Of a DNA stretch of 64,000 bases, positions 1-64,000 are shown in pieces. How positions within the stretch are numbered: the first letter of the stretch is position 1; each line of letters starts with the position of its first letter. The notes beneath the pieces are model-generated. The model was not told the DNA's origin, did not search any database, and saw nothing but the letters and a program-made list of their open reading frames with translations. Position numbers and translations under genes: made by a program. Source of the DNA: Flavobacteriaceae bacterium (lineage in GTDB: Bacteria > Bacteroidota > Bacteroidia > Flavobacteriales > Flavobacteriaceae). The stretch spans positions 22,325 to 86,324 of the forward strand of contig JABDIV010000025.1 in the NCBI GenBank assembly GCA_013003555.1, written 5' to 3'.

Positions 1-522
1 TTAAGAAGTGAGATCTCGTGGAATAAAACCAAGTTGGATCATTTTGGAGAATGGGTCCGGCCCGATAAAACGAGCCCGAATGCCGATCGTCTTCGAGCGC
101 ATAGCGGTGAGGCGAATAATTTTGACATCGGAATGCAGTTGGAATATTTTCCGAAAAGTATTCGCTCCTTTCAGGCATTCAGCTATAAATTCGCGCCTTT
201 TGTGAGTTTAGGTGTTCATTATACCGCCTACAGTCCAAAAGCGTCAACGACTTATGGTGATCAGAACATTCAAAACGCCAGTAATTTTTACTCTTATTGG
301 GATCCCGGATCAGTCAACCCACAAAATGGTTCTGTTTTTTCTATGGTGACCAGTGTTGGTGTGCGCTATAAGCTTACTGTCCTTTCCGATCTAATGTTAG
401 ATCTCAGATGGCAATTGTATTTTGACGATTGGGTTGATGGATTTAATCACCAGTTAAGTTTTAACAAATATAACGATTGGTTGCTTTGGCTTAATTTCGG
501 GTATATTTATTACCTCGACTAG
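1..522 (+). CDS. Outer-membrane beta-barrel type protein, 5' truncated by window edge
   Basis: Frame is open to base 1; alternating aromatic/hydrophobic strands ending in YIYYLD resemble Bacteroidetes outer-membrane barrels. Confidence 0.6.
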   Translation, partial: LRSEISWNKTKLDHFGEWVRPDKTSPNADRLRAHSGEANNFDIGMQLEYFPKSIRSFQAFSYKFAPFVSLGVHYTAYSPKASTTYGDQNIQNASNFYSYWDPGSVNPQNGSVFSMVTSVGVRYKLTVLSDLMLDLRWQLYFDDWVDGFNHQLSFNKYNDWLLWLNFGYIYYLD

Positions 523-529
523 AAAACAG

Positions 530-1669
530 CTATTGCATCGCCCGTTCAAGATCGGCGATAAGATCGTCGATATCTTCTATCCCAACACTTAAACGGATTA
601 ACGAATCGACAACTCCCGATTTTTCCCGCTCTTCTTTTGGGATACTCGCATGAGTCATACTTGCCGGATGACCTGCAAGAGATTCCACACCTCCCAACGA
701 TTCGGCCAGAGTGAAGATTTCAAGTCGCTCAACAATTTTAACAGCCTCTTCATAGTCGTTGCCCTTCGTTGTAAAAGATAACATGCCGCCAAAATCCTTC
801 ATTTGCCGCTTCGCAACCTCATGATTAGGATGATGATCAAATCCGGGCCAGTAAACATTCTCAATTTTCGGGTGATTCAACAGAAATCGTGCGACTTTAT
901 GGGCATTCTCACAATGTCGTTGCATTCTAACATGTAAGGTTTTTATCCCTCGCAACATTAAAAAACTATCGATCGGACCGCAAATGGCTCCGCTGGCATT
1001 TTGAAGAAAATAAAGTTTATCAGCCAGATCATCATCATTTACGATGAGCCCTCCCATTATTACATCACTATGTCCTCCCAAATATTTAGTCGCTGAATGC
1101 ATCACAATATCGGCACCCTGCTCAAGTGGCTTTTGCAGATAAGGAGTAGCAAAAGTGTTATCTACAGCAAGCAGGAGATTATGATCCTTTGATAATTTTG
1201 CCATGGCTTGTATATCGATAATATTTAGCATAGGATTGGTAGGTGTCTCGACCCATATCAATCTTGTCCGTTCATTTATCAATGATCTCAGGGCTTCGGG
1301 ATTAGACATACCCGTGAAGTGAAACTTAATACCGAATTTTTCATAAACCTTGGTAAATAATCGGTATGTCCCGCCATAGAGGTCATTTGTTGAAATCACT
1401 TCATCACCAGGCTCAAGGAGTTTAATCACAGTATCGATTGCAGCCATTCCCGACCCAAAAGCCAATCCGTATTTGCCACCCTCAATGCTGGCAAATGCCT
1501 TTTCAAGTGCATCTCTTGTCGGATTGTGAGTTCGCGAATACTCATAGCCTTTATGCCCGCCCGGTGTACTTTGAGCATAGGTTGATGTTTGATATATCGG
1601 TGGCATTACTGCGCCGTAGGCCGGATCGTGTTGTTGACCGCCATGTATGGTCTTTGTGTTAAATTTCAT
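530..1669 (-). CDS. metB: Cystathionine gamma-synthase / Cys-Met metabolism PLP-dependent enzyme
   Basis: TKTIHGG..YQTSTYAQ, SATKYLGGHSD PLP-lysine motif, ESLGGVESLAGHPASMTHAS. Confidence 0.9.
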   Translation of the reverse strand: MKFNTKTIHGGQQHDPAYGAVMPPIYQTSTYAQSTPGGHKGYEYSRTHNPTRDALEKAFASIEGGKYGLAFGSGMAAIDTVIKLLEPGDEVISTNDLYGGTYRLFTKVYEKFGIKFHFTGMSNPEALRSLINERTRLIWVETPTNPMLNIIDIQAMAKLSKDHNLLLAVDNTFATPYLQKPLEQGADIVMHSATKYLGGHSDVIMGGLIVNDDDLADKLYFLQNASGAICGPIDSFLMLRGIKTLHVRMQRHCENAHKVARFLLNHPKIENVYWPGFDHHPNHEVAKRQMKDFGGMLSFTTKGNDYEEAVKIVERLEIFTLAESLGGVESLAGHPASMTHASIPKEEREKSGVVDSLIRLSVGIEDIDDLIADLERAMQ

Positions 1670-1763
1670 GGATGTTCAATTTGATGAAACAAATTTAGAC
1701 TTTAATTCGTTCTATTCAAATGCAATATGATATCTTTAATTCATCAATAAATCATATGAGAAT

Positions 1764-2483
1764 ATGAGATCCTTCTTATCCCTTTTCGCTTTTACTTTTT
1801 TGTTTTTTTCATGTGAAGAAGAAGCCTTGGTAGCTTTTTCGGAACGAATCGAAATTTATGATGAAAATGCTATCATAGAAATTAATATTCCTAAGGCAGA
1901 AGGCGATTCAGAATTAAGCCGTTCAATTAATGAAACGCTTGAGAACCATATTGCGAATATGTTGAATTTTGGAGAGGAAAACCTCGATTCTGTAAGTCTT
2001 GATGAGGCCATTAGAATGTTCGACTCCGAATACAACCAGTTCAAATCTGATATGGAAGAAAGTGGCCTGACGTGGGAGGCTATTTTTGATGCAGAGGTTA
2101 TTTACCAGTCACATGAAGTTATTTGTTTGGCAATAAACGGATATATGAACACGGGAGGTGCACATGGCAATATGAATATCACGTTTTATAACTTCGAAGG
2201 TGAAACCGGGAGAATACTCCAGATCGACGATATTCTTACCGACAAAGAAGCATTTACCGAATTTGTTAAACCTTATTTCGAGAAGGCGATAGAATCGAAA
2301 GAAGGCGAGAAACTGTCTGACTATTTTTTTGGCGATCCTTTTCATCTTCCAGCCAATATCGGGATAAATGAAGACGGCATCTTGATGCTCTATAATGTTT
2401 ATGAAATCGGTTCATACGCCCAGGGGATAACCGAATTTACCATACCATTTGAGGAGGTTGAGGCTTATCTTAAATTGAAATAA
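1764..2483 (+). CDS. DUF3298/DUF4163 (RsiV-like) lipoprotein
   Basis: Lipobox-like N-terminus LFFSCEE; GAHGN and C-terminal YEIGSYAQGITEFTIPFEE typical of DUF3298. Confidence 0.75.
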   Translation: MRSFLSLFAFTFLFFSCEEEALVAFSERIEIYDENAIIEINIPKAEGDSELSRSINETLENHIANMLNFGEENLDSVSLDEAIRMFDSEYNQFKSDMEESGLTWEAIFDAEVIYQSHEVICLAINGYMNTGGAHGNMNITFYNFEGETGRILQIDDILTDKEAFTEFVKPYFEKAIESKEGEKLSDYFFGDPFHLPANIGINEDGILMLYNVYEIGSYAQGITEFTIPFEEVEAYLKLK

Positions 2484-3728
2484 TCAAGATTCTCTTGTGA
2501 GATACCTAATAATCGGCTCAACACTTAAGCCTTGTCCTATTATTGAAAAGATCACAATTACATAAGTTATAACCAAAAACAGTTCGCGACCCATTTCGTT
2601 CGTTAAACTGAGGGCCAGGGCAATTGAAATGCCCCCTCTGAGTCCTCCCCATGTCATAATCAAATTTGTTCGTGGCACGAAATCAAGCCGTTTGGTGAAA
2701 TATTTTATTGGCAGCCACAGCGATACGTATCGGCAAATCAAAACTACCGGGATTGCTATTAACCCAGCAAGTATGTAATACTTTTCAAATTGCAGGACCA
2801 GAATTTCCATTCCTATTAAAATGAATAAGACGGTGTTCAGTAATACATCGATAAGTTCCCAGAATTTATCCACATACATTTCGGTTGTTTTCGACATGGC
2901 TGCGTCACGCGTTGTATCATTACCAATTATCAGGCCGGCCGTTACCATGGCCAGAGGTGCAGAAAGATGCCAATGATGAGCCAGGACCGTTCCTCCCATC
3001 ACGGCAGCCAGGGTGAGGATAACTTCTATTTCATAATTATCGATGGAGCGCATCAATAGAAAAGTGATATAACCTAAGATAAGACCCAATCCAACGCCGC
3101 CTATCACCTCAAGGCCAAAAAGTTCGACAATATCTAAAATCTCGATCGCGCCATTCGCCGATGAGGCAATACTATAAATAGTAATAAAAACCACCACACC
3201 CACACCATCATTGAAAAGAGACTCTCCAACAATTTTGGTTTCCAGTTTTTTCGGGGCTCCGGCTTTTTTCAAAATACCCAAAACAGCAATTGGATCGGTT
3301 GGTGATATCAAAGCTCCAAATAAGAGACAATAAATAAAACTAATTTCAAATCCAAGCCACTGCAACACATAATACATAATGGTACCAACCAAAACCGTTG
3401 AAAACAACACGCCTTTAGTCGCAAAAATTAAAATCGGCCAGCGTTGGACTTTCAGTTGTGCAAAATTAGTATGTAATGCTCCTGCAAAAAGGAGAAAACT
3501 CAGCATAATGTCTAATAAGACCGCTTTAAAATCAATCGTCCGAATAAATTCTTTTTCCCGAAGTAGTAAAGTATCATCAAACTGACCAATTCCAACAACA
3601 ATCAAAGTCAAAAGAAGGCTTATCATCATAAGGCCTATGGTGATTGGAAGCTTCAAGAATCTGACATTTAAATAGCCGAACCCTGCCGATAATACCACCA
3701 AAATAGTCGCTATTGAAAAGTAATCCAT
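2484..3728 (-). CDS. Na+/H+ antiporter, CPA1/NhaP type
   Basis: Multi-TM protein; SPTDPIAVLGILK, GESLFNDGVGVVVF, TWGGLRGGISIALALSL motifs. Confidence 0.92.
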   Translation of the reverse strand: MDYFSIATILVVLSAGFGYLNVRFLKLPITIGLMMISLLLTLIVVGIGQFDDTLLLREKEFIRTIDFKAVLLDIMLSFLLFAGALHTNFAQLKVQRWPILIFATKGVLFSTVLVGTIMYYVLQWLGFEISFIYCLLFGALISPTDPIAVLGILKKAGAPKKLETKIVGESLFNDGVGVVVFITIYSIASSANGAIEILDIVELFGLEVIGGVGLGLILGYITFLLMRSIDNYEIEVILTLAAVMGGTVLAHHWHLSAPLAMVTAGLIIGNDTTRDAAMSKTTEMYVDKFWELIDVLLNTVLFILIGMEILVLQFEKYYILAGLIAIPVVLICRYVSLWLPIKYFTKRLDFVPRTNLIMTWGGLRGGISIALALSLTNEMGRELFLVITYVIVIFSIIGQGLSVEPIIRYLTRES

Positions 3729-3795
3729 GCTTTTGATTAATTGGCTAAATGTACTTAAATTTCACTAAAATTTATAAGGTCTATAAACCATCAAT

Positions 3796-4149
3796 ATGTT
3801 CAGAGTCTATTATTTAAAAACCTGCAATACCTGCAACAGGATAATTAAGGAACTCGATCTACCCGATCACTTCCAATTTCAAGAAATCAAAGAGGAAGAA
3901 ATCACGGTTTCGGATTTGGACCAGTTAAAAAATCTCTCGGGAAGTTACGAAGCATTATTTAGCAAAAGAGCCAAATTATACAAGGAAATGGGACTGAAAG
4001 ACCAATCCTTAAGCGACGAGGACTACAGACACTACATTTTAAGTCATTATACCTTTGTAAAACGGCCAATTATTGTAGTTGGGGACACTGTATTTGCAGG
4101 TAATTCAAAAAAGGTAATTGAAGCGGCCTATAAGGCGATTCACAGCTAA
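3796..4149 (+). CDS. ArsC/Spx-like thioredoxin-fold protein
   Basis: YYLKTCNTCNRIIKEL, RPIIVVGD..FAGN motifs of the ArsC family. Confidence 0.85.
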   Translation: MFRVYYLKTCNTCNRIIKELDLPDHFQFQEIKEEEITVSDLDQLKNLSGSYEALFSKRAKLYKEMGLKDQSLSDEDYRHYILSHYTFVKRPIIVVGDTVFAGNSKKVIEAAYKAIHS

Positions 4150-4253
4150 CTTTTTAGCTGCTTCCTTATTTTATGTTAAAATTATAGCGGTTAACAGTAA
4201 AATATTAGATCGATTGATTAGTTTAACACCTAAATCGAGGATAACCCTTCAAT

Positions 4254-5417
4254 ATGAGTGTTCTAAAACCGAAGTTTTACTCCTCAGTTGATCAGATCGA
4301 GAGCAGCTGTTGGCAAGCCTTAGGATGTGGTGATAACGTGTATTACACTCCCGAGTTTCTCAAAACTTTTGAAGCGGCCAACCATGATATCGAGTTCAAT
4401 TACATTGTCGTTTTCCGGGGTGATGAACCAATTGCCTTCGCGAACACACAAATTGTGACCATTGGCATTGAAACTATCACGAAGAACATCAAAATCAATC
4501 CTTCCTTAAAAAACATTATCAATAAAATATTCAGGCGAAGTCATATCAGAGTATTGTTTTGTGGAAATATTTTTTTAAGCGGTGAATATGGAACGTTTCT
4601 TCGCCACGGAGAAGATAAAATTGAAGCCTTTAATGCCCTGGCTTCGGCTGTGTCGATTTTGTCAAAAAAAACAAAAAAACTTCATGCTATTTTCGTTAAA
4701 GATTTCATGGAGGAGTCATTGTATATAACCCGTTTATTGGAGGATTATAATTATTCGGCCATGCATGTTGAACCTAATATGATCATTCATCTCGATACCG
4801 AATGGCAGTCTTTTGAAGATTTTAAAAACGATCTGAAATCAAAGTATCGCGTTAAGGCAAACAAGGCAGACTCACAAAGTAATAGCCTTAAAGCTAAGAT
4901 ATTAGACCATAACGATATCTTGAAATACATGGATGAGTTACAGATTCTTTATGAGAATACCATCGCAAATGCAAATTTCAACGCCCAGATACTTGATCTA
5001 AATACATATTCATATTTGAAATCAACTTACAATGAAGAATTCATTGTTCGTGGTTATTTTTATGACGGACATCTCGTTGGATTCTTATCTGCTATGATTA
5101 ATGGGAACAATCTCGATGCACATTTCATCGGATTGAACTACGAATTGAATAAGCGACTCGCCATCTACCCCAGAATTTTGAATGACTATGTCAGGTTGGG
5201 TATTGAACACCAAAGTCGTCAAATCAATCTGGGTCGTACAGCCTCTGAAATAAAAAGCACCTTAGGGGCAATCCCTGAAGATCTGACTTGTTATATAAGG
5301 CTTAAACGATGGCTTCCGAATAAAATAATTCAGCCATTCATAAAATCCGTAAAGATTAAGACATACCGGCAGCATCAGCCATTTAAAACAAAAAAAGAGG
5401 CCATATCAGCCTCTTAA
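4254..5417 (+). CDS. GNAT-fold acyltransferase (FemAB/BioF2-like)
   Basis: Overall pattern of a peptidogalycan-biosynthesis/GNAT protein (YKFKSKYRVKANKA-like region, INLGRTASEIKSTLGA). Confidence 0.6.
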   Translation: MSVLKPKFYSSVDQIESSCWQALGCGDNVYYTPEFLKTFEAANHDIEFNYIVVFRGDEPIAFANTQIVTIGIETITKNIKINPSLKNIINKIFRRSHIRVLFCGNIFLSGEYGTFLRHGEDKIEAFNALASAVSILSKKTKKLHAIFVKDFMEESLYITRLLEDYNYSAMHVEPNMIIHLDTEWQSFEDFKNDLKSKYRVKANKADSQSNSLKAKILDHNDILKYMDELQILYENTIANANFNAQILDLNTYSYLKSTYNEEFIVRGYFYDGHLVGFLSAMINGNNLDAHFIGLNYELNKRLAIYPRILNDYVRLGIEHQSRQINLGRTASEIKSTLGAIPEDLTCYIRLKRWLPNKIIQPFIKSVKIKTYRQHQPFKTKKEAISAS

Positions 5418-5440
5418 TTTTCTGAATATTCTCTTGTGAA

Positions 5441-5881
5441 TCATACCCAGGCATTGATCAATCCACCCATTAAAGCCATGGTTATTACCCAATAACCGAC
5501 ATTGATCAGTACATATTTAAATGTTTTCTGCTCAAACAAAGCGTTGGTGGCCAAAACAGGAAGTGCAACGAAAAGTCCTAACATTGAACCATGCAAAGCA
5601 CCATGCTTAAAAGTTAAAAACGGTTCAACTCCATGCGGCATGTCAGGTGCTCCGCCTAGAAATACCTGAGGCCATATAAAAAAAGCGAGTAAAAATGCCA
5701 TGACAACAGCAAGACCATAGGTTTTGGCAGGATTCATCTCTTTGGCTTTTTCTTCGGTCATGCCGGTTTCCTTCATCCACGCCGTTCCAAATACTTTGGG
5801 ATTATACCAAATAAAACCTGTAACAAGGGGCAGGATTGCGGCCACGATCAACGCCAGCCAATTAATATCCATTTCTTCCAT
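5441..5881 (-). CDS. DUF1761 membrane protein
   Basis: LPLVTGFIWYNPKVFGTAWMKETGMTEEKAKEMN and four TM segments. Confidence 0.8.
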   Translation of the reverse strand: MEEMDINWLALIVAAILPLVTGFIWYNPKVFGTAWMKETGMTEEKAKEMNPAKTYGLAVVMAFLLAFFIWPQVFLGGAPDMPHGVEPFLTFKHGALHGSMLGLFVALPVLATNALFEQKTFKYVLINVGYWVITMALMGGLINAWV

Positions 5882-5948
5882 TTTTGAATTAAATTAAGTT
5901 AGTTTTTGTTAATCCAAATTACACAAATTTATCTAAATGAAGCCTTTA

Positions 5949-6422
5949 TCACAGATCCTTGGGCCTTATTCCGTCTTTACGTATATTGGATTTAGTCAGG
6001 ATGTTAAACCTTTCCGACTTGGGAAAAGTCGCTAGTTTAGCTCTTAATTCGGGTGATAGTCTGCCTAGTTTCCGTGTTTTTAAATCAATCCAGGAAAACA
6101 AGATTTCACTAAAGGCAAGATTTTGACCAGATTGGTTATAAAAATTGTGTTCAATCTTTATAAATTGGGCGTCCTCTGTCCATCCTACGATCTCCAGACT
6201 TACCCTAATCTGATCATTGAGGTCCATTTCCCTGAAATAATGAATATGTTCATAAAGGGCTATCGGGCCCAAACCCATTCCTCTCATCGCTTCGAGACTT
6301 AAGCCCTGCTTCGAAAAAAACGACATTCTCGTGTGGCTCATAAAAGCGATGTAGGAGGCATTCCCGAGATGCCCGTTGGCGTCGAGGTCACCCCAGCGAA
6401 TTTCAAATTCTTTAAAAAACAT
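5949..6422 (-). CDS. Acyl-CoA thioesterase, hotdog fold
   Basis: EIRWGDLDANGHLGNASYIAFM motif. Confidence 0.88.
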   Translation of the reverse strand: MFFKEFEIRWGDLDANGHLGNASYIAFMSHTRMSFFSKQGLSLEAMRGMGLGPIALYEHIHYFREMDLNDQIRVSLEIVGWTEDAQFIKIEHNFYNQSGQNLAFSEILFSWIDLKTRKLGRLSPELRAKLATFPKSERFNILTKSNIRKDGIRPKDL

Positions 6423-6531
6423 CTGTTTTAAGGTTTATTCCAAAGGTACAATTCTGTCTTTTATGAACTCTCCTGGAATTCAATTTGCTTGGCTGATTTT
6501 GGTTATCTTTGACCAATCTTAAGATTTTCAA

Positions 6532-7389
6532 ATGATACGATCAATGACCGGTTATGGTAAAACCGTTTTACAACTTCCAAATAAAAAATTAACCATCGAG
6601 ATCAAATCACTTAACAGTAAAAATCTCGATCTAAATGCCAGAATGCCATCGGTTTACCGCGGAAAAGAATTGGATATACGTAAGATAATCGCCAAAGCGT
6701 TGGTTCGTGGTAAAATCGATTTCAGCTTATATCTTGAAACCACTGGTGAAGCGACAACATCCGAAGTCAATAAAAATACTGTGTTAGCATATATGCACCA
6801 GCTTCGGGACCTTGTTGAGGCTGAAGAAGTGGATTTGCTTCAAATGGCAATACGGATGCCCGATGCGGTTGTGACCGACCGAAAGGATATCGATGAAGAG
6901 GAATGGGGTGCTATTAAACAAGAAATCGAGAAAGCGTTAGAGAATATCCACGCCTATAGAACCCAGGAAGGGGGAGCGCTTGAAAATGACTTCAGAATTC
7001 GAATAACCAACATTTCTTCCCTTCTGGAAGCCGTAATTGAGATGGACCCCGAGCGCGTTGAAGGCGTTCGTGCACGCATACGAAAAGGTATTGATGAGCT
7101 CAAGGAAAAGATCGATGAAAACCGATTTGAGCAGGAGTTGATTTATTACATAGAAAAATTCGATATAACCGAAGAAAAAGTTCGGTTAAAAAATCATTTG
7201 GAATACTTTAAATCAAGCCTTGATAGTCCGGATTCCAATGGAAAGAAACTCGGCTTCATTTCTCAGGAAATCGGCCGTGAGATCAATACGATTGGTTCTA
7301 AAGCCAATTATGCACCTATGCAAAAACTCGTCATACAGATGAAGGATGAATTAGAAAAGATCAAGGAGCAATTACTCAATGTTCTTTAA
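6532..7389 (+). CDS. yicC: YicC family endoribonuclease-like protein
   Basis: MIRSMTGYGK start and C-terminal LGFISQEIGREINTIGSKAN. Confidence 0.95.
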   Translation: MIRSMTGYGKTVLQLPNKKLTIEIKSLNSKNLDLNARMPSVYRGKELDIRKIIAKALVRGKIDFSLYLETTGEATTSEVNKNTVLAYMHQLRDLVEAEEVDLLQMAIRMPDAVVTDRKDIDEEEWGAIKQEIEKALENIHAYRTQEGGALENDFRIRITNISSLLEAVIEMDPERVEGVRARIRKGIDELKEKIDENRFEQELIYYIEKFDITEEKVRLKNHLEYFKSSLDSPDSNGKKLGFISQEIGREINTIGSKANYAPMQKLVIQMKDELEKIKEQLLNVL

Positions 7390-7423
7390 AAAAAATGACC
7401 TTCAAAACTCAAAATAGTTTTTG

Positions 7424-8017
7424 ATGAATAACGGTAAACTCGTCGTGTTTTCGGCCCCCTCAGGTTCAGGAAAAACAACCATTGTTAAACACTTACTCAA
7501 ACAAGAAGAATTAAACCTTGAATTTTCGATTTCGGCCACTTCACGAGTGAAGCGAGGTGAAGAGATTGAAGGTCAGGATTATTATTTCCTGGACATCGAG
7601 GAATTCAAAGACAAAATCAGAACCGATGCTTTTCTCGAGTGGGAAGAAGTATATCGCGATAATTTCTATGGCACCTTAAAAAGTGAGGTCGAGCGCATTT
7701 GGGCAAATGGTAAGCATGTGATCTTTGATATCGATGTGTCTGGCGGACTTCGGATAAAGCGCAAATTTCCGGATAAAACACTTGCTGTTTTCGTCAGGCC
7801 CCCGAGCATAGACGAATTGAAGATCAGGTTGAAAAAACGGAAAACCGAAGATGAGCATAAAATCAATATGCGAATCGCAAAAGCATCGGCCGAATTGGCA
7901 ACGGCTCCTCTTTTTGATGTGGTAATTGAAAACGATGAGCTTGAAAAGGCATTAGAGGAATCATATCTTACAGTCAGTAATTTTCTTAATTCAAATGGAG
8001 AAGCAGGGGAAAGGTAA
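7424..8017 (+). CDS. gmk: Guanylate kinase
   Basis: FSAPSGSGKTTIVKHLL P-loop, SATSRVKRGEEIEGQDYYF; ATG at 7424 preferred over upstream TTG. Confidence 0.95.
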   Translation: MNNGKLVVFSAPSGSGKTTIVKHLLKQEELNLEFSISATSRVKRGEEIEGQDYYFLDIEEFKDKIRTDAFLEWEEVYRDNFYGTLKSEVERIWANGKHVIFDIDVSGGLRIKRKFPDKTLAVFVRPPSIDELKIRLKKRKTEDEHKINMRIAKASAELATAPLFDVVIENDELEKALEESYLTVSNFLNSNGEAGER

Positions 8018-8597
8018 AAAAATAGGTTTGTTTTTCGGGTCATTCAATCCAATACACATCGGTCATTTGGTGATTGCCAATCATCTCGCCGAGTATTCTG
8101 ATCTTGATCAGGTTTGGTTTGTGATCACCCCGCATAGTCCGTTTAAAGCAAAGCGATCCTTGCTTGAGGATCATCATCGCTATCAAATGGTAAACCGGGC
8201 TGTCGAAAATTATCAAAGGCTGAGAGCCTGTGATATTGAGTTTGGCCTGCCGCAACCCAATTACACCATCAATACCATGACCTATCTTCAGGAGAAATAT
8301 CCCAATGACGAATTTGCTTTAATCATGGGTGCTGATAATCTGAAGAGTTTTCATAAATGGAAAAATTATGAGCTTCTTATTTTAGAGCACGATATTTATG
8401 TATACCCGCGTTTGAGTGATCACGGTGAAAAATCAGATCTTTTTGATCATGACCGCGTTAAACACATAAATGCACCAATAATGGAGATATCGTCAACGTT
8501 TATTCGACAAGCAATTAAGGAAGGAAAACAGGTACGACCAATGTTACCTGAAAATGTTTGGGTTTATCTTGATGAAATGAACTTCTATAAAAAATAA
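7995..8597 (+). CDS. nadD: Nicotinate-nucleotide adenylyltransferase
   Basis: GLFFGSFNPIHIGHL and SSTFIRQAIKEGK; start overlaps gmk end. Confidence 0.95.
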   Translation: MEKQGKGKKIGLFFGSFNPIHIGHLVIANHLAEYSDLDQVWFVITPHSPFKAKRSLLEDHHRYQMVNRAVENYQRLRACDIEFGLPQPNYTINTMTYLQEKYPNDEFALIMGADNLKSFHKWKNYELLILEHDIYVYPRLSDHGEKSDLFDHDRVKHINAPIMEISSTFIRQAIKEGKQVRPMLPENVWVYLDEMNFYKK

Positions 8598-8623
8598 ATC
8601 CCGGTTGAAAAAACCGGGATTTA
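8596..8623. terminator. Bidirectional intrinsic terminator
   Basis: AAATCCCGGTT gaaa AACCGGGATTT between convergent genes. Confidence 0.85.
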
Positions 8624-8634
8624 GAATTCGTATT

Positions 8635-9222
8635 TTATTTTACAACGGGTTCGTCGTCATCACCTCCCCCAGAAGTACATCCATTTAACAGGGCTTCAAC
8701 AAACATCGCCCAGCTATTGCCGTCGAACTCTGTACCCGAAGCCCAGGCGGTCTCACCTCCTGTTGGTCCGGTGACTTCAGCGTGTGCCGCAAAACAGAAA
8801 TCCTCTAGCAGATATTCAATCGGGAATTCATAAACCACTTCATTCACGCCTTCTGAATGTTCAGAAGAATGCTCAAAATGGCCGATTTTTGGATTACCAG
8901 ATCCGGTTGTTGGAATCTGCTCACATTCGCCAAGGCTTAAATGGGTGGCTCCAATGGTCCAGTCGGGGCCGGCCGAATAGGTAATTTTCAATAGGCCATC
9001 GATGGTTTCGGCAGTAACCAAGCCTGCAATATGATTTTGTCCGGCAATCAATTCAACCTCGAGACAATTCTCGCCTTCACGTGTTAAGGCATTATCTACC
9101 TTAGCTTCATAAACTTTAAATAAATTCTCACTGGTTAATTGGTCGGGCTCAGTTTGCTCGGTTGTGCAACCCATTACCACTATTGCCAAAGATGAGAGGA
9201 TAAAAATGGAAAATTTCTTCAT
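8635..9222 (-). CDS. Lipoprotein of unknown function
   Basis: MKKFSIFILSSLAIVVMGCTTEQ lipobox; start set at 9222 rather than ORF-track 9258. Confidence 0.75.
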   Translation of the reverse strand: MKKFSIFILSSLAIVVMGCTTEQTEPDQLTSENLFKVYEAKVDNALTREGENCLEVELIAGQNHIAGLVTAETIDGLLKITYSAGPDWTIGATHLSLGECEQIPTTGSGNPKIGHFEHSSEHSEGVNEVVYEFPIEYLLEDFCFAAHAEVTGPTGGETAWASGTEFDGNSWAMFVEALLNGCTSGGGDDDEPVVK

Positions 9223-9345
9223 AACTAATATATTTAAGTAGGTTAAGACTTTAAACATACAACTATATCCGTGAAAAACACTTTTTATTCGACAAACGAA
9301 CCTAAAATGTAAGCGTTTTCTGAATGCGTTTCGATGAAGTACAAA

Positions 9346-9371
9346 AAAAGCCAGCTAAAAAGCCGGCTTAG
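9346..9371 (-). terminator. Intrinsic terminator downstream of the 9392-9928 lipoprotein gene
   Basis: Minus strand AAGCCGGCT tttt AGCTGGCTTTTTTT with one G.U pair. Confidence 0.75.
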
Positions 9372-9391
9372 ATTAGTAAACTGTTTATTTA

Positions 9392-9928
9392 TTATTGCTT
9401 CTGAAGGCATTCTTTTGCAAATTCTGGAGCATAACTCATGTCCGAATCTGGTAATTGGATTCCTTCAACAAAAATGGTTTCCTTGATCTTGCCGTTCTTG
9501 ATTATCAATTTAGGCATGAGACAATAAATACCGTTAATATCATCAATTGCAAAATTGAAATCCGCGAGATAAATATCATCATTAAAAGTCTCGGTCTGTA
9601 CATATTTACCCGAGGCAAAAATGTCTGGCTGTTGGGTATCGATTTGAGAAACAGGACCGAAGAACATCTTCGCATCACTAATCTTCCAATACTTTGTCTT
9701 GTACCTAATGGTCAACCAGCCCGTTTTGTGATTAACGAAACTTTCAATAGTACCTCTATAAACGCCTTTCTCGTTTACAAGGTATGCTACAGAGCAAGAT
9801 GCATCTGCCTTAACACTTCTGGTGTTAAGTTCATCCTGACTGTTAAAATCATCATTGTTAATGCTGTCAACGCTGCACGAAGTTACGAATAAGGCAAGCG
9901 CAAAAATGTAAAGTAGTTTTTTCATCAT
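9392..9928 (-). CDS. Lipoprotein of unknown function
   Basis: MMKKLLYIFALALFVTSCSVDS lipobox; start set at 9928. Confidence 0.75.
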   Translation of the reverse strand: MMKKLLYIFALALFVTSCSVDSINNDDFNSQDELNTRSVKADASCSVAYLVNEKGVYRGTIESFVNHKTGWLTIRYKTKYWKISDAKMFFGPVSQIDTQQPDIFASGKYVQTETFNDDIYLADFNFAIDDINGIYCLMPKLIIKNGKIKETIFVEGIQLPDSDMSYAPEFAKECLQKQ

Positions 9929-10102
9929 ATAGTAAATTTGGGGTTTACAGGTCAAAAGTACTTCAGGGTTTGAATATCTGTTAATAATTACGATAAGCGG
10001 CTCGAAAATTCGTTAATCTTACACCCTAACAGTCAAATGGAATAAATTAATCGATAATCGGCACCATGACCCAGTAAAGTCCTGTTTTACAGGATATTAA
10101 CG

Positions 10103-10132
10103 AAAAAGGCCGGTATATTTACCGGCCTTTTT
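10103..10132. terminator. Bidirectional intrinsic terminator
   Basis: AAAAAGGCCGGTA tatt TACCGGCCTTTTT, perfect 13-bp stem. Confidence 0.88.
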
Positions 10133-10150
10133 ACTTTATTTTGGTCTTGT

Positions 10151-10636
10151 TTATGCTTTGATATGGGGTATACGTAATACCTGGCCAGGGTAAATCTTAT
10201 CAGGATCACTAAGCATTGGCTTATTAGCCTCAAAAATTACCGGATACTTCATGGGGTCACCATAATATTTTTTGGAGATTTTACTCAATGAATCACCGCT
10301 TACAACAGTATGGAACTGCGCTTCAGGTTCGGTATGCTGGACGCTCATTTGATCGTCAACGGCTGCAATGCCTTCAGAATTCCCGACAACCAGAACGATT
10401 TTTTCACGTGTTGATTGATCATAGGCCGCACCGCGAACCGTCGCCTTATCATCATCGATATGAATATTGAGATTCTCAACTTTTAACTGGAGATCGTGAA
10501 TGGTTTCTTTAAGACGTGCTGCAGCAGCCTCCTCAGCTTTGAGTTCAGCCTCAGCAGCCTTATTGGCTTCTTTCGCGCCTGATTTAACTCCGAATATTGC
10601 TGTTCCCGCATTTTTAATGAATGAAAATAAACTCAT
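10151..10636 (-). CDS. BON + LysM domain protein (YgaU/Kbp-like)
   Basis: BON-like VRGAAYDQSTREKIVLVVGNSEGIAAVDDQ followed by LysM HTVVSGDSLSKISKKYYGDPMKYPVIFEANKPML. Confidence 0.92.
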   Translation of the reverse strand: MSLFSFIKNAGTAIFGVKSGAKEANKAAEAELKAEEAAAARLKETIHDLQLKVENLNIHIDDDKATVRGAAYDQSTREKIVLVVGNSEGIAAVDDQMSVQHTEPEAQFHTVVSGDSLSKISKKYYGDPMKYPVIFEANKPMLSDPDKIYPGQVLRIPHIKA

Positions 10637-10836
10637 ATTATATAGTGTTTAAAGGGTTAATGCTTAATCCTGTAAAGGTCTCAAAAAATAGACTGATTTG
10701 CAATGTTTGTTAACAATTAATAGCGCTTAAATATCTATATCGTAGGAACCCGAATTAAATGATTAAGTCATATAATGAAGAAATGGCCCCGGATACTACC
10801 AAAGGCCAAATCTTAACTAACTAACCAACCAAAAAT

Positions 10837-11781
10837 TTATTTTCTTGTATTTTTCCTTGGATTGTCCTTTTTATCAGTTTTCTGACGTCTCAGCTTATCG
10901 CCAGCCGATTTAGACTTATCCCAACTACCATCGTCTAACCTTAGATATTGGATATATCCTCGGCCGGTAAATTCATAAAACGTTCCTGAATCAGTATGAT
11001 ATAATTCAATTAGTTGATCTGTAATAACATTCAACTCAAAAAATTCATCCGCGAAAAAATCGTAATCCAGGGTGAGCGTTTTGAGATACATATTACCCGA
11101 GATATCGCCCACACCATATACACCGGTATAATCCCAATACAATTCATCGACTGGCGTTCCAACACTATCCTGCGAACTTCTGAACGTTGAATCATTACCC
11201 CCCGCTAAGAATTGAAGAAAATTCTCATAGTCAAATTCATTTATCGCTCCTACATCACTGGTAAATGTTTTTTCCCAGGCCTCATACTCCTGCAAAAAAT
11301 AATGAATGTTCTCATAAAAAACCAGATCATAATCGAAAGTGTTTCTTTGATAGCCATGGAGGAAATAAGAAGTGTCATTAAATGGATTGTACAGTTCTAT
11401 TGTATTAGAGTCGATTTGATAAACATCGAAGGTTTCATAACCGTCCAGATCGTGATAAACATCAAGAATCATATCATAGGCGTCGTAGGTTCCGATTGAA
11501 ATCCCAAATCCACCTCCCTGACTGCCTATTCCAACCAGATTGTTGTTTGCATATACAATTCCATTTCTAAAAGATATTGTGAACGCTTTTTGTAAAAAAG
11601 GCGTTTGTCCATAACCAATTGTTTGATTGATATCGACATACCATAATTCGTAAGAGTTTAGTAATTGATTAAGAGAAATCGATGGTCTGTTATCGAAATC
11701 ATCAACGACAACTTCGGTATAACACGATGTAAATAACAACGAGACCAAAGCTATTCCTGAAAGTAGTTTAATTGTTTTCAT
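10837..11781 (-). CDS. Lipoprotein of unknown function
   Basis: MKTIKLLSGIALVSLLFTSCYTEVVVDD lipobox. Confidence 0.7.
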   Translation of the reverse strand: MKTIKLLSGIALVSLLFTSCYTEVVVDDFDNRPSISLNQLLNSYELWYVDINQTIGYGQTPFLQKAFTISFRNGIVYANNNLVGIGSQGGGFGISIGTYDAYDMILDVYHDLDGYETFDVYQIDSNTIELYNPFNDTSYFLHGYQRNTFDYDLVFYENIHYFLQEYEAWEKTFTSDVGAINEFDYENFLQFLAGGNDSTFRSSQDSVGTPVDELYWDYTGVYGVGDISGNMYLKTLTLDYDFFADEFFELNVITDQLIELYHTDSGTFYEFTGRGYIQYLRLDDGSWDKSKSAGDKLRRQKTDKKDNPRKNTRK

Positions 11782-11897
11782 CTGTTCGCTTTTTATGATT
11801 AATCTTTTAAGATGGATTGATATCTATGTCATTCAAATTGCATGCCAAAAACACAGTTACTTAATTTTCAGACAATTACAAACCCTCATAAAAATTG

Positions 11898-11905
11898 TAC
11901 TTTTG
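11898..11905 (+). promoter_or_regulatory. Bacteroidetes -7 box (TACTTTTG) upstream of gpsA
   Basis: Exact TAnnTTTG match 22 nt upstream of the gpsA ATG. Confidence 0.5.
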
Positions 11906-11926
11906 ACCAAAGAATAGTTAGCAGCC

Positions 11927-12928
11927 ATGGCATCTCAATATAAATATGCTGTTTTTGGAGGTGGAAGCTGGGCAACAGCCATCGTGAAAATGCTTTGTGA
12001 GAATCTTGAAGAAGTTGGATGGTATATGCGCAGTGTGTATACCAAAGAACACTTGGAAAAGCACAGGCATAATCCAAGCTATTTGAGTTCTGTTGAGTTT
12101 AATTTGGAACAATTGAAGCTCACAAATGACATTGACGAAATGGTCAACTATGCAGATATTTTGATATTTGTCATACCTTCTGCCTTCATGCATTCTGAAA
12201 TCGAAAAGATTAGCACTGATTTTTCTTCCAAAATCATTGTTTCTGCGGTTAAAGGGATTATTCCGGAGTCAGGCTTGCTGGTGGGCGAGCATTTCCACGA
12301 CATACATAATATCCCATTCAATCATATTGCGGTTATCGCCGGACCTTGTCATGCTGAAGAGGTCGCCCTCGAACGCCTGTCCTATCTCACTATTTCCTGT
12401 GCCGACCAAGATATTGCTCAGGAAATTGCCAATCAGGTATCCAGCTCCTATATCCGAACAAAAATAAGCGACGATGTTATCGGTATTGAATACGCCGTCA
12501 TGTTGAAAAATATCTATGCTATCGCCGCTGGAATAGCTCATGGCTTAGGGTACGGCGATAATTTTCAAAGTGTATTGATGAGCAATGCCATCAGAGAGAT
12601 GAAACGCTTTATCAATAAAATGCACAAAATGAAAAGGAATATTAATAATTCGGCTTATTTGGGAGATCTCCTCGTAACCGGTTATTCTACATTCTCCCGA
12701 AATCGGATGTTTGGAAATATGATCGGTAAGGGTTATACTGTAAAGTCGGCGATGATGGAAATGAATATGGTAGCCGAAGGTTATTATGCAACCAAAAGCG
12801 CTCAAATTCTCAATCAGAAGAACGAGAGTAAAACGCATTTACCCATTATCAAGGCGGTTTACGAAATTCTCTATGAAGGAAGAAGCCCGAAATGGGTTTT
12901 TCAGAAATTAACCGAAAAACTCGATTGA
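11927..12928 (+). CDS. gpsA: NAD(P)H-dependent glycerol-3-phosphate dehydrogenase
   Basis: AVFGGGSWATAIVKML, VSAVKGI, AGPCHAEEVA, LKNIYAIAAGIAHGLGYGDN. Confidence 0.93.
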   Translation: MASQYKYAVFGGGSWATAIVKMLCENLEEVGWYMRSVYTKEHLEKHRHNPSYLSSVEFNLEQLKLTNDIDEMVNYADILIFVIPSAFMHSEIEKISTDFSSKIIVSAVKGIIPESGLLVGEHFHDIHNIPFNHIAVIAGPCHAEEVALERLSYLTISCADQDIAQEIANQVSSSYIRTKISDDVIGIEYAVMLKNIYAIAAGIAHGLGYGDNFQSVLMSNAIREMKRFINKMHKMKRNINNSAYLGDLLVTGYSTFSRNRMFGNMIGKGYTVKSAMMEMNMVAEGYYATKSAQILNQKNESKTHLPIIKAVYEILYEGRSPKWVFQKLTEKLD

Positions 12929-12933
12929 CCCTA

Positions 12934-13953
12934 TTAAAGGGAGGAGCGGAACTGCTTCAAGAATCGTACATCGTTTTCACTCAACAACCGTATATCACTA
13001 ATTTGATGCAATAACAATGCAATACGATCAATCCCCATTCCGAAAGCAAAACCCGAATATGACTTCGAGTCAATACCACAGTTTTCTAAAACATTGGGAT
13101 CTACCATCCCACAACCCATGATCTCAAGCCATCCGGTGCCTTTGGTCATTTTATAATCGGTTTCGGTTTCAAGGCCCCAATACACGTCAACTTCCGCACT
13201 TGGTTCGGTAAACGGGAAGAAAGAGGGTCTCAGCCTGATTTTAGATTTCCCGAACATTTCGGTCGTAAAATACTGGAGGGTTTGTTTAAGATCGGCAAAA
13301 CTCACCTGCTTATCGATATATAATCCTTCCACCTGGTGAAAGAAACAATGAGAACGTGCAGAAATGGCTTCATTCCTATATACCCGCCCCGGTGAAATCG
13401 TTCGAATCGGTGGTTTGTGTTGTTCCATATAGCGCACTTGAACCGAGCTCGTATGGGTGCGTAAAAGCATATCGGGATCAGACTGAACGAAGAAAGTGTC
13501 CTGCATATCTCTGGCCGGGTGATATTCAGGAAGATTTAAAGCTGTAAAATTATGCCAATCATCTTCGATCTCAGGACCTTCACTAACATTAAATCCAATT
13601 CTTGAGAAAATCTCAACAATTTGATTCTTGACTATGGAAATCGGATGCCGCGATCCGAGGGATACCGGCTCACCTGGTCGACTTAAATCACCATACAATC
13701 CATGTGTTTCTGCTTGATTCTCCAGGGCGTTTTTAAGATGGGCAACCTTGTCCTGAGCCCCTTGCTTTAATTGATTGACTGCCTGTCCAAATTCTTTCTT
13801 TTGGTCCTTGGGTACATTCTTGAACTCGGCAAACAACTCGGTTAAAAGCCCCCTCCTTCCCAGAAAGCGAATTCGAAAGGATTCTAATTCTTCTTTCGAT
13901 TCAGTACTAAAGGAATCGACTTCTGCAATAAGTGATTTGATCTTATCTATCAT
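12934..13953 (-). CDS. pheS: Phenylalanine--tRNA ligase alpha subunit
   Basis: HPISIVKNQIVEIFSRIGF, LLRTHTSSVQVRYM, GFAFGMGIDRIALLLHQISDIRLL. Confidence 0.97.
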   Translation of the reverse strand: MIDKIKSLIAEVDSFSTESKEELESFRIRFLGRRGLLTELFAEFKNVPKDQKKEFGQAVNQLKQGAQDKVAHLKNALENQAETHGLYGDLSRPGEPVSLGSRHPISIVKNQIVEIFSRIGFNVSEGPEIEDDWHNFTALNLPEYHPARDMQDTFFVQSDPDMLLRTHTSSVQVRYMEQHKPPIRTISPGRVYRNEAISARSHCFFHQVEGLYIDKQVSFADLKQTLQYFTTEMFGKSKIRLRPSFFPFTEPSAEVDVYWGLETETDYKMTKGTGWLEIMGCGMVDPNVLENCGIDSKSYSGFAFGMGIDRIALLLHQISDIRLLSENDVRFLKQFRSSL

Positions 13954-13991
13954 TGTTCAATCGGCTAAATAAAACGCAAATTTAACAATTC

Positions 13992-14348
13992 CTAACTGAT
14001 AAATTCGGTCTCGATGAAATAGTTTACGATGGCTTCTTTCATCAAAATACTCTGTTCACCAGCTTTCAACGGAGGCAAGGATGCCATGACAGTATAATGC
14101 GGCCAGCCCTCTTCATCTATGTAATCAAATGTATAGTAACCGTATGGCTCAAGCAATCGGCAAATGGCAATGTGCATCAAATGAACCTTTTCATCCTTTT
14201 TGAACTCCCGATGCAACTGACCCAATTCCTGTATTCCGATCAGGTAAATAATAGAATCAAGATCGAGCTTATCACCCTCCGAAAATTGATTAGTCAACTT
14301 TTTGACTAACATTTCCCATCGCTCTTTAAGTTGTTCGTCTCTTGCCAT
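13992..14348 (-). CDS. Conserved hypothetical protein
   Basis: 118-aa ORF on the minus strand with a TAnnTTTG box (rc of CAAAGTTA 14356-14363) just upstream. Confidence 0.7.
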   Translation of the reverse strand: MARDEQLKERWEMLVKKLTNQFSEGDKLDLDSIIYLIGIQELGQLHREFKKDEKVHLMHIAICRLLEPYGYYTFDYIDEEGWPHYTVMASLPPLKAGEQSILMKEAIVNYFIETEFIS

Positions 14349-14420
14349 GTGGGCGCAAAGTTAAACACTAATGAAATACGGACGAAACAAAGTCGTTATA
14401 TTTGTTAAACACGCTTACCG

Positions 14421-14939
14421 ATGAATATCATAGACATATTATTGGGTTCCATCTTACTCTTCGGACTGATCAGGGGATTTTCAAAAGGGCTTTTTGTTGA
14501 AGTCGCTTCTTTGGTGGCCCTGGTAGCCGGAATTTACGGTGCTATACATTTCAGCAACTTTACTGCCGAATTTCTGATGCAGCATGTTGATTGGAGCGAA
14601 CAAACGATTAATCTCGCGGCTTTTGCCTTGACGTTTATAATTATTGTGGTTGCCATTTCACTTGCTGGGAAAGCACTTACCAAATTGGCTGATTTCGCAG
14701 CTCTGGGGATTTTAAATTCAATTCTGGGCGGTGTATTCGGTGTTTTAAAAATCGGATTGATCTTAAGTATCTTCCTCTTGATTTTCAGTAAGATGCAGCG
14801 AAGTATCCCGTTTATAGCTGAGGAAGACCTTGAGGAATCTGTACTGTATGAGCCGGTAAAATCTTTTGCGCCGATGCTTTTTCCTAATTTCATATCTGTT
14901 GAAGATTCAGAGGAATCAACGGCCAAATCAGATTCCTGA
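14421..14939 (+). CDS. CvpA family membrane protein
   Basis: MNIIDILLGSILLFGLIRGFSKGLFVEVASLVALVAGIYGA. Confidence 0.9.
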   Translation: MNIIDILLGSILLFGLIRGFSKGLFVEVASLVALVAGIYGAIHFSNFTAEFLMQHVDWSEQTINLAAFALTFIIIVVAISLAGKALTKLADFAALGILNSILGGVFGVLKIGLILSIFLLIFSKMQRSIPFIAEEDLEESVLYEPVKSFAPMLFPNFISVEDSEESTAKSDS

Positions 14940-14943
14940 CCTG

Positions 14944-15795
14944 TTACGACAAACTTAATATATACTGTTTCGGTGTGGTTCCGTATTTCTTTTTGAATGC
15001 CGATATAAAATGACTCGCTGCACTATAGCCAATTTGATGACTTATCTCGGCCACATTAAAACGTCTTGTAAGAAGTTGTTTTCTGGCATATTCCAATTTA
15101 TAATCCAGTAAAAAATTAAATACCGATTCGCCATATAAGTGTTTAAATCCTTCCTTTAATTTTGGAAGAGGTAGTCCAACCTCATTAGCCAACGCTGTCA
15201 GACCAGGTGGTTCAGCCATGTTGTTGATTATAATTTTCTTCGCCATTTTTATTTTTTCCACATGCTCTTCACTTTCGAGAAACGGACAACTTTGATTATC
15301 ATCTTTGTTCTCTCCAAAATAAAAGCATAAGGATTCGTAAGCTTTTGCTCTCAAATACAATTTCTGCAATGAATTGTGCTTCTGTTCATCCATAATTTGA
15401 TTGAGTACCAAAAGTTCAGAAGGTTCCAGAGCCTTTTCGAGATAATATTTTTTATGCCGGTTTTCATCATTGAGAAAGGGAATATGATCTGATACCTGCG
15501 AAAAAAATGAATGAAAAACCTTAATGCTGAAAATAAAAACCACATAGGACCCTCCCGGATTTAAAAGCAGGTTTATTGGAAGGTCAAGATCGGGATTATA
15601 TAAAAGAAGGGAGTTGTTCTGCTCGACATGTCTTTGGTAATGTGGCCCGAATAGTAAAGTTCCTTGTCCTTTTAAACAAAAGTGCATCTGAATGGACGTC
15701 TTGTCTACTTCTCTGTTGAATGCCAGCTCCTTAGCTTCAGGGTTATTTAATTTAATGACATTAAAACCTTCTTGAACAGTAATTTCATCTATCAT
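14944..15795 (-). CDS. AraC family transcriptional regulator
   Basis: C-terminal double HTH: FNVAEISHQIGYSAASHFISAFKKKYGTTPKQY. Confidence 0.93.
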   Translation of the reverse strand: MIDEITVQEGFNVIKLNNPEAKELAFNREVDKTSIQMHFCLKGQGTLLFGPHYQRHVEQNNSLLLYNPDLDLPINLLLNPGGSYVVFIFSIKVFHSFFSQVSDHIPFLNDENRHKKYYLEKALEPSELLVLNQIMDEQKHNSLQKLYLRAKAYESLCFYFGENKDDNQSCPFLESEEHVEKIKMAKKIIINNMAEPPGLTALANEVGLPLPKLKEGFKHLYGESVFNFLLDYKLEYARKQLLTRRFNVAEISHQIGYSAASHFISAFKKKYGTTPKQYILSLS

Positions 15796-15810
15796 TTTTT
15801 AGCGGTATTT
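15794..15810 (+). promoter_or_regulatory. Putative AraC-regulator binding site R1
   Basis: ATTTTTTAGCGGTATTT; 15/17 match to R2 (15903-15919). Confidence 0.5.
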
Positions 15811-15902
15811 ATTTGAATTATTTTGACGCAATGACATCCTCTTGTCATTATTATATTTCAAAATTACTGATTATACGGGAGTTTATTCATAATAACACCG
15901 AA

Positions 15903-15940
15903 ATTTTTTAGCGATATTAAAAAAACTTATAGCGGTATTT
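15903..15940 (+). promoter_or_regulatory. Putative AraC-regulator direct repeats R2 and R3
   Basis: TAGCGATATT at 15909 and TAGCGGTATT at 15930, exactly 21 bp apart, upstream of the TonB receptor -7 box. Confidence 0.55.
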
Positions 15941-15958
15941 TAGTCTTTTAAAGCAGCG

Positions 15959-15966
15959 TAATTTTG
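15959..15966 (+). promoter_or_regulatory. -7 box (TAATTTTG) of the TonB receptor gene
   Basis: Exact TAnnTTTG match ending 5 nt before the ATG. Confidence 0.6.
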
Positions 15967-15971
15967 TATAT

Positions 15972-18068
15972 ATGAAAAAATCTACAGTTGCTCTTTATTT
16001 CTTAAGCGTCCTGTTGTTGAGTTTCGTTAGTATCGAATCAATTCATGCACAGGAGGAGGATGAGGAGACTGAGAAAACCATTTTAACAGAAAATCTTCCG
16101 GAAATAATCCTTTCAGCCACCCGGACCTTACGGCAATTATCTTCATTACCTCTACCAGCACAACTCATTAAACAGGAAGAGATCAAAAACATAAATGCAA
16201 TTCGACTTACCGATCTGCTCAGTGAGCAAACCGGATTGATCACAGTGCCTGATTTCGGCGGAGGAGAGGGGATACAGCTCCAGGGATTAGACTCACAGTA
16301 CACCTTAATTCTGATAGACGGGGTGCCGCTTATCGGCCGCTCTGCGGGCACCTTAGACCTTAACCGTATTTCGGTTGGAAACATTAAACAGATTGAAGTT
16401 GTTAAAGGCGCATCTTCAAGTTTGTATGGTAGTGAAGCCCTGGGTGGTGTCATTAACATTATAACCGAACAACCAAAATCGGGATTCAAGGGTGAGGTTT
16501 TTCATCGTTCGGGCACGTTTAATTCAAACGACACCGGTTTAAATCTAAACTACAAAAAGGATAAAATAGGGGTCAACGCTTTTGTTAACCGTTACGAAAC
16601 CGATGGTTTTGATCTTAATTCTTCAGACCCGCTAAATACAGTAGATGCTTATACAAATTATACTTTGAGCGGATCTTTTAACTATCAGCTGAGCGACAAT
16701 ACGAATATTATCCTTACCGGGCGATATTTTACCCAGGATCAGGATACCAGAGCAACCGAATCGTTCAGTGGTGAAAGCAGTGTAAATGAATGGAACTCAA
16801 AATTCCTGATGTCCCATAAATTTAATTCGAAGTGGAATAGCCAACTTGAATTATACGGGTCCAGATATAAAGCTACCGAGTTTCTTGATGATAGCGAAGG
16901 AAATCTTTTAAGTGAGAGTGATTTTAACCAGTTACTGCTCCGTCCCGAGTTGAGATTAACTTTTAACCCTTCCAAAACAAGCGGTTTTATCGGTGGATTG
17001 GGTATGAACCATGAACGCTTAGAACGCACCGATTTTTCATCTGAACCTAACTTTAATTCCCCTTACATCTTCTTGCAATGGGATACATATTTGAATGAAA
17101 AATTAAACATGATTCTCGGAGCGCGTTTTGATGCCCACAGCGAATACAAATCACAATTCAGTCCGAAACTGGCTTTGCGTTATGACCTTATAGACCATGT
17201 TGCCGTTAAAGGATCTGTGGGTTATGGGTTTAAAGCTCCCGATTTCAGACAATTGTATTTCAACTTTTCAAATGGCGTAATCGGGTATACCATTTTAGGC
17301 TATAACGCGGTAAATACTGTAATCCCAGAGTTGGAAGCCCAGGGGCAAATCGCCAATATTCTTGTTCCGCTGTCGGAATTCGATGGTCAGCTCTCACCTG
17401 AAAACTCAATCGGGATCAACCTCGGTATTGATGTCAAGCCCACCAGCACCCTGTCGATGAATTTGAATTTATTCAGAAATACTATCGATGATCTTATCGA
17501 TACAAGGATCATTGCCAATAAAAATAATGGGCAAAACGTCTTTAGCTATTATAACATCAATTCGGTTTATACCCAGGGTCTGGAATATGGAGTAAGTTGG
17601 AAAATAATAAAATCGCTGAGATTATCGGCAGGTTATCAGCTCCTATATGCAAAAGACAAGGATGCGGAAATGGCGTTTGAAAATGGAGAAGTATTTGCGC
17701 GTGAGAGTCCGACCAGCCCCGCTTTCCAACTTGATAAATCGGATTATTTCGGGCTGTTTAATCGTTCACGTCATACGGCCAATTTCAAGATCTTTTATCA
17801 GATCTCCAAGTGGAATGCCAATGCGAATATCAGGGCGACCTATAGAAGCAAGTTCGGACTGTTTGACACCAATGGCAATGCTTATCTAGATAGTTATGAT
17901 GATTTTGTTGATGGCTATTCCATATGGGACATCGCCTTTAACAAAACAATATTTAAAAACTACGAATTAGGTATTGGTGTTGACAACCTTTTCGATTTTA
18001 CAGATCCGCAGAATATATCGAATATCGCGGGACGCATTATTTATGGAACATTTACTTTAAATTTTTAA
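15972..18068 (+). CDS. TonB-dependent outer membrane receptor
   Basis: Signal peptide, plug domain (PEIILSATRTLRQLSSLPLPAQLI, GVPLIGRSAGTLDLNRI, VVKGASSSLYGSEALGGVINIIT) and beta-barrel. Confidence 0.95.
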   Translation: MKKSTVALYFLSVLLLSFVSIESIHAQEEDEETEKTILTENLPEIILSATRTLRQLSSLPLPAQLIKQEEIKNINAIRLTDLLSEQTGLITVPDFGGGEGIQLQGLDSQYTLILIDGVPLIGRSAGTLDLNRISVGNIKQIEVVKGASSSLYGSEALGGVINIITEQPKSGFKGEVFHRSGTFNSNDTGLNLNYKKDKIGVNAFVNRYETDGFDLNSSDPLNTVDAYTNYTLSGSFNYQLSDNTNIILTGRYFTQDQDTRATESFSGESSVNEWNSKFLMSHKFNSKWNSQLELYGSRYKATEFLDDSEGNLLSESDFNQLLLRPELRLTFNPSKTSGFIGGLGMNHERLERTDFSSEPNFNSPYIFLQWDTYLNEKLNMILGARFDAHSEYKSQFSPKLALRYDLIDHVAVKGSVGYGFKAPDFRQLYFNFSNGVIGYTILGYNAVNTVIPELEAQGQIANILVPLSEFDGQLSPENSIGINLGIDVKPTSTLSMNLNLFRNTIDDLIDTRIIANKNNGQNVFSYYNINSVYTQGLEYGVSWKIIKSLRLSAGYQLLYAKDKDAEMAFENGEVFARESPTSPAFQLDKSDYFGLFNRSRHTANFKIFYQISKWNANANIRATYRSKFGLFDTNGNAYLDSYDDFVDGYSIWDIAFNKTIFKNYELGIGVDNLFDFTDPQNISNIAGRIIYGTFTLNF

Positions 18069-18078
18069 TTATACAGTT

Positions 18079-18711
18079 ATGAATATTTTGAAATTATTAT
18101 CACTTATTACCTTAGTTGTTGTTTTTAGCTCGTGCAGTTCAAACGATGATGGTCCCGAAGTACTTCAGGTAGAGTCGAGTACAGTCAGTAATTTATTTGC
18201 ACCTCAATCTGGAGGTCAGGGAGAGCCGGTTTCAGGACCGTTCACCAAATTCGATTTTGAAACAGGGGCGCCAACTTCAAGTACAACCGAATGGGATATC
18301 GCCTTCAGAGGGACTACCATTATTGTAAATGGCGGGGTTTCTCTCGGAACGACCGATGAGCCGGAACGAACCGGAAACGGAGGCGCCTACATTGAAACAG
18401 GAACATTTGCAAATATTGGTTCTGTTGATCCTTTGGCATTTGTCCAGGATTCCAATAGTGGATATGCGATCGCTTCTGGAAGTGGAAATGGTTGGTATAA
18501 CTATAACTTTGCTTCCAACACCATCGAGCCTATTCCCGGACGGGTTTTGGTTTTCAAAACTCGAGACGGCAAATATGCCAAGATAGAGGTCCTGAGTTAT
18601 TATAAGGATGCTCCCGAAGATATAACTCCTGAAATTGCCGCTAATGATCTACGGTATTTCACATTTAATTATGTGTATCAGCCTAATTCAGGAGAAATTG
18701 CATTTGAATAA
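18079..18711 (+). CDS. HmuY family lipoprotein
   Basis: Lipobox FSSCSSND; FTKFDFETG..TTEWDIAFRGTTIIVNGG and AKIEVLSYYKDAP typical of HmuY-like proteins. Confidence 0.85.
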   Translation: MNILKLLSLITLVVVFSSCSSNDDGPEVLQVESSTVSNLFAPQSGGQGEPVSGPFTKFDFETGAPTSSTTEWDIAFRGTTIIVNGGVSLGTTDEPERTGNGGAYIETGTFANIGSVDPLAFVQDSNSGYAIASGSGNGWYNYNFASNTIEPIPGRVLVFKTRDGKYAKIEVLSYYKDAPEDITPEIAANDLRYFTFNYVYQPNSGEIAFE

Positions 18712-18725
18712 AGCCATTTAAAAAC

Positions 18726-19433
18726 ATGTCAGATATCATTGACTTTATCCCTATTGCAACCACAATTTTTTCATTCTTTTTCTTAAGAGAAATAGTCAGT
18801 CACTATAATGAAAATAAGACGTCTTACCTGCTTTGGTGGAGTATTGGCGTACTTACTTTCGGCCTTGGTACGCTGGCAGAAAGCATCCATGCGATTTTCG
18901 GCTGGTATGAGATTAATCTTCGGCTTTGGTATATCGTAGGCGCACTGCTTGGCGGTTTTCCATTAGCACAAGGATCGGTTTTTCTCTTGATGCGCAAGTC
19001 ATTTGCCCGAATAACAGCAACAATTATTGTAAGCCTTATTATTTTGGCTTCGATATTTGTGCTTCTTACGCCGGTCGTCTTGCCAGAAGGATTTGATTAC
19101 AGGTTGACGGGATCGGTATTTGAATGGAAATGGGTACGTTATTTTTCACCTTTTATTAATCTTTACGCATTTATTTTTCTTGTTGGCGGAGCATTATACT
19201 CTGCCAGGAAATATTATGGATTGAACGACAAACAGGCGCATTTTAAAGGTAATATCCTTATCGCAATTGGGGCATTATTACCTGGAATCGGTGGAACTTT
19301 TACAAGAATGGGTTATGTTGAGGTCTTGTTTATTACCGAGTTAATCGGACTTGTTCTCATTTACGCAGGGTACAGGACGATTAAAATCAAGAACAGAGAA
19401 GTACGCCTGGTCAATGCCATAGTCGACAATTAA
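18726..19433 (+). CDS. Multi-pass membrane protein of unknown function (about 7 TM)
   Basis: Hydrophobic segments throughout; 15 bp after the HmuY-like gene, same strand. Confidence 0.75.
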   Translation: MSDIIDFIPIATTIFSFFFLREIVSHYNENKTSYLLWWSIGVLTFGLGTLAESIHAIFGWYEINLRLWYIVGALLGGFPLAQGSVFLLMRKSFARITATIIVSLIILASIFVLLTPVVLPEGFDYRLTGSVFEWKWVRYFSPFINLYAFIFLVGGALYSARKYYGLNDKQAHFKGNILIAIGALLPGIGGTFTRMGYVEVLFITELIGLVLIYAGYRTIKIKNREVRLVNAIVDN

Positions 19434-19462
19434 AAAAAGCCGCTTAAAGCGGCTTTTTTTTT
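19432..19462. terminator. Bidirectional intrinsic terminator
   Basis: AAAAAAAGCCGCTTAAAGCGGCTTTTTTTT between convergent genes. Confidence 0.85.
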
Positions 19463-20093
19463 ATAGTAGTTCAACACGTCCTGAAGATAGTTTGTAAACA
19501 CCTCCGACCATGGAAATTTCTTCATTTTTGTCCATTTCTTTCAAAATCGGACTTCTTTCCCGAATGCGATCAATTGTCATCAAAACATTGTTCTTAATGG
19601 ATTGATCAACGAATGCATTGTTCGATGAATTCATCTCACCATCCACTTCTTCAGAAGCCTTACGAACGGCGGGCATGATATTATCAAGCATAGCGGTAAT
19701 ATTTCCCAATTGAACCTCATCACAAGCTGCCTTCACGGCTCCACAACTCTCATGACCCAATACCAAAACCAGCTTACTGCCGGCAACTTTACATGCATAC
19801 TCGATACTTCCAAGAATGTCGGTGTTTTCAAAATTTCCAGCTACACGAGCAACAAAAACATCTCCTATTGCCTGGTCAAATACAACTTCTACCGGAACTC
19901 TTGAATCAATACAAGATAGTATAACCGCTTTAGGGTGTTGTCCCGATATCGTTTGTTCAACGAGTGCGGCATGATCGGTTGTTTGCATGTTATTTGACAC
20001 GAATCGTTCGTTTCCTTTCATAAGATCGCTAAGCACACCTTCAGGTGTCAGGCTATCTTGAATGTCCTTTGTAATGGCTTTATTTTTTATCAT
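19461..20093 (-). CDS. Beta-class carbonic anhydrase
   Basis: ILSCIDSRVPVEVVFDQ, ANFEN-like RVAGNFENTDILGSIEYA, LVLGHESCGAVKAA. Confidence 0.95.
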   Translation of the reverse strand: MIKNKAITKDIQDSLTPEGVLSDLMKGNERFVSNNMQTTDHAALVEQTISGQHPKAVILSCIDSRVPVEVVFDQAIGDVFVARVAGNFENTDILGSIEYACKVAGSKLVLVLGHESCGAVKAACDEVQLGNITAMLDNIMPAVRKASEEVDGEMNSSNNAFVDQSIKNNVLMTIDRIRERSPILKEMDKNEEISMVGGVYKLSSGRVELL

Positions 20094-21961
20094 AACTCTG
20101 GCTTTTTATTATTAATATTTACTTTTATCCAATCCATACATTCCTTGAAATTTGAAAAAATGTGTTCAAGCGGGATCAGGTCAGGAATAATATCAATCCG
20201 TTCCATCATATACCTGGGCTGATCGAGAACATTTACCAGAAGAACGGATATTCCTTGTTGTTCCAAATCAACTAAAATATCCTCCAGTGCATACAGCCCA
20301 GACTGATCTACGTATTGCATGCGGCCCATCCTGATTATCACCGCCTCAGCTGTTGGTGGTATTTGTTTGGCCAACTGCTGAAAGTTACTCGTACTCCCAA
20401 AGAAAAGTGGCCCTTTTATATGCTTAATGAAAACTCTCTCCTTTAAATATTCAGGGAAATCAGCCTCATCTTTCCAAGCTTCTTCCTTCAGTGGCTTAAC
20501 ATCAGAACGCTCACCGGTAAGGTCACCGATCTTTTTCATAAACATCAATGACGCTATCACGAGACCAATGCCGACCGCATATACCAAATTCCAAACCGAG
20601 GCCAATATCAGGACCACAAGCATAATTAAAACTTCTGAACTCAACCGAATAGGTCCGATTTTCATGTCCTTTGGTAAACTCGGAATTGCCTTAAGTCCTT
20701 TATAATCCATAACGCCAATTCCTACTGTGATAAGAATTCCGGCTAAAACAGCCGCAGGAATTCTCGATGCCACGGGGCCAAGAACAAGTAAGATAAAAAG
20801 TAACATCACACCAGCTATCATTCCTGAAAGTCGGGTCTTCCCACCTGAATTGATATTGACAACCGTTCGAATGGTAGCCCCGGCTCCGGGAATCCCACCG
20901 AACATGGCTCCGATACTATTTCCAATACCCTGCCCAACTAATTCTTTGTTAGGATTGTGTTTGGTTTTAGTCATATTGTCGGCCACAACACTCGTTAGTA
21001 ACGAATCTATAGCACCCAGTAACGCTAAGGTCAGGGCAGTAAATACATATGGGGTTATGTTTCCGAGCTTAAATCCTGTAAATATTTCAACAACCGGGTA
21101 AGGAAATCCTTCCGGGATCTGTTCAATCGGCTTGTAATTAATTCCAAAGCCTATGGCTATTCCCGAGACCACGATTAAAGCAACCAATGTGCTCGGAATA
21201 ACTTTTGTAACTCGCTTGAATCCATATATAATAAAGATTGTTGACAAGGCTAAGATCAATTCAAGCCAGTTGACATTTTTTAACGCCCTTGGTAACATCT
21301 TGATCGTTCCAATAACACCAGAAGCTTCAGTAGATGCAAGAGTTTTGGCTTCCGTCATGATTTGATCTTCTGTTATCCTTTCAGCTCGATTGATGGTTTC
21401 CCTGAAATCTTCGAGTACCAGAATACCCTCTCCGGCTTCTTCAACAAGAATGTTTTCAAGAATGATCTCTTCAGCCTGGGCTTTAAACTGATTTACAAAC
21501 TCAACATCTTCTTTGGTGTTATAACCAACCGAAGGGAGGATTTGCGTAACGAGGATAATTACGCCAATAGCTGTCATAAACCCAGAGACGACAGGATAAG
21601 GGATAAACCGAATATATTGTCCCAGTCCAATAATCCCTAGTCCTATTTGCATTAATCCGGCAAGCAGAAATACCGTTAAAATCGCTGGCAAGGCTTTATT
21701 CACATCCCCGTCATTTGCCGCTACAATACCTGCTATAACCACCATACTAACTGCAGTCATAGGAGCTGTAGGGCCAGATATTTGAGTATTGGTACCGCCA
21801 AAAAGGGCAGCGAAAAAACTGATGAAAATCGCTCCATATAGCCCTGCACTGGGGCCAAGTCCGGAAGACACACCAAAAGCAAGAGCTAATGGAAGAGCAA
21901 CAATACCAGCGGTAATTCCACCAAAGGCATCGCCTTTTATATTAGAAAATAATTGATTCAT
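20090..21961 (-). CDS. SulP family anion transporter with C-terminal STAS domain
   Basis: GIVALPLALAFGVSSGLGPSAGLYGA, GGTNTQISGPTAPMT, C-terminal STAS IIRMGRMQYVDQSGLYALEDI. Confidence 0.95.
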   Translation of the reverse strand: MNQLFSNIKGDAFGGITAGIVALPLALAFGVSSGLGPSAGLYGAIFISFFAALFGGTNTQISGPTAPMTAVSMVVIAGIVAANDGDVNKALPAILTVFLLAGLMQIGLGIIGLGQYIRFIPYPVVSGFMTAIGVIILVTQILPSVGYNTKEDVEFVNQFKAQAEEIILENILVEEAGEGILVLEDFRETINRAERITEDQIMTEAKTLASTEASGVIGTIKMLPRALKNVNWLELILALSTIFIIYGFKRVTKVIPSTLVALIVVSGIAIGFGINYKPIEQIPEGFPYPVVEIFTGFKLGNITPYVFTALTLALLGAIDSLLTSVVADNMTKTKHNPNKELVGQGIGNSIGAMFGGIPGAGATIRTVVNINSGGKTRLSGMIAGVMLLFILLVLGPVASRIPAAVLAGILITVGIGVMDYKGLKAIPSLPKDMKIGPIRLSSEVLIMLVVLILASVWNLVYAVGIGLVIASLMFMKKIGDLTGERSDVKPLKEEAWKDEADFPEYLKERVFIKHIKGPLFFGSTSNFQQLAKQIPPTAEAVIIRMGRMQYVDQSGLYALEDILVDLEQQGISVLLVNVLDQPRYMMERIDIIPDLIPLEHIFSNFKECMDWIKVNINNKKPEL

Positions 21962-22041
21962 ATAATAATTTTTTAAATTTTATTCAATCACTGGTGTTCG
22001 TGATTGATGAAAGAATGCTTAAAAAGCTAAGGAATGATTCG

Positions 22042-22371
22042 CTAAGAGGCCATGGATTCCGGAGGAGGAAGAATAATTTCCTTAAAACTGGAAGGCATTC
22101 TTAAACAATATTCAAAATTTAAAGAATTGTCCCGGAACCCAATATGAAGATATTGCCCGGATAATTGATTGATCAGATTTATTTCAACGTCGATAAGTGT
22201 TTTTATGCCTTTGGTCTCTTCTTCTTCGCTAGAATCGAAATATGCCGATATTTCAATATCGCTATCCATATAAGACATAATACATGGAGCTATTACAAAT
22301 ACCTGAAAAAGTATAGCAAGTATACAAACATTATATTGGCGTTTTAGAATCATGGTTAGCGTTGCTTGCAA
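22042..22371 (-). CDS. Small hypothetical protein
   Basis: One TM segment; same strand upstream of the SulP gene; start uncertain (M7 possible). Confidence 0.5.
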   Translation of the reverse strand: MQATLTMILKRQYNVCILAILFQVFVIAPCIMSYMDSDIEISAYFDSSEEEETKGIKTLIDVEINLINQLSGQYLHIGFRDNSLNFEYCLRMPSSFKEIILPPPESMAS

Positions 22372-22409
22372 ATATATCGTATCAACCCGGTAGAAACGTT
22401 AAATAAAAA

Positions 22410-23177
22410 TTAAAAAACTTTCAATAATTTAATGTCCTCACTGGCTATCCAACCAGTTTTACCATCATCCAGTTTAATTTTTGACCAATTCTCATCATAA
22501 TCTTCCAATACCTGGACCTTAGTTCCTTCATGTAAATTAAATACCGTTTCACTCCTTAAATTTGGATCGGTATGCACCTGGGTTTCCTGGGCAAAAACAA
22601 TAGCCGGATTATCTTGCTTTTCATATTGATAATTTTGAAATGCAAAGCTCAGGGAGATAAGTGCTAACGCGAGGCAACTAAAGCTTCCGAGAAACAGAAC
22701 CCTTTTTCTTGCTGTGGAAATTGAAAAGTAATACATAAGGAAAAACAAAACGAAAAGCACCATCATAGCGATCGACAATATTGCCCACACTTCGAAATCA
22801 TAAATCTGAATCATGTTTTTTACAACTCTTTTGAGGCCAACCTGAGGCAAAGGTTCAATGGCATCTACAGTCATGTTCTTTGCGAAACTCAGGTTATTCT
22901 GTATGTCTACATCATCAGGATTGAGTTGCAAAGCCCTTTCATAATAATAAATACTCGGTGCTACCTGATTTGATTTATAATAGGCATTCGCCAGGTTAAA
23001 ATAAAGATCTGAAGAGTGCAACTTTTCATCGAGGATTGATTCATAAAGTTGAATCGCTTCCTCATATCGGCCTTCATTATAAGTCGAATTGGCTTGTTCA
23101 AATACAAGAGACTCTTGTGCTACAACTTGTAAAAAGCTCAGCATTAGAACCATAATAAACAGAAACCTCAATTTCAT
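22410..23177 (-). CDS. BatE-like TPR + SH3 protein
   Basis: TPR repeats (YNEGRYEEAIQLYESILDEK), two TM segments and C-terminal SH3 (VHTDPNLRSETVFNLHEGTKVQVLEDYDENWSKI); start set at 23177. Confidence 0.85.
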   Translation of the reverse strand: MKLRFLFIMVLMLSFLQVVAQESLVFEQANSTYNEGRYEEAIQLYESILDEKLHSSDLYFNLANAYYKSNQVAPSIYYYERALQLNPDDVDIQNNLSFAKNMTVDAIEPLPQVGLKRVVKNMIQIYDFEVWAILSIAMMVLFVLFFLMYYFSISTARKRVLFLGSFSCLALALISLSFAFQNYQYEKQDNPAIVFAQETQVHTDPNLRSETVFNLHEGTKVQVLEDYDENWSKIKLDDGKTGWIASEDIKLLKVF

Positions 23178-23193
23178 TTTTTTATCTTTCGGT

Positions 23194-24975
23194 TTAACGT
23201 ATTTGCTTATCCATCTGGGCAATAACATCTGCTGCTCGATTGTAATCGCTTTGCATTTCGGCTTTCGAACTCGGCGTAAAGCGAGCTAACTCACAACTTT
23301 TTAAAAGCATAATGAAGCCGTCAATAACATTTCCCTTTACCTTGCATGCCGTGAGAAGTTCTTTGATCTTTTCCTTACTGAATTCAGTCGTTTCAATACT
23401 TATTTTGGCCTTGAGATAATTGTGTAGGGATTTGTGCAACGCTTCATAGAAATGGTCTTTATCACCCATATTTTTCTTGGCATCACTTAAATACCGGCGT
23501 GCTAATTTATCGGCCTGACGTTTTCTATTCCCTAAAATATCATTTTCAAGGGTTTGCTGACGGCGTCTGAACAAGATCGCTACTGGAATAGCCAATAATG
23601 GGCCGAGAAGACTGCTCCAAAATAATTTCGATTTAAAAAACTGTCTTGATTCCATGCTTTCTAGCGTCGTTCTCGTCTTAAAAGAAGCAAATTGATTTCC
23701 GCCTGTTATCAACTGCTTTTGATTTCCCTGTGATACAACAGGCGAAACTGTTTTATTAACCGGGCCTTCTGTGACATTGATAAAGAGTTCATCAGAGGCA
23801 ATTGTCTCGTATTGTTCCGTTCTCGGATTAAAGTATGAAAATGAAATACTAGGAATTGGATACTTGCCCTGGTAGGAAGGAACTATAGTATATGAATCTG
23901 CAATCTTCCCTTGCATTCCGCCAAGATTCGTGCTAACACGCTCATCGTGCTCGGGTTCATACACTTCTAATGAACTGGGGATGGTAAGCTTCGGAAGTTT
24001 GAACAATTTTAAATTTCCCTTACCTGAAACTTCCACCGTAGCAATCAATGCCTCAGTCGCCTTTAATTCATCTTTTGAAGTCGTCACCTGGAAGGAAAAA
24101 TCTCCAACGGCGCCACTAAAATTAGCTGGCCTATCCGACTCGGGAAGGGGTTTTACATTAATTGTCCTGCTTCCGGCCGCGACCGTTTTATTAACCGACT
24201 TCATCAATCTACCCCCAAATATATCACGTCGATTTGTTGGAACCTCAACGGTTATATCCAATGCTAAAGGCTCAATATTAAGTTTCCCGGTTTTTTGCGG
24301 GTAGAGCACTGTTTTTCTCAAGACCACAAATCGATAATCTTCCCCTTTGTAGGTTCCGTTTTGGACTTTAAGTCCTTTCATATCGATGTTCTGACTCCAA
24401 AAATCATTATACCGCGGATTATCGATCTCTTTCCAGTTACTCACTCCGGTATTAGGCGAGACATATAATTTGTAGACCACATTAATCGCCTCATTCAAAT
24501 AGGGATTGGTATTTGACACCTCGGCGATCAAATGAATATTTTGAGAAACAATATAGTCTGGATCATTAGGATCCTTAGGTCTCGTAACAGCCGCAGTTAC
24601 CTCCACTTTTATAGGAATCGTTTTAAAAATATTCCCGTTTATTTCAATGGTGGCCTGGCCAATTGTAAATGTTCCTCTTTTTTTTGGTGCCAGGAAATAG
24701 CTATAGGTCTTCGAATAGGAGCGTTTACCATTAATCCAGGAATTGCTTATAGAACTGTTAGGACCACCAACAACTGTGAAATTTTCAAAACTAGGTGGAT
24801 TAAAGTTATCGCCGTCCTTATTCATAACGAAATCCACTCGAAGGCGTTCATTAATCCCCAGGGAATTCTTACTCAGTTTCGTTTCGAATTTAACCCCGTC
24901 TATTTCGTCCTGAGCTAAACCGGGCTGGGTTATCATGAGTAATCCAAAAAGTCCTATTATACCTAAGAATTTCAT
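23194..24975 (-). CDS. BatD-like protein
   Basis: FETKLSKNSLGINERLRVDFVMNKDGDNFNPPSFENFTVVGGPNSS typical of BatD. Confidence 0.9.
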   Translation of the reverse strand: MKFLGIIGLFGLLMITQPGLAQDEIDGVKFETKLSKNSLGINERLRVDFVMNKDGDNFNPPSFENFTVVGGPNSSISNSWINGKRSYSKTYSYFLAPKKRGTFTIGQATIEINGNIFKTIPIKVEVTAAVTRPKDPNDPDYIVSQNIHLIAEVSNTNPYLNEAINVVYKLYVSPNTGVSNWKEIDNPRYNDFWSQNIDMKGLKVQNGTYKGEDYRFVVLRKTVLYPQKTGKLNIEPLALDITVEVPTNRRDIFGGRLMKSVNKTVAAGSRTINVKPLPESDRPANFSGAVGDFSFQVTTSKDELKATEALIATVEVSGKGNLKLFKLPKLTIPSSLEVYEPEHDERVSTNLGGMQGKIADSYTIVPSYQGKYPIPSISFSYFNPRTEQYETIASDELFINVTEGPVNKTVSPVVSQGNQKQLITGGNQFASFKTRTTLESMESRQFFKSKLFWSSLLGPLLAIPVAILFRRRQQTLENDILGNRKRQADKLARRYLSDAKKNMGDKDHFYEALHKSLHNYLKAKISIETTEFSKEKIKELLTACKVKGNVIDGFIMLLKSCELARFTPSSKAEMQSDYNRAADVIAQMDKQIR

Positions 24976-24978
24976 CTG

Positions 24979-25875
24979 TTACCAGTCCTTTTCCGTTTTT
25001 ATCTTAACTCCTTTGGTCTTTTTTGCATTGATTTTTTCCTGAACTTTTTTCTCTTGATTGTTCATGGCCTCCAACAAGTTTTTCACCTGCTGAGGAGATA
25101 GCTTCCCAGGTTGCTGCTGTGGTTTCTTTTTACGGTCTCCGGGTTGATCATCTTTCTTTTCATCTTTTTCATCGCTGGGCTTGCCTTGATCATCGTCTTT
25201 ATCCTCGCCTTCATTTTTATCTTCCTTATCATCACCTTCTCCATCATTTTCTTCATTTTGATCACCCTGATCCTTCTCTTCTTCGTTGTTTTCGTTCTCA
25301 CTTTCCTTGTTTTCATCTTCATTCTTCTCATCACTATCTTCATCCTGACCATCGCCTCCGCCTTGTTCTTTTGCACATTCCTGTGCCAAAACAAGGTTAT
25401 ATCTCGATTCATCATCGGAAGGATTATTCCTCAAGGCATTTTTATAGGCCTCAACTGCTTCTTTGCACAATTTCTGGTCCATCAAAATATTGCCCACATT
25501 ATGAAAAGCAGCATGTCGTTCTTGCTTGTTAGTGGCATTTTTCACAGCTTGCAAATGACGCTGTAATGATTCATCTAAATGACCCGAATTATAGTATGCG
25601 TGAGCTAAATTGTAACTTCCAACAGCATTGGCAGGAGCCTTCGAAATGGCTTTGCGATATTCCTTTTCTGCAGATATGAAATCATCGTTAACAATTTCAT
25701 TGCCCTCATAAATCAACTGATTGGATTCGGCCAAGGAAGGATCCTTCTCCTGAGCTAAGGTATTGGTACATGCCAGGAGAACGAGCAAAATCGCTATGTT
25801 CAATTTCCATAAAATGTTCATGGTCGTTGATGATTGGTAAGCGAATATTAATAATTTTTTACGGTTTAGATTCAT
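24979..25875 (-). CDS. BatC-like TPR protein with acidic low-complexity tail
   Basis: TPR motifs followed by a D/E/K/N/Q-rich ~85-residue stretch. Confidence 0.85.
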   Translation of the reverse strand: MNLNRKKLLIFAYQSSTTMNILWKLNIAILLVLLACTNTLAQEKDPSLAESNQLIYEGNEIVNDDFISAEKEYRKAISKAPANAVGSYNLAHAYYNSGHLDESLQRHLQAVKNATNKQERHAAFHNVGNILMDQKLCKEAVEAYKNALRNNPSDDESRYNLVLAQECAKEQGGGDGQDEDSDEKNEDENKESENENNEEEKDQGDQNEENDGEGDDKEDKNEGEDKDDDQGKPSDEKDEKKDDQPGDRKKKPQQQPGKLSPQQVKNLLEAMNNQEKKVQEKINAKKTKGVKIKTEKDW

Positions 25876-26909
25876 AAGTTTTCGTTAAATAAATTCAACC
25901 GTCTTAACCAGGCAGTTTTTCGTTCAAGAAGGAATACATCCAGAAAGAGGAAGAAAAAAGCAAATCCGACAAACCATTGAAACTGGTCCTTGAACTCGGC
26001 AAATTGCTTGGCTTCGAATTCCGTTTTATCCATTCTGTTTAAGATCTCCCTGATGGTCTCAACCACCTCAGTTGTATTTCTTCCATTTATATACTGACCG
26101 TCCGTTTCCTTTGCGATTTCTATTAGGGTATTTTCATTAAGCCTTGTAATAACCGTTTCACCATTGTTATCTTTCTTGTAGTTCAAAACTATATTATTGC
26201 GCTTTATCGGGATTGGCGCACCTTTGGTATCACCTACACCAATGGTAAATATTTTTATGCCTTCCTCGCCGGCTGCTTCAGCAACATCTACCGAAATATT
26301 GCTATGGTCCTCACCATCTGAGATAATTATAAGGACCCTGTTTGTTTGATTATCGTCATCATAATAGGTGCGTGATAATTGTATAGCTTCATCAATTGCC
26401 GTTCCCTGGGAAGAAAGCATTTCGGTATTCATGCTCTGTAAAAACATCTTTGCGGAAGCATAGTCTGTCGTAATTGGTAACTGTGGAAATGCTTTCCCGG
26501 CGTATGCAATAATGCCCACCCGATCACTGGCCAGGTTATTGATGATCTGAGTCACCAATTGCTTGGCTTTCTCCAATCGATTGGGTGCAATATCTTCAGC
26601 CAACATACTTTTTGAAACATCAACGGCAAAGACAATATCAACTCCCTCTCGCTTTACCGTTTCAAGCTTGGTTCCAATTTTTGGATTGACCATCGCTAGT
26701 GTTAAACAGCCGAAAGCCATAACGAGCATCAGAACCTTCAATGTTGATTTGAATAGAGATCTGCTCGGACTCAACCGATCCAGCAAATGGCTTTCTGCAA
26801 AGCGGCGTTGGGTACGATTACGCCATAGTAAGAGAATCCCATATATTATGAGGATCACCGGAATGATGATCAAAGCCCAAAACCATATTTTTTCTTCTAA
26901 TTGATACAT
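25872..26909 (-). CDS. BatB-like von Willebrand factor A domain protein
   Basis: DIVFAVDVSKSMLAEDIAPNRLEKAK, IIISDGEDHS (MIDAS). Confidence 0.93.
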   Translation of the reverse strand: MYQLEEKIWFWALIIIPVILIIYGILLLWRNRTQRRFAESHLLDRLSPSRSLFKSTLKVLMLVMAFGCLTLAMVNPKIGTKLETVKREGVDIVFAVDVSKSMLAEDIAPNRLEKAKQLVTQIINNLASDRVGIIAYAGKAFPQLPITTDYASAKMFLQSMNTEMLSSQGTAIDEAIQLSRTYYDDDNQTNRVLIIISDGEDHSNISVDVAEAAGEEGIKIFTIGVGDTKGAPIPIKRNNIVLNYKKDNNGETVITRLNENTLIEIAKETDGQYINGRNTTEVVETIREILNRMDKTEFEAKQFAEFKDQFQWFVGFAFFFLFLDVFLLERKTAWLRRLNLFNENL

Positions 26910-26910
26910 C

Positions 26911-27915
26911 TCAAATAAAACTTCTGAAAAGGGTGAACCGCAATAACAATTCTAAAAGCAACAATAGTCCAGCAAGTAAAACTAAAGGGCGGTACTTTTC
27001 TTCATAATTATAAAACTTAAACTCTTCAACATCGGTCTTTTCAAGTTTATCGATCTCTTTGTATATCTCTATTAATTTTCTATTATCGGTAGCCCTGAAA
27101 TATTGGCCTCCTGTGGCTTCTGCTATTTCTTTCAACAGGTCTTCATCAATCTCAACTTGTACACGTCCATATTGAAACTTGCCATCACGTGAAAGGGCTA
27201 CTGGTGATAGAGCCATTCCGTTTGTCCCCAAACCGATCGTATAGGTTTTTATCCCATATTCAACCGCAAGTTCGCTTGCAGTTATGGGATCGATAAAGCC
27301 CGAATTGTTTACCCCGTCTGTTAACAAGATTATCACCTTACTTTTCGCTTTGCTGTCTTTTATACGATTAACCGCCGTAGCCAATCCCATCCCAATTGCT
27401 GTTCCGCCTTCGATGATGGTGTTGTATTTGATCTCCTTTAAGGAGCGAAGTACAATGGCTTTATCACTTGTGATCGGGGTTTTTGTGTAGCTTTCTCCGG
27501 CATATTCTACAAGTCCAATTCTGTCGTTGGGTCGTCCCTGAATAAAATCAGCGGCTACCAGTTTAAGGGCTTCCAACCGATTTGGCTTTAAATCTTTAGC
27601 AAGCATACTCGCCGATACATCTATTGCCATAACGATGTCGATACCCCTGGTAGTTTTCGTTCGAGTAGAAACATCAACGGTTTGGGGCCTGGCCATGGCC
27701 GTAATCAACATTGCAAGGCCCAGTAATCTTAATGCAAACAAAGCATGTTTTAAGTGAGGCAGCAATGACTTTGAGGCCTTAAAACCACTCAGGCTTGATA
27801 TTTTGAGTTCCGGAGTTTGTTTTTTGAATTTTAAAATGTGCCAAAGAATTGCCAATGGCAACAATAGGAAAAGCCAAAACCACTCTTTATTTAAAAACTC
27901 TATTCCTTCTAACAT
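26911..27915 (-). CDS. BatA-like von Willebrand factor A domain protein
   Basis: DIVMAIDVSASMLAKDLKPNRLEALK, IILLTDGVNNSG. Confidence 0.93.
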   Translation of the reverse strand: MLEGIEFLNKEWFWLFLLLPLAILWHILKFKKQTPELKISSLSGFKASKSLLPHLKHALFALRLLGLAMLITAMARPQTVDVSTRTKTTRGIDIVMAIDVSASMLAKDLKPNRLEALKLVAADFIQGRPNDRIGLVEYAGESYTKTPITSDKAIVLRSLKEIKYNTIIEGGTAIGMGLATAVNRIKDSKAKSKVIILLTDGVNNSGFIDPITASELAVEYGIKTYTIGLGTNGMALSPVALSRDGKFQYGRVQVEIDEDLLKEIAEATGGQYFRATDNRKLIEIYKEIDKLEKTDVEEFKFYNYEEKYRPLVLLAGLLLLLELLLRFTLFRSFI

Positions 27916-29595
27916 CTATTCGTCTTCTTCTAAGGTTATCAACTCGATTGATTTTAAAACCCGATCTATTATCTCATCAGCGTAATTATCGTCTTCTTGC
28001 CAGGCCAATATGACTTGTTGCAATACGTTTTCGGCTGTAAATCCTAAATGAACATATTTACCCGGCATGAAATCACCAGAGTCCAAGGGGAAATCGGCAG
28101 TACCAAATGTTTTCAGCCCTTCCTGACCATTGGGTGTAATAAATTGCTCATTTTTCGTAATGATATTTTGAACCCCTAACCCTTCCAGAGTAACCAGGGT
28201 TCCTTCTGCTGCCTGCCTTAAATCTATTGCGGGTTGGCCTGAATCAGACTCACCCGACGCTTCGGCTTGCAACTCTGGATTTATCTTTGTCGTACTAACC
28301 GTGATATATAAATTTGACCCTAATTTGCCATAACCAAAAGTTACTTTTTGAACCTTGCCTTCCAGTTCGGGAGATAATTCCCCTGACTGTCGTTCTAGAA
28401 CTTCAGGGGTTGATATTGTCACCCCTGGTGCTCCGTATTCACTCCTTACCCAGTCACGGTTTTCCAGAAGGGTTTTAGTCGGGTGGCCAAAAACAGTATC
28501 CTTAACATAAGTAAATCCATACCGAAGACCAAAACCTACAACTGTCGCTGCAAGAATAAATATTACAAGAGCTACAGTAATCAGTATTTTCTTCTTTCTT
28601 TTTCGCTTTGCCAGTTCCTCCTTATATCTCAAATCGGCCAGACGTTCCTCCTCTGTTGGTTCAGGAAGTGATTCTTTTACATGATCGATCTCCATGTCTA
28701 TAGTGCCAAGATCTAATTTTGCCAATTCCGGATCTGGTTTTGATTTTGCGAATTTTACAAGATCTGCACGCCTTAAAATAGTTTCAATATTCGAGATCGT
28801 TTTATTGTCCAGTTCAATTTGATTCCCGTCTTTTAGCAACATAAGTCGGCCTATCAATTCGTTGGTAGTACTTTCTAAGGAGTGGTCATAGACTTTTTCA
28901 TCCAGATATTTTCTAATGATAAGGGTGAGATCTGAATAAAACGCCTTGAGCTCATTACGTTCGAGATAATCGGCCTTATCCAATTCCTTTAGTGCCAGTT
29001 TAGCCCGTTCATAGGGAGGAAGAATCGCAATACGCTCTTCAAGGGTCATAGGTTTCTTTCGCCAAACAAACCAATAAATCAAGGCCGTTATCGCCGCAAT
29101 GATCAATAGGATAGAAATCAAGTACACCCACCAGCTTGACGGTCCTTTATCAACCTGGATGATCGGTTTTATATCATAGAGTTTTTGCTTGGTAGTGTCA
29201 ACAGCAACTCCCATAATTTCAACGTCTAGAGAATCGGTAAAAACAACTTTATCTCCTATTACAACTTTTTGTCCTGGAATGGTATATCGTCCCGAATCGA
29301 ATTGCGTAAGACCATATTTTTTTATCAGACGATAACGATCATTTTGTTTAAAGCTATCGGTTTTAAAAGATTCAATGACTTCCAGGGGCATAAAGGTTTG
29401 CCCTTCCGGAAAGATGACCAATTGAGAAGAATCTGCCTCGACCTGCATTTCATAAGTGATTTGCTCACCGATACGAGCCTTTACAGAATCGACTGCCACC
29501 TCAACCTGAGCAAAAACAACCGAAGGGATCAACCCACATAATGCCCAAAGGATATGTAATTTTATGGTTTTTATCTTTAAAGTGATGTCGTTCAT
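27916..29595 (-). CDS. Membrane protein of the Bat cluster, unknown function
   Basis: Signal peptide plus two TM segments, between DUF58 and BatA genes in the same operon. Confidence 0.75.
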   Translation of the reverse strand: MNDITLKIKTIKLHILWALCGLIPSVVFAQVEVAVDSVKARIGEQITYEMQVEADSSQLVIFPEGQTFMPLEVIESFKTDSFKQNDRYRLIKKYGLTQFDSGRYTIPGQKVVIGDKVVFTDSLDVEIMGVAVDTTKQKLYDIKPIIQVDKGPSSWWVYLISILLIIAAITALIYWFVWRKKPMTLEERIAILPPYERAKLALKELDKADYLERNELKAFYSDLTLIIRKYLDEKVYDHSLESTTNELIGRLMLLKDGNQIELDNKTISNIETILRRADLVKFAKSKPDPELAKLDLGTIDMEIDHVKESLPEPTEEERLADLRYKEELAKRKRKKKILITVALVIFILAATVVGFGLRYGFTYVKDTVFGHPTKTLLENRDWVRSEYGAPGVTISTPEVLERQSGELSPELEGKVQKVTFGYGKLGSNLYITVSTTKINPELQAEASGESDSGQPAIDLRQAAEGTLVTLEGLGVQNIITKNEQFITPNGQEGLKTFGTADFPLDSGDFMPGKYVHLGFTAENVLQQVILAWQEDDNYADEIIDRVLKSIELITLEEDE

Positions 29596-29602
29596 ATCGG
29601 GG

Positions 29603-30469
29603 CTATCCTCTTTGTTTAAAATATCCCAAAAGTTTTTTCACATAGCTCTCATCAACACGACAACTGATGGTTCCTGCTCCTGATTTCGCGAAACTATCTT
29701 TGAAATAATCAAAGCGTTCACGATGATACCTGGCATAGTTTTGCCTCATTTTTTTTGATGAGGTATTGACTAACCTTAACTCACCAGATTCTTCATCCAG
29801 CATATTGACCATCCCGAGATTAGGAATGTGCTCCTCGTGCTTATCAAAGACCCTAATCCCGGTAACGTCATGTTTACGTGAGCTTATTTTTAATGTATGC
29901 TTGTAGTCATCACAGATGAAATCAGACATGATGAATACGATGGATCTCTTTTTCTGAACGTTCGACAAAAACTTAAGCGCTTCGGTGATATCAGTCTTAC
30001 GACTGGTTGGTTCAAATTCTATTAACTCACGAATAATTCTCAATACATGTGAGCGTCCTTTTTTAGGCGGAATATAAAGTTCAATTTGATCGGTAAACAA
30101 AATGAGCCCGATCTTATCATTATTCTGTGTGGCAGAAAAAGCAAGAGTTGCCGCGATTTCGGTAATGATCTCTTTTTTAAATCGGTTGGACGTTCCGAAC
30201 AGTTCCGAACCAGAAACATCTACCATTAGCATCATGGTCAGTTCTCGTTCCTCTTCGAAAACCTTAACAAAGGGTTCGTTGTATCTTGCCGTAACATTCC
30301 AATCGATAGAACGCACATCATCACCATACTGGTATTGCCTCACCTCACTAAAGGTCATACCTCTTCCTTTGAAGGTTGAATGATATTCTCCTCCAAATAT
30401 ATGATCAGACAGTCGCCTTGTCTTGATCTCGATTTTTCGTACGCGTTTAAGTAATTCTTTAGTATCCAT
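29603..30469 (-). CDS. DUF58 domain protein
   Basis: GRGMTFSEVRQYQYGDDVRSIDWNVTARYNEPFVKVFEEERELTMMLMVDVSGS. Confidence 0.95.
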   Translation of the reverse strand: MDTKELLKRVRKIEIKTRRLSDHIFGGEYHSTFKGRGMTFSEVRQYQYGDDVRSIDWNVTARYNEPFVKVFEEERELTMMLMVDVSGSELFGTSNRFKKEIITEIAATLAFSATQNNDKIGLILFTDQIELYIPPKKGRSHVLRIIRELIEFEPTSRKTDITEALKFLSNVQKKRSIVFIMSDFICDDYKHTLKISSRKHDVTGIRVFDKHEEHIPNLGMVNMLDEESGELRLVNTSSKKMRQNYARYHRERFDYFKDSFAKSGAGTISCRVDESYVKKLLGYFKQRG

Positions 30470-30512
30470 AGTTGTGTTCTACAAATTTCATTTGCACCAA
30501 ATTGGTCACTGG

Positions 30513-31517
30513 CTATGGCACTTCGATCTCGTTAACGATTTTATTGATAATATCTTCGGAGGTTACATTTTCGGCTTCAGCTTCATAGGTTATACCAATT
30601 CGATGACGAAGTACATCATGAACAATGGCCCGAACATCTTCAGGAATAACATATCCACGTCGTTTGATAAAGGCATAGCACTTCGAAGCCAATGCAAGGT
30701 TTATACTGCCTCTGGGCGAAGCCCCAAAAGAAATCAAGGGTTGTAATCCGGCGAGTTTGTATTTTTCAGGATATCTGGTCGCAAAAACGATATCCAGAAT
30801 ATATTTTTCAATTTTTTCATCCATATATACCTCGCGAACAGCAGCCTGAGCTGTTAAGATTTGTTGCAATGAAACGACAGGTTTGATCGCCTCCATCCCG
30901 GCCTTAAGGTTCGCGCGAATAATCATTTGCTCATCATCCATGTTTGGATAATCGATAATTGTTTTCAGCATAAAACGGTCAACCTGTGCCTCTGGCAAGG
31001 GGTACGTCCCTTCTTGTTCTATTGGGTTTTGGGTCGCCATTACTAAAAACGGTCTATCCAGGATAAAAGTTTCATCGCCTATGGTTACTTGTTTTTCCTG
31101 CATAGCCTCTAAAAGCGCAGATTGAACTTTCGCCGGCGCTCTGTTTATCTCATCTGCCAGAATAAAATTTGCGAAGATCGGTCCCTTCTTTATTGAGAAA
31201 TCATTTTGTTTAATATTGTAGATCATGGTCCCAACGACATCAGCTGGTAAGAGATCGGGAGTGAACTGAATACGGCTAAAACTGCCATCAACAGCCTGTG
31301 ACAAACTATTTATCGCCAAAGTTTTTGCAAGGCCGGGAACACCTTCCAAAAGGATATGACCTTGTCCTAATAGCCCAATAAGCAGCCGTTCGACCATATG
31401 TTTTTGTCCAACGATTACTTTTTTCATTTCCATCGTTAACAAATCAACAAAGGCACTTTCCTTTTCTATTTTTTCGTTAATCTGTTGAATATCTACCGTC
31501 TCTTTTTCTCCTGTCAT
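30513..31517 (-). CDS. MoxR family AAA+ ATPase
   Basis: ILLEGVPGLAKTLAINSLSQ, FILADEINRAPAKVQSALLEAMQE, MATQNPIEQEGTYPLPEAQVDRF. Confidence 0.96.
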   Translation of the reverse strand: MTGEKETVDIQQINEKIEKESAFVDLLTMEMKKVIVGQKHMVERLLIGLLGQGHILLEGVPGLAKTLAINSLSQAVDGSFSRIQFTPDLLPADVVGTMIYNIKQNDFSIKKGPIFANFILADEINRAPAKVQSALLEAMQEKQVTIGDETFILDRPFLVMATQNPIEQEGTYPLPEAQVDRFMLKTIIDYPNMDDEQMIIRANLKAGMEAIKPVVSLQQILTAQAAVREVYMDEKIEKYILDIVFATRYPEKYKLAGLQPLISFGASPRGSINLALASKCYAFIKRRGYVIPEDVRAIVHDVLRHRIGITYEAEAENVTSEDIINKIVNEIEVP

Positions 31518-31674
31518 TTTCGATTTTTTAGGTTGTGAATGTATCGCTATTAATTAACCTCCGCAAATTGTTAAAATATTTGATGTGGCGCTGTTAATAA
31601 TTGGTTAAAAAATCCAGTGTTTAAAAGACTTTTTAAGCATTTGAAGTGCTATTTTTAATGCCAAATTTGAGAGT

Positions 31675-32547
31675 ATGAGCCAGCTGAAATTTTCAAAAAT
31701 TATATCTGGAGCTATGACCTGGGGGCGTTGGGGTAAATCCCTTGATTCCGACGGCATGATCGCTTTAATGAATAAATGTCTGGAGATAGGAATCGACAGT
31801 TTTGATCATGCCGATATTTACGGCGGCTATACGACAGAAGCTGATTTTGGTAATGCTTTTTCAAAAAGCAGAATTGACCGCGAGAACATAAAATTAATAT
31901 CTAAATGCGGTATTCAATACGTTTGTGAGCAACGACCGGTAAAGGTCAAACACTATAATTACAACAAAGATTATATTATAAAGTCGGTTGAAACTTCCTT
32001 AAAAAATTTAAATACCGACTATTTGGATCTTTTTTTATTACATCGCCCGAGTCCACTCATGCACCCCCAGGAAGTTATGGAGGCTGTTGCAAAACTCGGT
32101 CAGGAGGGTAAGATCATCGATTTTGGTGTTTCTAATTTTACCACGTCACAAGTCGAATTGATAGCGAGTGAAGTCCCCGTCTTGGTAAACCAGGTTGAAT
32201 TCTCCCTGAGTCAATTCAATGCCATGCATGACGGAACACTTGATCAAATGATAAGACTAGATATGATCCCGATGGCCTGGTCACCACTGGGCAATCTTTT
32301 TCGCGAGGAAAATGAACAGGTAATTCGCATTCACCAGGCCATGGAAGAAATAATGGAGAAGTATGATGCCACGGCAGACCAGTTGGCATTAGCCTGGATA
32401 ATGAAACATCCGGCAGGCATTCATCCGGTTGTTGGTACGACAAATATGGAACGATTAACCCGGGCGCAGCAAGCCATATCAATCGATATGGAATTAGAAG
32501 ATTGGTTTACTTTATTAGTTGCCAGCCAGGGGCATAAAGTACCCTGA
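31675..32547 (+). CDS. Aldo/keto reductase
   Basis: GIDSFDHADIYGGYTTE, LDLFLLHRPSP, IIDFGVSNFT, WIMKHPAGIHPVVGTTN. Confidence 0.93.
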   Translation: MSQLKFSKIISGAMTWGRWGKSLDSDGMIALMNKCLEIGIDSFDHADIYGGYTTEADFGNAFSKSRIDRENIKLISKCGIQYVCEQRPVKVKHYNYNKDYIIKSVETSLKNLNTDYLDLFLLHRPSPLMHPQEVMEAVAKLGQEGKIIDFGVSNFTTSQVELIASEVPVLVNQVEFSLSQFNAMHDGTLDQMIRLDMIPMAWSPLGNLFREENEQVIRIHQAMEEIMEKYDATADQLALAWIMKHPAGIHPVVGTTNMERLTRAQQAISIDMELEDWFTLLVASQGHKVP

Positions 32548-32567
32548 AACATTTATAGACTAAATTC

Positions 32568-33320
32568 ATGAAACAAACAGCATTAATTACCGGAGCGACA
32601 AGCGGCATTGGTTGGGCTGCCGCAAAAACGCTTGCAAGGCACGAAATCCGACTTATATTATGTGGCAGAAGGCAGGATCGACTCGATCAGTTACATTCAG
32701 AATTGTCGGCATTTACCGATGTCCTAACCTTAAATTTCGATGTACGAGACAGAGATGAGGTATCGGAAGCGATAAGCTCAATTCCCGAGGCCTTTAAACA
32801 GATCGATATTTTGATCAATAATGCTGGTAATGCCCATGGCCTTGATCCTATTCAAGATGGTCAACTCGACGACTGGGATGCCATGATAGATATCAATGTA
32901 AAGGGCTTATTGTATGTAAGTAAGGCTGTAATTCCTCAAATGGTGAGTCGTGGTTCGGGTCATGTTATAAACATTGGTTCGTCTGCCGGAAAAGAGGTCT
33001 ACCCAAAGGGAAATGTGTATTGCGCAAGCAAGCATGCTGTCCTTGCCCTTACAGATGGTATGCGAATTGATTTGAATCCCTATGGAATCAAGGTATCTGC
33101 CATCAATCCCGGCATGGTAGAAACAGAATTTTCTGAAGTACGCTTTAAGGGAGACCCCGATGCCAACAAGGTTTATAAGGGTTACAAGGCGCTTCAGGCT
33201 GAAGATATTGCTGAAATTATTTATTTTACAATTAGTCGCCCTCCTCATGTAAATATTGCAGACCTGCTCGTTTTTCCAACTGCGCAAGCCAATAGTGTTA
33301 CTGTGAAAAAAGATCTGTAA
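32568..33320 (+). CDS. Short-chain dehydrogenase/reductase
   Basis: ALITGATSGIGWAAAK, NNAGNAHG, YCASKHAVLAL. Confidence 0.95.
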   Translation: MKQTALITGATSGIGWAAAKTLARHEIRLILCGRRQDRLDQLHSELSAFTDVLTLNFDVRDRDEVSEAISSIPEAFKQIDILINNAGNAHGLDPIQDGQLDDWDAMIDINVKGLLYVSKAVIPQMVSRGSGHVINIGSSAGKEVYPKGNVYCASKHAVLALTDGMRIDLNPYGIKVSAINPGMVETEFSEVRFKGDPDANKVYKGYKALQAEDIAEIIYFTISRPPHVNIADLLVFPTAQANSVTVKKDL

Positions 33321-34460
33321 ATGATCAATAAACGCCTGCTTATTAAAAATCTCCTTGCTCATAATGATGAGAACAGCTTTTACGATAAAAAACGAAAGGT
33401 CGATATCAGTCAGAAGGAGGGCAAGGCGAAATTTCTTAAGCACATTTGTGCCTTATCCAACAGCAATCCTGTAAACAATTCCTATATCGTTATTGGGGTT
33501 GAAGATGAAGACAATCGTATTGTGGGTGTTGACTTTTTTGATGATAGTAAAATTCAAAACCTGATTAATGCGTACCTAGCAAATCCGCCAATCGTTCAAT
33601 ATGAAAATATTCCATTCCCGCATTTATCAGACGATAAGGTTGTAGGCCTCGTTACAATAAGGTCAAAGGACGACGGTTCTGTCACTTCTCTGAGGCGAAA
33701 CATCTGGAAGTATTTCGGTGGTTCGGTATTTATTCGGGAAGGTAGTATGAGTGTTCCAAAAGTTTTTGATATTCGTATAAAAGATGTCAATTCACATATT
33801 GTCAGGTCAATTGAAAGCCATGCTCAAAATAATATTCAGTATACACTTGACGGGGTTTTTGATTTCATGAATAAACGCCGAGATTTCGATCCACGCTATT
33901 TAATTTTTAAGGAGTATTTTGTTGTATGCTGGGCCGGACTTAAAAAAGAGGTGGGTAATGAGGTGTTTTTCTCCCGTGTCGATATTGAACTGATTAATGA
34001 ACAGGTGCGTTTATTTTACTCAGCTCTTGATGAGGTGTCAATCGTTTTTGACGAACACACCTTTACCATTGTTGAGTATGTGAATCTCGGCCTTCAAAAT
34101 CAAGATAAGTACTTCACCCTGGAAGAAACCATTATTCGGTTCGACAATAATGCCAATTATAGTATCGACACAACACTGATTTTTGAACCACCCCAATACG
34201 ATAAGACCGTTTTGCACCATATTTATAATGCCAATAATGCTCTTTTAGTTAAGCTTAAAGCTGGCCAAAAATTGCGTAAAGATGAGGAACGCGATCTGAG
34301 AAATCTGGCGGTAACCTACCTCATTTGTTATTTCAACGGTTTTGAAGTGGCCCTTGAAAAACTTCGGGAAGCGAAACCTTTCCTTAAAAACTATCATCCG
34401 GAAATATGGGAGTCGTACAAGGAGGTTGTAAGAATCATGAGAAAAGTAAAATACAACTAA
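33321..34460 (+). CDS. AlbA_2 (Schlafen AAA-4-like) domain protein
   Basis: FLKHICALSNSNPVNNSYIVIGVEDEDNRIVGVDFFDDSKIQNLINAYLANPP. Confidence 0.75.
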   Translation: MINKRLLIKNLLAHNDENSFYDKKRKVDISQKEGKAKFLKHICALSNSNPVNNSYIVIGVEDEDNRIVGVDFFDDSKIQNLINAYLANPPIVQYENIPFPHLSDDKVVGLVTIRSKDDGSVTSLRRNIWKYFGGSVFIREGSMSVPKVFDIRIKDVNSHIVRSIESHAQNNIQYTLDGVFDFMNKRRDFDPRYLIFKEYFVVCWAGLKKEVGNEVFFSRVDIELINEQVRLFYSALDEVSIVFDEHTFTIVEYVNLGLQNQDKYFTLEETIIRFDNNANYSIDTTLIFEPPQYDKTVLHHIYNANNALLVKLKAGQKLRKDEERDLRNLAVTYLICYFNGFEVALEKLREAKPFLKNYHPEIWESYKEVVRIMRKVKYN

Positions 34461-34489
34461 AAAAAGCATGCCCGAAAGGCATGCTTTTT
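34461..34489. terminator. Bidirectional intrinsic terminator
   Basis: AAAAAGCATGCC cgaaa GGCATGCTTTTT. Confidence 0.85.
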
Positions 34490-34515
34490 AAATTTTATTC
34501 ATTTAAGAAAAATTA

Positions 34516-35811
34516 TTAGTCACATTCTATGGCTAACATGTAAGCTCCTTTAACATCAAGTGAGGCGCAAATTTCACCACCACCATCAATAAGTAATGCA
34601 TAGACTTCAAATCCTGTTGTAACACCTATCTGAACACCGCTTAAATCTAATGTTGCAGGATCATAAACCAAAGTATGGATGGTATATTGACCAAGTGCAT
34701 TAACTTCGAAAGTCGGTTCGGTGTTTACTGCTTCAATGATTAATTCTTCGCCCGATGTAAGTACATAAAGAACTTCGTATCCATCAGGGACAAACATATC
34801 ACCTTGCGGCAATGCTGTAAATACAGCAGCTCCGTCAACGAAACAGTTGGTTGCTGGATTACCGATAATAGATCCGGCATCAGCCACGCATTCTACAACA
34901 CAAAATTCAATTTCTACTGAAGAGCCGGTAACGTCAAGGGAAGCACAAATGTCTCCACCGCCATCGATAAGAAGTCCATAGACATCCCCTCCTGTTGTAA
35001 CGCCTAATTCAACACCTGAAAGATCAAGCGTATTCGGATCGTAAACAAGGGTGTGCACCGTATAAAGGCCTTCCATATCGACAACAAAGCTAGGATCGGA
35101 ACTTGCGTCAACAATAACAAGGTCAGCACCTTTTGTCAATACATAAAGAACTTCATAGCCTTCAGGAACGTTTGCATCTCCACCTGGTAATCCGGTGATC
35201 GTAGCTCCATTATCTCCAATACAATCTGCTTCTGCTTTTATAGTACCTGCATCAGCTTCGCATTCTTCTTCCATAGGACAAACAACAGCATGAGCGATAA
35301 TATAAATATCACCTTCTAGCCCTTCAATGGTATAGGAGTCACTTGAAGATCCTTCTGAAAATTCGTTTTGATTACCATATTGCCCGGGAGCAACAGTTGG
35401 TTTACCTTTTTTGTTTTTCGGAAATTCATCATTACCCGCATAAAGATGCGTTTCGTAGAAAGCATAACCATCTTCGGCCTGGTAGTCAACGGTTAAAGTA
35501 CCATCAACATAATTCACCTCAATGGTTCCAACATACTCGCCTTTTTCAGTATTACATTTTCCTGCTCCGGCATAAAGATCGAAGCTTCCACTAAAACCAT
35601 CACTTAATGGCCCAATATTCCAGCCCCAGCGATTAAATCCATAACCGCTATCGATAAAGCAGCCGTCCTCATAATAGGCGAAAGCCGTTTCACACTCATC
35701 CTCAGATGATTTGTTCGTAGCGTCCAAATTCGAATCGTTCAGATTGTCGACATTACAACTGACGATTGCGAATAAAAAAACAAGGGAAAATACCCTTAAC
35801 AATAATTTCAT
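34516..35811 (-). CDS. Lipoprotein with two tandem ~124-aa repeats
   Basis: Lipobox FAIVSCNVDN; repeats CEADAGTIK...CASLDV and CVADAGSII...CASLDV. Confidence 0.8.
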   Translation of the reverse strand: MKLLLRVFSLVFLFAIVSCNVDNLNDSNLDATNKSSEDECETAFAYYEDGCFIDSGYGFNRWGWNIGPLSDGFSGSFDLYAGAGKCNTEKGEYVGTIEVNYVDGTLTVDYQAEDGYAFYETHLYAGNDEFPKNKKGKPTVAPGQYGNQNEFSEGSSSDSYTIEGLEGDIYIIAHAVVCPMEEECEADAGTIKAEADCIGDNGATITGLPGGDANVPEGYEVLYVLTKGADLVIVDASSDPSFVVDMEGLYTVHTLVYDPNTLDLSGVELGVTTGGDVYGLLIDGGGDICASLDVTGSSVEIEFCVVECVADAGSIIGNPATNCFVDGAAVFTALPQGDMFVPDGYEVLYVLTSGEELIIEAVNTEPTFEVNALGQYTIHTLVYDPATLDLSGVQIGVTTGFEVYALLIDGGGEICASLDVKGAYMLAIECD

Positions 35812-35925
35812 AGTTTAAAATTTTGATTAATAGCTAATAATGGAGAAAGTTATGAAATCTTGATCTATGATTTCAGTAATTAGGATGAATGACCAAAAAA
35901 CTCGAAGAATTGAATACAACTTAGA

Positions 35926-37113
35926 CTAAACCAAAGTTATTGGCGGAAAATCTCCCGAAATAACAGACTCAACATCAGCTCTCATCCAATCCCTGAGTAT
36001 GCTAGAATAAATGGCGCGAAAATCGATTTCGTATTTTATGTCACCATTGGTATCAAGGTCGGTCAGGTTTGATGGCTCATTAAAAATGCCAGGTTTTTTG
36101 AGATTTTCTCCAAGAATAAAAACCGAATTGGCAGCGCCGTGATCGGTGCCCTGAGCAGCATTTTGTTTAACACGTCGACCGAATTCAGAAAACACCATAA
36201 TAAGGGTGTCTTCAAAGGTTCCGGCTTTTTTAAGATCGATGACAAATTTTTCAAGATTTACAGCAAAGTTTCCCAGTAATCTTGCCTGAGTTTGCTTTTG
36301 ATTGGCATGGGTGTCATACCCGTTCTGGGCCACATAAAAAACTCTGGTTTTTAGCCCAGAATTTATAAACTGTGCTGCTGATTTCATTTGACGACCAAAA
36401 GAACCCTTGGAATATTCCTCATTTGAGCGTTTTGTTTTTGATTTTTCATAGATATACTTGGCTGATGACTCTGCACTGATAAGGGTTCTGTATAAATATC
36501 CCAGATTATGCTCTCCTAAATGATCATCGAGTTGATGCTTAATCAATGTTTTGAAGTAAGGGTCTTGCGCCGTTCGGTATAAAAGTTGGGCGTTATTTGT
36601 CGCCATCCCATTTCTTACTTGTCCTTTCAAGGCCAGGGAAAGTTTTTCGTTTAACTCGATGGCATTGTATGGTTTTTCGCCATTGGCATCCAGGTAGCGT
36701 CCAATCCAGCCTGTCTGCAGATATTCATGGGAATGACTTGCGGTATGCCAGATATCCATAGACCGAAAATGAGACCGATCGGGATTGGGATAACCCACAT
36801 TATTTAAAATGCTAACATATCCTTTTTCATAAAGCCGCATAAAGGGGGTTAAACTGTTATGAAGAGCTAACTCATCATTTAGGGCAATCAGATTATTTGA
36901 ACGAAGGGCGAGGTTTGGTCTGCTCGAGTAATAAATGTCATTTCTATAAGGAACGATCGTGTTTAATCCGTCATTTCCGCCGGATAATTGAATAACCACT
37001 AAGCGTCGATAACCGGAGGCGGAGGTTACAAGATCATCAAACGCCTGAATAAAGCGTGGGACAAGCAACAGACTGCTGACTAAAGATGTTTGTTTTACAA
37101 ATTCTCGTCGTTT
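35926..37113 (-). CDS. DUF1501 domain protein
   Basis: MKRREFVKQTSL, VVIQLSGGNDGLNTIVPY, FSEFGRRVKQNAAQGTDHGAAN; start set at 37113. Confidence 0.92.
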   Translation of the reverse strand, partial: KRREFVKQTSLVSSLLLVPRFIQAFDDLVTSASGYRRLVVIQLSGGNDGLNTIVPYRNDIYYSSRPNLALRSNNLIALNDELALHNSLTPFMRLYEKGYVSILNNVGYPNPDRSHFRSMDIWHTASHSHEYLQTGWIGRYLDANGEKPYNAIELNEKLSLALKGQVRNGMATNNAQLLYRTAQDPYFKTLIKHQLDDHLGEHNLGYLYRTLISAESSAKYIYEKSKTKRSNEEYSKGSFGRQMKSAAQFINSGLKTRVFYVAQNGYDTHANQKQTQARLLGNFAVNLEKFVIDLKKAGTFEDTLIMVFSEFGRRVKQNAAQGTDHGAANSVFILGENLKKPGIFNEPSNLTDLDTNGDIKYEIDFRAIYSSILRDWMRADVESVISGDFPPITLV

Positions 37114-37118
37114 CATAT

Positions 37119-38495
37119 CTAACACATTTGAAATTCGGGGAGTGACATAAGTTGAATGCAATACTCCTGTTTTGTTGGATGAGCGTAATCGGAAATCATA
37201 AGCATTGTTCCTTTAAGTGCACGCGGTTGTATTATATATTCATGCATTTCTTCTATGCCTATTTCATTAAAGTTTTTTTCGAAAATTTGCCAGTTCGCTT
37301 CTACCTCAAAACGATTCCTGGGTTTCATTTTTGATCTCATTCTATGATAAATATTATTATCAAACTTGCGATTTTGATGAGATACGATATACCCGTTATT
37401 TAATAACAGAGACGGCAATTTTAAACGAAAAAGTAAGCTATTCACATCAATCCAACTTCGTCCGCCCTGCCATCCTGCTACATTTGAAGGAAATAATAGA
37501 ATCTGTCCCATTAAGCGCTGCAAAGCAATTAACTTTTCGCGAGTATTGAACTTAAGAGGAACAATGGTGTTGATTCCGACAAGCAACTCAATTGGTGATT
37601 TAATTTTGGTTCCAATATTCGCTCTATTATAAAACCAGTCCGATTCAAATACGAATCGCATAAGTTCATCGATTCGGTAAGATGGATAGAATACCTGAAC
37701 CATCTCTCCAATATGATTTTCATTTATTGTTTCATTAACAAAATATTTATAGATTTTTCTGCACAGGAAAGCAGCACATTCCGGTTGGTTAAGAATAATA
37801 TCAATGATATCATCTCCATTCAAATTACCACGTCGCCCCATGAATCTCTTTCTTCCAAAATCATGATGCTTCGGTCTTATTATAAAGCGCCCTTTAAAAT
37901 CATGGAAATAACCGGTGAATGCTCTTGCTGATTCCTTAATGTCTTTTTCGGTATATTGACCTGTTCCAAGAGTAAATAATTCCATCAGTTCTCGTGCAAA
38001 ATTTTCATTCGGGCTGGTCTTAACATTTTGCTTATTATTTAGGTATTTCAGCATGGCCGGTTCCTTTGAAATAGCCTTTACGAAATGCCCGAAATGCCCT
38101 AAGGCGTGTCGTCTTAAGGTATTGTTGTATTGCTGAACAAAAAATATATTATTATCGCGACATGAAAAGTGGTTAGCCCAAAATAGCACCATGCGTTCTC
38201 TTAATGATTCGGGATTATCCAAGAGACGCTTTATCCAGATCATATTATAATCTCTTAAACGATCCTGACTGATTTCAAAGAATTTTTTAATAGAGAGCTT
38301 ATCAGGCCTCTTCATGCCCGGTCTTTTATACTTAAGATCGGAAAGATCTAAGGTCAAAGGATTTAAATTTCTTGATGAATTGAATAATTCATCAACTATT
38401 TCCCTTCTATCCCGATTGCCAATCTTGATTAATTTCAAGGGGGATATTCCTAAACCCGCCCTCTGATATAAATGTTGAATCTCTTTTCTTGTCAT
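37119..38495 (-). CDS. DUF1800 domain protein
   Basis: FWANHFS, NENFARELMELFTLGTGQYTEKDIKESARAFTGY. Confidence 0.93.
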   Translation of the reverse strand: MTRKEIQHLYQRAGLGISPLKLIKIGNRDRREIVDELFNSSRNLNPLTLDLSDLKYKRPGMKRPDKLSIKKFFEISQDRLRDYNMIWIKRLLDNPESLRERMVLFWANHFSCRDNNIFFVQQYNNTLRRHALGHFGHFVKAISKEPAMLKYLNNKQNVKTSPNENFARELMELFTLGTGQYTEKDIKESARAFTGYFHDFKGRFIIRPKHHDFGRKRFMGRRGNLNGDDIIDIILNQPECAAFLCRKIYKYFVNETINENHIGEMVQVFYPSYRIDELMRFVFESDWFYNRANIGTKIKSPIELLVGINTIVPLKFNTREKLIALQRLMGQILLFPSNVAGWQGGRSWIDVNSLLFRLKLPSLLLNNGYIVSHQNRKFDNNIYHRMRSKMKPRNRFEVEANWQIFEKNFNEIGIEEMHEYIIQPRALKGTMLMISDYAHPTKQEYCIQLMSLPEFQMC

Positions 38496-38598
38496 TACTG
38501 TTAAGACTGAATAATCACTCTTTCGTTTAATTAGCCTACAATAATGATTCCAAACTTTTTAAGACAATTCAAACACAATTTAAAAATGAATGATATCG

Positions 38599-39972
38599 CT
38601 AAATACTGATGTATTCCTTATAAATAGAAATTGGAATCAAAGCGGTCCATCCGCAAAAGTCTTTTTTTGCTGGCATTCCATAGGAAATAAGATCTGGCGC
38701 ATAGTTTTCCCAAAATGTTCCTGTTGCTTCAAAAACGATCGCAACATTATTGTAAACTTTTTTAGCAAGTTCACGGGCCAGTTCATCTTTCCCATTCACT
38801 GAAAGACCTTTAAGCACCATATATACAGTCGGTGCCCAAACACCCCCCAACCAATAATCGCCCCATCCTGTATAATCAGGATCTGAAGCTGATAGTGCAG
38901 GCAAAGGTGTTTTTCGGTAGAATTCATCAGGATCGCTAAGATGAGCTAGAAATCCTTCCAATCGCTCTTCTGGAACAACCTGCCCCAACAAGGCCCAATA
39001 CATCCCAATATGGCGCCGCGGGATTTGCTTGTCGTACCCGAGATCGTAATAAAAGGCATCCTCGTCATTCCAACATTTTTCATTTAACCCCGCCTTAATG
39101 CGCTGATGTATCCTTTCAAAATGTTCGATGTCATCATTAAATCCTGTTAGAACGGCTATTTGTTTTAATTGTATGGCAAACATGGCCATTTGAGAGGAAA
39201 AATCAACCAAACGCCCCTGCTTATTCCAAACGCCTTGTTTGGTGCCCACATACTGTTCTATAAAAAAGCTTAATTTTTCCTCATCCGATACATTAAGGGA
39301 GGCAAGCTTATTTCCGAGTTCATGGTGTGTCATCCCATTGCCTTCTTCAGGCTCCCAATCACGGGGTGCCCTTGGAATATTATCCATGCCCATCCCAAGT
39401 GTATCGCCATAAAATAAATCATCCTCCAACATATAAGTATTTATGTGGAATTCGAAATTCTTCTTTAAAGTCGGGTATACGTCTTTCAAACGTCTCAAAT
39501 CCTTGGTAACCGAATATATTTCGAGTTCAGCAAAGGCCAGTAATGGTGGATTAATAGACACGGGGTGGGTTTTAGACCAAAGCGGTCTTCCGTTGGCTCG
39601 ATACTCCCGGCATATATAACCATCTTTTTCCATCCTGCTATAAAAATTATCCAGGGCCTGGTATACAGGGAGTTCATCTGTATGGTATTTGGCAAAACAG
39701 CACATGAAGCAGGTATCCCATAAAAAGATATTCTCAGAAAAGGCCGCATCGATAAAAGGTTTTTTAAAAAAGAGCTCTTTATCCCCACCTCGTATTTTTT
39801 CCTTGGTTATCTCCAGCGCCTTGTCGTACATACGTTGGGCCAAATCATCGGTTACCTCAAAATTGTCTGAGATGACTGCCTTTGCTTCCTTACCATTGCA
39901 AGCCATCACTGTACTGATGCCGAGGGCCCCGGAAGCTAAACCTATCTGTTTTGCAAAATCACGTCGTTTCAT
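38599..39972 (-). CDS. MGH1-like/trehalase-like glycoside hydrolase with signal peptide
   Basis: MKRRDFAKQIGLASGALGISTVMAC; (alpha/alpha)6-type motifs FLWDTCFMCCFAKY, YTGWGDYWLGGVWAPTVYMVLKGL. Confidence 0.75.
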   Translation of the reverse strand: MKRRDFAKQIGLASGALGISTVMACNGKEAKAVISDNFEVTDDLAQRMYDKALEITKEKIRGGDKELFFKKPFIDAAFSENIFLWDTCFMCCFAKYHTDELPVYQALDNFYSRMEKDGYICREYRANGRPLWSKTHPVSINPPLLAFAELEIYSVTKDLRRLKDVYPTLKKNFEFHINTYMLEDDLFYGDTLGMGMDNIPRAPRDWEPEEGNGMTHHELGNKLASLNVSDEEKLSFFIEQYVGTKQGVWNKQGRLVDFSSQMAMFAIQLKQIAVLTGFNDDIEHFERIHQRIKAGLNEKCWNDEDAFYYDLGYDKQIPRRHIGMYWALLGQVVPEERLEGFLAHLSDPDEFYRKTPLPALSASDPDYTGWGDYWLGGVWAPTVYMVLKGLSVNGKDELARELAKKVYNNVAIVFEATGTFWENYAPDLISYGMPAKKDFCGWTALIPISIYKEYISI

Positions 39973-40001
39973 AAATGGTTAGTTAATGTTTAAAAATAAA
40001 A

Positions 40002-40025
40002 AAACCGTTTCAATTGAAACGGTTT
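40002..40025 (-). terminator. Intrinsic terminator of the aldehyde dehydrogenase gene
   Basis: AAACCGTTTC aatt GAAACGGTTT with T-rich tract on the minus strand. Confidence 0.8.
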
Positions 40026-40048
40026 GTTGTACGTACAATTTACGACCT

Positions 40049-41602
40049 TTACAAATCAAACTTGATTCCTTGTGCCAATGGTAAATCGGTTGTATAATTA
40101 ATCGTATTGGTTTGACGCCTCATATAGATTTTCCAGGCATCACTGCCAGATTCACGACCACCACCTGTTTCTTTTTCGCCACCAAACGCACCTCCGATCT
40201 CGGCTCCTGACGTTCCAATATTAACGTTAGCAATGCCACAATCGGAACCGCCATGTGAAAGGAAGCGTTCTGCTTCACGAAGGTTATTGGTCATAATGGC
40301 CGATGATAAACCTTGAGCTACTCCATTTTGAATGGCAATGGCGTTATCGACATCGCCAGTATATTTCAAAAGGTAAAGAATTGGAGCAAAGGTTTCATGC
40401 TGAACGATTTTGAAATGGTTTTTGGCCTCGGCAATTGCGGGTTTTACATAGCACCCGCTTTCATAGCCTTCACCACTTAAAACACCGCCCTCAACGATTA
40501 TTTTTCCACCTTCATCTTCTACAGCTTCAAGAGCTTTCAAATACATGTCTACCGCTTCTTTATCGATTAGTGGTCCAACATGATTTGATTCATCTAAAGG
40601 GTTCCCAATTTTCAATTGGTTATAGGCGTCGGTCAAAGCAGTTTTTAGTTTGTCATAAATGCTTTCATGTATGATAAGGCGACGTGTAGAGGTACAACGT
40701 TGCCCACAAGTTCCAACAGCTCCAAAAACAGCCCCGATAATGGTCATTTTTATATCGGCGTCTGGTGTCACAATTATGGCGTTATTTCCGCCTAATTCCA
40801 ACAAGGCACGTCCGAGACGCTCTCCAACCGTCCGTCCAACAATTTTTCCCATCCGAGTCGAACCTGTCGCCGATATCAAGGGCACACGATTATCACTGCT
40901 TAGCATTTCTCCAACCCGGTAATCGCCATTAACCAGACATGAAATTCCTTCCGGTAAACCATTTTCTTTGAAAACCTGGGCTGCGATATGCTGACATGCA
41001 ATACCACAAAGTGGTGCTTTTTCGGATGGTTTCCATACACAAACGTCACCACATATCCATGCTAAAGCTGTATTCCATGACCAAACTGCAACCGGGAAAT
41101 TAAAGGCTGAAATAATACCAACTATACCCAGCGGATGATACTGCTCATACATGCGATGGCCGGCGCGTTCACTATGCATGGTAAACCCATGAAGTTGTCG
41201 AGAAAGGCCGACAGCAAAATCACATATGTCGATCATCTCCTGAACTTCGCCAAGTCCTTCTTGATATGACTTCCCCATTTCATATGAAACCAGCTTACCA
41301 AGGGGTTCTTTTAATTCTCTTAGTTTATCCCCAAATTGACGCACGATTTCCCCACGCTTTGGAGAAGGCATCAGTCTCCACGATTTAAAGGCCTCAGTTG
41401 CTGTTTGTATGACGCGTTCGTAATCTTCTTTGGTCGTTGACCGAACCGAACCGATCAACTGGCCGTCAACCGGCGAATAGCTTTTAATGATGTCGCCATT
41501 CCCGAACCAATTATCCCCGGTTGAGGTACCGTCATTTATCGTTTGAACGCCTAATTTCTTTAAGGCCTCCATCATGCCGAAATCTGTTCCGACTGCTTCC
41601 AT
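40049..41602 (-). CDS. Aldehyde dehydrogenase (alpha-aminoadipic semialdehyde dehydrogenase type)
   Basis: LELGGNNAIIV, GAVGTCGQRCTSTRRLI, FNFPVAVWSWNTALA. Confidence 0.9.
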   Translation of the reverse strand: MEAVGTDFGMMEALKKLGVQTINDGTSTGDNWFGNGDIIKSYSPVDGQLIGSVRSTTKEDYERVIQTATEAFKSWRLMPSPKRGEIVRQFGDKLRELKEPLGKLVSYEMGKSYQEGLGEVQEMIDICDFAVGLSRQLHGFTMHSERAGHRMYEQYHPLGIVGIISAFNFPVAVWSWNTALAWICGDVCVWKPSEKAPLCGIACQHIAAQVFKENGLPEGISCLVNGDYRVGEMLSSDNRVPLISATGSTRMGKIVGRTVGERLGRALLELGGNNAIIVTPDADIKMTIIGAVFGAVGTCGQRCTSTRRLIIHESIYDKLKTALTDAYNQLKIGNPLDESNHVGPLIDKEAVDMYLKALEAVEDEGGKIIVEGGVLSGEGYESGCYVKPAIAEAKNHFKIVQHETFAPILYLLKYTGDVDNAIAIQNGVAQGLSSAIMTNNLREAERFLSHGGSDCGIANVNIGTSGAEIGGAFGGEKETGGGRESGSDAWKIYMRRQTNTINYTTDLPLAQGIKFDL

Positions 41603-41721
41603 ATATCAAATTTTGTTTTGTGGATTATCTGTGTTGCGAAGATACTAATTTATTGTGTGTTGGGATCCAGATTTCAGCTGGAAAATAGTAACTTTAAACC
41701 CAATCAATCCCATAATAAATT

Positions 41722-42792
41722 ATGAAATATCTTTCTATTTTCGTTTTGAGTTTTTTATTGCTGACCGGGTGTAAGAATGAGGCTGAGTCAACCCAGGCTA
41801 ATGCAACTTCAGCATCGCAAGAGTCAAGTACCGAACAGGCCGATTTTGCCATAGTAATCCATGGTGGTGCCGGGACGATACTCAAGAAAAACATGACTTC
41901 GGAAAAAGAGGCAGCTTACAAGGTGGTTTTGGAAGAAGCTATTCGAACTGGATATAATATTTTGAAAAGTGGGGGTAGCAGCCTGGATGCAGTGACTAAA
42001 ACCATTAACGTGATGGAGGATTCACCTCTTTTCAATGCCGGTAAAGGGGCTGTTTTCACCAATGCCGAAACCAATGAGCTGGATGCATCGATTATGGATG
42101 GTGCAACTTTAAATGCGGGAGCATCGGCAGGGACAACTACGGTTAAAAACCCCATAGATCTGGCACGCGCTGTTATGGATAATTCCCCGCATGTGATGCT
42201 GGCCGGTGCCGGAGCAGAAGAATTTGCTAAAGAACAAGCTTTAGAACTTGTTGACCCTTCCTATTTCTTCACCGAAAACCGATTCAACAGCTTGAAGCGC
42301 ATCAAAGATTCCGAAAAAGTCGAATTAGATCACGATAATAAGCAGGCTTTTTTCGATTCGGAGATCAATGATTATAAATTCGGAACAGTGGGTTGCGCTG
42401 CCCTTGATAAAAACGGTAATCTCGCTGCGGGAACGTCTACAGGTGGTATGACCAATAAACGCTGGGGGCGAATTGGTGACGCCCCGATAATTGGAGCTGG
42501 CACCTACGCCAATAATGCGAGTTGTGCTGTATCAAGTACAGGCTGGGGTGAATATTTTATACGGGCCATGGTGGCACATGATATTTCTGCCCTGATGGAA
42601 TATAGAGGTATGAGTCTGGCAGAAGCTGCACGAACCGTTATCCATGATAAGGTTGGCGGACTTGGAGGTGATGGCGGTATTGTTGCCGTTGATCACCAAG
42701 GTAATATGGTTTTTGAATTCAATACTGCAGGCATGTACAGGGCCTCAATGAATGATAAAGGCGAGCTGATCATCAAAATCTATCGCGACTAA
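41722..42792 (+). CDS. Isoaspartyl peptidase / plant-type L-asparaginase lipoprotein
   Basis: FAIVIHGGAGTI, cleavage site YKFGTVGCAALDKNGNLAAGTSTGGMTNKRWGRIGDAPIIGAGTYA. Confidence 0.95.
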   Translation: MKYLSIFVLSFLLLTGCKNEAESTQANATSASQESSTEQADFAIVIHGGAGTILKKNMTSEKEAAYKVVLEEAIRTGYNILKSGGSSLDAVTKTINVMEDSPLFNAGKGAVFTNAETNELDASIMDGATLNAGASAGTTTVKNPIDLARAVMDNSPHVMLAGAGAEEFAKEQALELVDPSYFFTENRFNSLKRIKDSEKVELDHDNKQAFFDSEINDYKFGTVGCAALDKNGNLAAGTSTGGMTNKRWGRIGDAPIIGAGTYANNASCAVSSTGWGEYFIRAMVAHDISALMEYRGMSLAEAARTVIHDKVGGLGGDGGIVAVDHQGNMVFEFNTAGMYRASMNDKGELIIKIYRD

Positions 42793-42895
42793 CATTTAAG
42801 ATAGGATTAACAGTACAAGAAAGTCTGGTTACTGGAATACGTCCGTAATTAATAATAAAGGGGTGTCCCGAATTATTAATTAAACTCATATTTCC

Positions 42896-43753
42896 ATGAA
42901 AAATCTAAATCTTCTATTGCTTCTGCTCATCGTTCCCCTTTTTGGTGTTTCTCAATCAATGTATTACGTTTCAGCCGAAAATGGACTCTTTGCACGCTCA
43001 GCGCCCGACCGCGGAGCACGTACAATAACCAAATTACATTACGGCACTAAAGTTCAAATTACCGAACAAACGGATTTAAGATTAGATGTTCTTGATCATG
43101 GCAAAAAGATCTCAGGACAATGGGTAAAGGTAAATGCATACCTGCCTTATGACACTATTGAAGCCTACGTGTTTGACGCCTTCCTGACCAATAAAATTCT
43201 TGAGCCACGAACACATGCCAAATTCGATAATGTTACCGTCGCTTTGCATAATTTAGAGCTGTGGGAAACCGAAGGTCAAAGTTTTGAGAGCAAGCGCGAC
43301 ACCTTAAGATACTATGCGGAGTTAGGTGTCAGCCCAGAAGAAAAAATCATCGTTTTAAAACCTCAGCAAAACTACAAACGACTGGCTGTATATCAAGCCT
43401 ATGAGACCAGTCTTACCGTTATGAATGAAGGGCCGCATTGCGATTTGATTGACTGGAAACATTATCAATCTGCCTGGCTGCCATTGAAACATATCGAAGA
43501 GCAAACTTATCAAACCCTGTCTTATTCGCAGGATGATTGGTCTGAATTCGTGACAGTCGATATGGACGATCTGAAATCGGCAGTCAGGGAACATTGTGGT
43601 GATGGGTATGCTGAATTGATAAAATCATTAAAAACTATTGATTATCCTGCTGCTGTATCGATTAGCATTATTTATTTGAAGGTCATAATGATTGATATGG
43701 ATGACAAAGTTATAGAACGAATAATTGCCTTCGAAATACCCATGGGATGTTGA
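42896..43753 (+). CDS. Secreted SH3-like domain protein
   Basis: Signal peptide; MYYVSAENGLFARSAPDRGARTITKLHYGTKVQI. Confidence 0.75.
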   Translation: MKNLNLLLLLLIVPLFGVSQSMYYVSAENGLFARSAPDRGARTITKLHYGTKVQITEQTDLRLDVLDHGKKISGQWVKVNAYLPYDTIEAYVFDAFLTNKILEPRTHAKFDNVTVALHNLELWETEGQSFESKRDTLRYYAELGVSPEEKIIVLKPQQNYKRLAVYQAYETSLTVMNEGPHCDLIDWKHYQSAWLPLKHIEEQTYQTLSYSQDDWSEFVTVDMDDLKSAVREHCGDGYAELIKSLKTIDYPAAVSISIIYLKVIMIDMDDKVIERIIAFEIPMGC

Positions 43754-43819
43754 CGGTGGGAGATCTCACGCACTCTATATTTGATTATCTTGTAAAAAAT
43801 ATAAATCTATTATATCAGA

Positions 43820-44143
43820 ATGCACAAAAATCTTGATAGGAGGGATCATTATGCTGTGATTTTTACATCAAAGTTGAAACATCCCGCTCATGGATATGAG
43901 GAGATGGCCTTTCAAATGGAAGAACTAGCTAAAAAACAACCAGGTTTTCTCGGTGTTGAGTCGGCAAGATCCGATTTAGGAATTACAGTGAGTTATTGGA
44001 CCGATCAGGAAGCTGTCAAGAATTGGAAAGAGCAGCTGGAACATCTCAAGGCGCAGGAACTGGGCAAATCAAAATGGTACGACTGGTATAAGGTTCATGT
44101 CTGTAAAATTGAACGCGCCTATCAATTTACTTCCACCGATTAA
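43820..44143 (+). CDS. Antibiotic biosynthesis monooxygenase (ABM) family protein
   Basis: YAVIFTSKLKH, KKQPGFLGVESARSDLGITVSYWTDQEAVKNWK. Confidence 0.85.
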   Translation: MHKNLDRRDHYAVIFTSKLKHPAHGYEEMAFQMEELAKKQPGFLGVESARSDLGITVSYWTDQEAVKNWKEQLEHLKAQELGKSKWYDWYKVHVCKIERAYQFTSTD

Positions 44144-44164
44144 ATAGTCAAAGAGGAGATCGAA

Positions 44165-44635
44165 CTAAGACCAGCGGTTATAGGGTTTTAAATATAAACT
44201 GGAGTTGTAATATTTTATTTGGCCAGTGACCTCATCACCAAGCCAATCGGGTTTTTCAAAATGCTCATTTTCGTGCGTCAATTCAACCTCGGCAATGACG
44301 AGACCGGAATTATCTCCTTCAAACTCATCGATCTCGAACGTATGGGTGCCAAACTTCACTTCAAACCGTTTTTTAACCACCAATTCAAGTTCGCAAAGTT
44401 TGAGTAATGCCATGGCATCTTTACTCGAAATTTCAGTTTCCCATTCAAATCGACTTAATCCATCATTTGAAGACATCCCTTTTATTGTCAGTTCACCTTT
44501 ATTGTTTTTCAGGCGTACCCTTATGGTACGCTTCGGATCGGTGCTCAAAAAACCCTGGATAATCCTAGTATTTTTAAAGGATAACTCACGATATTTTGTG
44601 GATAGAACAAGGAATTTTCGCTCAATTTCAATCAT
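44165..44635 (-). CDS. CYTH domain protein
   Basis: MIEIERKFLV, GELTIKG, VIAEVEL, GDEVTGQIKYYNSSL. Confidence 0.95.
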   Translation of the reverse strand: MIEIERKFLVLSTKYRELSFKNTRIIQGFLSTDPKRTIRVRLKNNKGELTIKGMSSNDGLSRFEWETEISSKDAMALLKLCELELVVKKRFEVKFGTHTFEIDEFEGDNSGLVIAEVELTHENEHFEKPDWLGDEVTGQIKYYNSSLYLKPYNRWS

Positions 44636-44669
44636 ATATTAATTGATATAGAAGTCCTAAATTTACGAG

Positions 44670-45782
44670 ATGCCAGAAGAATTACCAATCAGAAAGATTA
44701 TTCATGTTGATATGGATGCCTTCTACGCTTCGGTTGAGCAAATGGATAAGCCCGAATTAAGGGGGAAACCTGTTGCCGTTGGAGGCGGTGAGAAACGTGG
44801 TGTCGTAAGCGCCGCTAGTTATGAGGCACGCCGTTTTGGTGTTAAAAGTGCAATGACCGGAATTCAGGCGAAAATAAATTGCCCGGAAATTATTTTTGTT
44901 CCACCTCGCTTTGCGCGTTATCGTGAAATCTCTAGAAAGGTTCAAACCATTTTCTATGATTACACCGATCTGGTAGAGCCTCTTTCTCTTGATGAAGCTT
45001 ATCTTGATGTGACCATAAATAAAAAAGGGAATCCGAGTGCAACGCTTATTGCAAAGGAAATAAGAAATCGGATCTTTACGGAAATCGGACTAACGGCATC
45101 GGCAGGTATTTCAATCAATAAATTTATTGCCAAGGTAGCCAGTGATTATAATAAACCAAACGGTCAAAAAACGATTCCTCCCGAAAAAGTTATTCCATTC
45201 CTCGAAAAACTTGATGTTCGTAAATTCTATGGTGTTGGAAAGGTAACTCGTGAGAAAATGTATGAGCTGGGTATCTTTACCGGAGCCGATCTTAAATCGA
45301 AGTCAATTGAATTTCTGGAAAGCCATTTCGGTAAGTCCGGATCAAATTACTTTTTCATTGTTAGGGGTACTCATAACAGTCCCGTCAAACCAGACCGGAC
45401 ACGAAAATCTCTGGCTGCAGAACGAACGTTTAACGATAACATTTCGAGTGAGATCTTTATGTTGGAGCGGCTCGATAAAATTGCTGATGAGGTGGTTTCT
45501 CGACTAAAAAAGAGCAAAGTTTCTGGTAAAACGGTAACATTAAAGATAAAATACAGCGATTTTAGTCAACAGACCCGGAGCAAGACGATTGATCGTTATT
45601 TCAACGATAAGGATACGATTCTGAACTTGACTAAAAAACTATTATACCAGGAAAAACCTAAAGAATCGGTCCGATTATTGGGTATTTCTATTTCGAATCT
45701 ACATTCTTCTGAATCGGATGATAAAAAGAATTTTACAAAGACCGATCAAAAGGTTAGTGTTCAACTTAAATTTGAATTTTAA
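44670..45782 (+). CDS. dinB: DNA polymerase IV
   Basis: IIHVDMDAFYASVEQ, LSLDEAYLDVT, SAGISINKFIAKVASDYNKPNGQ. Confidence 0.96.
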   Translation: MPEELPIRKIIHVDMDAFYASVEQMDKPELRGKPVAVGGGEKRGVVSAASYEARRFGVKSAMTGIQAKINCPEIIFVPPRFARYREISRKVQTIFYDYTDLVEPLSLDEAYLDVTINKKGNPSATLIAKEIRNRIFTEIGLTASAGISINKFIAKVASDYNKPNGQKTIPPEKVIPFLEKLDVRKFYGVGKVTREKMYELGIFTGADLKSKSIEFLESHFGKSGSNYFFIVRGTHNSPVKPDRTRKSLAAERTFNDNISSEIFMLERLDKIADEVVSRLKKSKVSGKTVTLKIKYSDFSQQTRSKTIDRYFNDKDTILNLTKKLLYQEKPKESVRLLGISISNLHSSESDDKKNFTKTDQKVSVQLKFEF

Positions 45783-47224
45783 AAGGTACAGGTTGTTATT
45801 TCAGTAACACGAAGGGTATTGACCATACCCTTTTCGGCCATCGGCATTGCTGCAAGGCTAACCAACATATCACCGACGTCTAAATAGCCTTTTTTGCAAG
45901 CAATCGCATTAACATCTTCTATGGTTTCATCGGTACTTACAAACCGGTCATAATAAAAAGCCTTCACGCCCCATAGCAAATTGAGTTGTGTAAGAATACG
46001 TTTGTTTGACGTAAAAACCAGAATGTGAGAAGCGGGTCGCCAGGCCGAAATTTGAAATGCTGTATAACCGCTATTCGTCAAGGTTGAAATAGCTTTTGCG
46101 TCAATCTCATTAGCCATATTGGCGGCATGATAACAAATGGCTTTTGTAATATATCGTTTCGTTCTTATATGAGGCGGAGATTGTGGAACATTGATAAGGT
46201 GGGAATCTTCAACGCTGTTAATGATATCTGTCATTTTCTGAATAACCTGAACAGGGTAGTTTCCAACAGACGTCTCACCCGACAACATAACCGCATCCGC
46301 ACCATCCATGACCGAGTTGGCGACGTCATTAACTTCGGCTCGTGTTGGTGTCAAGCTCGTAATCATCGATTCCATCATTTGGGTAGCGATAATTACAGGG
46401 ACACGTGCTTTTTTTGCCCGAAGCACCAATTGTTTTTGAATAAGCGGAACCTCCTGGGCAGGTATTTCAACCCCAAGATCACCTCGAGCCACCATGATCC
46501 CGTCACAATATGCTACAAGTTTATCAATATTCACAACAGCTTCAGGTTTTTCAATTTTAGCAATAATCGGAATTTTATAATCGGAATGCTCGGAGATCAA
46601 TTCTTCAAGTTGCATAAGATCTTCAGCATGTCGCACAAACGACAATGCTATCCAGTCTACTTTAAGCTCAATAGCAAAAAGTGCATCCTCACGGTCCTTT
46701 TCTGTTAAGGCCGGTTGCGAAATATTCGTGTTCGGTAAATTAACACCTTTTTTAGAGCGTAGCGGTCCGCCCTGGATAACTTTAGCCAATACTTTACTTT
46801 TACGATCGGTTTTCACGGTTTCGAAAATCAACTTTCCGTCATCTAACAAGATGCGTTCTCCGGGATTTACATCTCTCGGAAAATTATCATAGGTCATATA
46901 GATCCGCTCCTTTGTTCCCTTGAACTCCTTACCTGTTTCAAAATAGATCTCATCCCCTTCATTGACAACAACTTCATGGTCCATAACACCCACGCGTAAT
47001 TTCGGACCCTGGAGGTCGGCGAGAATAGCCGTATTATAACCAAATTCATCATTGAGTTCACGCACCAATCGAACCCGCTCCTTTACGTCATCATACTTGG
47101 CATGCGAGAAATTTACGCGAAACACGTCAGCGCCTTCGTCGATCATGGCCTTTAATGTGGCCTTATCCTGGGTTGCCGGTCCGAGTGTAGCAACAATTTT
47201 TGTTTTTTTCTTCTTGTTCGGCAT
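45779..47224 (-). CDS. pyk: Pyruvate kinase
   Basis: KKTKIVATLGPATQDK, PIIAKIEKPEAV, MVARGDLGVEIP, ATQMMESMI; ATG at 47224. Confidence 0.97.
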   Translation of the reverse strand: MPNKKKKTKIVATLGPATQDKATLKAMIDEGADVFRVNFSHAKYDDVKERVRLVRELNDEFGYNTAILADLQGPKLRVGVMDHEVVVNEGDEIYFETGKEFKGTKERIYMTYDNFPRDVNPGERILLDDGKLIFETVKTDRKSKVLAKVIQGGPLRSKKGVNLPNTNISQPALTEKDREDALFAIELKVDWIALSFVRHAEDLMQLEELISEHSDYKIPIIAKIEKPEAVVNIDKLVAYCDGIMVARGDLGVEIPAQEVPLIQKQLVLRAKKARVPVIIATQMMESMITSLTPTRAEVNDVANSVMDGADAVMLSGETSVGNYPVQVIQKMTDIINSVEDSHLINVPQSPPHIRTKRYITKAICYHAANMANEIDAKAISTLTNSGYTAFQISAWRPASHILVFTSNKRILTQLNLLWGVKAFYYDRFVSTDETIEDVNAIACKKGYLDVGDMLVSLAAMPMAEKGMVNTLRVTEITTCTF

Positions 47225-47706
47225 CAATTAAATATTAAGTTTTCCCTTGATTTTAGTTCATAACTATCCACTGAATAGGCAGCTGCAACCTGGGGAATTG
47301 CATGTATTTTACTTAGAATGGTCTTTTCATTTATGGGCTTTCCATCATTCTGAATCTTCAAGAAATAATCTACCTGGCCCATTTCAGGGATCAGGTTAAA
47401 TGATGCGATATTTTTCATAGGCAACTCAAATAAAGAGCCTGAACTTACCAGTGCATCTTCCTCGCGTTTACAAATATTAGCGACAAGATTCCAAGTCATT
47501 TGACGTTGTTCATCATCCCATTCAAAAATCGCATAGGAAGCCTTGATATAATTAAAATCAACATCGTGTTGGTTGCGCTTCAGTCTGATTTTAAGGGCCT
47601 GGTTAAGGAGGTAGGCCAGGCGATAATCTTCGAGAGAACAATGTATCGCAACGAGAGAATACGGGTCGTCATCAAAGTCATCGACAAAAAGTTTATGCAT
47701 GGCCAT
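47224..47706 (-). CDS. IPExxxVDY family protein
   Basis: Contains LIPEMGQVDYFLKI; overlaps pyk start. Confidence 0.85.
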   Translation of the reverse strand: MAMHKLFVDDFDDDPYSLVAIHCSLEDYRLAYLLNQALKIRLKRNQHDVDFNYIKASYAIFEWDDEQRQMTWNLVANICKREEDALVSSGSLFELPMKNIASFNLIPEMGQVDYFLKIQNDGKPINEKTILSKIHAIPQVAAAYSVDSYELKSRENLIFN

Positions 47707-47826
47707 CACATCTTCTTTCAGATGTGTAAATATAGTACTTTAGACGTATACGCTAAGCCCGGGAATCATATTCTTTATTCCCTAAAATAACGAAAACGAT
47801 ATCGCCTCAGAGATATATGAAGGAAG

Positions 47827-48567
47827 TTAAAAAGCCTTGGAAATCTGGTTTTGATATGCAAAGAACGCCCGCTTTGAAGCTTTCTCCTCTGCTTTTTTCT
47901 TTGAAGTTGCCCGTGCTTTGGCAATAACCTTTTCGTTAATAGATAGTTTTACAGAAAAATGTCGAAGTGCATCATTACCGGTATCTTCATAGACGTAATA
48001 GTCGAATGTATTCTTTTCTTTCTGGCACCATTCGATAAGCAGGCTTTTGTAACTGATTACCTTTCCTTCCAATTTCTCGATATCAACATGTGGTAAAATA
48101 ACTTTATCAAAAATAAATTTTTCGCAATATGTATAGCCACGGTCCAGGTAGATAGCACCGATCAATGCTTCAAAAAGATTACCATAAATGTTCTTGCCAA
48201 AATTGTCTTTCGGTATTTTACTTTCAACATAATCAACAAGTTCCAGTTCCTTACCCAACTCATTAAGGTGTTCACGGCTTACAATTTTCGATCGCATTTT
48301 AGTCAGGTAGCCTTCATCGCCCTGCGGCACTTCATTGTAGAGGTGAGTAGCTATTATAGCGCTAAGCATAGCATCTCCCAAAAATTCTAAACGTTCATAA
48401 TTTATAGGGTTCCCTTCATCATCCCGTTTATTCAGTGATCGATGCGTAAAGGCAACTTTATAGACCGAAAGTTTTTTGGGTTTAAATCCTAAAATAGCTT
48501 TTAATCGAACAAAAAAATTCCCGTCTTTATCAGAACGGGAATTTAATATGTTTCGAATGTTAGGCAT
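47827..48567 (-). CDS. rnc: Ribonuclease III
   Basis: ERLEFLGDAMLSAIIATHLY, NLFEALIGAIYLDRGY, dsRBD at C-terminus. Confidence 0.96.
   Translation of the reverse strand: MPNIRNILNSRSDKDGNFFVRLKAILGFKPKKLSVYKVAFTHRSLNKRDDEGNPINYERLEFLGDAMLSAIIATHLYNEVPQGDEGYLTKMRSKIVSREHLNELGKELELVDYVESKIPKDNFGKNIYGNLFEALIGAIYLDRGYTYCEKFIFDKVILPHVDIEKLEGKVISYKSLLIEWCQKEKNTFDYYVYEDTGNDALRHFSVKLSINEKVIAKARATSKKKAEEKASKRAFFAYQNQISKAF
48515..48544 (-). promoter_or_regulatory. Terminator-like hairpin inside the 5' coding region of rnc
   Basis: Minus strand AAATTCCCGT tctgataaag ACGGGAATTTTTTT: perfect 10-bp stem followed by a T run. Confidence 0.6.
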
Positions 48568-48575
48568 TCGTATTA

Positions 48576-49826
48576 TTAATCTAATTTTTTAAATAATACA
48601 CATGCGTTATGACCTCCAAATCCAAAAGTATTACTCATCGCTACTTTGACATCTCGTTTCTGAGCCTTATTCAAGGTCAGGTTTAACTGTGGATCAATGG
48701 TCTCATCAACAGTAGTATGATTAATAGTAGGAGGCACGATGCCATGCTCCATCGAAAGAATGGAGGCAATAGCTTCAATAGCTCCCGCGGCACCGAGCAG
48801 GTGTCCGGTCATGGATTTGGTAGAATTAATATTAATTGATTTTGCATGCTCACCGAAAACTTCTGATATAGCTTTCAATTCGGCGACATCACCGAGAGGC
48901 GTAGACGTACCATGAGTATTAATGGTATCCACAGCTTCAGGTTCTAAACCGGCATCCTTCAAACAATTCTTCATTACGGCAATTACACCGATCCCTTCAG
49001 GGTGCGGTGCAGTCATATGATGAGCATCAGACGATAATCCACCGCCTACCACTTCGGCATAAATCTTAGCTCCCCTTGCCTTTGCATGTTCATATTCTTC
49101 TAATATAAGCGCTCCTGCACCCTCTCCTAAAACAAAACCATCACGGGTTGCGTCGAACGGGCGTGATGCCGTTTCCGGACTTTCATTTCGTGTAGATAAG
49201 GCGTGCATGGAATTAAATCCACCCATTCCTGCAATGGTCACTGCAGCTTCACTTCCACCGGTTACAACAACGTCGCAATGACCAATTCGAATGTAATTCA
49301 ATGCATCGATCATCGCATTCGCTGAAGATGCACAGGCCGAAACTGTCGTATAGTTAGGCCCCATAAAACCATGTTTTATAGAAATGTTTCCTGGTGCTAT
49401 ATCAGCGATCATCTTGGGAATAAAGAATGGATTGAATCTCGGGGTGCCATCACCATTAGCAAAATTAAGAACCTCATCCTGGAAGGTCTCAATACCGCCA
49501 ATTCCAGCTCCCCAAATAACGCCAACTCTCATCTTATCAATCGTATTTAAATCCAGTTTGGCGTCTTGGATAGCCTCATCTGAGGCTACCATTGCATATT
49601 GAGCGAACTTGTCCATCTTACGGGCTTCTTTCCTATCGAGATAATCGGTGGCTATGAAGTCCTTAAGTTCGCAGGCGAATTTTGTCTTAAATTTCTCAGT
49701 ATCGAAATAGGTTATTGGAGCGGCTCCGCTTTTTCCATTGATCAGGCCTTCCCAATAGGTATCCTTGGAATTTCCAATTGGCGTAAGTGCTCCTATTCCG
49801 GTAACTACAACTCGCCTTAAATTCAT
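48576..49826 (-). CDS. fabF: Beta-ketoacyl-ACP synthase II
   Basis: RRVVVTGIGALTPIG, TVSACASSANA, NTHGTSTPLGD, TKSMTGHLLGAAG. Confidence 0.97.
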   Translation of the reverse strand: MNLRRVVVTGIGALTPIGNSKDTYWEGLINGKSGAAPITYFDTEKFKTKFACELKDFIATDYLDRKEARKMDKFAQYAMVASDEAIQDAKLDLNTIDKMRVGVIWGAGIGGIETFQDEVLNFANGDGTPRFNPFFIPKMIADIAPGNISIKHGFMGPNYTTVSACASSANAMIDALNYIRIGHCDVVVTGGSEAAVTIAGMGGFNSMHALSTRNESPETASRPFDATRDGFVLGEGAGALILEEYEHAKARGAKIYAEVVGGGLSSDAHHMTAPHPEGIGVIAVMKNCLKDAGLEPEAVDTINTHGTSTPLGDVAELKAISEVFGEHAKSININSTKSMTGHLLGAAGAIEAIASILSMEHGIVPPTINHTTVDETIDPQLNLTLNKAQKRDVKVAMSNTFGFGGHNACVLFKKLD

Positions 49827-49839
49827 AAAATATGAGGCT

Positions 49840-50073
49840 TTATTTTGCGTCTTCTATGTAAGAAATAGCTTGACCGACAGTAGCGATATTTTCGGCTTGA
49901 TCATCCGGAATCTGAATATCAAATTCTTTTTCGAATTCCATAATAAGCTCAACAGTGTCTAATGAATCTGCTCCTAAATCGTTGGTGAAGCTAGCTTCGC
50001 TAACAACTTCGTTTTCATCGACACCTAATTTGTCTACAATTATCGCTTTTACACGTGATGCAATGTCTGACAT
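49840..50073 (-). CDS. acpP: Acyl carrier protein
   Basis: [21 protein letters not shown] phosphopantetheine site. Confidence 0.98.
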
Positions 50074-50255
50074 AATCTTTAAATTTTAAGTTTTAATTAG
50101 GTCGCAAAAATAAAAAACTTTATTTTAAAACGCACTGTTACATCAAAAATGTGAATGTAATTTAGTCATTTTAGGTTGAAGAAAATCCTTTTTGCTTCTA
50201 ATTGTTAATAATTATTCTTTCTTTTGTCTGAACAACGACAACGGTGCTTTTGTTT

Positions 50256-50837
50256 ATGAAACGAATTGTAATTTTTGCGTCCGGTTCGGGTTCTAATGCT
50301 GAAAATTTAATTAGGTTTTTTCAAAACAGTTCAAATGCTGAAGTCGTTCAGGTGCTCACTAACAATCCCCGTGCCAAAGTTATAGATCGCTGCAATCGAC
50401 TAAATGTTAGTTGTTTAGTGTTTAATAGAGCTGCGTTCTATCAATCGAATGATGTGCTTGATTTTTTATCATTAAAGAATCCCGATCTCATTGTGCTGGC
50501 CGGCTTCCTCTGGAAAATCCCCGAGAGTTTCATCAAATCCTTCCCAAATAAAATAATTAACATTCATCCGGCTTTATTGCCAAAATATGGCGGAAAAGGC
50601 ATGTATGGCATGCATGTTCATAATGCTGTAATCGCCAATAAGGAGGCCGAATCAGGAATAAGTATACATTGGGTCAATGAACACTATGATGAAGGCGCTA
50701 TAATTTTTCAGGCGCGATGTAGGATTAGTCCAGAGGATTCTGCCGATGACCTGGTGGCCAAGATCCATGAACTCGAAATGACTCATTTTCCCAAGGTTGT
50801 CGAATCCTTATTATTTCCAGTACATGGCAGTGAATAA
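50256..50837 (+). CDS. purN: Phosphoribosylglycinamide formyltransferase
   Basis: MKRIVIFASGSGSNAENLI, LAGFLWKIP, INIHPALLPKYGGKGMYG; ATG at 50256 preferred over GTG 50244. Confidence 0.93.
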   Translation: MKRIVIFASGSGSNAENLIRFFQNSSNAEVVQVLTNNPRAKVIDRCNRLNVSCLVFNRAAFYQSNDVLDFLSLKNPDLIVLAGFLWKIPESFIKSFPNKIINIHPALLPKYGGKGMYGMHVHNAVIANKEAESGISIHWVNEHYDEGAIIFQARCRISPEDSADDLVAKIHELEMTHFPKVVESLLFPVHGSE

Positions 50838-51462
50838 ACAGAAATATTATGTGGTATGGAAGGGACATAAACCGGGAATTTATTTGAGTTGGGAGGCGTG
50901 CCAGAAACAGATAAAGGCCTTTAAAGGTGCTCAATATATTTCATTTGATTCAGAGGAAGCAGCCAAAAAAGCATTTGGAAGAAATTACAAGGATTACATA
51001 TCAAAAAAGCCAAAAAAGAAATCCTTAACCAGAGAGCAGTTGCTCAAAATTGGTCAACCCAATACGAATTCTATCGCCGTTGATGCAGCTGTTGGTGGAA
51101 ATCCCGGAAAATTGGAATATCGCGGCGTTGATGTTAAAAGCGGCAAACAGATCTTTAAGCAAGGTCCGTTTGAATCGGGAACCAATAATGTTGGGGAATT
51201 TCTGGCCATTGTTCATGGTCTGGCCTGGTTAAAAAAGCGAAAATCTTCTCAAATTTTATATTCCGATTCGCGAACGGCAATAGGGTGGATCAAAAAGAAA
51301 CATTGCAATACCAAGTTAGAGAGAACCGCTTTGAATGAAGAACTTTTCGATTTGATTAAACGGGCCGAACACTGGTTGAAAATCAATTCATATTCCACCG
51401 TAATTGTTAAATGGGAGACCGCTGCCTGGGGTGAAATTCCTGCTGATTTCGGACGAAAATAA
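50824..51462 (+). CDS. Ribonuclease H1 with N-terminal viroplasmin-like domain
   Basis: KYYVVWKGHKPGIYLSWEACQKQIKAFKGAQYISF and RNase H ILYSDSRTAIGWIK; ATG at 50824. Confidence 0.92.
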   Translation: MAVNKQKYYVVWKGHKPGIYLSWEACQKQIKAFKGAQYISFDSEEAAKKAFGRNYKDYISKKPKKKSLTREQLLKIGQPNTNSIAVDAAVGGNPGKLEYRGVDVKSGKQIFKQGPFESGTNNVGEFLAIVHGLAWLKKRKSSQILYSDSRTAIGWIKKKHCNTKLERTALNEELFDLIKRAEHWLKINSYSTVIVKWETAAWGEIPADFGRK

Positions 51463-51477
51463 ATTAATGGATTCGTG

Positions 51478-51510
51478 AACACCGTATGCTTTCATGCGGG
51501 GGTTTTTTTA
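51478..51510 (+). terminator. Intrinsic terminator of the RNase H gene
   Basis: CCGTATG cttt CATGCGG followed by GGGTTTTTTT. Confidence 0.75.
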
Positions 51511-51512
51511 TG

Positions 51513-51520
51513 TAAGTTTG
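51513..51520 (+). promoter_or_regulatory. -7 box (TAAGTTTG) of the sugar kinase gene
   Basis: Exact TAnnTTTG just after the upstream terminator. Confidence 0.5.
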
Positions 51521-51542
51521 TACTGAATTCTTTACGGTCTAT

Positions 51543-52469
51543 ATGAGCAAATTACTTATTGTTGGAACTGTGGCATTTGATGCAATAGAAACACCATTCG
51601 GGCAAACCGACAAAATCCTTGGTGGTGCGGCCACGTTTATCGGTTTGGCGGCTTCTCAGTTTAAAGTTGAATCGGCTATTGTATCGGTCGTTGGAGGTGA
51701 TTTTCCAAAAGATTATCTCAGGCTATTGTCTGATCGCGAGATCGACATCTCAGGCATTGAGGTTATTGAATCGGGAAAAACATTTTTCTGGAGTGGTCGA
51801 TATCATAACGATATGAATACCAGAGACACATTATCTACAGAGTTGAATGTCTTAGCCAAATTTGATCCTAAGGTCCCTGTTGCATATAAGAATGCCGAAA
51901 TACTGATGCTGGGAAATCTGCATCCTAAAATACAAAAGCAGGTTCTAGACCAGATGGAAGTCAAACCAAAACTAACCATTCTTGATACAATGAATTTCTG
52001 GATGGAGCATTCGCTTGATGAATTACATCTCATCTTAAAAGAAGTCGATGTTATTACAATAAATGATGAAGAGGCCCGACAATTGACCCATGAGTATTCC
52101 TTAGTTGTTGCAGCCAGGAAAATCCATGAAATGGGGCCGCGTTATGTAGTGATTAAAAAGGGTGAACACGGTGCGCTGTTGTTCCATGATGAAAATGTGT
52201 TTTTCGCTCCAGCTTTACCGCTTGAGGAGGTCTTTGATCCCACCGGAGCAGGCGATACCTTTGCCGGAGGATTCGCAGGTTTTCTTGCAAAAACTTCTGA
52301 TCTAACATTTGAAAATATTAAAAACGCTGTAATATATGGTTCGACCATGGCTTCATTTTGTGTTGAGAAATTTGGGGCCGAGCGTATGCTTAACCTGACC
52401 GGAGACCAGGTTTATAAAAGACTGCAGCAATTTAAGAACCTGACACAGTTTGAAATAGAATTATCGTGA
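51543..52469 (+). CDS. PfkB family carbohydrate/nucleoside kinase
   Basis: ILGGAATFIGLAAS, FDPTGAGDTFAGGFAGFLA. Confidence 0.93.
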   Translation: MSKLLIVGTVAFDAIETPFGQTDKILGGAATFIGLAASQFKVESAIVSVVGGDFPKDYLRLLSDREIDISGIEVIESGKTFFWSGRYHNDMNTRDTLSTELNVLAKFDPKVPVAYKNAEILMLGNLHPKIQKQVLDQMEVKPKLTILDTMNFWMEHSLDELHLILKEVDVITINDEEARQLTHEYSLVVAARKIHEMGPRYVVIKKGEHGALLFHDENVFFAPALPLEEVFDPTGAGDTFAGGFAGFLAKTSDLTFENIKNAVIYGSTMASFCVEKFGAERMLNLTGDQVYKRLQQFKNLTQFEIELS

Positions 52470-52474
52470 TGAAG

Positions 52475-52497
52475 CGCGTCTATACAGACGCGTTTTT
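52475..52497 (+). terminator. Intrinsic terminator between kinase and PurF-like genes
   Basis: CGCGTCT atac AGACGCG TTTTTA. Confidence 0.75.
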
Positions 52498-52508
52498 AGA
52501 ATTATAAA

Positions 52509-54407
52509 ATGAGTGATTTCATAAAACACGAATGCGGGATTGCCCTAATCAGGTTGCTTAAACCATTGTCGTACTATAAAGAGAAGTATGGCAGTGCCTA
52601 TTACGGTATACATAAAATGTACCTGATGATGGAAAAGCAACATAACCGCGGCCAAGATGGTGCGGGTTTTGCCAGCATTAAATTAAATATGAGTCCGGGG
52701 GAACGCTACATCAGCCGTGTGCGCTCTATTCAGGCTCAGCCCATTCAGGATATTTTCTCGCAAATCAATTCTCGTATCTCTCAATCGCTAGCCGAACGTC
52801 CTGAAATCAAGGATGATGTCGAGCAGCAAAAGAAAGAAGTTCCTTATTTGGGAGAACTTTTATTGGGCCATGTGCGATACGGAACGTTTGGAAAAAACAG
52901 TGTTGAAAGCGTTCACCCATTCTTAAGGCAGAATAACTGGATGCATCGAAATTTGATCTTGGCAGGGAATTTCAATATGACCAATGTTAAGGAATTATTT
53001 AAAAACCTTGTTGATCTGGGGCAGCATCCTAAGGAATATACCGATACCATAACCATCATGGAAAAAATTGGTCATTTTCTGGATGATTCGGTTCTTAAAA
53101 TGTACAAAGACCTTAAAAAAGAAGGATATAGTAAAAGTGAGTGCTCACCGCTTATCGCCGAGCGACTGAAGGTTGCAAAAATTCTGAAGCGAGCTGCTAA
53201 GAACTGGGATGGCGGTTACGCCATGGCTGGTTTATTGGGACACGGTGATTCATTCGTCCTCAGAGATCCGGCGGGAATCCGTCCGGCCTATTATTACAAA
53301 GATGAGGAAATTGTGGTCGTTGCATCAGAGCGGCCGGTTATTCAGACGGTTTTTAATGTTCCCTTTGAAGATGTACATGAACTCGATCGGGGGCATGCTA
53401 TAATTACGAAGAAGTCCGGAGAAGTTAAAATTAAAAAGATTCTTAAACCGCTTGAGCGCAAAGCGTGCTCCTTTGAAAGAATTTATTTTTCCCGGGGCAG
53501 TGATGCCGAGATCTATCAGGAAAGGAAGCTTTTGGGTAAGCTTATTGTTCCGAGAGTACTTGAGTCTATTGACCATGATATTGAGAATTCTGTGTTTTCA
53601 TTTATACCTAATACGGCCGAAACATCTTTTTTCGGGATGATTGAAACCGTAGAAGCATATTTAAATGAAAAGAAAACCAAAGCTATTTTAAATGGAAAGC
53701 GCTCCCTTTCAGCTGCCAGGGTCAAGGAAATTTTATCGGTAAGACCTCGAATTGAAAAAATTGCAATCAAGGACGTCAAACTTAGAACTTTTATTACAGA
53801 AGACAGCAGTCGGGATGATTTGGTTGCTCATGTATATGACGTCACTTATGGCGTTGTAAGGCCAGAAGATAATTTAGTAATAATAGATGATAGTATCGTT
53901 CGCGGAACAACCTTGAAAAAGAGCATCCTCAAAATGATGGACCGCCTCAACCCTAAAAAAATCGTAGTGGTTTCATCGGCCCCTCAAATTCGATATCCCG
54001 ATTGTTATGGCATCGATATGGCGAATTTAGGAAGTCTTATCGCATTCAGGGCGGCGCTCGAATTATTGCGTGATCAAAACAAATATGGACTTGTTGATGA
54101 GGTATATGCTAAATGCAAATCACAGGTAAAGTTAAACGATAATAAGGTGAAGAACTATATCCGAGAAATTTACGATCAATTCACAGCCGATGAAATTTCA
54201 AAGAAGATTGCACAACTCTTAAGCAACAATGAGCTTGGAGCTGAAGTCGAAATCATTTTTCAAACCATTGAAAACCTTCATATGGCCTGTCCCCTGAATC
54301 TTGGAGATTGGTACTTCACCGGTCAATACCCTACTCCAGGTGGTAACCGGGTTGTCAACCAGGCATTTATCAATTTTTACGAAGGAAATCAGGGTAGACC
54401 ATATTAG
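52509..54407 (+). CDS. Amidophosphoribosyltransferase-like protein, long (632 aa) form
   Basis: N-terminal MSDFIKHECGIALI (class II amidotransferase Cys), QHNRGQDGAGFAS, PRPP site NLVIIDDSIVRGTTLKKSI. Confidence 0.88.
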   Translation: MSDFIKHECGIALIRLLKPLSYYKEKYGSAYYGIHKMYLMMEKQHNRGQDGAGFASIKLNMSPGERYISRVRSIQAQPIQDIFSQINSRISQSLAERPEIKDDVEQQKKEVPYLGELLLGHVRYGTFGKNSVESVHPFLRQNNWMHRNLILAGNFNMTNVKELFKNLVDLGQHPKEYTDTITIMEKIGHFLDDSVLKMYKDLKKEGYSKSECSPLIAERLKVAKILKRAAKNWDGGYAMAGLLGHGDSFVLRDPAGIRPAYYYKDEEIVVVASERPVIQTVFNVPFEDVHELDRGHAIITKKSGEVKIKKILKPLERKACSFERIYFSRGSDAEIYQERKLLGKLIVPRVLESIDHDIENSVFSFIPNTAETSFFGMIETVEAYLNEKKTKAILNGKRSLSAARVKEILSVRPRIEKIAIKDVKLRTFITEDSSRDDLVAHVYDVTYGVVRPEDNLVIIDDSIVRGTTLKKSILKMMDRLNPKKIVVVSSAPQIRYPDCYGIDMANLGSLIAFRAALELLRDQNKYGLVDEVYAKCKSQVKLNDNKVKNYIREIYDQFTADEISKKIAQLLSNNELGAEVEIIFQTIENLHMACPLNLGDWYFTGQYPTPGGNRVVNQAFINFYEGNQGRPY

Positions 54408-54521
54408 TCTTAATTTTCATTTTTTGTCAGTTTATCTATAAAATTTGCCGTTTTAACTAAAAAATGTGCATTTCATCTAATATTTATACCCAGTCAGATA
54501 AAAACCGCATACTTTAGTAGA

Positions 54522-54597
54522 ACCATAACATAAGTAGGTTAAGTTCATGGTAGATTTGGGGCAAAAAAAGGTGAACTCTTGTTCACCTTTTTTTATT
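54522..54597 (+). ncRNA. Putative small RNA, copy 1 of a tandem pair
   Basis: 45/46 identical to copy 2 over the 5' 46 nt; TACTTTAG box 12 nt upstream; terminator AAAAAAAGGTGAAC tctt GTTCACCTTTTTTT. Confidence 0.75.
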
Positions 54598-54746
54598 TGC
54601 TATTGCGAAATAACGATTTTACTCTCCTTTTTAAAAACCCATCTCAGTAATTTATCCAATTGATCTTCAAATGCACGTATTTAAACGCTTAGACTAATTT
54701 ATGAGTCGTTTGTCTAATAAATTTAAATGTTTAAAAGAAGCTACGT

Positions 54747-54754
54747 TATATTTG
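54747..54754 (+). promoter_or_regulatory. -7 box (TATATTTG) of putative sRNA copy 2
   Basis: Exact TAnnTTTG; same spacing to the conserved element as TACTTTAG (54510-54517) in copy 1. Confidence 0.6.
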
Positions 54755-54758
54755 TTTC

Positions 54759-54833
54759 ACCATAACATAAGTAGGTTAAGTTTATGGTAGATTTGGGGCA
54801 AAAAGGTGGACGCAAGTTCACCTTTTTATTTTT
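54759..54833 (+). ncRNA. Putative small RNA, copy 2 of a tandem pair
   Basis: ACCATAACATAAGTAGGTTAAGTTTATGGTAGATTTGGGGCAAAAA conserved; terminator AAAAAGGTGGAC gcaa GTTCACCTTTTT. Confidence 0.78.
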
Positions 54834-54851
54834 AAGGAACTATACGAAATA

Positions 54852-54880
54852 AAAAAGCCGATTCTTAGAATCGGCTTTTT
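54852..54880. terminator. Bidirectional intrinsic terminator
   Basis: AAAAAGCCGATTC tta GAATCGGCTTTTT. Confidence 0.88.
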
Positions 54881-54898
54881 GCATATTTGTACTTATTA

Positions 54899-55507
54899 TT
54901 ATTTACTCAAGGCATATCGTCTTTCTGCCTCATTCCAATTGATCACGTTAAAAAAGGCTTGAATATAATCAGGACGTCTGTTCTGATAATGGAGATAATA
55001 CGCATGTTCCCAGACATCAATTCCTAGAATGGGCGTTCCGCCGCATCCAACATCTGGCATTAGGGTATTGTCCTGGTTAGGGGTTGAGCAAACCTCAACG
55101 GCTCCACCTTTATGAACACATAACCAGGCCCATCCAGATCCGAAACGCGTTGCGGCTGCTTTGCTAAAGGCTTCCTTAAAGCCATCAAAGGAACCAAATG
55201 CGTTCATAACGGCATCACGCAATTCCCCCGAAAGGCGACCTTTATCTTCAGGGTTCATAATTTCCCAGAACAAGGCATGATTATAATATCCACCTCCATT
55301 ATTCCTGACGGCCATATTACTCATATCAAGGCCGGTTAATATATCTTCTATGCTCTTATTTTCTAGAGCAGTCCCTTCAATAGCAGCATTCAATTTAGTC
55401 GTATAACCGTTATGGTGTTTAGAATGATGTATTTCCATTGTCCGAGCATCGATGTATGGCTCGAGTGCATCATATGCATATTTTAATTTTGGTAATTCAA
55501 ATGCCAT
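54899..55507 (-). CDS. sodB: Superoxide dismutase Fe/Mn
   Basis: [59 protein letters not shown]. Confidence 0.97.
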
Positions 55508-55543
55508 AATTTTTTATTTTATTCATTAATAAATTAATTCTTT

Positions 55544-55551
55544 CAAATTTA
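55544..55551 (-). promoter_or_regulatory. -7 box (TAAATTTG, minus strand) of sodB
   Basis: CAAATTTA on + strand, 37 nt upstream of the sodB ATG. Confidence 0.5.
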
Positions 55552-55623
55552 CGACAAAGGTTACAATACTATCAACAGAAGTTATTAAGAATACTTATTT
55601 TGCTATAAAATAAATTTAGAACC

Positions 55624-58600
55624 TTGAACACCTCCGAATTTCACATCTTCAATGCCTCAGCCGGGAGTGGAAAAACCTATTCATTGGTTCGGCTGTACCT
55701 AAATAGATTATTTTCATCCCCATTGCAAAATCCGTATCGTCGTATCCTTGCCATTACATTCACAAATAAGGCAGTTGGTGAGATGAAATCACGCATTTTA
55801 GAGGCCTTAAAAGCATTTTCCGCTCATGAAAATTCTAAGAACCCGAATGACTTGCTAAATCTAATTTGTGCCGATTTAAAAATTTCCGAAGCGGAACTCA
55901 AAAGATTATCACAAGAAAAATTAGACTCAATCCTCCACGATTATGCCGCTTTTGATGTGCTTACTATCGATAAATTCAATCAGAAACTTATTCGAACCTT
56001 TTCGAGGGATTTAAAGTTGAATTCTGATTTTTCTGTTGAATTGGAAACCGAGGAAGTTTTGTCAAAGGCCGTCGATCAATTGATTTCAAAAGCAGGTTCA
56101 GATAAACTATTGACCGGTGTACTAGTAGATTTTGCTCTTGAGAAAACCGAAGATGATAAAAGTTATAACCTGGCATATGATTTCAACCGTATCGCCAAAC
56201 TGCTTATTAACGAGAATCATTTCCGGCATCTTAAAGAGTTAGAAGGTAAATCATTAAAGAACTTTTCTGATCTAAAAAAACTATTGAACAAAAGGATTAA
56301 AAAGATTGAGGTAAAAATTTCCGAAGACTCTGGCAAGATCCTGAAACTAATTGCAGATCACGATATTGATCACAACGATTTTAAAGGGCCAGGTGGGAGT
56401 GTCCCAACATATTTTAAAAAGCTGCAGGATAGGCATTATAAAATAAACTTTGATCGGGTCTGGATGGAAGCGATTGAAACCGACACCCTATATCCAAAAT
56501 CTCTGAGTCCTGAAAAAGGTGAGCAGATCGACTCGATTCAACGGGATATTGCTCTGGTATTTAATAAAACCAGAAGAGCGTTCCATGAACGAAAACTCCT
56601 TAAATCAATGCATAAGAATTTAATACCGGTCTCGGTATTGAATCTCATTTATCAAGAGGTAGAGCTAATTAAATCGGAAGAGAATCTCGTATTGATATCA
56701 GAATTCAATTCCATGGTTTCTGAACATCTGAGAAATCAGCCGGCAGCATTTATCTATGAACGAATCGGTGAAAAGTATAAGCATTTTTTTATCGATGAAT
56801 TCCAGGATACTTCAGTTTTACAATGGGAAAACCTCATTCCTCTAATCGATAATGCACTTTCTGGCGAAAATGCAACGGCCACCTTAGTAGGGGATGCTAA
56901 ACAGGCTATATACCGATGGCGGGGTGGTCGTGCAGAACAATTCATCAAACTGTTCGAAAAGGAAGACAACCCCTTTCAAATTAATCCTGCCATACATAAT
57001 TTAGAATTCAATTACAGGAGCCACAAAGACATCGTTGAATTCAACAATGACTTTTTCCAGCATCTGTCCGACACCCTTTTTAATAGTTCAATTTATCGGT
57101 CGGTTTATTCCAATTGTAATCAGATTGCAAAGAGCGATCTGCCCGGATACGTACATCTTTCATTTCTTGAATATGAAAAAGCTGCCGATTCTCATCCGCT
57201 CTATGGCCAGGTTGTTGCAGAGACGATAAATGAGTGCCTGATTGATGGATTTAAACTGCGAGACATTTGCATACTGACCCGAACAAGAGAACAAGGCATT
57301 CATGTCGCTTCCTATTTAAGCGAAAACACCACATATAATTTCGTTTCATCAGAAAGTCTGTTATTGATAAATTCATCCAAGGTCCGATTTGTGATCGATC
57401 TTTTAGAATTATTGAATGACACTTCAAATCTTGAAGTGAAGTTCGAGGTATTGTATTTTCTTTCGGGCCTATTGGTTAAAGAAGACAATCGCCATGAATT
57501 CATTTCTCAAAATATCAGCCTTGACATGAACATGATATTTGAGAACCTTAGACCTCTTGGTGTTGAATTCAGTTTCTCTGAAGTCATGAATCTCCCGCTT
57601 TATGAAGCCCTTGAATATATCCTCTATGAATTTTCGCTTATAAAGGAATCGGATACCTACCTTCAGGCCTTACTCGATGAAGCCTATGATTTTGCATCCA
57701 GCAAACCAAAATCAAAATCTGGTTTTGTCGATCATTTTAGGTCAAGAGCTCAGAAACTTAGTATAAAATTCCCATCTGAAGTCAATGCCATTCAAATCAT
57801 GACAATCCATAAAGCAAAAGGGCTTGAGTTCCCTATAGTAATTCTCCCTTACGCTGACCTCGAATTGTACCGTGAAAAAGATGCTAAGGCCTGGTATCCT
57901 GTCGACCCGTTAGAGTATGATGGTTTTGACCGGGTATATGTCGATTTTAGTAAATACTTGTCTGAGCTCGATGATACTGGTCAAGCTATTTATAATTCGC
58001 GCAGGATGGAAATGGAGCTCGATACCATAAATTTACTGTACGTCGCCTTTACGCGACCGATTGAACAATTGCACATCATCTGCAAAAAGCGGATAAATTC
58101 GAAAGGAGAGGCGTCTAATACTTCGACAGCTGGCCTATTGATCAGGTATTTAAAAGGTAACGGGATTTGGAATGATCACACATTGGAATATTCCTTTGGA
58201 AAGAGACAAGGTGCGAGATCCCATACCGATGAAAAGCATCATACGCTTGAGCAGGGTGATTTTGCGATTAACCCGAAAAAAAATCTTGCGCTGTCTATTT
58301 CAACCCGTGCAGGATCTCTATGGGATTCAAGACAGGAGAAGGCTATTGAAAAAGGTAATCTCATTCATGATATCATGGCAACGATCAAAACGAATTTTGA
58401 TGTCGAACCAGCCCTGGATCACAACCTACGAACCGGGGCCCTGTCAGGAGAACAGGCGAGCGACTTAAAATTATCCATTGATCAAATCATTACACATCCA
58501 TTAATAAAGGACTATTATACCGATCGTTATTCCATTTATAACGAGCGTCAAATAATTACTTCGAAGGGTAAACTTTTGCGTCCTGATCGGGTGGCAATTT

Positions 58601-58767
58601 CTTTTAAAGATGACGTAACTATCATCGATTATAAAACGGGCTCTGAAAATGAAGAGCATGTAAAACAAATCGTGGAATACTCTGAAGCTATTGAAGAAAT
58701 GGGGCTATTGGTAGAGCATCGTTATTTGGTTTATATTGATACGGCTATTCAGGTAAAAGAAGTTTAA
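55624..58767 (+). CDS. UvrD/AddA-like helicase-nuclease
   Basis: [22 protein letters not shown]-loop right after a TTG start; [39 protein letters not shown]-terminal nuclease motif VTIIDYKTG. Confidence 0.93.
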
Positions 58768-58772
58768 CTTTG
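58765..58772 (+). promoter_or_regulatory. -7 box (TAACTTTG) of kbl overlapping the AddA-like stop codon
   Basis: Exact TAnnTTTG, 14 nt before the kbl ATG. Confidence 0.45.
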
Positions 58773-58786
58773 CAATAAAATTAGAT

Positions 58787-59980
58787 ATGTACGGCAATTT
58801 AAAAGAACATTTGCAGGATGAATTAGTAACGATTAAAGAAAGTGGGCTATTCAAAGAAGAGCGGATAATAACGTCTCAGCAAGGTGCCGAAATAACATTA
58901 AACACAGGAAAAACAGTGTTGAATTTTTGTGCCAATAATTATCTGGGTTTATCATCGCATCCCGATGTCATCCGGGCTGCTAAAAATACTCTCGATAGTC
59001 ATGGTTTTGGTATGTCGAGTGTCAGGTTCATATGCGGAACTCAGGACATCCATAAAGAGCTGGAAGCAAAGATCGCGGAATTTTACGGCACGGAAGACAC
59101 CATATTATATGCAGCGGCCTTCGATGCCAACGGGGGTGTTTTTGAGCCTTTATTTGGAAAAGAGGACGCTATTATTTCCGATGCCCTGAATCATGCTTCC
59201 ATTATAGATGGTGTTCGCTTGTGTAAAGCAGCACGGTATCGATATGCGAATAATGATATGGAGGACCTTGAAAAGCAATTACAGGAAGCAAGTAATAATG
59301 GAGCGCGGTTTAAGATCATTGTTACCGATGGTGTTTTCTCCATGGATGGTATCGTTGCATCTCTTGATAAAATATGTGATCTGGCTGATAAATATGACGC
59401 CCTTGTAATGATTGATGAATGTCATGCTACCGGGTTTATCGGACAAACCGGCCGAGGCACCCTTGAAGAAAAAGACGTTATGGATCGCATCGACATTATT
59501 ACCGGAACTTTAGGAAAGGCTCTGGGAGGCGCTATGGGAGGTTACACCACAGGGAAACGTGAAATAATTGAAATGTTACGACAGCGGTCACGACCATATT
59601 TATTTTCCAATTCATTGGCTCCTGCCATTGTTGGTGCATCGATTAAAGTCTTTGATTTACTTGCCAACGATACAAGCTTGAGGGATAAATTAGAATGGAA
59701 TACAAATTATTTCAAGTCCGGCGTAAAGGCAGCCGGGTTTGATGTGATCGACGGCGATTCCGCCATTGTTCCCGTAATGCTTTACGATGCTAAATTATCA
59801 CAAACTATGGCGAACATGTTGCTCGAAGAAGGCATTTACGTTATTGGATTTTTCTTCCCGGTCGTACCCAAAGAAAAGGCCCGTATTAGGGTGCAACTCT
59901 CGGCTGCGCACGAAAAAGAACATCTCGATAAGGCAATCGCTGCCTTCATCAAAGTTGGTAAAGCACTTGAAATCGTTTAG
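58787..59980 (+). CDS. kbl: Glycine C-acetyltransferase (2-amino-3-ketobutyrate CoA ligase)
   Basis: [69 protein letters not shown]. Confidence 0.95.
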
Positions 59981-60028
59981 AAAGCCTTTAAACCGTACAA
60001 TTTATCTATGAAAAAAGTAATATTTTTC

Positions 60029-60069
60029 TATATTTGTCTTTGTTAATAACATTTAACAACTTACTTTTG
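60029..60069 (+). promoter_or_regulatory. Two tandem -7 boxes upstream of the OmpA-like gene
   Basis: TATATTTG 60029-60036 and TACTTTTG 60062-60069. Confidence 0.4.
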
Positions 60070-60104
60070 CTTACAATTAACACTTAAAAATTAAATTATT
60101 TAAT

Positions 60105-61466
60105 ATGAAAAATCTTAGCAGATTAATGTTCGTATTGTTGTTATTAATTGGTTTTAACAACGTTAACGCACAAGACGAAAATAACCCTTGGGCTATATCC
60201 GTTGGGTTTAACGCGGTGGACGTTTATCCGGTAGGTGAAAATCTTCCTCAGGGAGACTATTTCGATGAATACTTTAACGTAACTGACCATTGGAATATTT
60301 TACCTGTATTATCAACGTTTACTGTTTCTCGATATCTCGGTGATAATTTCTCACTCGGTGTAACCGGTGCTATCAATAGAATCGAAAAATTTGGTAGTGT
60401 GGCTGTGAGTGACTTTACTTATTTCTCAGCTGACGGTACCATTACTTATGATGTAGGTAATGCGCTAAATACCGGCCGAATCGATCCTTATATCGGTGTA
60501 GGAGGGGGTTATACCTGGGTTGATGCAATCGGCGCAGGAACACTTAATGGATCACTTGGAATCAATTTCTGGTTAAGTGAGCAATTTGGTGTTACCGCAC
60601 AATCAACTTACAAGCACTCTTTTGAAAATTATCTGACTAAGCATTTTCAACACTCTCTGGGAGTTTCATTTACCTTTGGTGGTAAAGATACCGATGGAGA
60701 TGGTATATACGATAAAGACGATGCATGTCCTGAAGTTGCTGGATTGGAAGCTTTCAACGGTTGTCCTGACAGTGACGGTGACGGCATCCAGGATAGCGAA
60801 GATGCATGCCCGAATGAAGCTGGTTTAGCCGATTTCAACGGATGTCCGGATAGCGACGGCGACGGTGTTGCCGATCCTAACGACAACTGTCCAAATACAC
60901 CAGGTGTTGCCGCTTTAGGCGGATGTCCTGATGCAGATGGTGATGGTATTGCCGATGGTGACGACCAATGTCCTAACGAAGCTGGTCCTTCAGCAAACAA
61001 CGGATGCCCATGGCCTGATGGTGATGGCGACGGTGTACTTGACAAGGACGATATGTGTCCGGACAAAGTAGGTACTGTAGCCAATAACGGTTGCCCTGAG
61101 GTAACTGCAGCTGTTGCAAAAACATTGAACGATTACGCAAAAACTATTCTGTTTGATACCGGCAAAACAACAATTAAATTCGAATCTGCTGAAATTCTTT
61201 CTAATATCGCAGGTATCCTTAAAGAATATTCATATTCTAAATTTAACATTGACGGTCATACCGATAGTGTTGGTAGTGAAGCAACCAACCAAAAATTATC
61301 TGAGGGTCGTGCCCAGGCGGTAGTTGATTGGTTAGTGGAAAACGGGATTTCGAGAGATCGATTGAGTGCTCGTGGATTTGGAGAGTCTAATCCAATTATG
61401 GATAATAGAACAAGAGACGGTAGAGCACGTAACCGTCGTGTTGAGATCAACCTGATCAAAAACTAA
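60105..61466 (+). CDS. OmpA family protein with thrombospondin type 3 repeats
   Basis: Signal peptide, beta-barrel, five DxDGDGxxDxxDxCP repeats (about 60690-61095), OmpA domain [26 protein letters not shown]. Confidence 0.95.
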
Positions 61467-61492
61467 GAAAACATATTACAAGCATAAGTTTT

Positions 61493-61524
61493 AAAAAACG
61501 CCTCGGAAATCCGAGGCGTTTTTT
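61493..61524 (+). terminator. Intrinsic terminator of the OmpA-like gene
   Basis: AAAAAACGCCTCGG aaat CCGAGGCGTTTTTT. Confidence 0.9.
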
Positions 61525-61534
61525 ATTTTTACCT

Positions 61535-64000
61535 ATGCCAAGCTTTATACAGGATGTCCTTACGTATTTAAATGAAAACAAAGACGACTTAAGTCGTTTA
61601 ACATTTGTTCTTCCGAGTAAGCGTGCCGGGGTTTTTCTTTTAAAGGAATTATCCCCCTTCTTTGCAAAGTCACATTTTGCCCCTGAAATATTTAGTGTTG
61701 AGGAGTTCATTGAAGAACTTGCACAGCTAAAATCAATTTCCAATACTGAAATAATATTCCATTTTTATCAGGTTTATAAATCGATTGATAACGTTCAAGA
61801 TCATGATTCATTCCACGACTTCTTAAGTTGGGCCCGAATACTCCTTCATGATTTTAATGAGATAGATCGCTATTTAGTAGATCCCGATGCTATTTTCGGG
61901 TACCTAGAGGCTGTTAAAGACTTAAATCATTGGTCTATGATGAGAGACCAAACAGGATTGGTGAAAAACTACATGAGGTTCTGGAAATCTTTTAAACCCC
62001 TTTATAAATCACTAAGTGAATCATTGATCGAAAATGGATTCGGGTACCAAGGACTTCTCTACAGAGAGGCTGTAAATAACCTTGAAACTTACATTGAACA
62101 GCATAGCAATCGTCACCACATCTTTATGGGATTTAATGCGCTGAACACAGCCGAATCGACAATTATTCAAGAGCTTGTCCAAAATGACCTGGCCACTACG
62201 TTTTGGGATATCGATGATTGGTTCTTAGATCATAATACACATAGTGCTGGTTACTTTATCAGACAGTACAGAAAGCGTTGGCGCTATTTTGAAGGTTCTC
62301 CCTTTTATTGGAGCCACGATCATTACAGATCCAAAAAAGCTATTCATGTTATCGGAACCACCAAAAATATCGGCCAGGCAAAACATGTAGGAGATCTTAT
62401 TTCCAAAGAACTGAAGCAACAGAGGGACATCAAAAAAACTGCTGTTATTCTCGGAGATGAGACAATGCTTATTCCTGTTCTTACGGCTATGCCTCTTGAC
62501 CTTCAGGCGTTAAACGTGACCATGGGATTAACCTTAAAGCAAATTCCATTAGCCAATCTATTTGAGTCCTGGTTTTCCCTACATTTAAAAAAATCTTCTC
62601 AACTCTATTATAGAGATGTTCTAGAATTAGTCTCCCATAGCACCATTAGAAGTTTGTATATGCGGCATGATCGCAATGAGGCCGATCAATTGATTAAAAC
62701 CATAAAGGATAAAAATCTCACGTTTATCGGGCTTCAACAGCTCATTGATCTGGCGCCGGCTAATGCACATTTAACGGCTTTAATATTTGAATCCTGGGAA
62801 AATAATCCCGAAAAGGCCATTGACAATATCCTGGATTTAATTCATATGATCAAGTCATTTTATGACGAAGACAAAGAGCATAACAAATTACCTTTAGAAT
62901 TCCTCTATAGATTTTATCAGCTCTTTAATAGCATTAAAATCCTCATGAAAGATTTTCCGTTTATCGATTCAGTCAAAGCATTACAAAGCCTGTATCGTGA
63001 TCAGTTGAACAAAGAAGCTCTTAATTTTCAGGGAGAACCATTGCAGGGTCTACAGATCATGGGAATGCTTGAATCAAGAACACTCGATTTTGAAACCGTC
63101 ATAATTACTTCCGTTAATGAAGGTATATTGCCTTCAGGACAGTCTGCACAATCCTTTATTCCTTATGATTTAAAAAAAGAATATGGCCTTCCTACTTCGC
63201 GTGAAAAAGATGCAGTCTATGCGTATCATTTTTACCGATTGATTCAACGCGCGAAAACGGTTTACCTTTTATATAACACCGAGCCAGATGTTTTAAATGG
63301 CGGTGAGATGAGCCGGTTTATTACGCAATTAGAGGTGGATGGTTTTCATGATGTCAGGCACGAGATCATTCAACCCAAATTACCTCAACTGTTTGAACAT
63401 GAAAAATTGGTTAAAAAAGGCCCTGAAATCATTTCTAAGATCAAGTCCTTGTATGAATATGGAATTTCACCATCGGCCTTGTTGCAATATGTTAGGAATC
63501 CCATAGATTTTTATGCTAAATATATCGTCGGAATAGAAGAAGCCGAACAAGTTGAAGAGATTGTTGCTGCCAATACCCTGGGAACGGTCATTCATGAAAC
63601 GCTTCGTGAACTATATAAGCCCTTTTTGGATAAGGTTTTAACGATAAAGGGTCTTGAGGATGCTAAAATAAAATCGTCTAAATTGATCTTACACCAATTT
63701 AAAACATATTACAAAGAAGGCGATTTGAAGCGAGGGAAGAACTTGATTATCCTTGAAATCGCGAAGCAATATGTTTCGAAGTTAATCGATCAAGACAAGT
63801 TGAGTATTGAGGCGGGTAATAAAATTAAACTCCTCGGTGTCGAGAAATCTATAAAATGCTCCGTCAGGATTAAAGGTGTTCCTTTTAAAATTAATTTAAA
63901 GGGCCAAATCGATCGAATCGATGATTTTAACGGAACGACTCGTGTAATCGATTATAAAACCGGACAAGTGTCCTCAGATCAGGTCGAAATTGTGGAATGG
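61535..64000 (+). CDS. PD-(D/E)XK nuclease superfamily, AddB-like; 3' truncated by window end (absent from ORF track)
   Basis: My translation from ATG 61535: MPSFIQDVLTYLNENKDDLSRLTFVLPSKRAGVFLLKEL...; C-terminal ...TRVIDYKTGQVSSDQ at window end. Confidence 0.9.
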   Translation, partial: MPSFIQDVLTYLNENKDDLSRLTFVLPSKRAGVFLLKELSPFFAKSHFAPEIFSVEEFIEELAQLKSISNTEIIFHFYQVYKSIDNVQDHDSFHDFLSWARILLHDFNEIDRYLVDPDAIFGYLEAVKDLNHWSMMRDQTGLVKNYMRFWKSFKPLYKSLSESLIENGFGYQGLLYREAVNNLETYIEQHSNRHHIFMGFNALNTAESTIIQELVQNDLATTFWDIDDWFLDHNTHSAGYFIRQYRKRWRYFEGSPFYWSHDHYRSKKAIHVIGTTKNIGQAKHVGDLISKELKQQRDIKKTAVILGDETMLIPVLTAMPLDLQALNVTMGLTLKQIPLANLFESWFSLHLKKSSQLYYRDVLELVSHSTIRSLYMRHDRNEADQLIKTIKDKNLTFIGLQQLIDLAPANAHLTALIFESWENNPEKAIDNILDLIHMIKSFYDEDKEHNKLPLEFLYRFYQLFNSIKILMKDFPFIDSVKALQSLYRDQLNKEALNFQGEPLQGLQIMGMLESRTLDFETVIITSVNEGILPSGQSAQSFIPYDLKKEYGLPTSREKDAVYAYHFYRLIQRAKTVYLLYNTEPDVLNGGEMSRFITQLEVDGFHDVRHEIIQPKLPQLFEHEKLVKKGPEIISKIKSLYEYGISPSALLQYVRNPIDFYAKYIVGIEEAEQVEEIVAANTLGTVIHETLRELYKPFLDKVLTIKGLEDAKIKSSKLILHQFKTYYKEGDLKRGKNLIILEIAKQYVSKLIDQDKLSIEAGNKIKLLGVEKSIKCSVRIKGVPFKINLKGQIDRIDDFNGTTRVIDYKTGQVSSDQVEIVEW

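Follow-up and report, generated by a model that had tools for sequence, protein, structure and literature searches.

A multicopy small RNA family of the Flavobacteriaceae with predicted antisense pairing at the start codon of a small-protein mRNA

We describe a family of tandemly repeated small RNA (sRNA) elements that is conserved in most Flavobacteriaceae, and we propose, with a probability of roughly 0.7, that it constitutes a family-wide, multicopy, trans-acting antisense sRNA that blocks start codons, with the mRNA of a 41-42-aa protein as its strongest target and probably a wider regulon of surface proteins. Flavobacteriaceae are major degraders of polysaccharides in the sea and in soil and, to our knowledge, almost nothing is known about their post-transcriptional regulation. 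If our proposal is correct, the sRNA would be among the most widely conserved in the Flavobacteriaceae. It would provide a target that is concrete and almost perfectly complementary, as well as an operator that could lead to a regulator and a link to surface and secreted proteins, in a circuit that is open to experiment in genetically tractable strains. A sequence-only reading of the same DNA had proposed a duplicated sRNA; the array character of the family (1-7 copies), the operator-like repeats and the targets go beyond it, and the target is the new result.

Results

The window, by which we mean the whole stretch of 64,000 nucleotides analyzed, contains two copies of the element between a purF-like gene and a convergent sodB (Table 1). 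The sequence-only reading had described copies 237 bp apart, a single difference in their first 46 nt and a box starting 12 nt ahead of each. Both copies lie where it put them, the one difference is C/T at 54546/54783, the distance to each box is exactly 12 nt, and the gap between the genes (54407 to 54899) measures 491 bp. The 5' hairpin, previously suggested for copy 2, folds in both copies, each of which also has a terminator and an 11-nt single-stranded linker in its predicted fold; hairpin and terminator together reach -22.8 kcal/mol in copy 1 and -20.7 kcal/mol in copy 2. Chance is excluded for this arrangement, which is seen again and again in members of the family. A further hairpin, AAAAAGCCGATTCTTAGAATCGGCTTTTT (window 54851-54881), is a probable terminator between copy 2 and the convergent sodB.

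Table 1. Coordinates in the window of the sRNA copies, their upstream elements and neighbors, and a candidate pairing site
Feature	Position	Strand	Basis or remark
sRNA copy 1 (C variant)	54522..54594	+	103 bits, covariance model; covariation; folding
Copy 1, 5' hairpin	54522-54551
Copy 1, single-stranded linker AGATTTGGGGC	54552-54562
Copy 1, terminator	54563-54594
sRNA copy 2 (T variant)	54759..54827	+	87.3 bits, covariance model; folding
Copy 2, hairpin	54759-54788
Copy 2, linker	54789-54799
Copy 2, terminator	54800-54827
Promoter box TACTTTAG, copy 1	54510..54517	+	-12 to -5; conserved over 125 first copies
Promoter box TATATTTG, copy 2	54747..54754	+	-12 to -5; conserved over 221 later copies
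Three direct repeats upstream of copy 1	54430..54479	+	Putative activator operator; 20-21 bp apart; units 54430-54438, 54451-54459, 54471-54479
Two direct repeats upstream of copy 2 (CGCTTAGACTAA, CGTTTGTCTAA)	54686..54717	+	Putative activator operator
purF-like gene	52509..54407	+	Conserved upstream neighbor
sodB (Mn/Fe superoxide dismutase)	54899..55507	-	Conserved downstream neighbor, convergent
Candidate pairing site CCCCAAATTTACTAT	9929..9943	-	Prediction only; directly before lipoprotein start codon
Lipoprotein gene with candidate site CCCCAAATTTACTAT	9392-9928	-

Both the 5' hairpin and the terminator covary. Among 112 aligned matches, two-sided changes were found in 16 of 19 base pairs compared to a shuffled mean of 5.1, and standard pairs occupy 98.7% of cells, in an alignment that was fitted to the covariance model and is biased toward supporting covariation. 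Little or no variation is seen in UAAGUAGGUUA, which includes the GUAGG loop, in AUGGU or in the linker AGAUUUGGG. A coding function of the core can be dismissed: the ORFs that the copies contain do not share frame or end point from one copy to another, single-base changes in the length of A-runs recur, and GGUAGAUU/GGUAAGAUU length variants occur. Searches of viral contigs, phages and plasmids gave no matches, and a phage, plasmid or mobile origin was rejected. As far as Rfam goes, the earlier label of an undescribed RNA also stands, as nothing in the window reached the gathering threshold in Rfam 15. All candidates there were sub-threshold, among them BTnc231 at 54773-54881, a span that includes the sodB-side terminator. 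A literature search by text returned no earlier account of the sRNA. The Flavobacterium psychrophilum Rfp series (Rfp1-89) comes from a 2021 transcriptome study that newly described 85 small RNAs (PMC9723704), and one of them could be the same RNA. We regard the sRNA as an undescribed family without an Rfam match. The description as an undescribed, terminator-ended, duplicated small RNA with a promoter box of its own is supported and fits all the evidence.

A pattern search of 100 relatives detected copies in 31, which all belong to one family, and a covariance model built from 31 copies, whose E-values are rough, extended the occurrence to 244 of 301 Flavobacteriaceae genomes, a count inflated by kinship among genomes. 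Strong matches were confined to the Flavobacteriaceae among 248 genomes sampled from the order; extra-family matches (E 0.001-0.01, about 30 bits) were judged terminator-like as a group. Named contigs with the sRNA belong to Flavobacterium, Zobellia, Maribacter, Aquimarina, Winogradskyella, Salegentibacter and others. Of 99 loci examined, 83 have the array between the purF-like gene and sodB, a constancy that refutes a dispersed repeat. Exceptions mostly keep one neighbor, and some loci end at contig edges. Arrays comprise 1-7 copies with a median spacing of 215 bp (194 distinct arrays) and, at the variable site, 85 of 127 multi-copy arrays carry C in the first and T in the last copy. Two dispersed copies with their own terminators lie away from sodB at G007:C13 463996 and 472620, about 8.6 kb apart in alike surroundings, and G026:C2 is another locus with a copy outside the usual setting. 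The window's own assembly contains a second version of the sodB region (L005, on the 5.7-kb contig G000:C21) that is about 75% identical. The DNA upstream of its sRNA looks the same as in another genome (L028 in G002), and it is therefore probably a co-binned contig from a related species.

Alignment of 346 array copies (125 first and 221 later copies) at the first sRNA base revealed T at -12, A at -11 and TT at -8/-7 conserved at 81-99%, while the adjacent DNA is not. For flavobacterial sigma-A promoters, a TAnnTTTG box has been reported at this same position (PMC9723704). Further upstream, T-rich direct repeats begin near -70 and -50 in first and later copies, and their spacing of 20-21 bp is visible in individual sequences. 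A loose search for two-repeat operators elsewhere showed no enrichment over a reversed control. The window's own assembly also has operator-like repeat pairs (e.g. TTTCATCGATTATTTTTGTTATTTCATCGA) ahead of genes for predicted secreted proteins of very large size, at L447 (- 16056), L469 (- 16389) and L471 (- 14136), and these genes may share the transcription regulon of the sRNA.

Candidate targets were sought in 20 relatives as a linker complement near ATG (CCCAAATCT, a gap, then ATGA). The matches comprised the sRNA loci themselves and one recurring non-self site, flanked by scoB and a convergent ABC-transporter gene (flanks read without a family search). Here, repeats resembling those of the sRNA are followed by a promoter-like box and by a leader that is complementary to nearly the full length of the sRNA; the complementary stretch continues into the start codon of a 41-42-aa ORF (sORF). 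A second near-full-length complement lies within the sORF, and a third lies further upstream in some species. Over 28 loci, the median duplex energy was -40.1 kcal/mol at the leader/start site, compared to -13.1 with shuffled sRNA (z -8.7), and -38.0 compared to -14.0 kcal/mol at the in-ORF site (z -7.4); a control part of the sORF reached only -13 kcal/mol. Within the in-ORF site, Leu is encoded by CTA in 28/28 sequences versus 40/159 elsewhere (Fisher 6e-15), and the DNA is therefore constrained beyond the protein. Conserved complementarity between the sRNA and an unlinked mRNA thus exists in the small-protein mRNA. In the window's own assembly, the sORF is at G000:C57:127681-127785 and ends at the contig edge; its duplex reaches -46.7 kcal/mol and, net of the structures of both RNAs, co-folding gains about 33 kcal/mol with one sRNA copy and about 31 kcal/mol with the other.

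The encoded protein is variable overall, with N5-L6, K16, T35-K36-K37 and M40 kept; it ends in LTKK[IVL]FML, and its C-terminal part is hydrophobic. No Pfam or NCBIfam match was found for the sORF, and no Rfam match at the gathering threshold for the target loci. A profile search detected the sORF in 130 of 301 genomes, a count likewise inflated by kinship; 127 of these carry the sRNA, a co-occurrence (Fisher 5e-12) that is inflated by species relatedness. In 117 genomes the sRNA is present without a detected sORF. Since roughly half of the genomes with the sRNA have no detected sORF, the sORF cannot be the sole reason for conservation of the sRNA. At target promoters the operator repeats lie about one helical turn nearer the box than at the sRNAs. 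Lone near-full-length anti-sRNA sites were also observed at L289 (G036:C5 near 586) and L293 (G048:C10 near 200510), directly 5' of intrinsic-terminator-like hairpins and outside detected ORFs. These are possible 3'-end-derived sponge RNAs.

Weaker candidate sites precede genes for exported proteins. The two-part motif CCCAAA...CTACTTATG, seen before such genes in 15 and then in 55 genomes, occurred 107 times versus 72 in a reversed control (1.5-fold, 55 genomes), by a pattern that requires ATGA and from places partly picked by eye, which favors exported proteins; in the window's own genome alone, a related pattern stayed below control (18 versus 31). Start codons with the motif belong to exported lipoproteins, proteins of the type secreted by the type IX secretion system (T9SS) and one Fer4_19 protein, and such sites recur at the starts of apparent orthologues across several genera. 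Examples are lipoproteins beginning ...SCSKDTDLL (L356, L408; L416 as ...SCSKDSDLL) or ...SCSDETTV (L357, L359, L409), VGIGNTSP-like proteins (L363, L379, L405) and the Fer4_19 protein (L375, L396), whose copy in the window's own genome (L471, Pfam E 1.4e-19) emerged from an independent energy ranking. A test less biased than the motif search ranked every one of the 720 gene starts within stretches of that genome that total about 0.8 Mb. Six genes reached -26 kcal/mol or below versus 0.5 with shuffled sRNA, and the excess was clearest among predicted exported proteins, as called by a simple hydrophobicity rule: 25 of these reached -18 kcal/mol or below compared to a mean of 10.9, and 0/100 shuffles reached 25. 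In samples of about 0.4 Mb from two relatives the excess was weaker or absent: for Zobellia p was 0.03 at a single one of several thresholds tried, and for G046 p was 0.01 when all genes were taken, again at a single threshold of several, and 0.06 for exported proteins. These predicted pairings suggest a wider surface-protein regulon. In addition, a CsgG-type lipoprotein gene (L393, G115:C11 572538) carries CCCAAATTGATAGTACTTATG at its start.

Discussion

We propose that a putative activator, at a guess from the repeat spacing a LytTR-type response regulator, binds the direct repeats of 20-21 bp and activates every copy at a TAnnTTTG-type promoter of its own, and that the intrinsic terminator then releases an RNA of about 70 nt. 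Two segments of this RNA, both invariant and unpaired, would be exposed: the region of the hairpin loop (UAAGUAGGUUA, with GUAGG as the loop) and the linker AGAUUUGGG. They could pair with CCCAAAUCU in the mRNA leader and (C)CUACUUAUG; candidate pairing partners are AGAUUUGGG / CCCAAAUCU and UAAGUAGG / CCUACUUA. Such pairing would cover the AUG start codon and is expected to block translation. The strongest target would be the mRNA of the 41-42-aa protein, with its two, sometimes three, near-full-length sites. As the same operator type is present at target and sRNA, the two are probably co-induced. The weaker two-part sites at exported lipoproteins, T9SS-secreted proteins and the Fer4_19 protein might extend this control to a surface-protein regulon.

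Other explanations need to be weighed. A location that almost always adjoins the purF-like gene and sodB could indicate a cis element or attenuator of either gene, with no independent RNA. This is scarcely credible, as each copy has a promoter box and terminator of its own and lies 3' of the purF-like gene, on the strand opposite that of sodB, and a few copies occur elsewhere (e.g. G007:C13, G026:C2). The near-invariance of both unpaired segments would also fit an sRNA that is mainly a protein-binding decoy and uses the GUAGG loop and the linker, which is rich in G, for this purpose; long trans complementarity and the synonymous constraint on the target already explain this invariance, and we consider a decoy improbable. 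We judge a type I toxin-antitoxin-like pair, with the small protein as toxin and the sRNA as antitoxin, to be very improbable. The protein is indeed short with a hydrophobic C-terminal part, the antisense RNA covers its start codon, and the putative antitoxin is present in 127/130 sORF genomes; however, the sRNA is far commoner than the sORF (117 genomes have no detected sORF), is unlinked and multicopy, and has further candidate targets.

A less distant alternative, though still somewhat unlikely, is that the small-protein mRNA serves mainly as a sponge, whose tandem sites soak up sRNAs and set a repression threshold for other targets, repression of the small protein itself being secondary. 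Several near-full-length sites in one short mRNA, an operator type common to both partners and the single anti-sRNA sites just 5' of terminators (G036:C5 and G048:C10) point in this direction, while the most stable leader site reaches the start codon, as in repression, and the sORF is conserved as a protein-coding frame. Start-codon repression and titration might also be combined. Tentatively, we envisage a circuit in which one operator type controls both the array and the small-protein mRNA, this mRNA is target and sponge at once, and free sRNA trims the translation of surface proteins.

Near-identical multicopy sRNAs, some of them in tandem, are known from other phyla. Listeria LhrC, streptococcal csRNAs and Vibrio Qrr are under signalling control and pair at translation starts; we know of no sequence relation between them and the sRNA described here.

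By analogy, the sRNA is most likely a start-codon-blocking repressor comparable to FopS yet outside the FopS family. FopS is a paralogous sRNA family of Bacteroides thetaiotaomicron (Rfam RF04319), whose members are about 65-70 nt long, have canonical sigma-ABfr promoters and terminators, and pair with the start-codon regions of surface-protein mRNAs (PMC11697453). Our family is similar in having paralogous copies in a genome (here 1-7 per array), a similar length, and a promoter and intrinsic terminator of its own, which as far as sequence can tell is what a trans-acting sRNA generally has. Predicted start-codon complementarity is strong here for the sORF and moderate for exported proteins. 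The stretch UUCAUGGUA..AGAUUU is common to both (p 0.05 to 0.009 versus shuffles) and may reflect common descent or convergence on start codons. Membership in FopS was rejected at 22.0 and 17.2 bits versus a gathering score of 56, and homology is suggestive only. Unlike FopS, the sRNA has an additional 5' hairpin and a dedicated small-protein target with multiple sites, and its copies form a tandem array at a single conserved locus, those of FopS being spread over many loci. FopS RNAs are bound by the RRM protein RbpB (PMC11697453); a crude motif scan that covered about a quarter of the genome yielded no RRM candidate, and one may still exist.

Within the same family of bacteria, Rfp18 from F. 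psychrophilum is a conserved flavobacterial sRNA with predicted secreted-protein targets (PMC9723704). Rfp18 is described as pairing via its third stem-loop, whereas our sRNA consists of one hairpin and a terminator. The two resemble each other as conserved flavobacterial sRNAs with predicted targets among secreted proteins.
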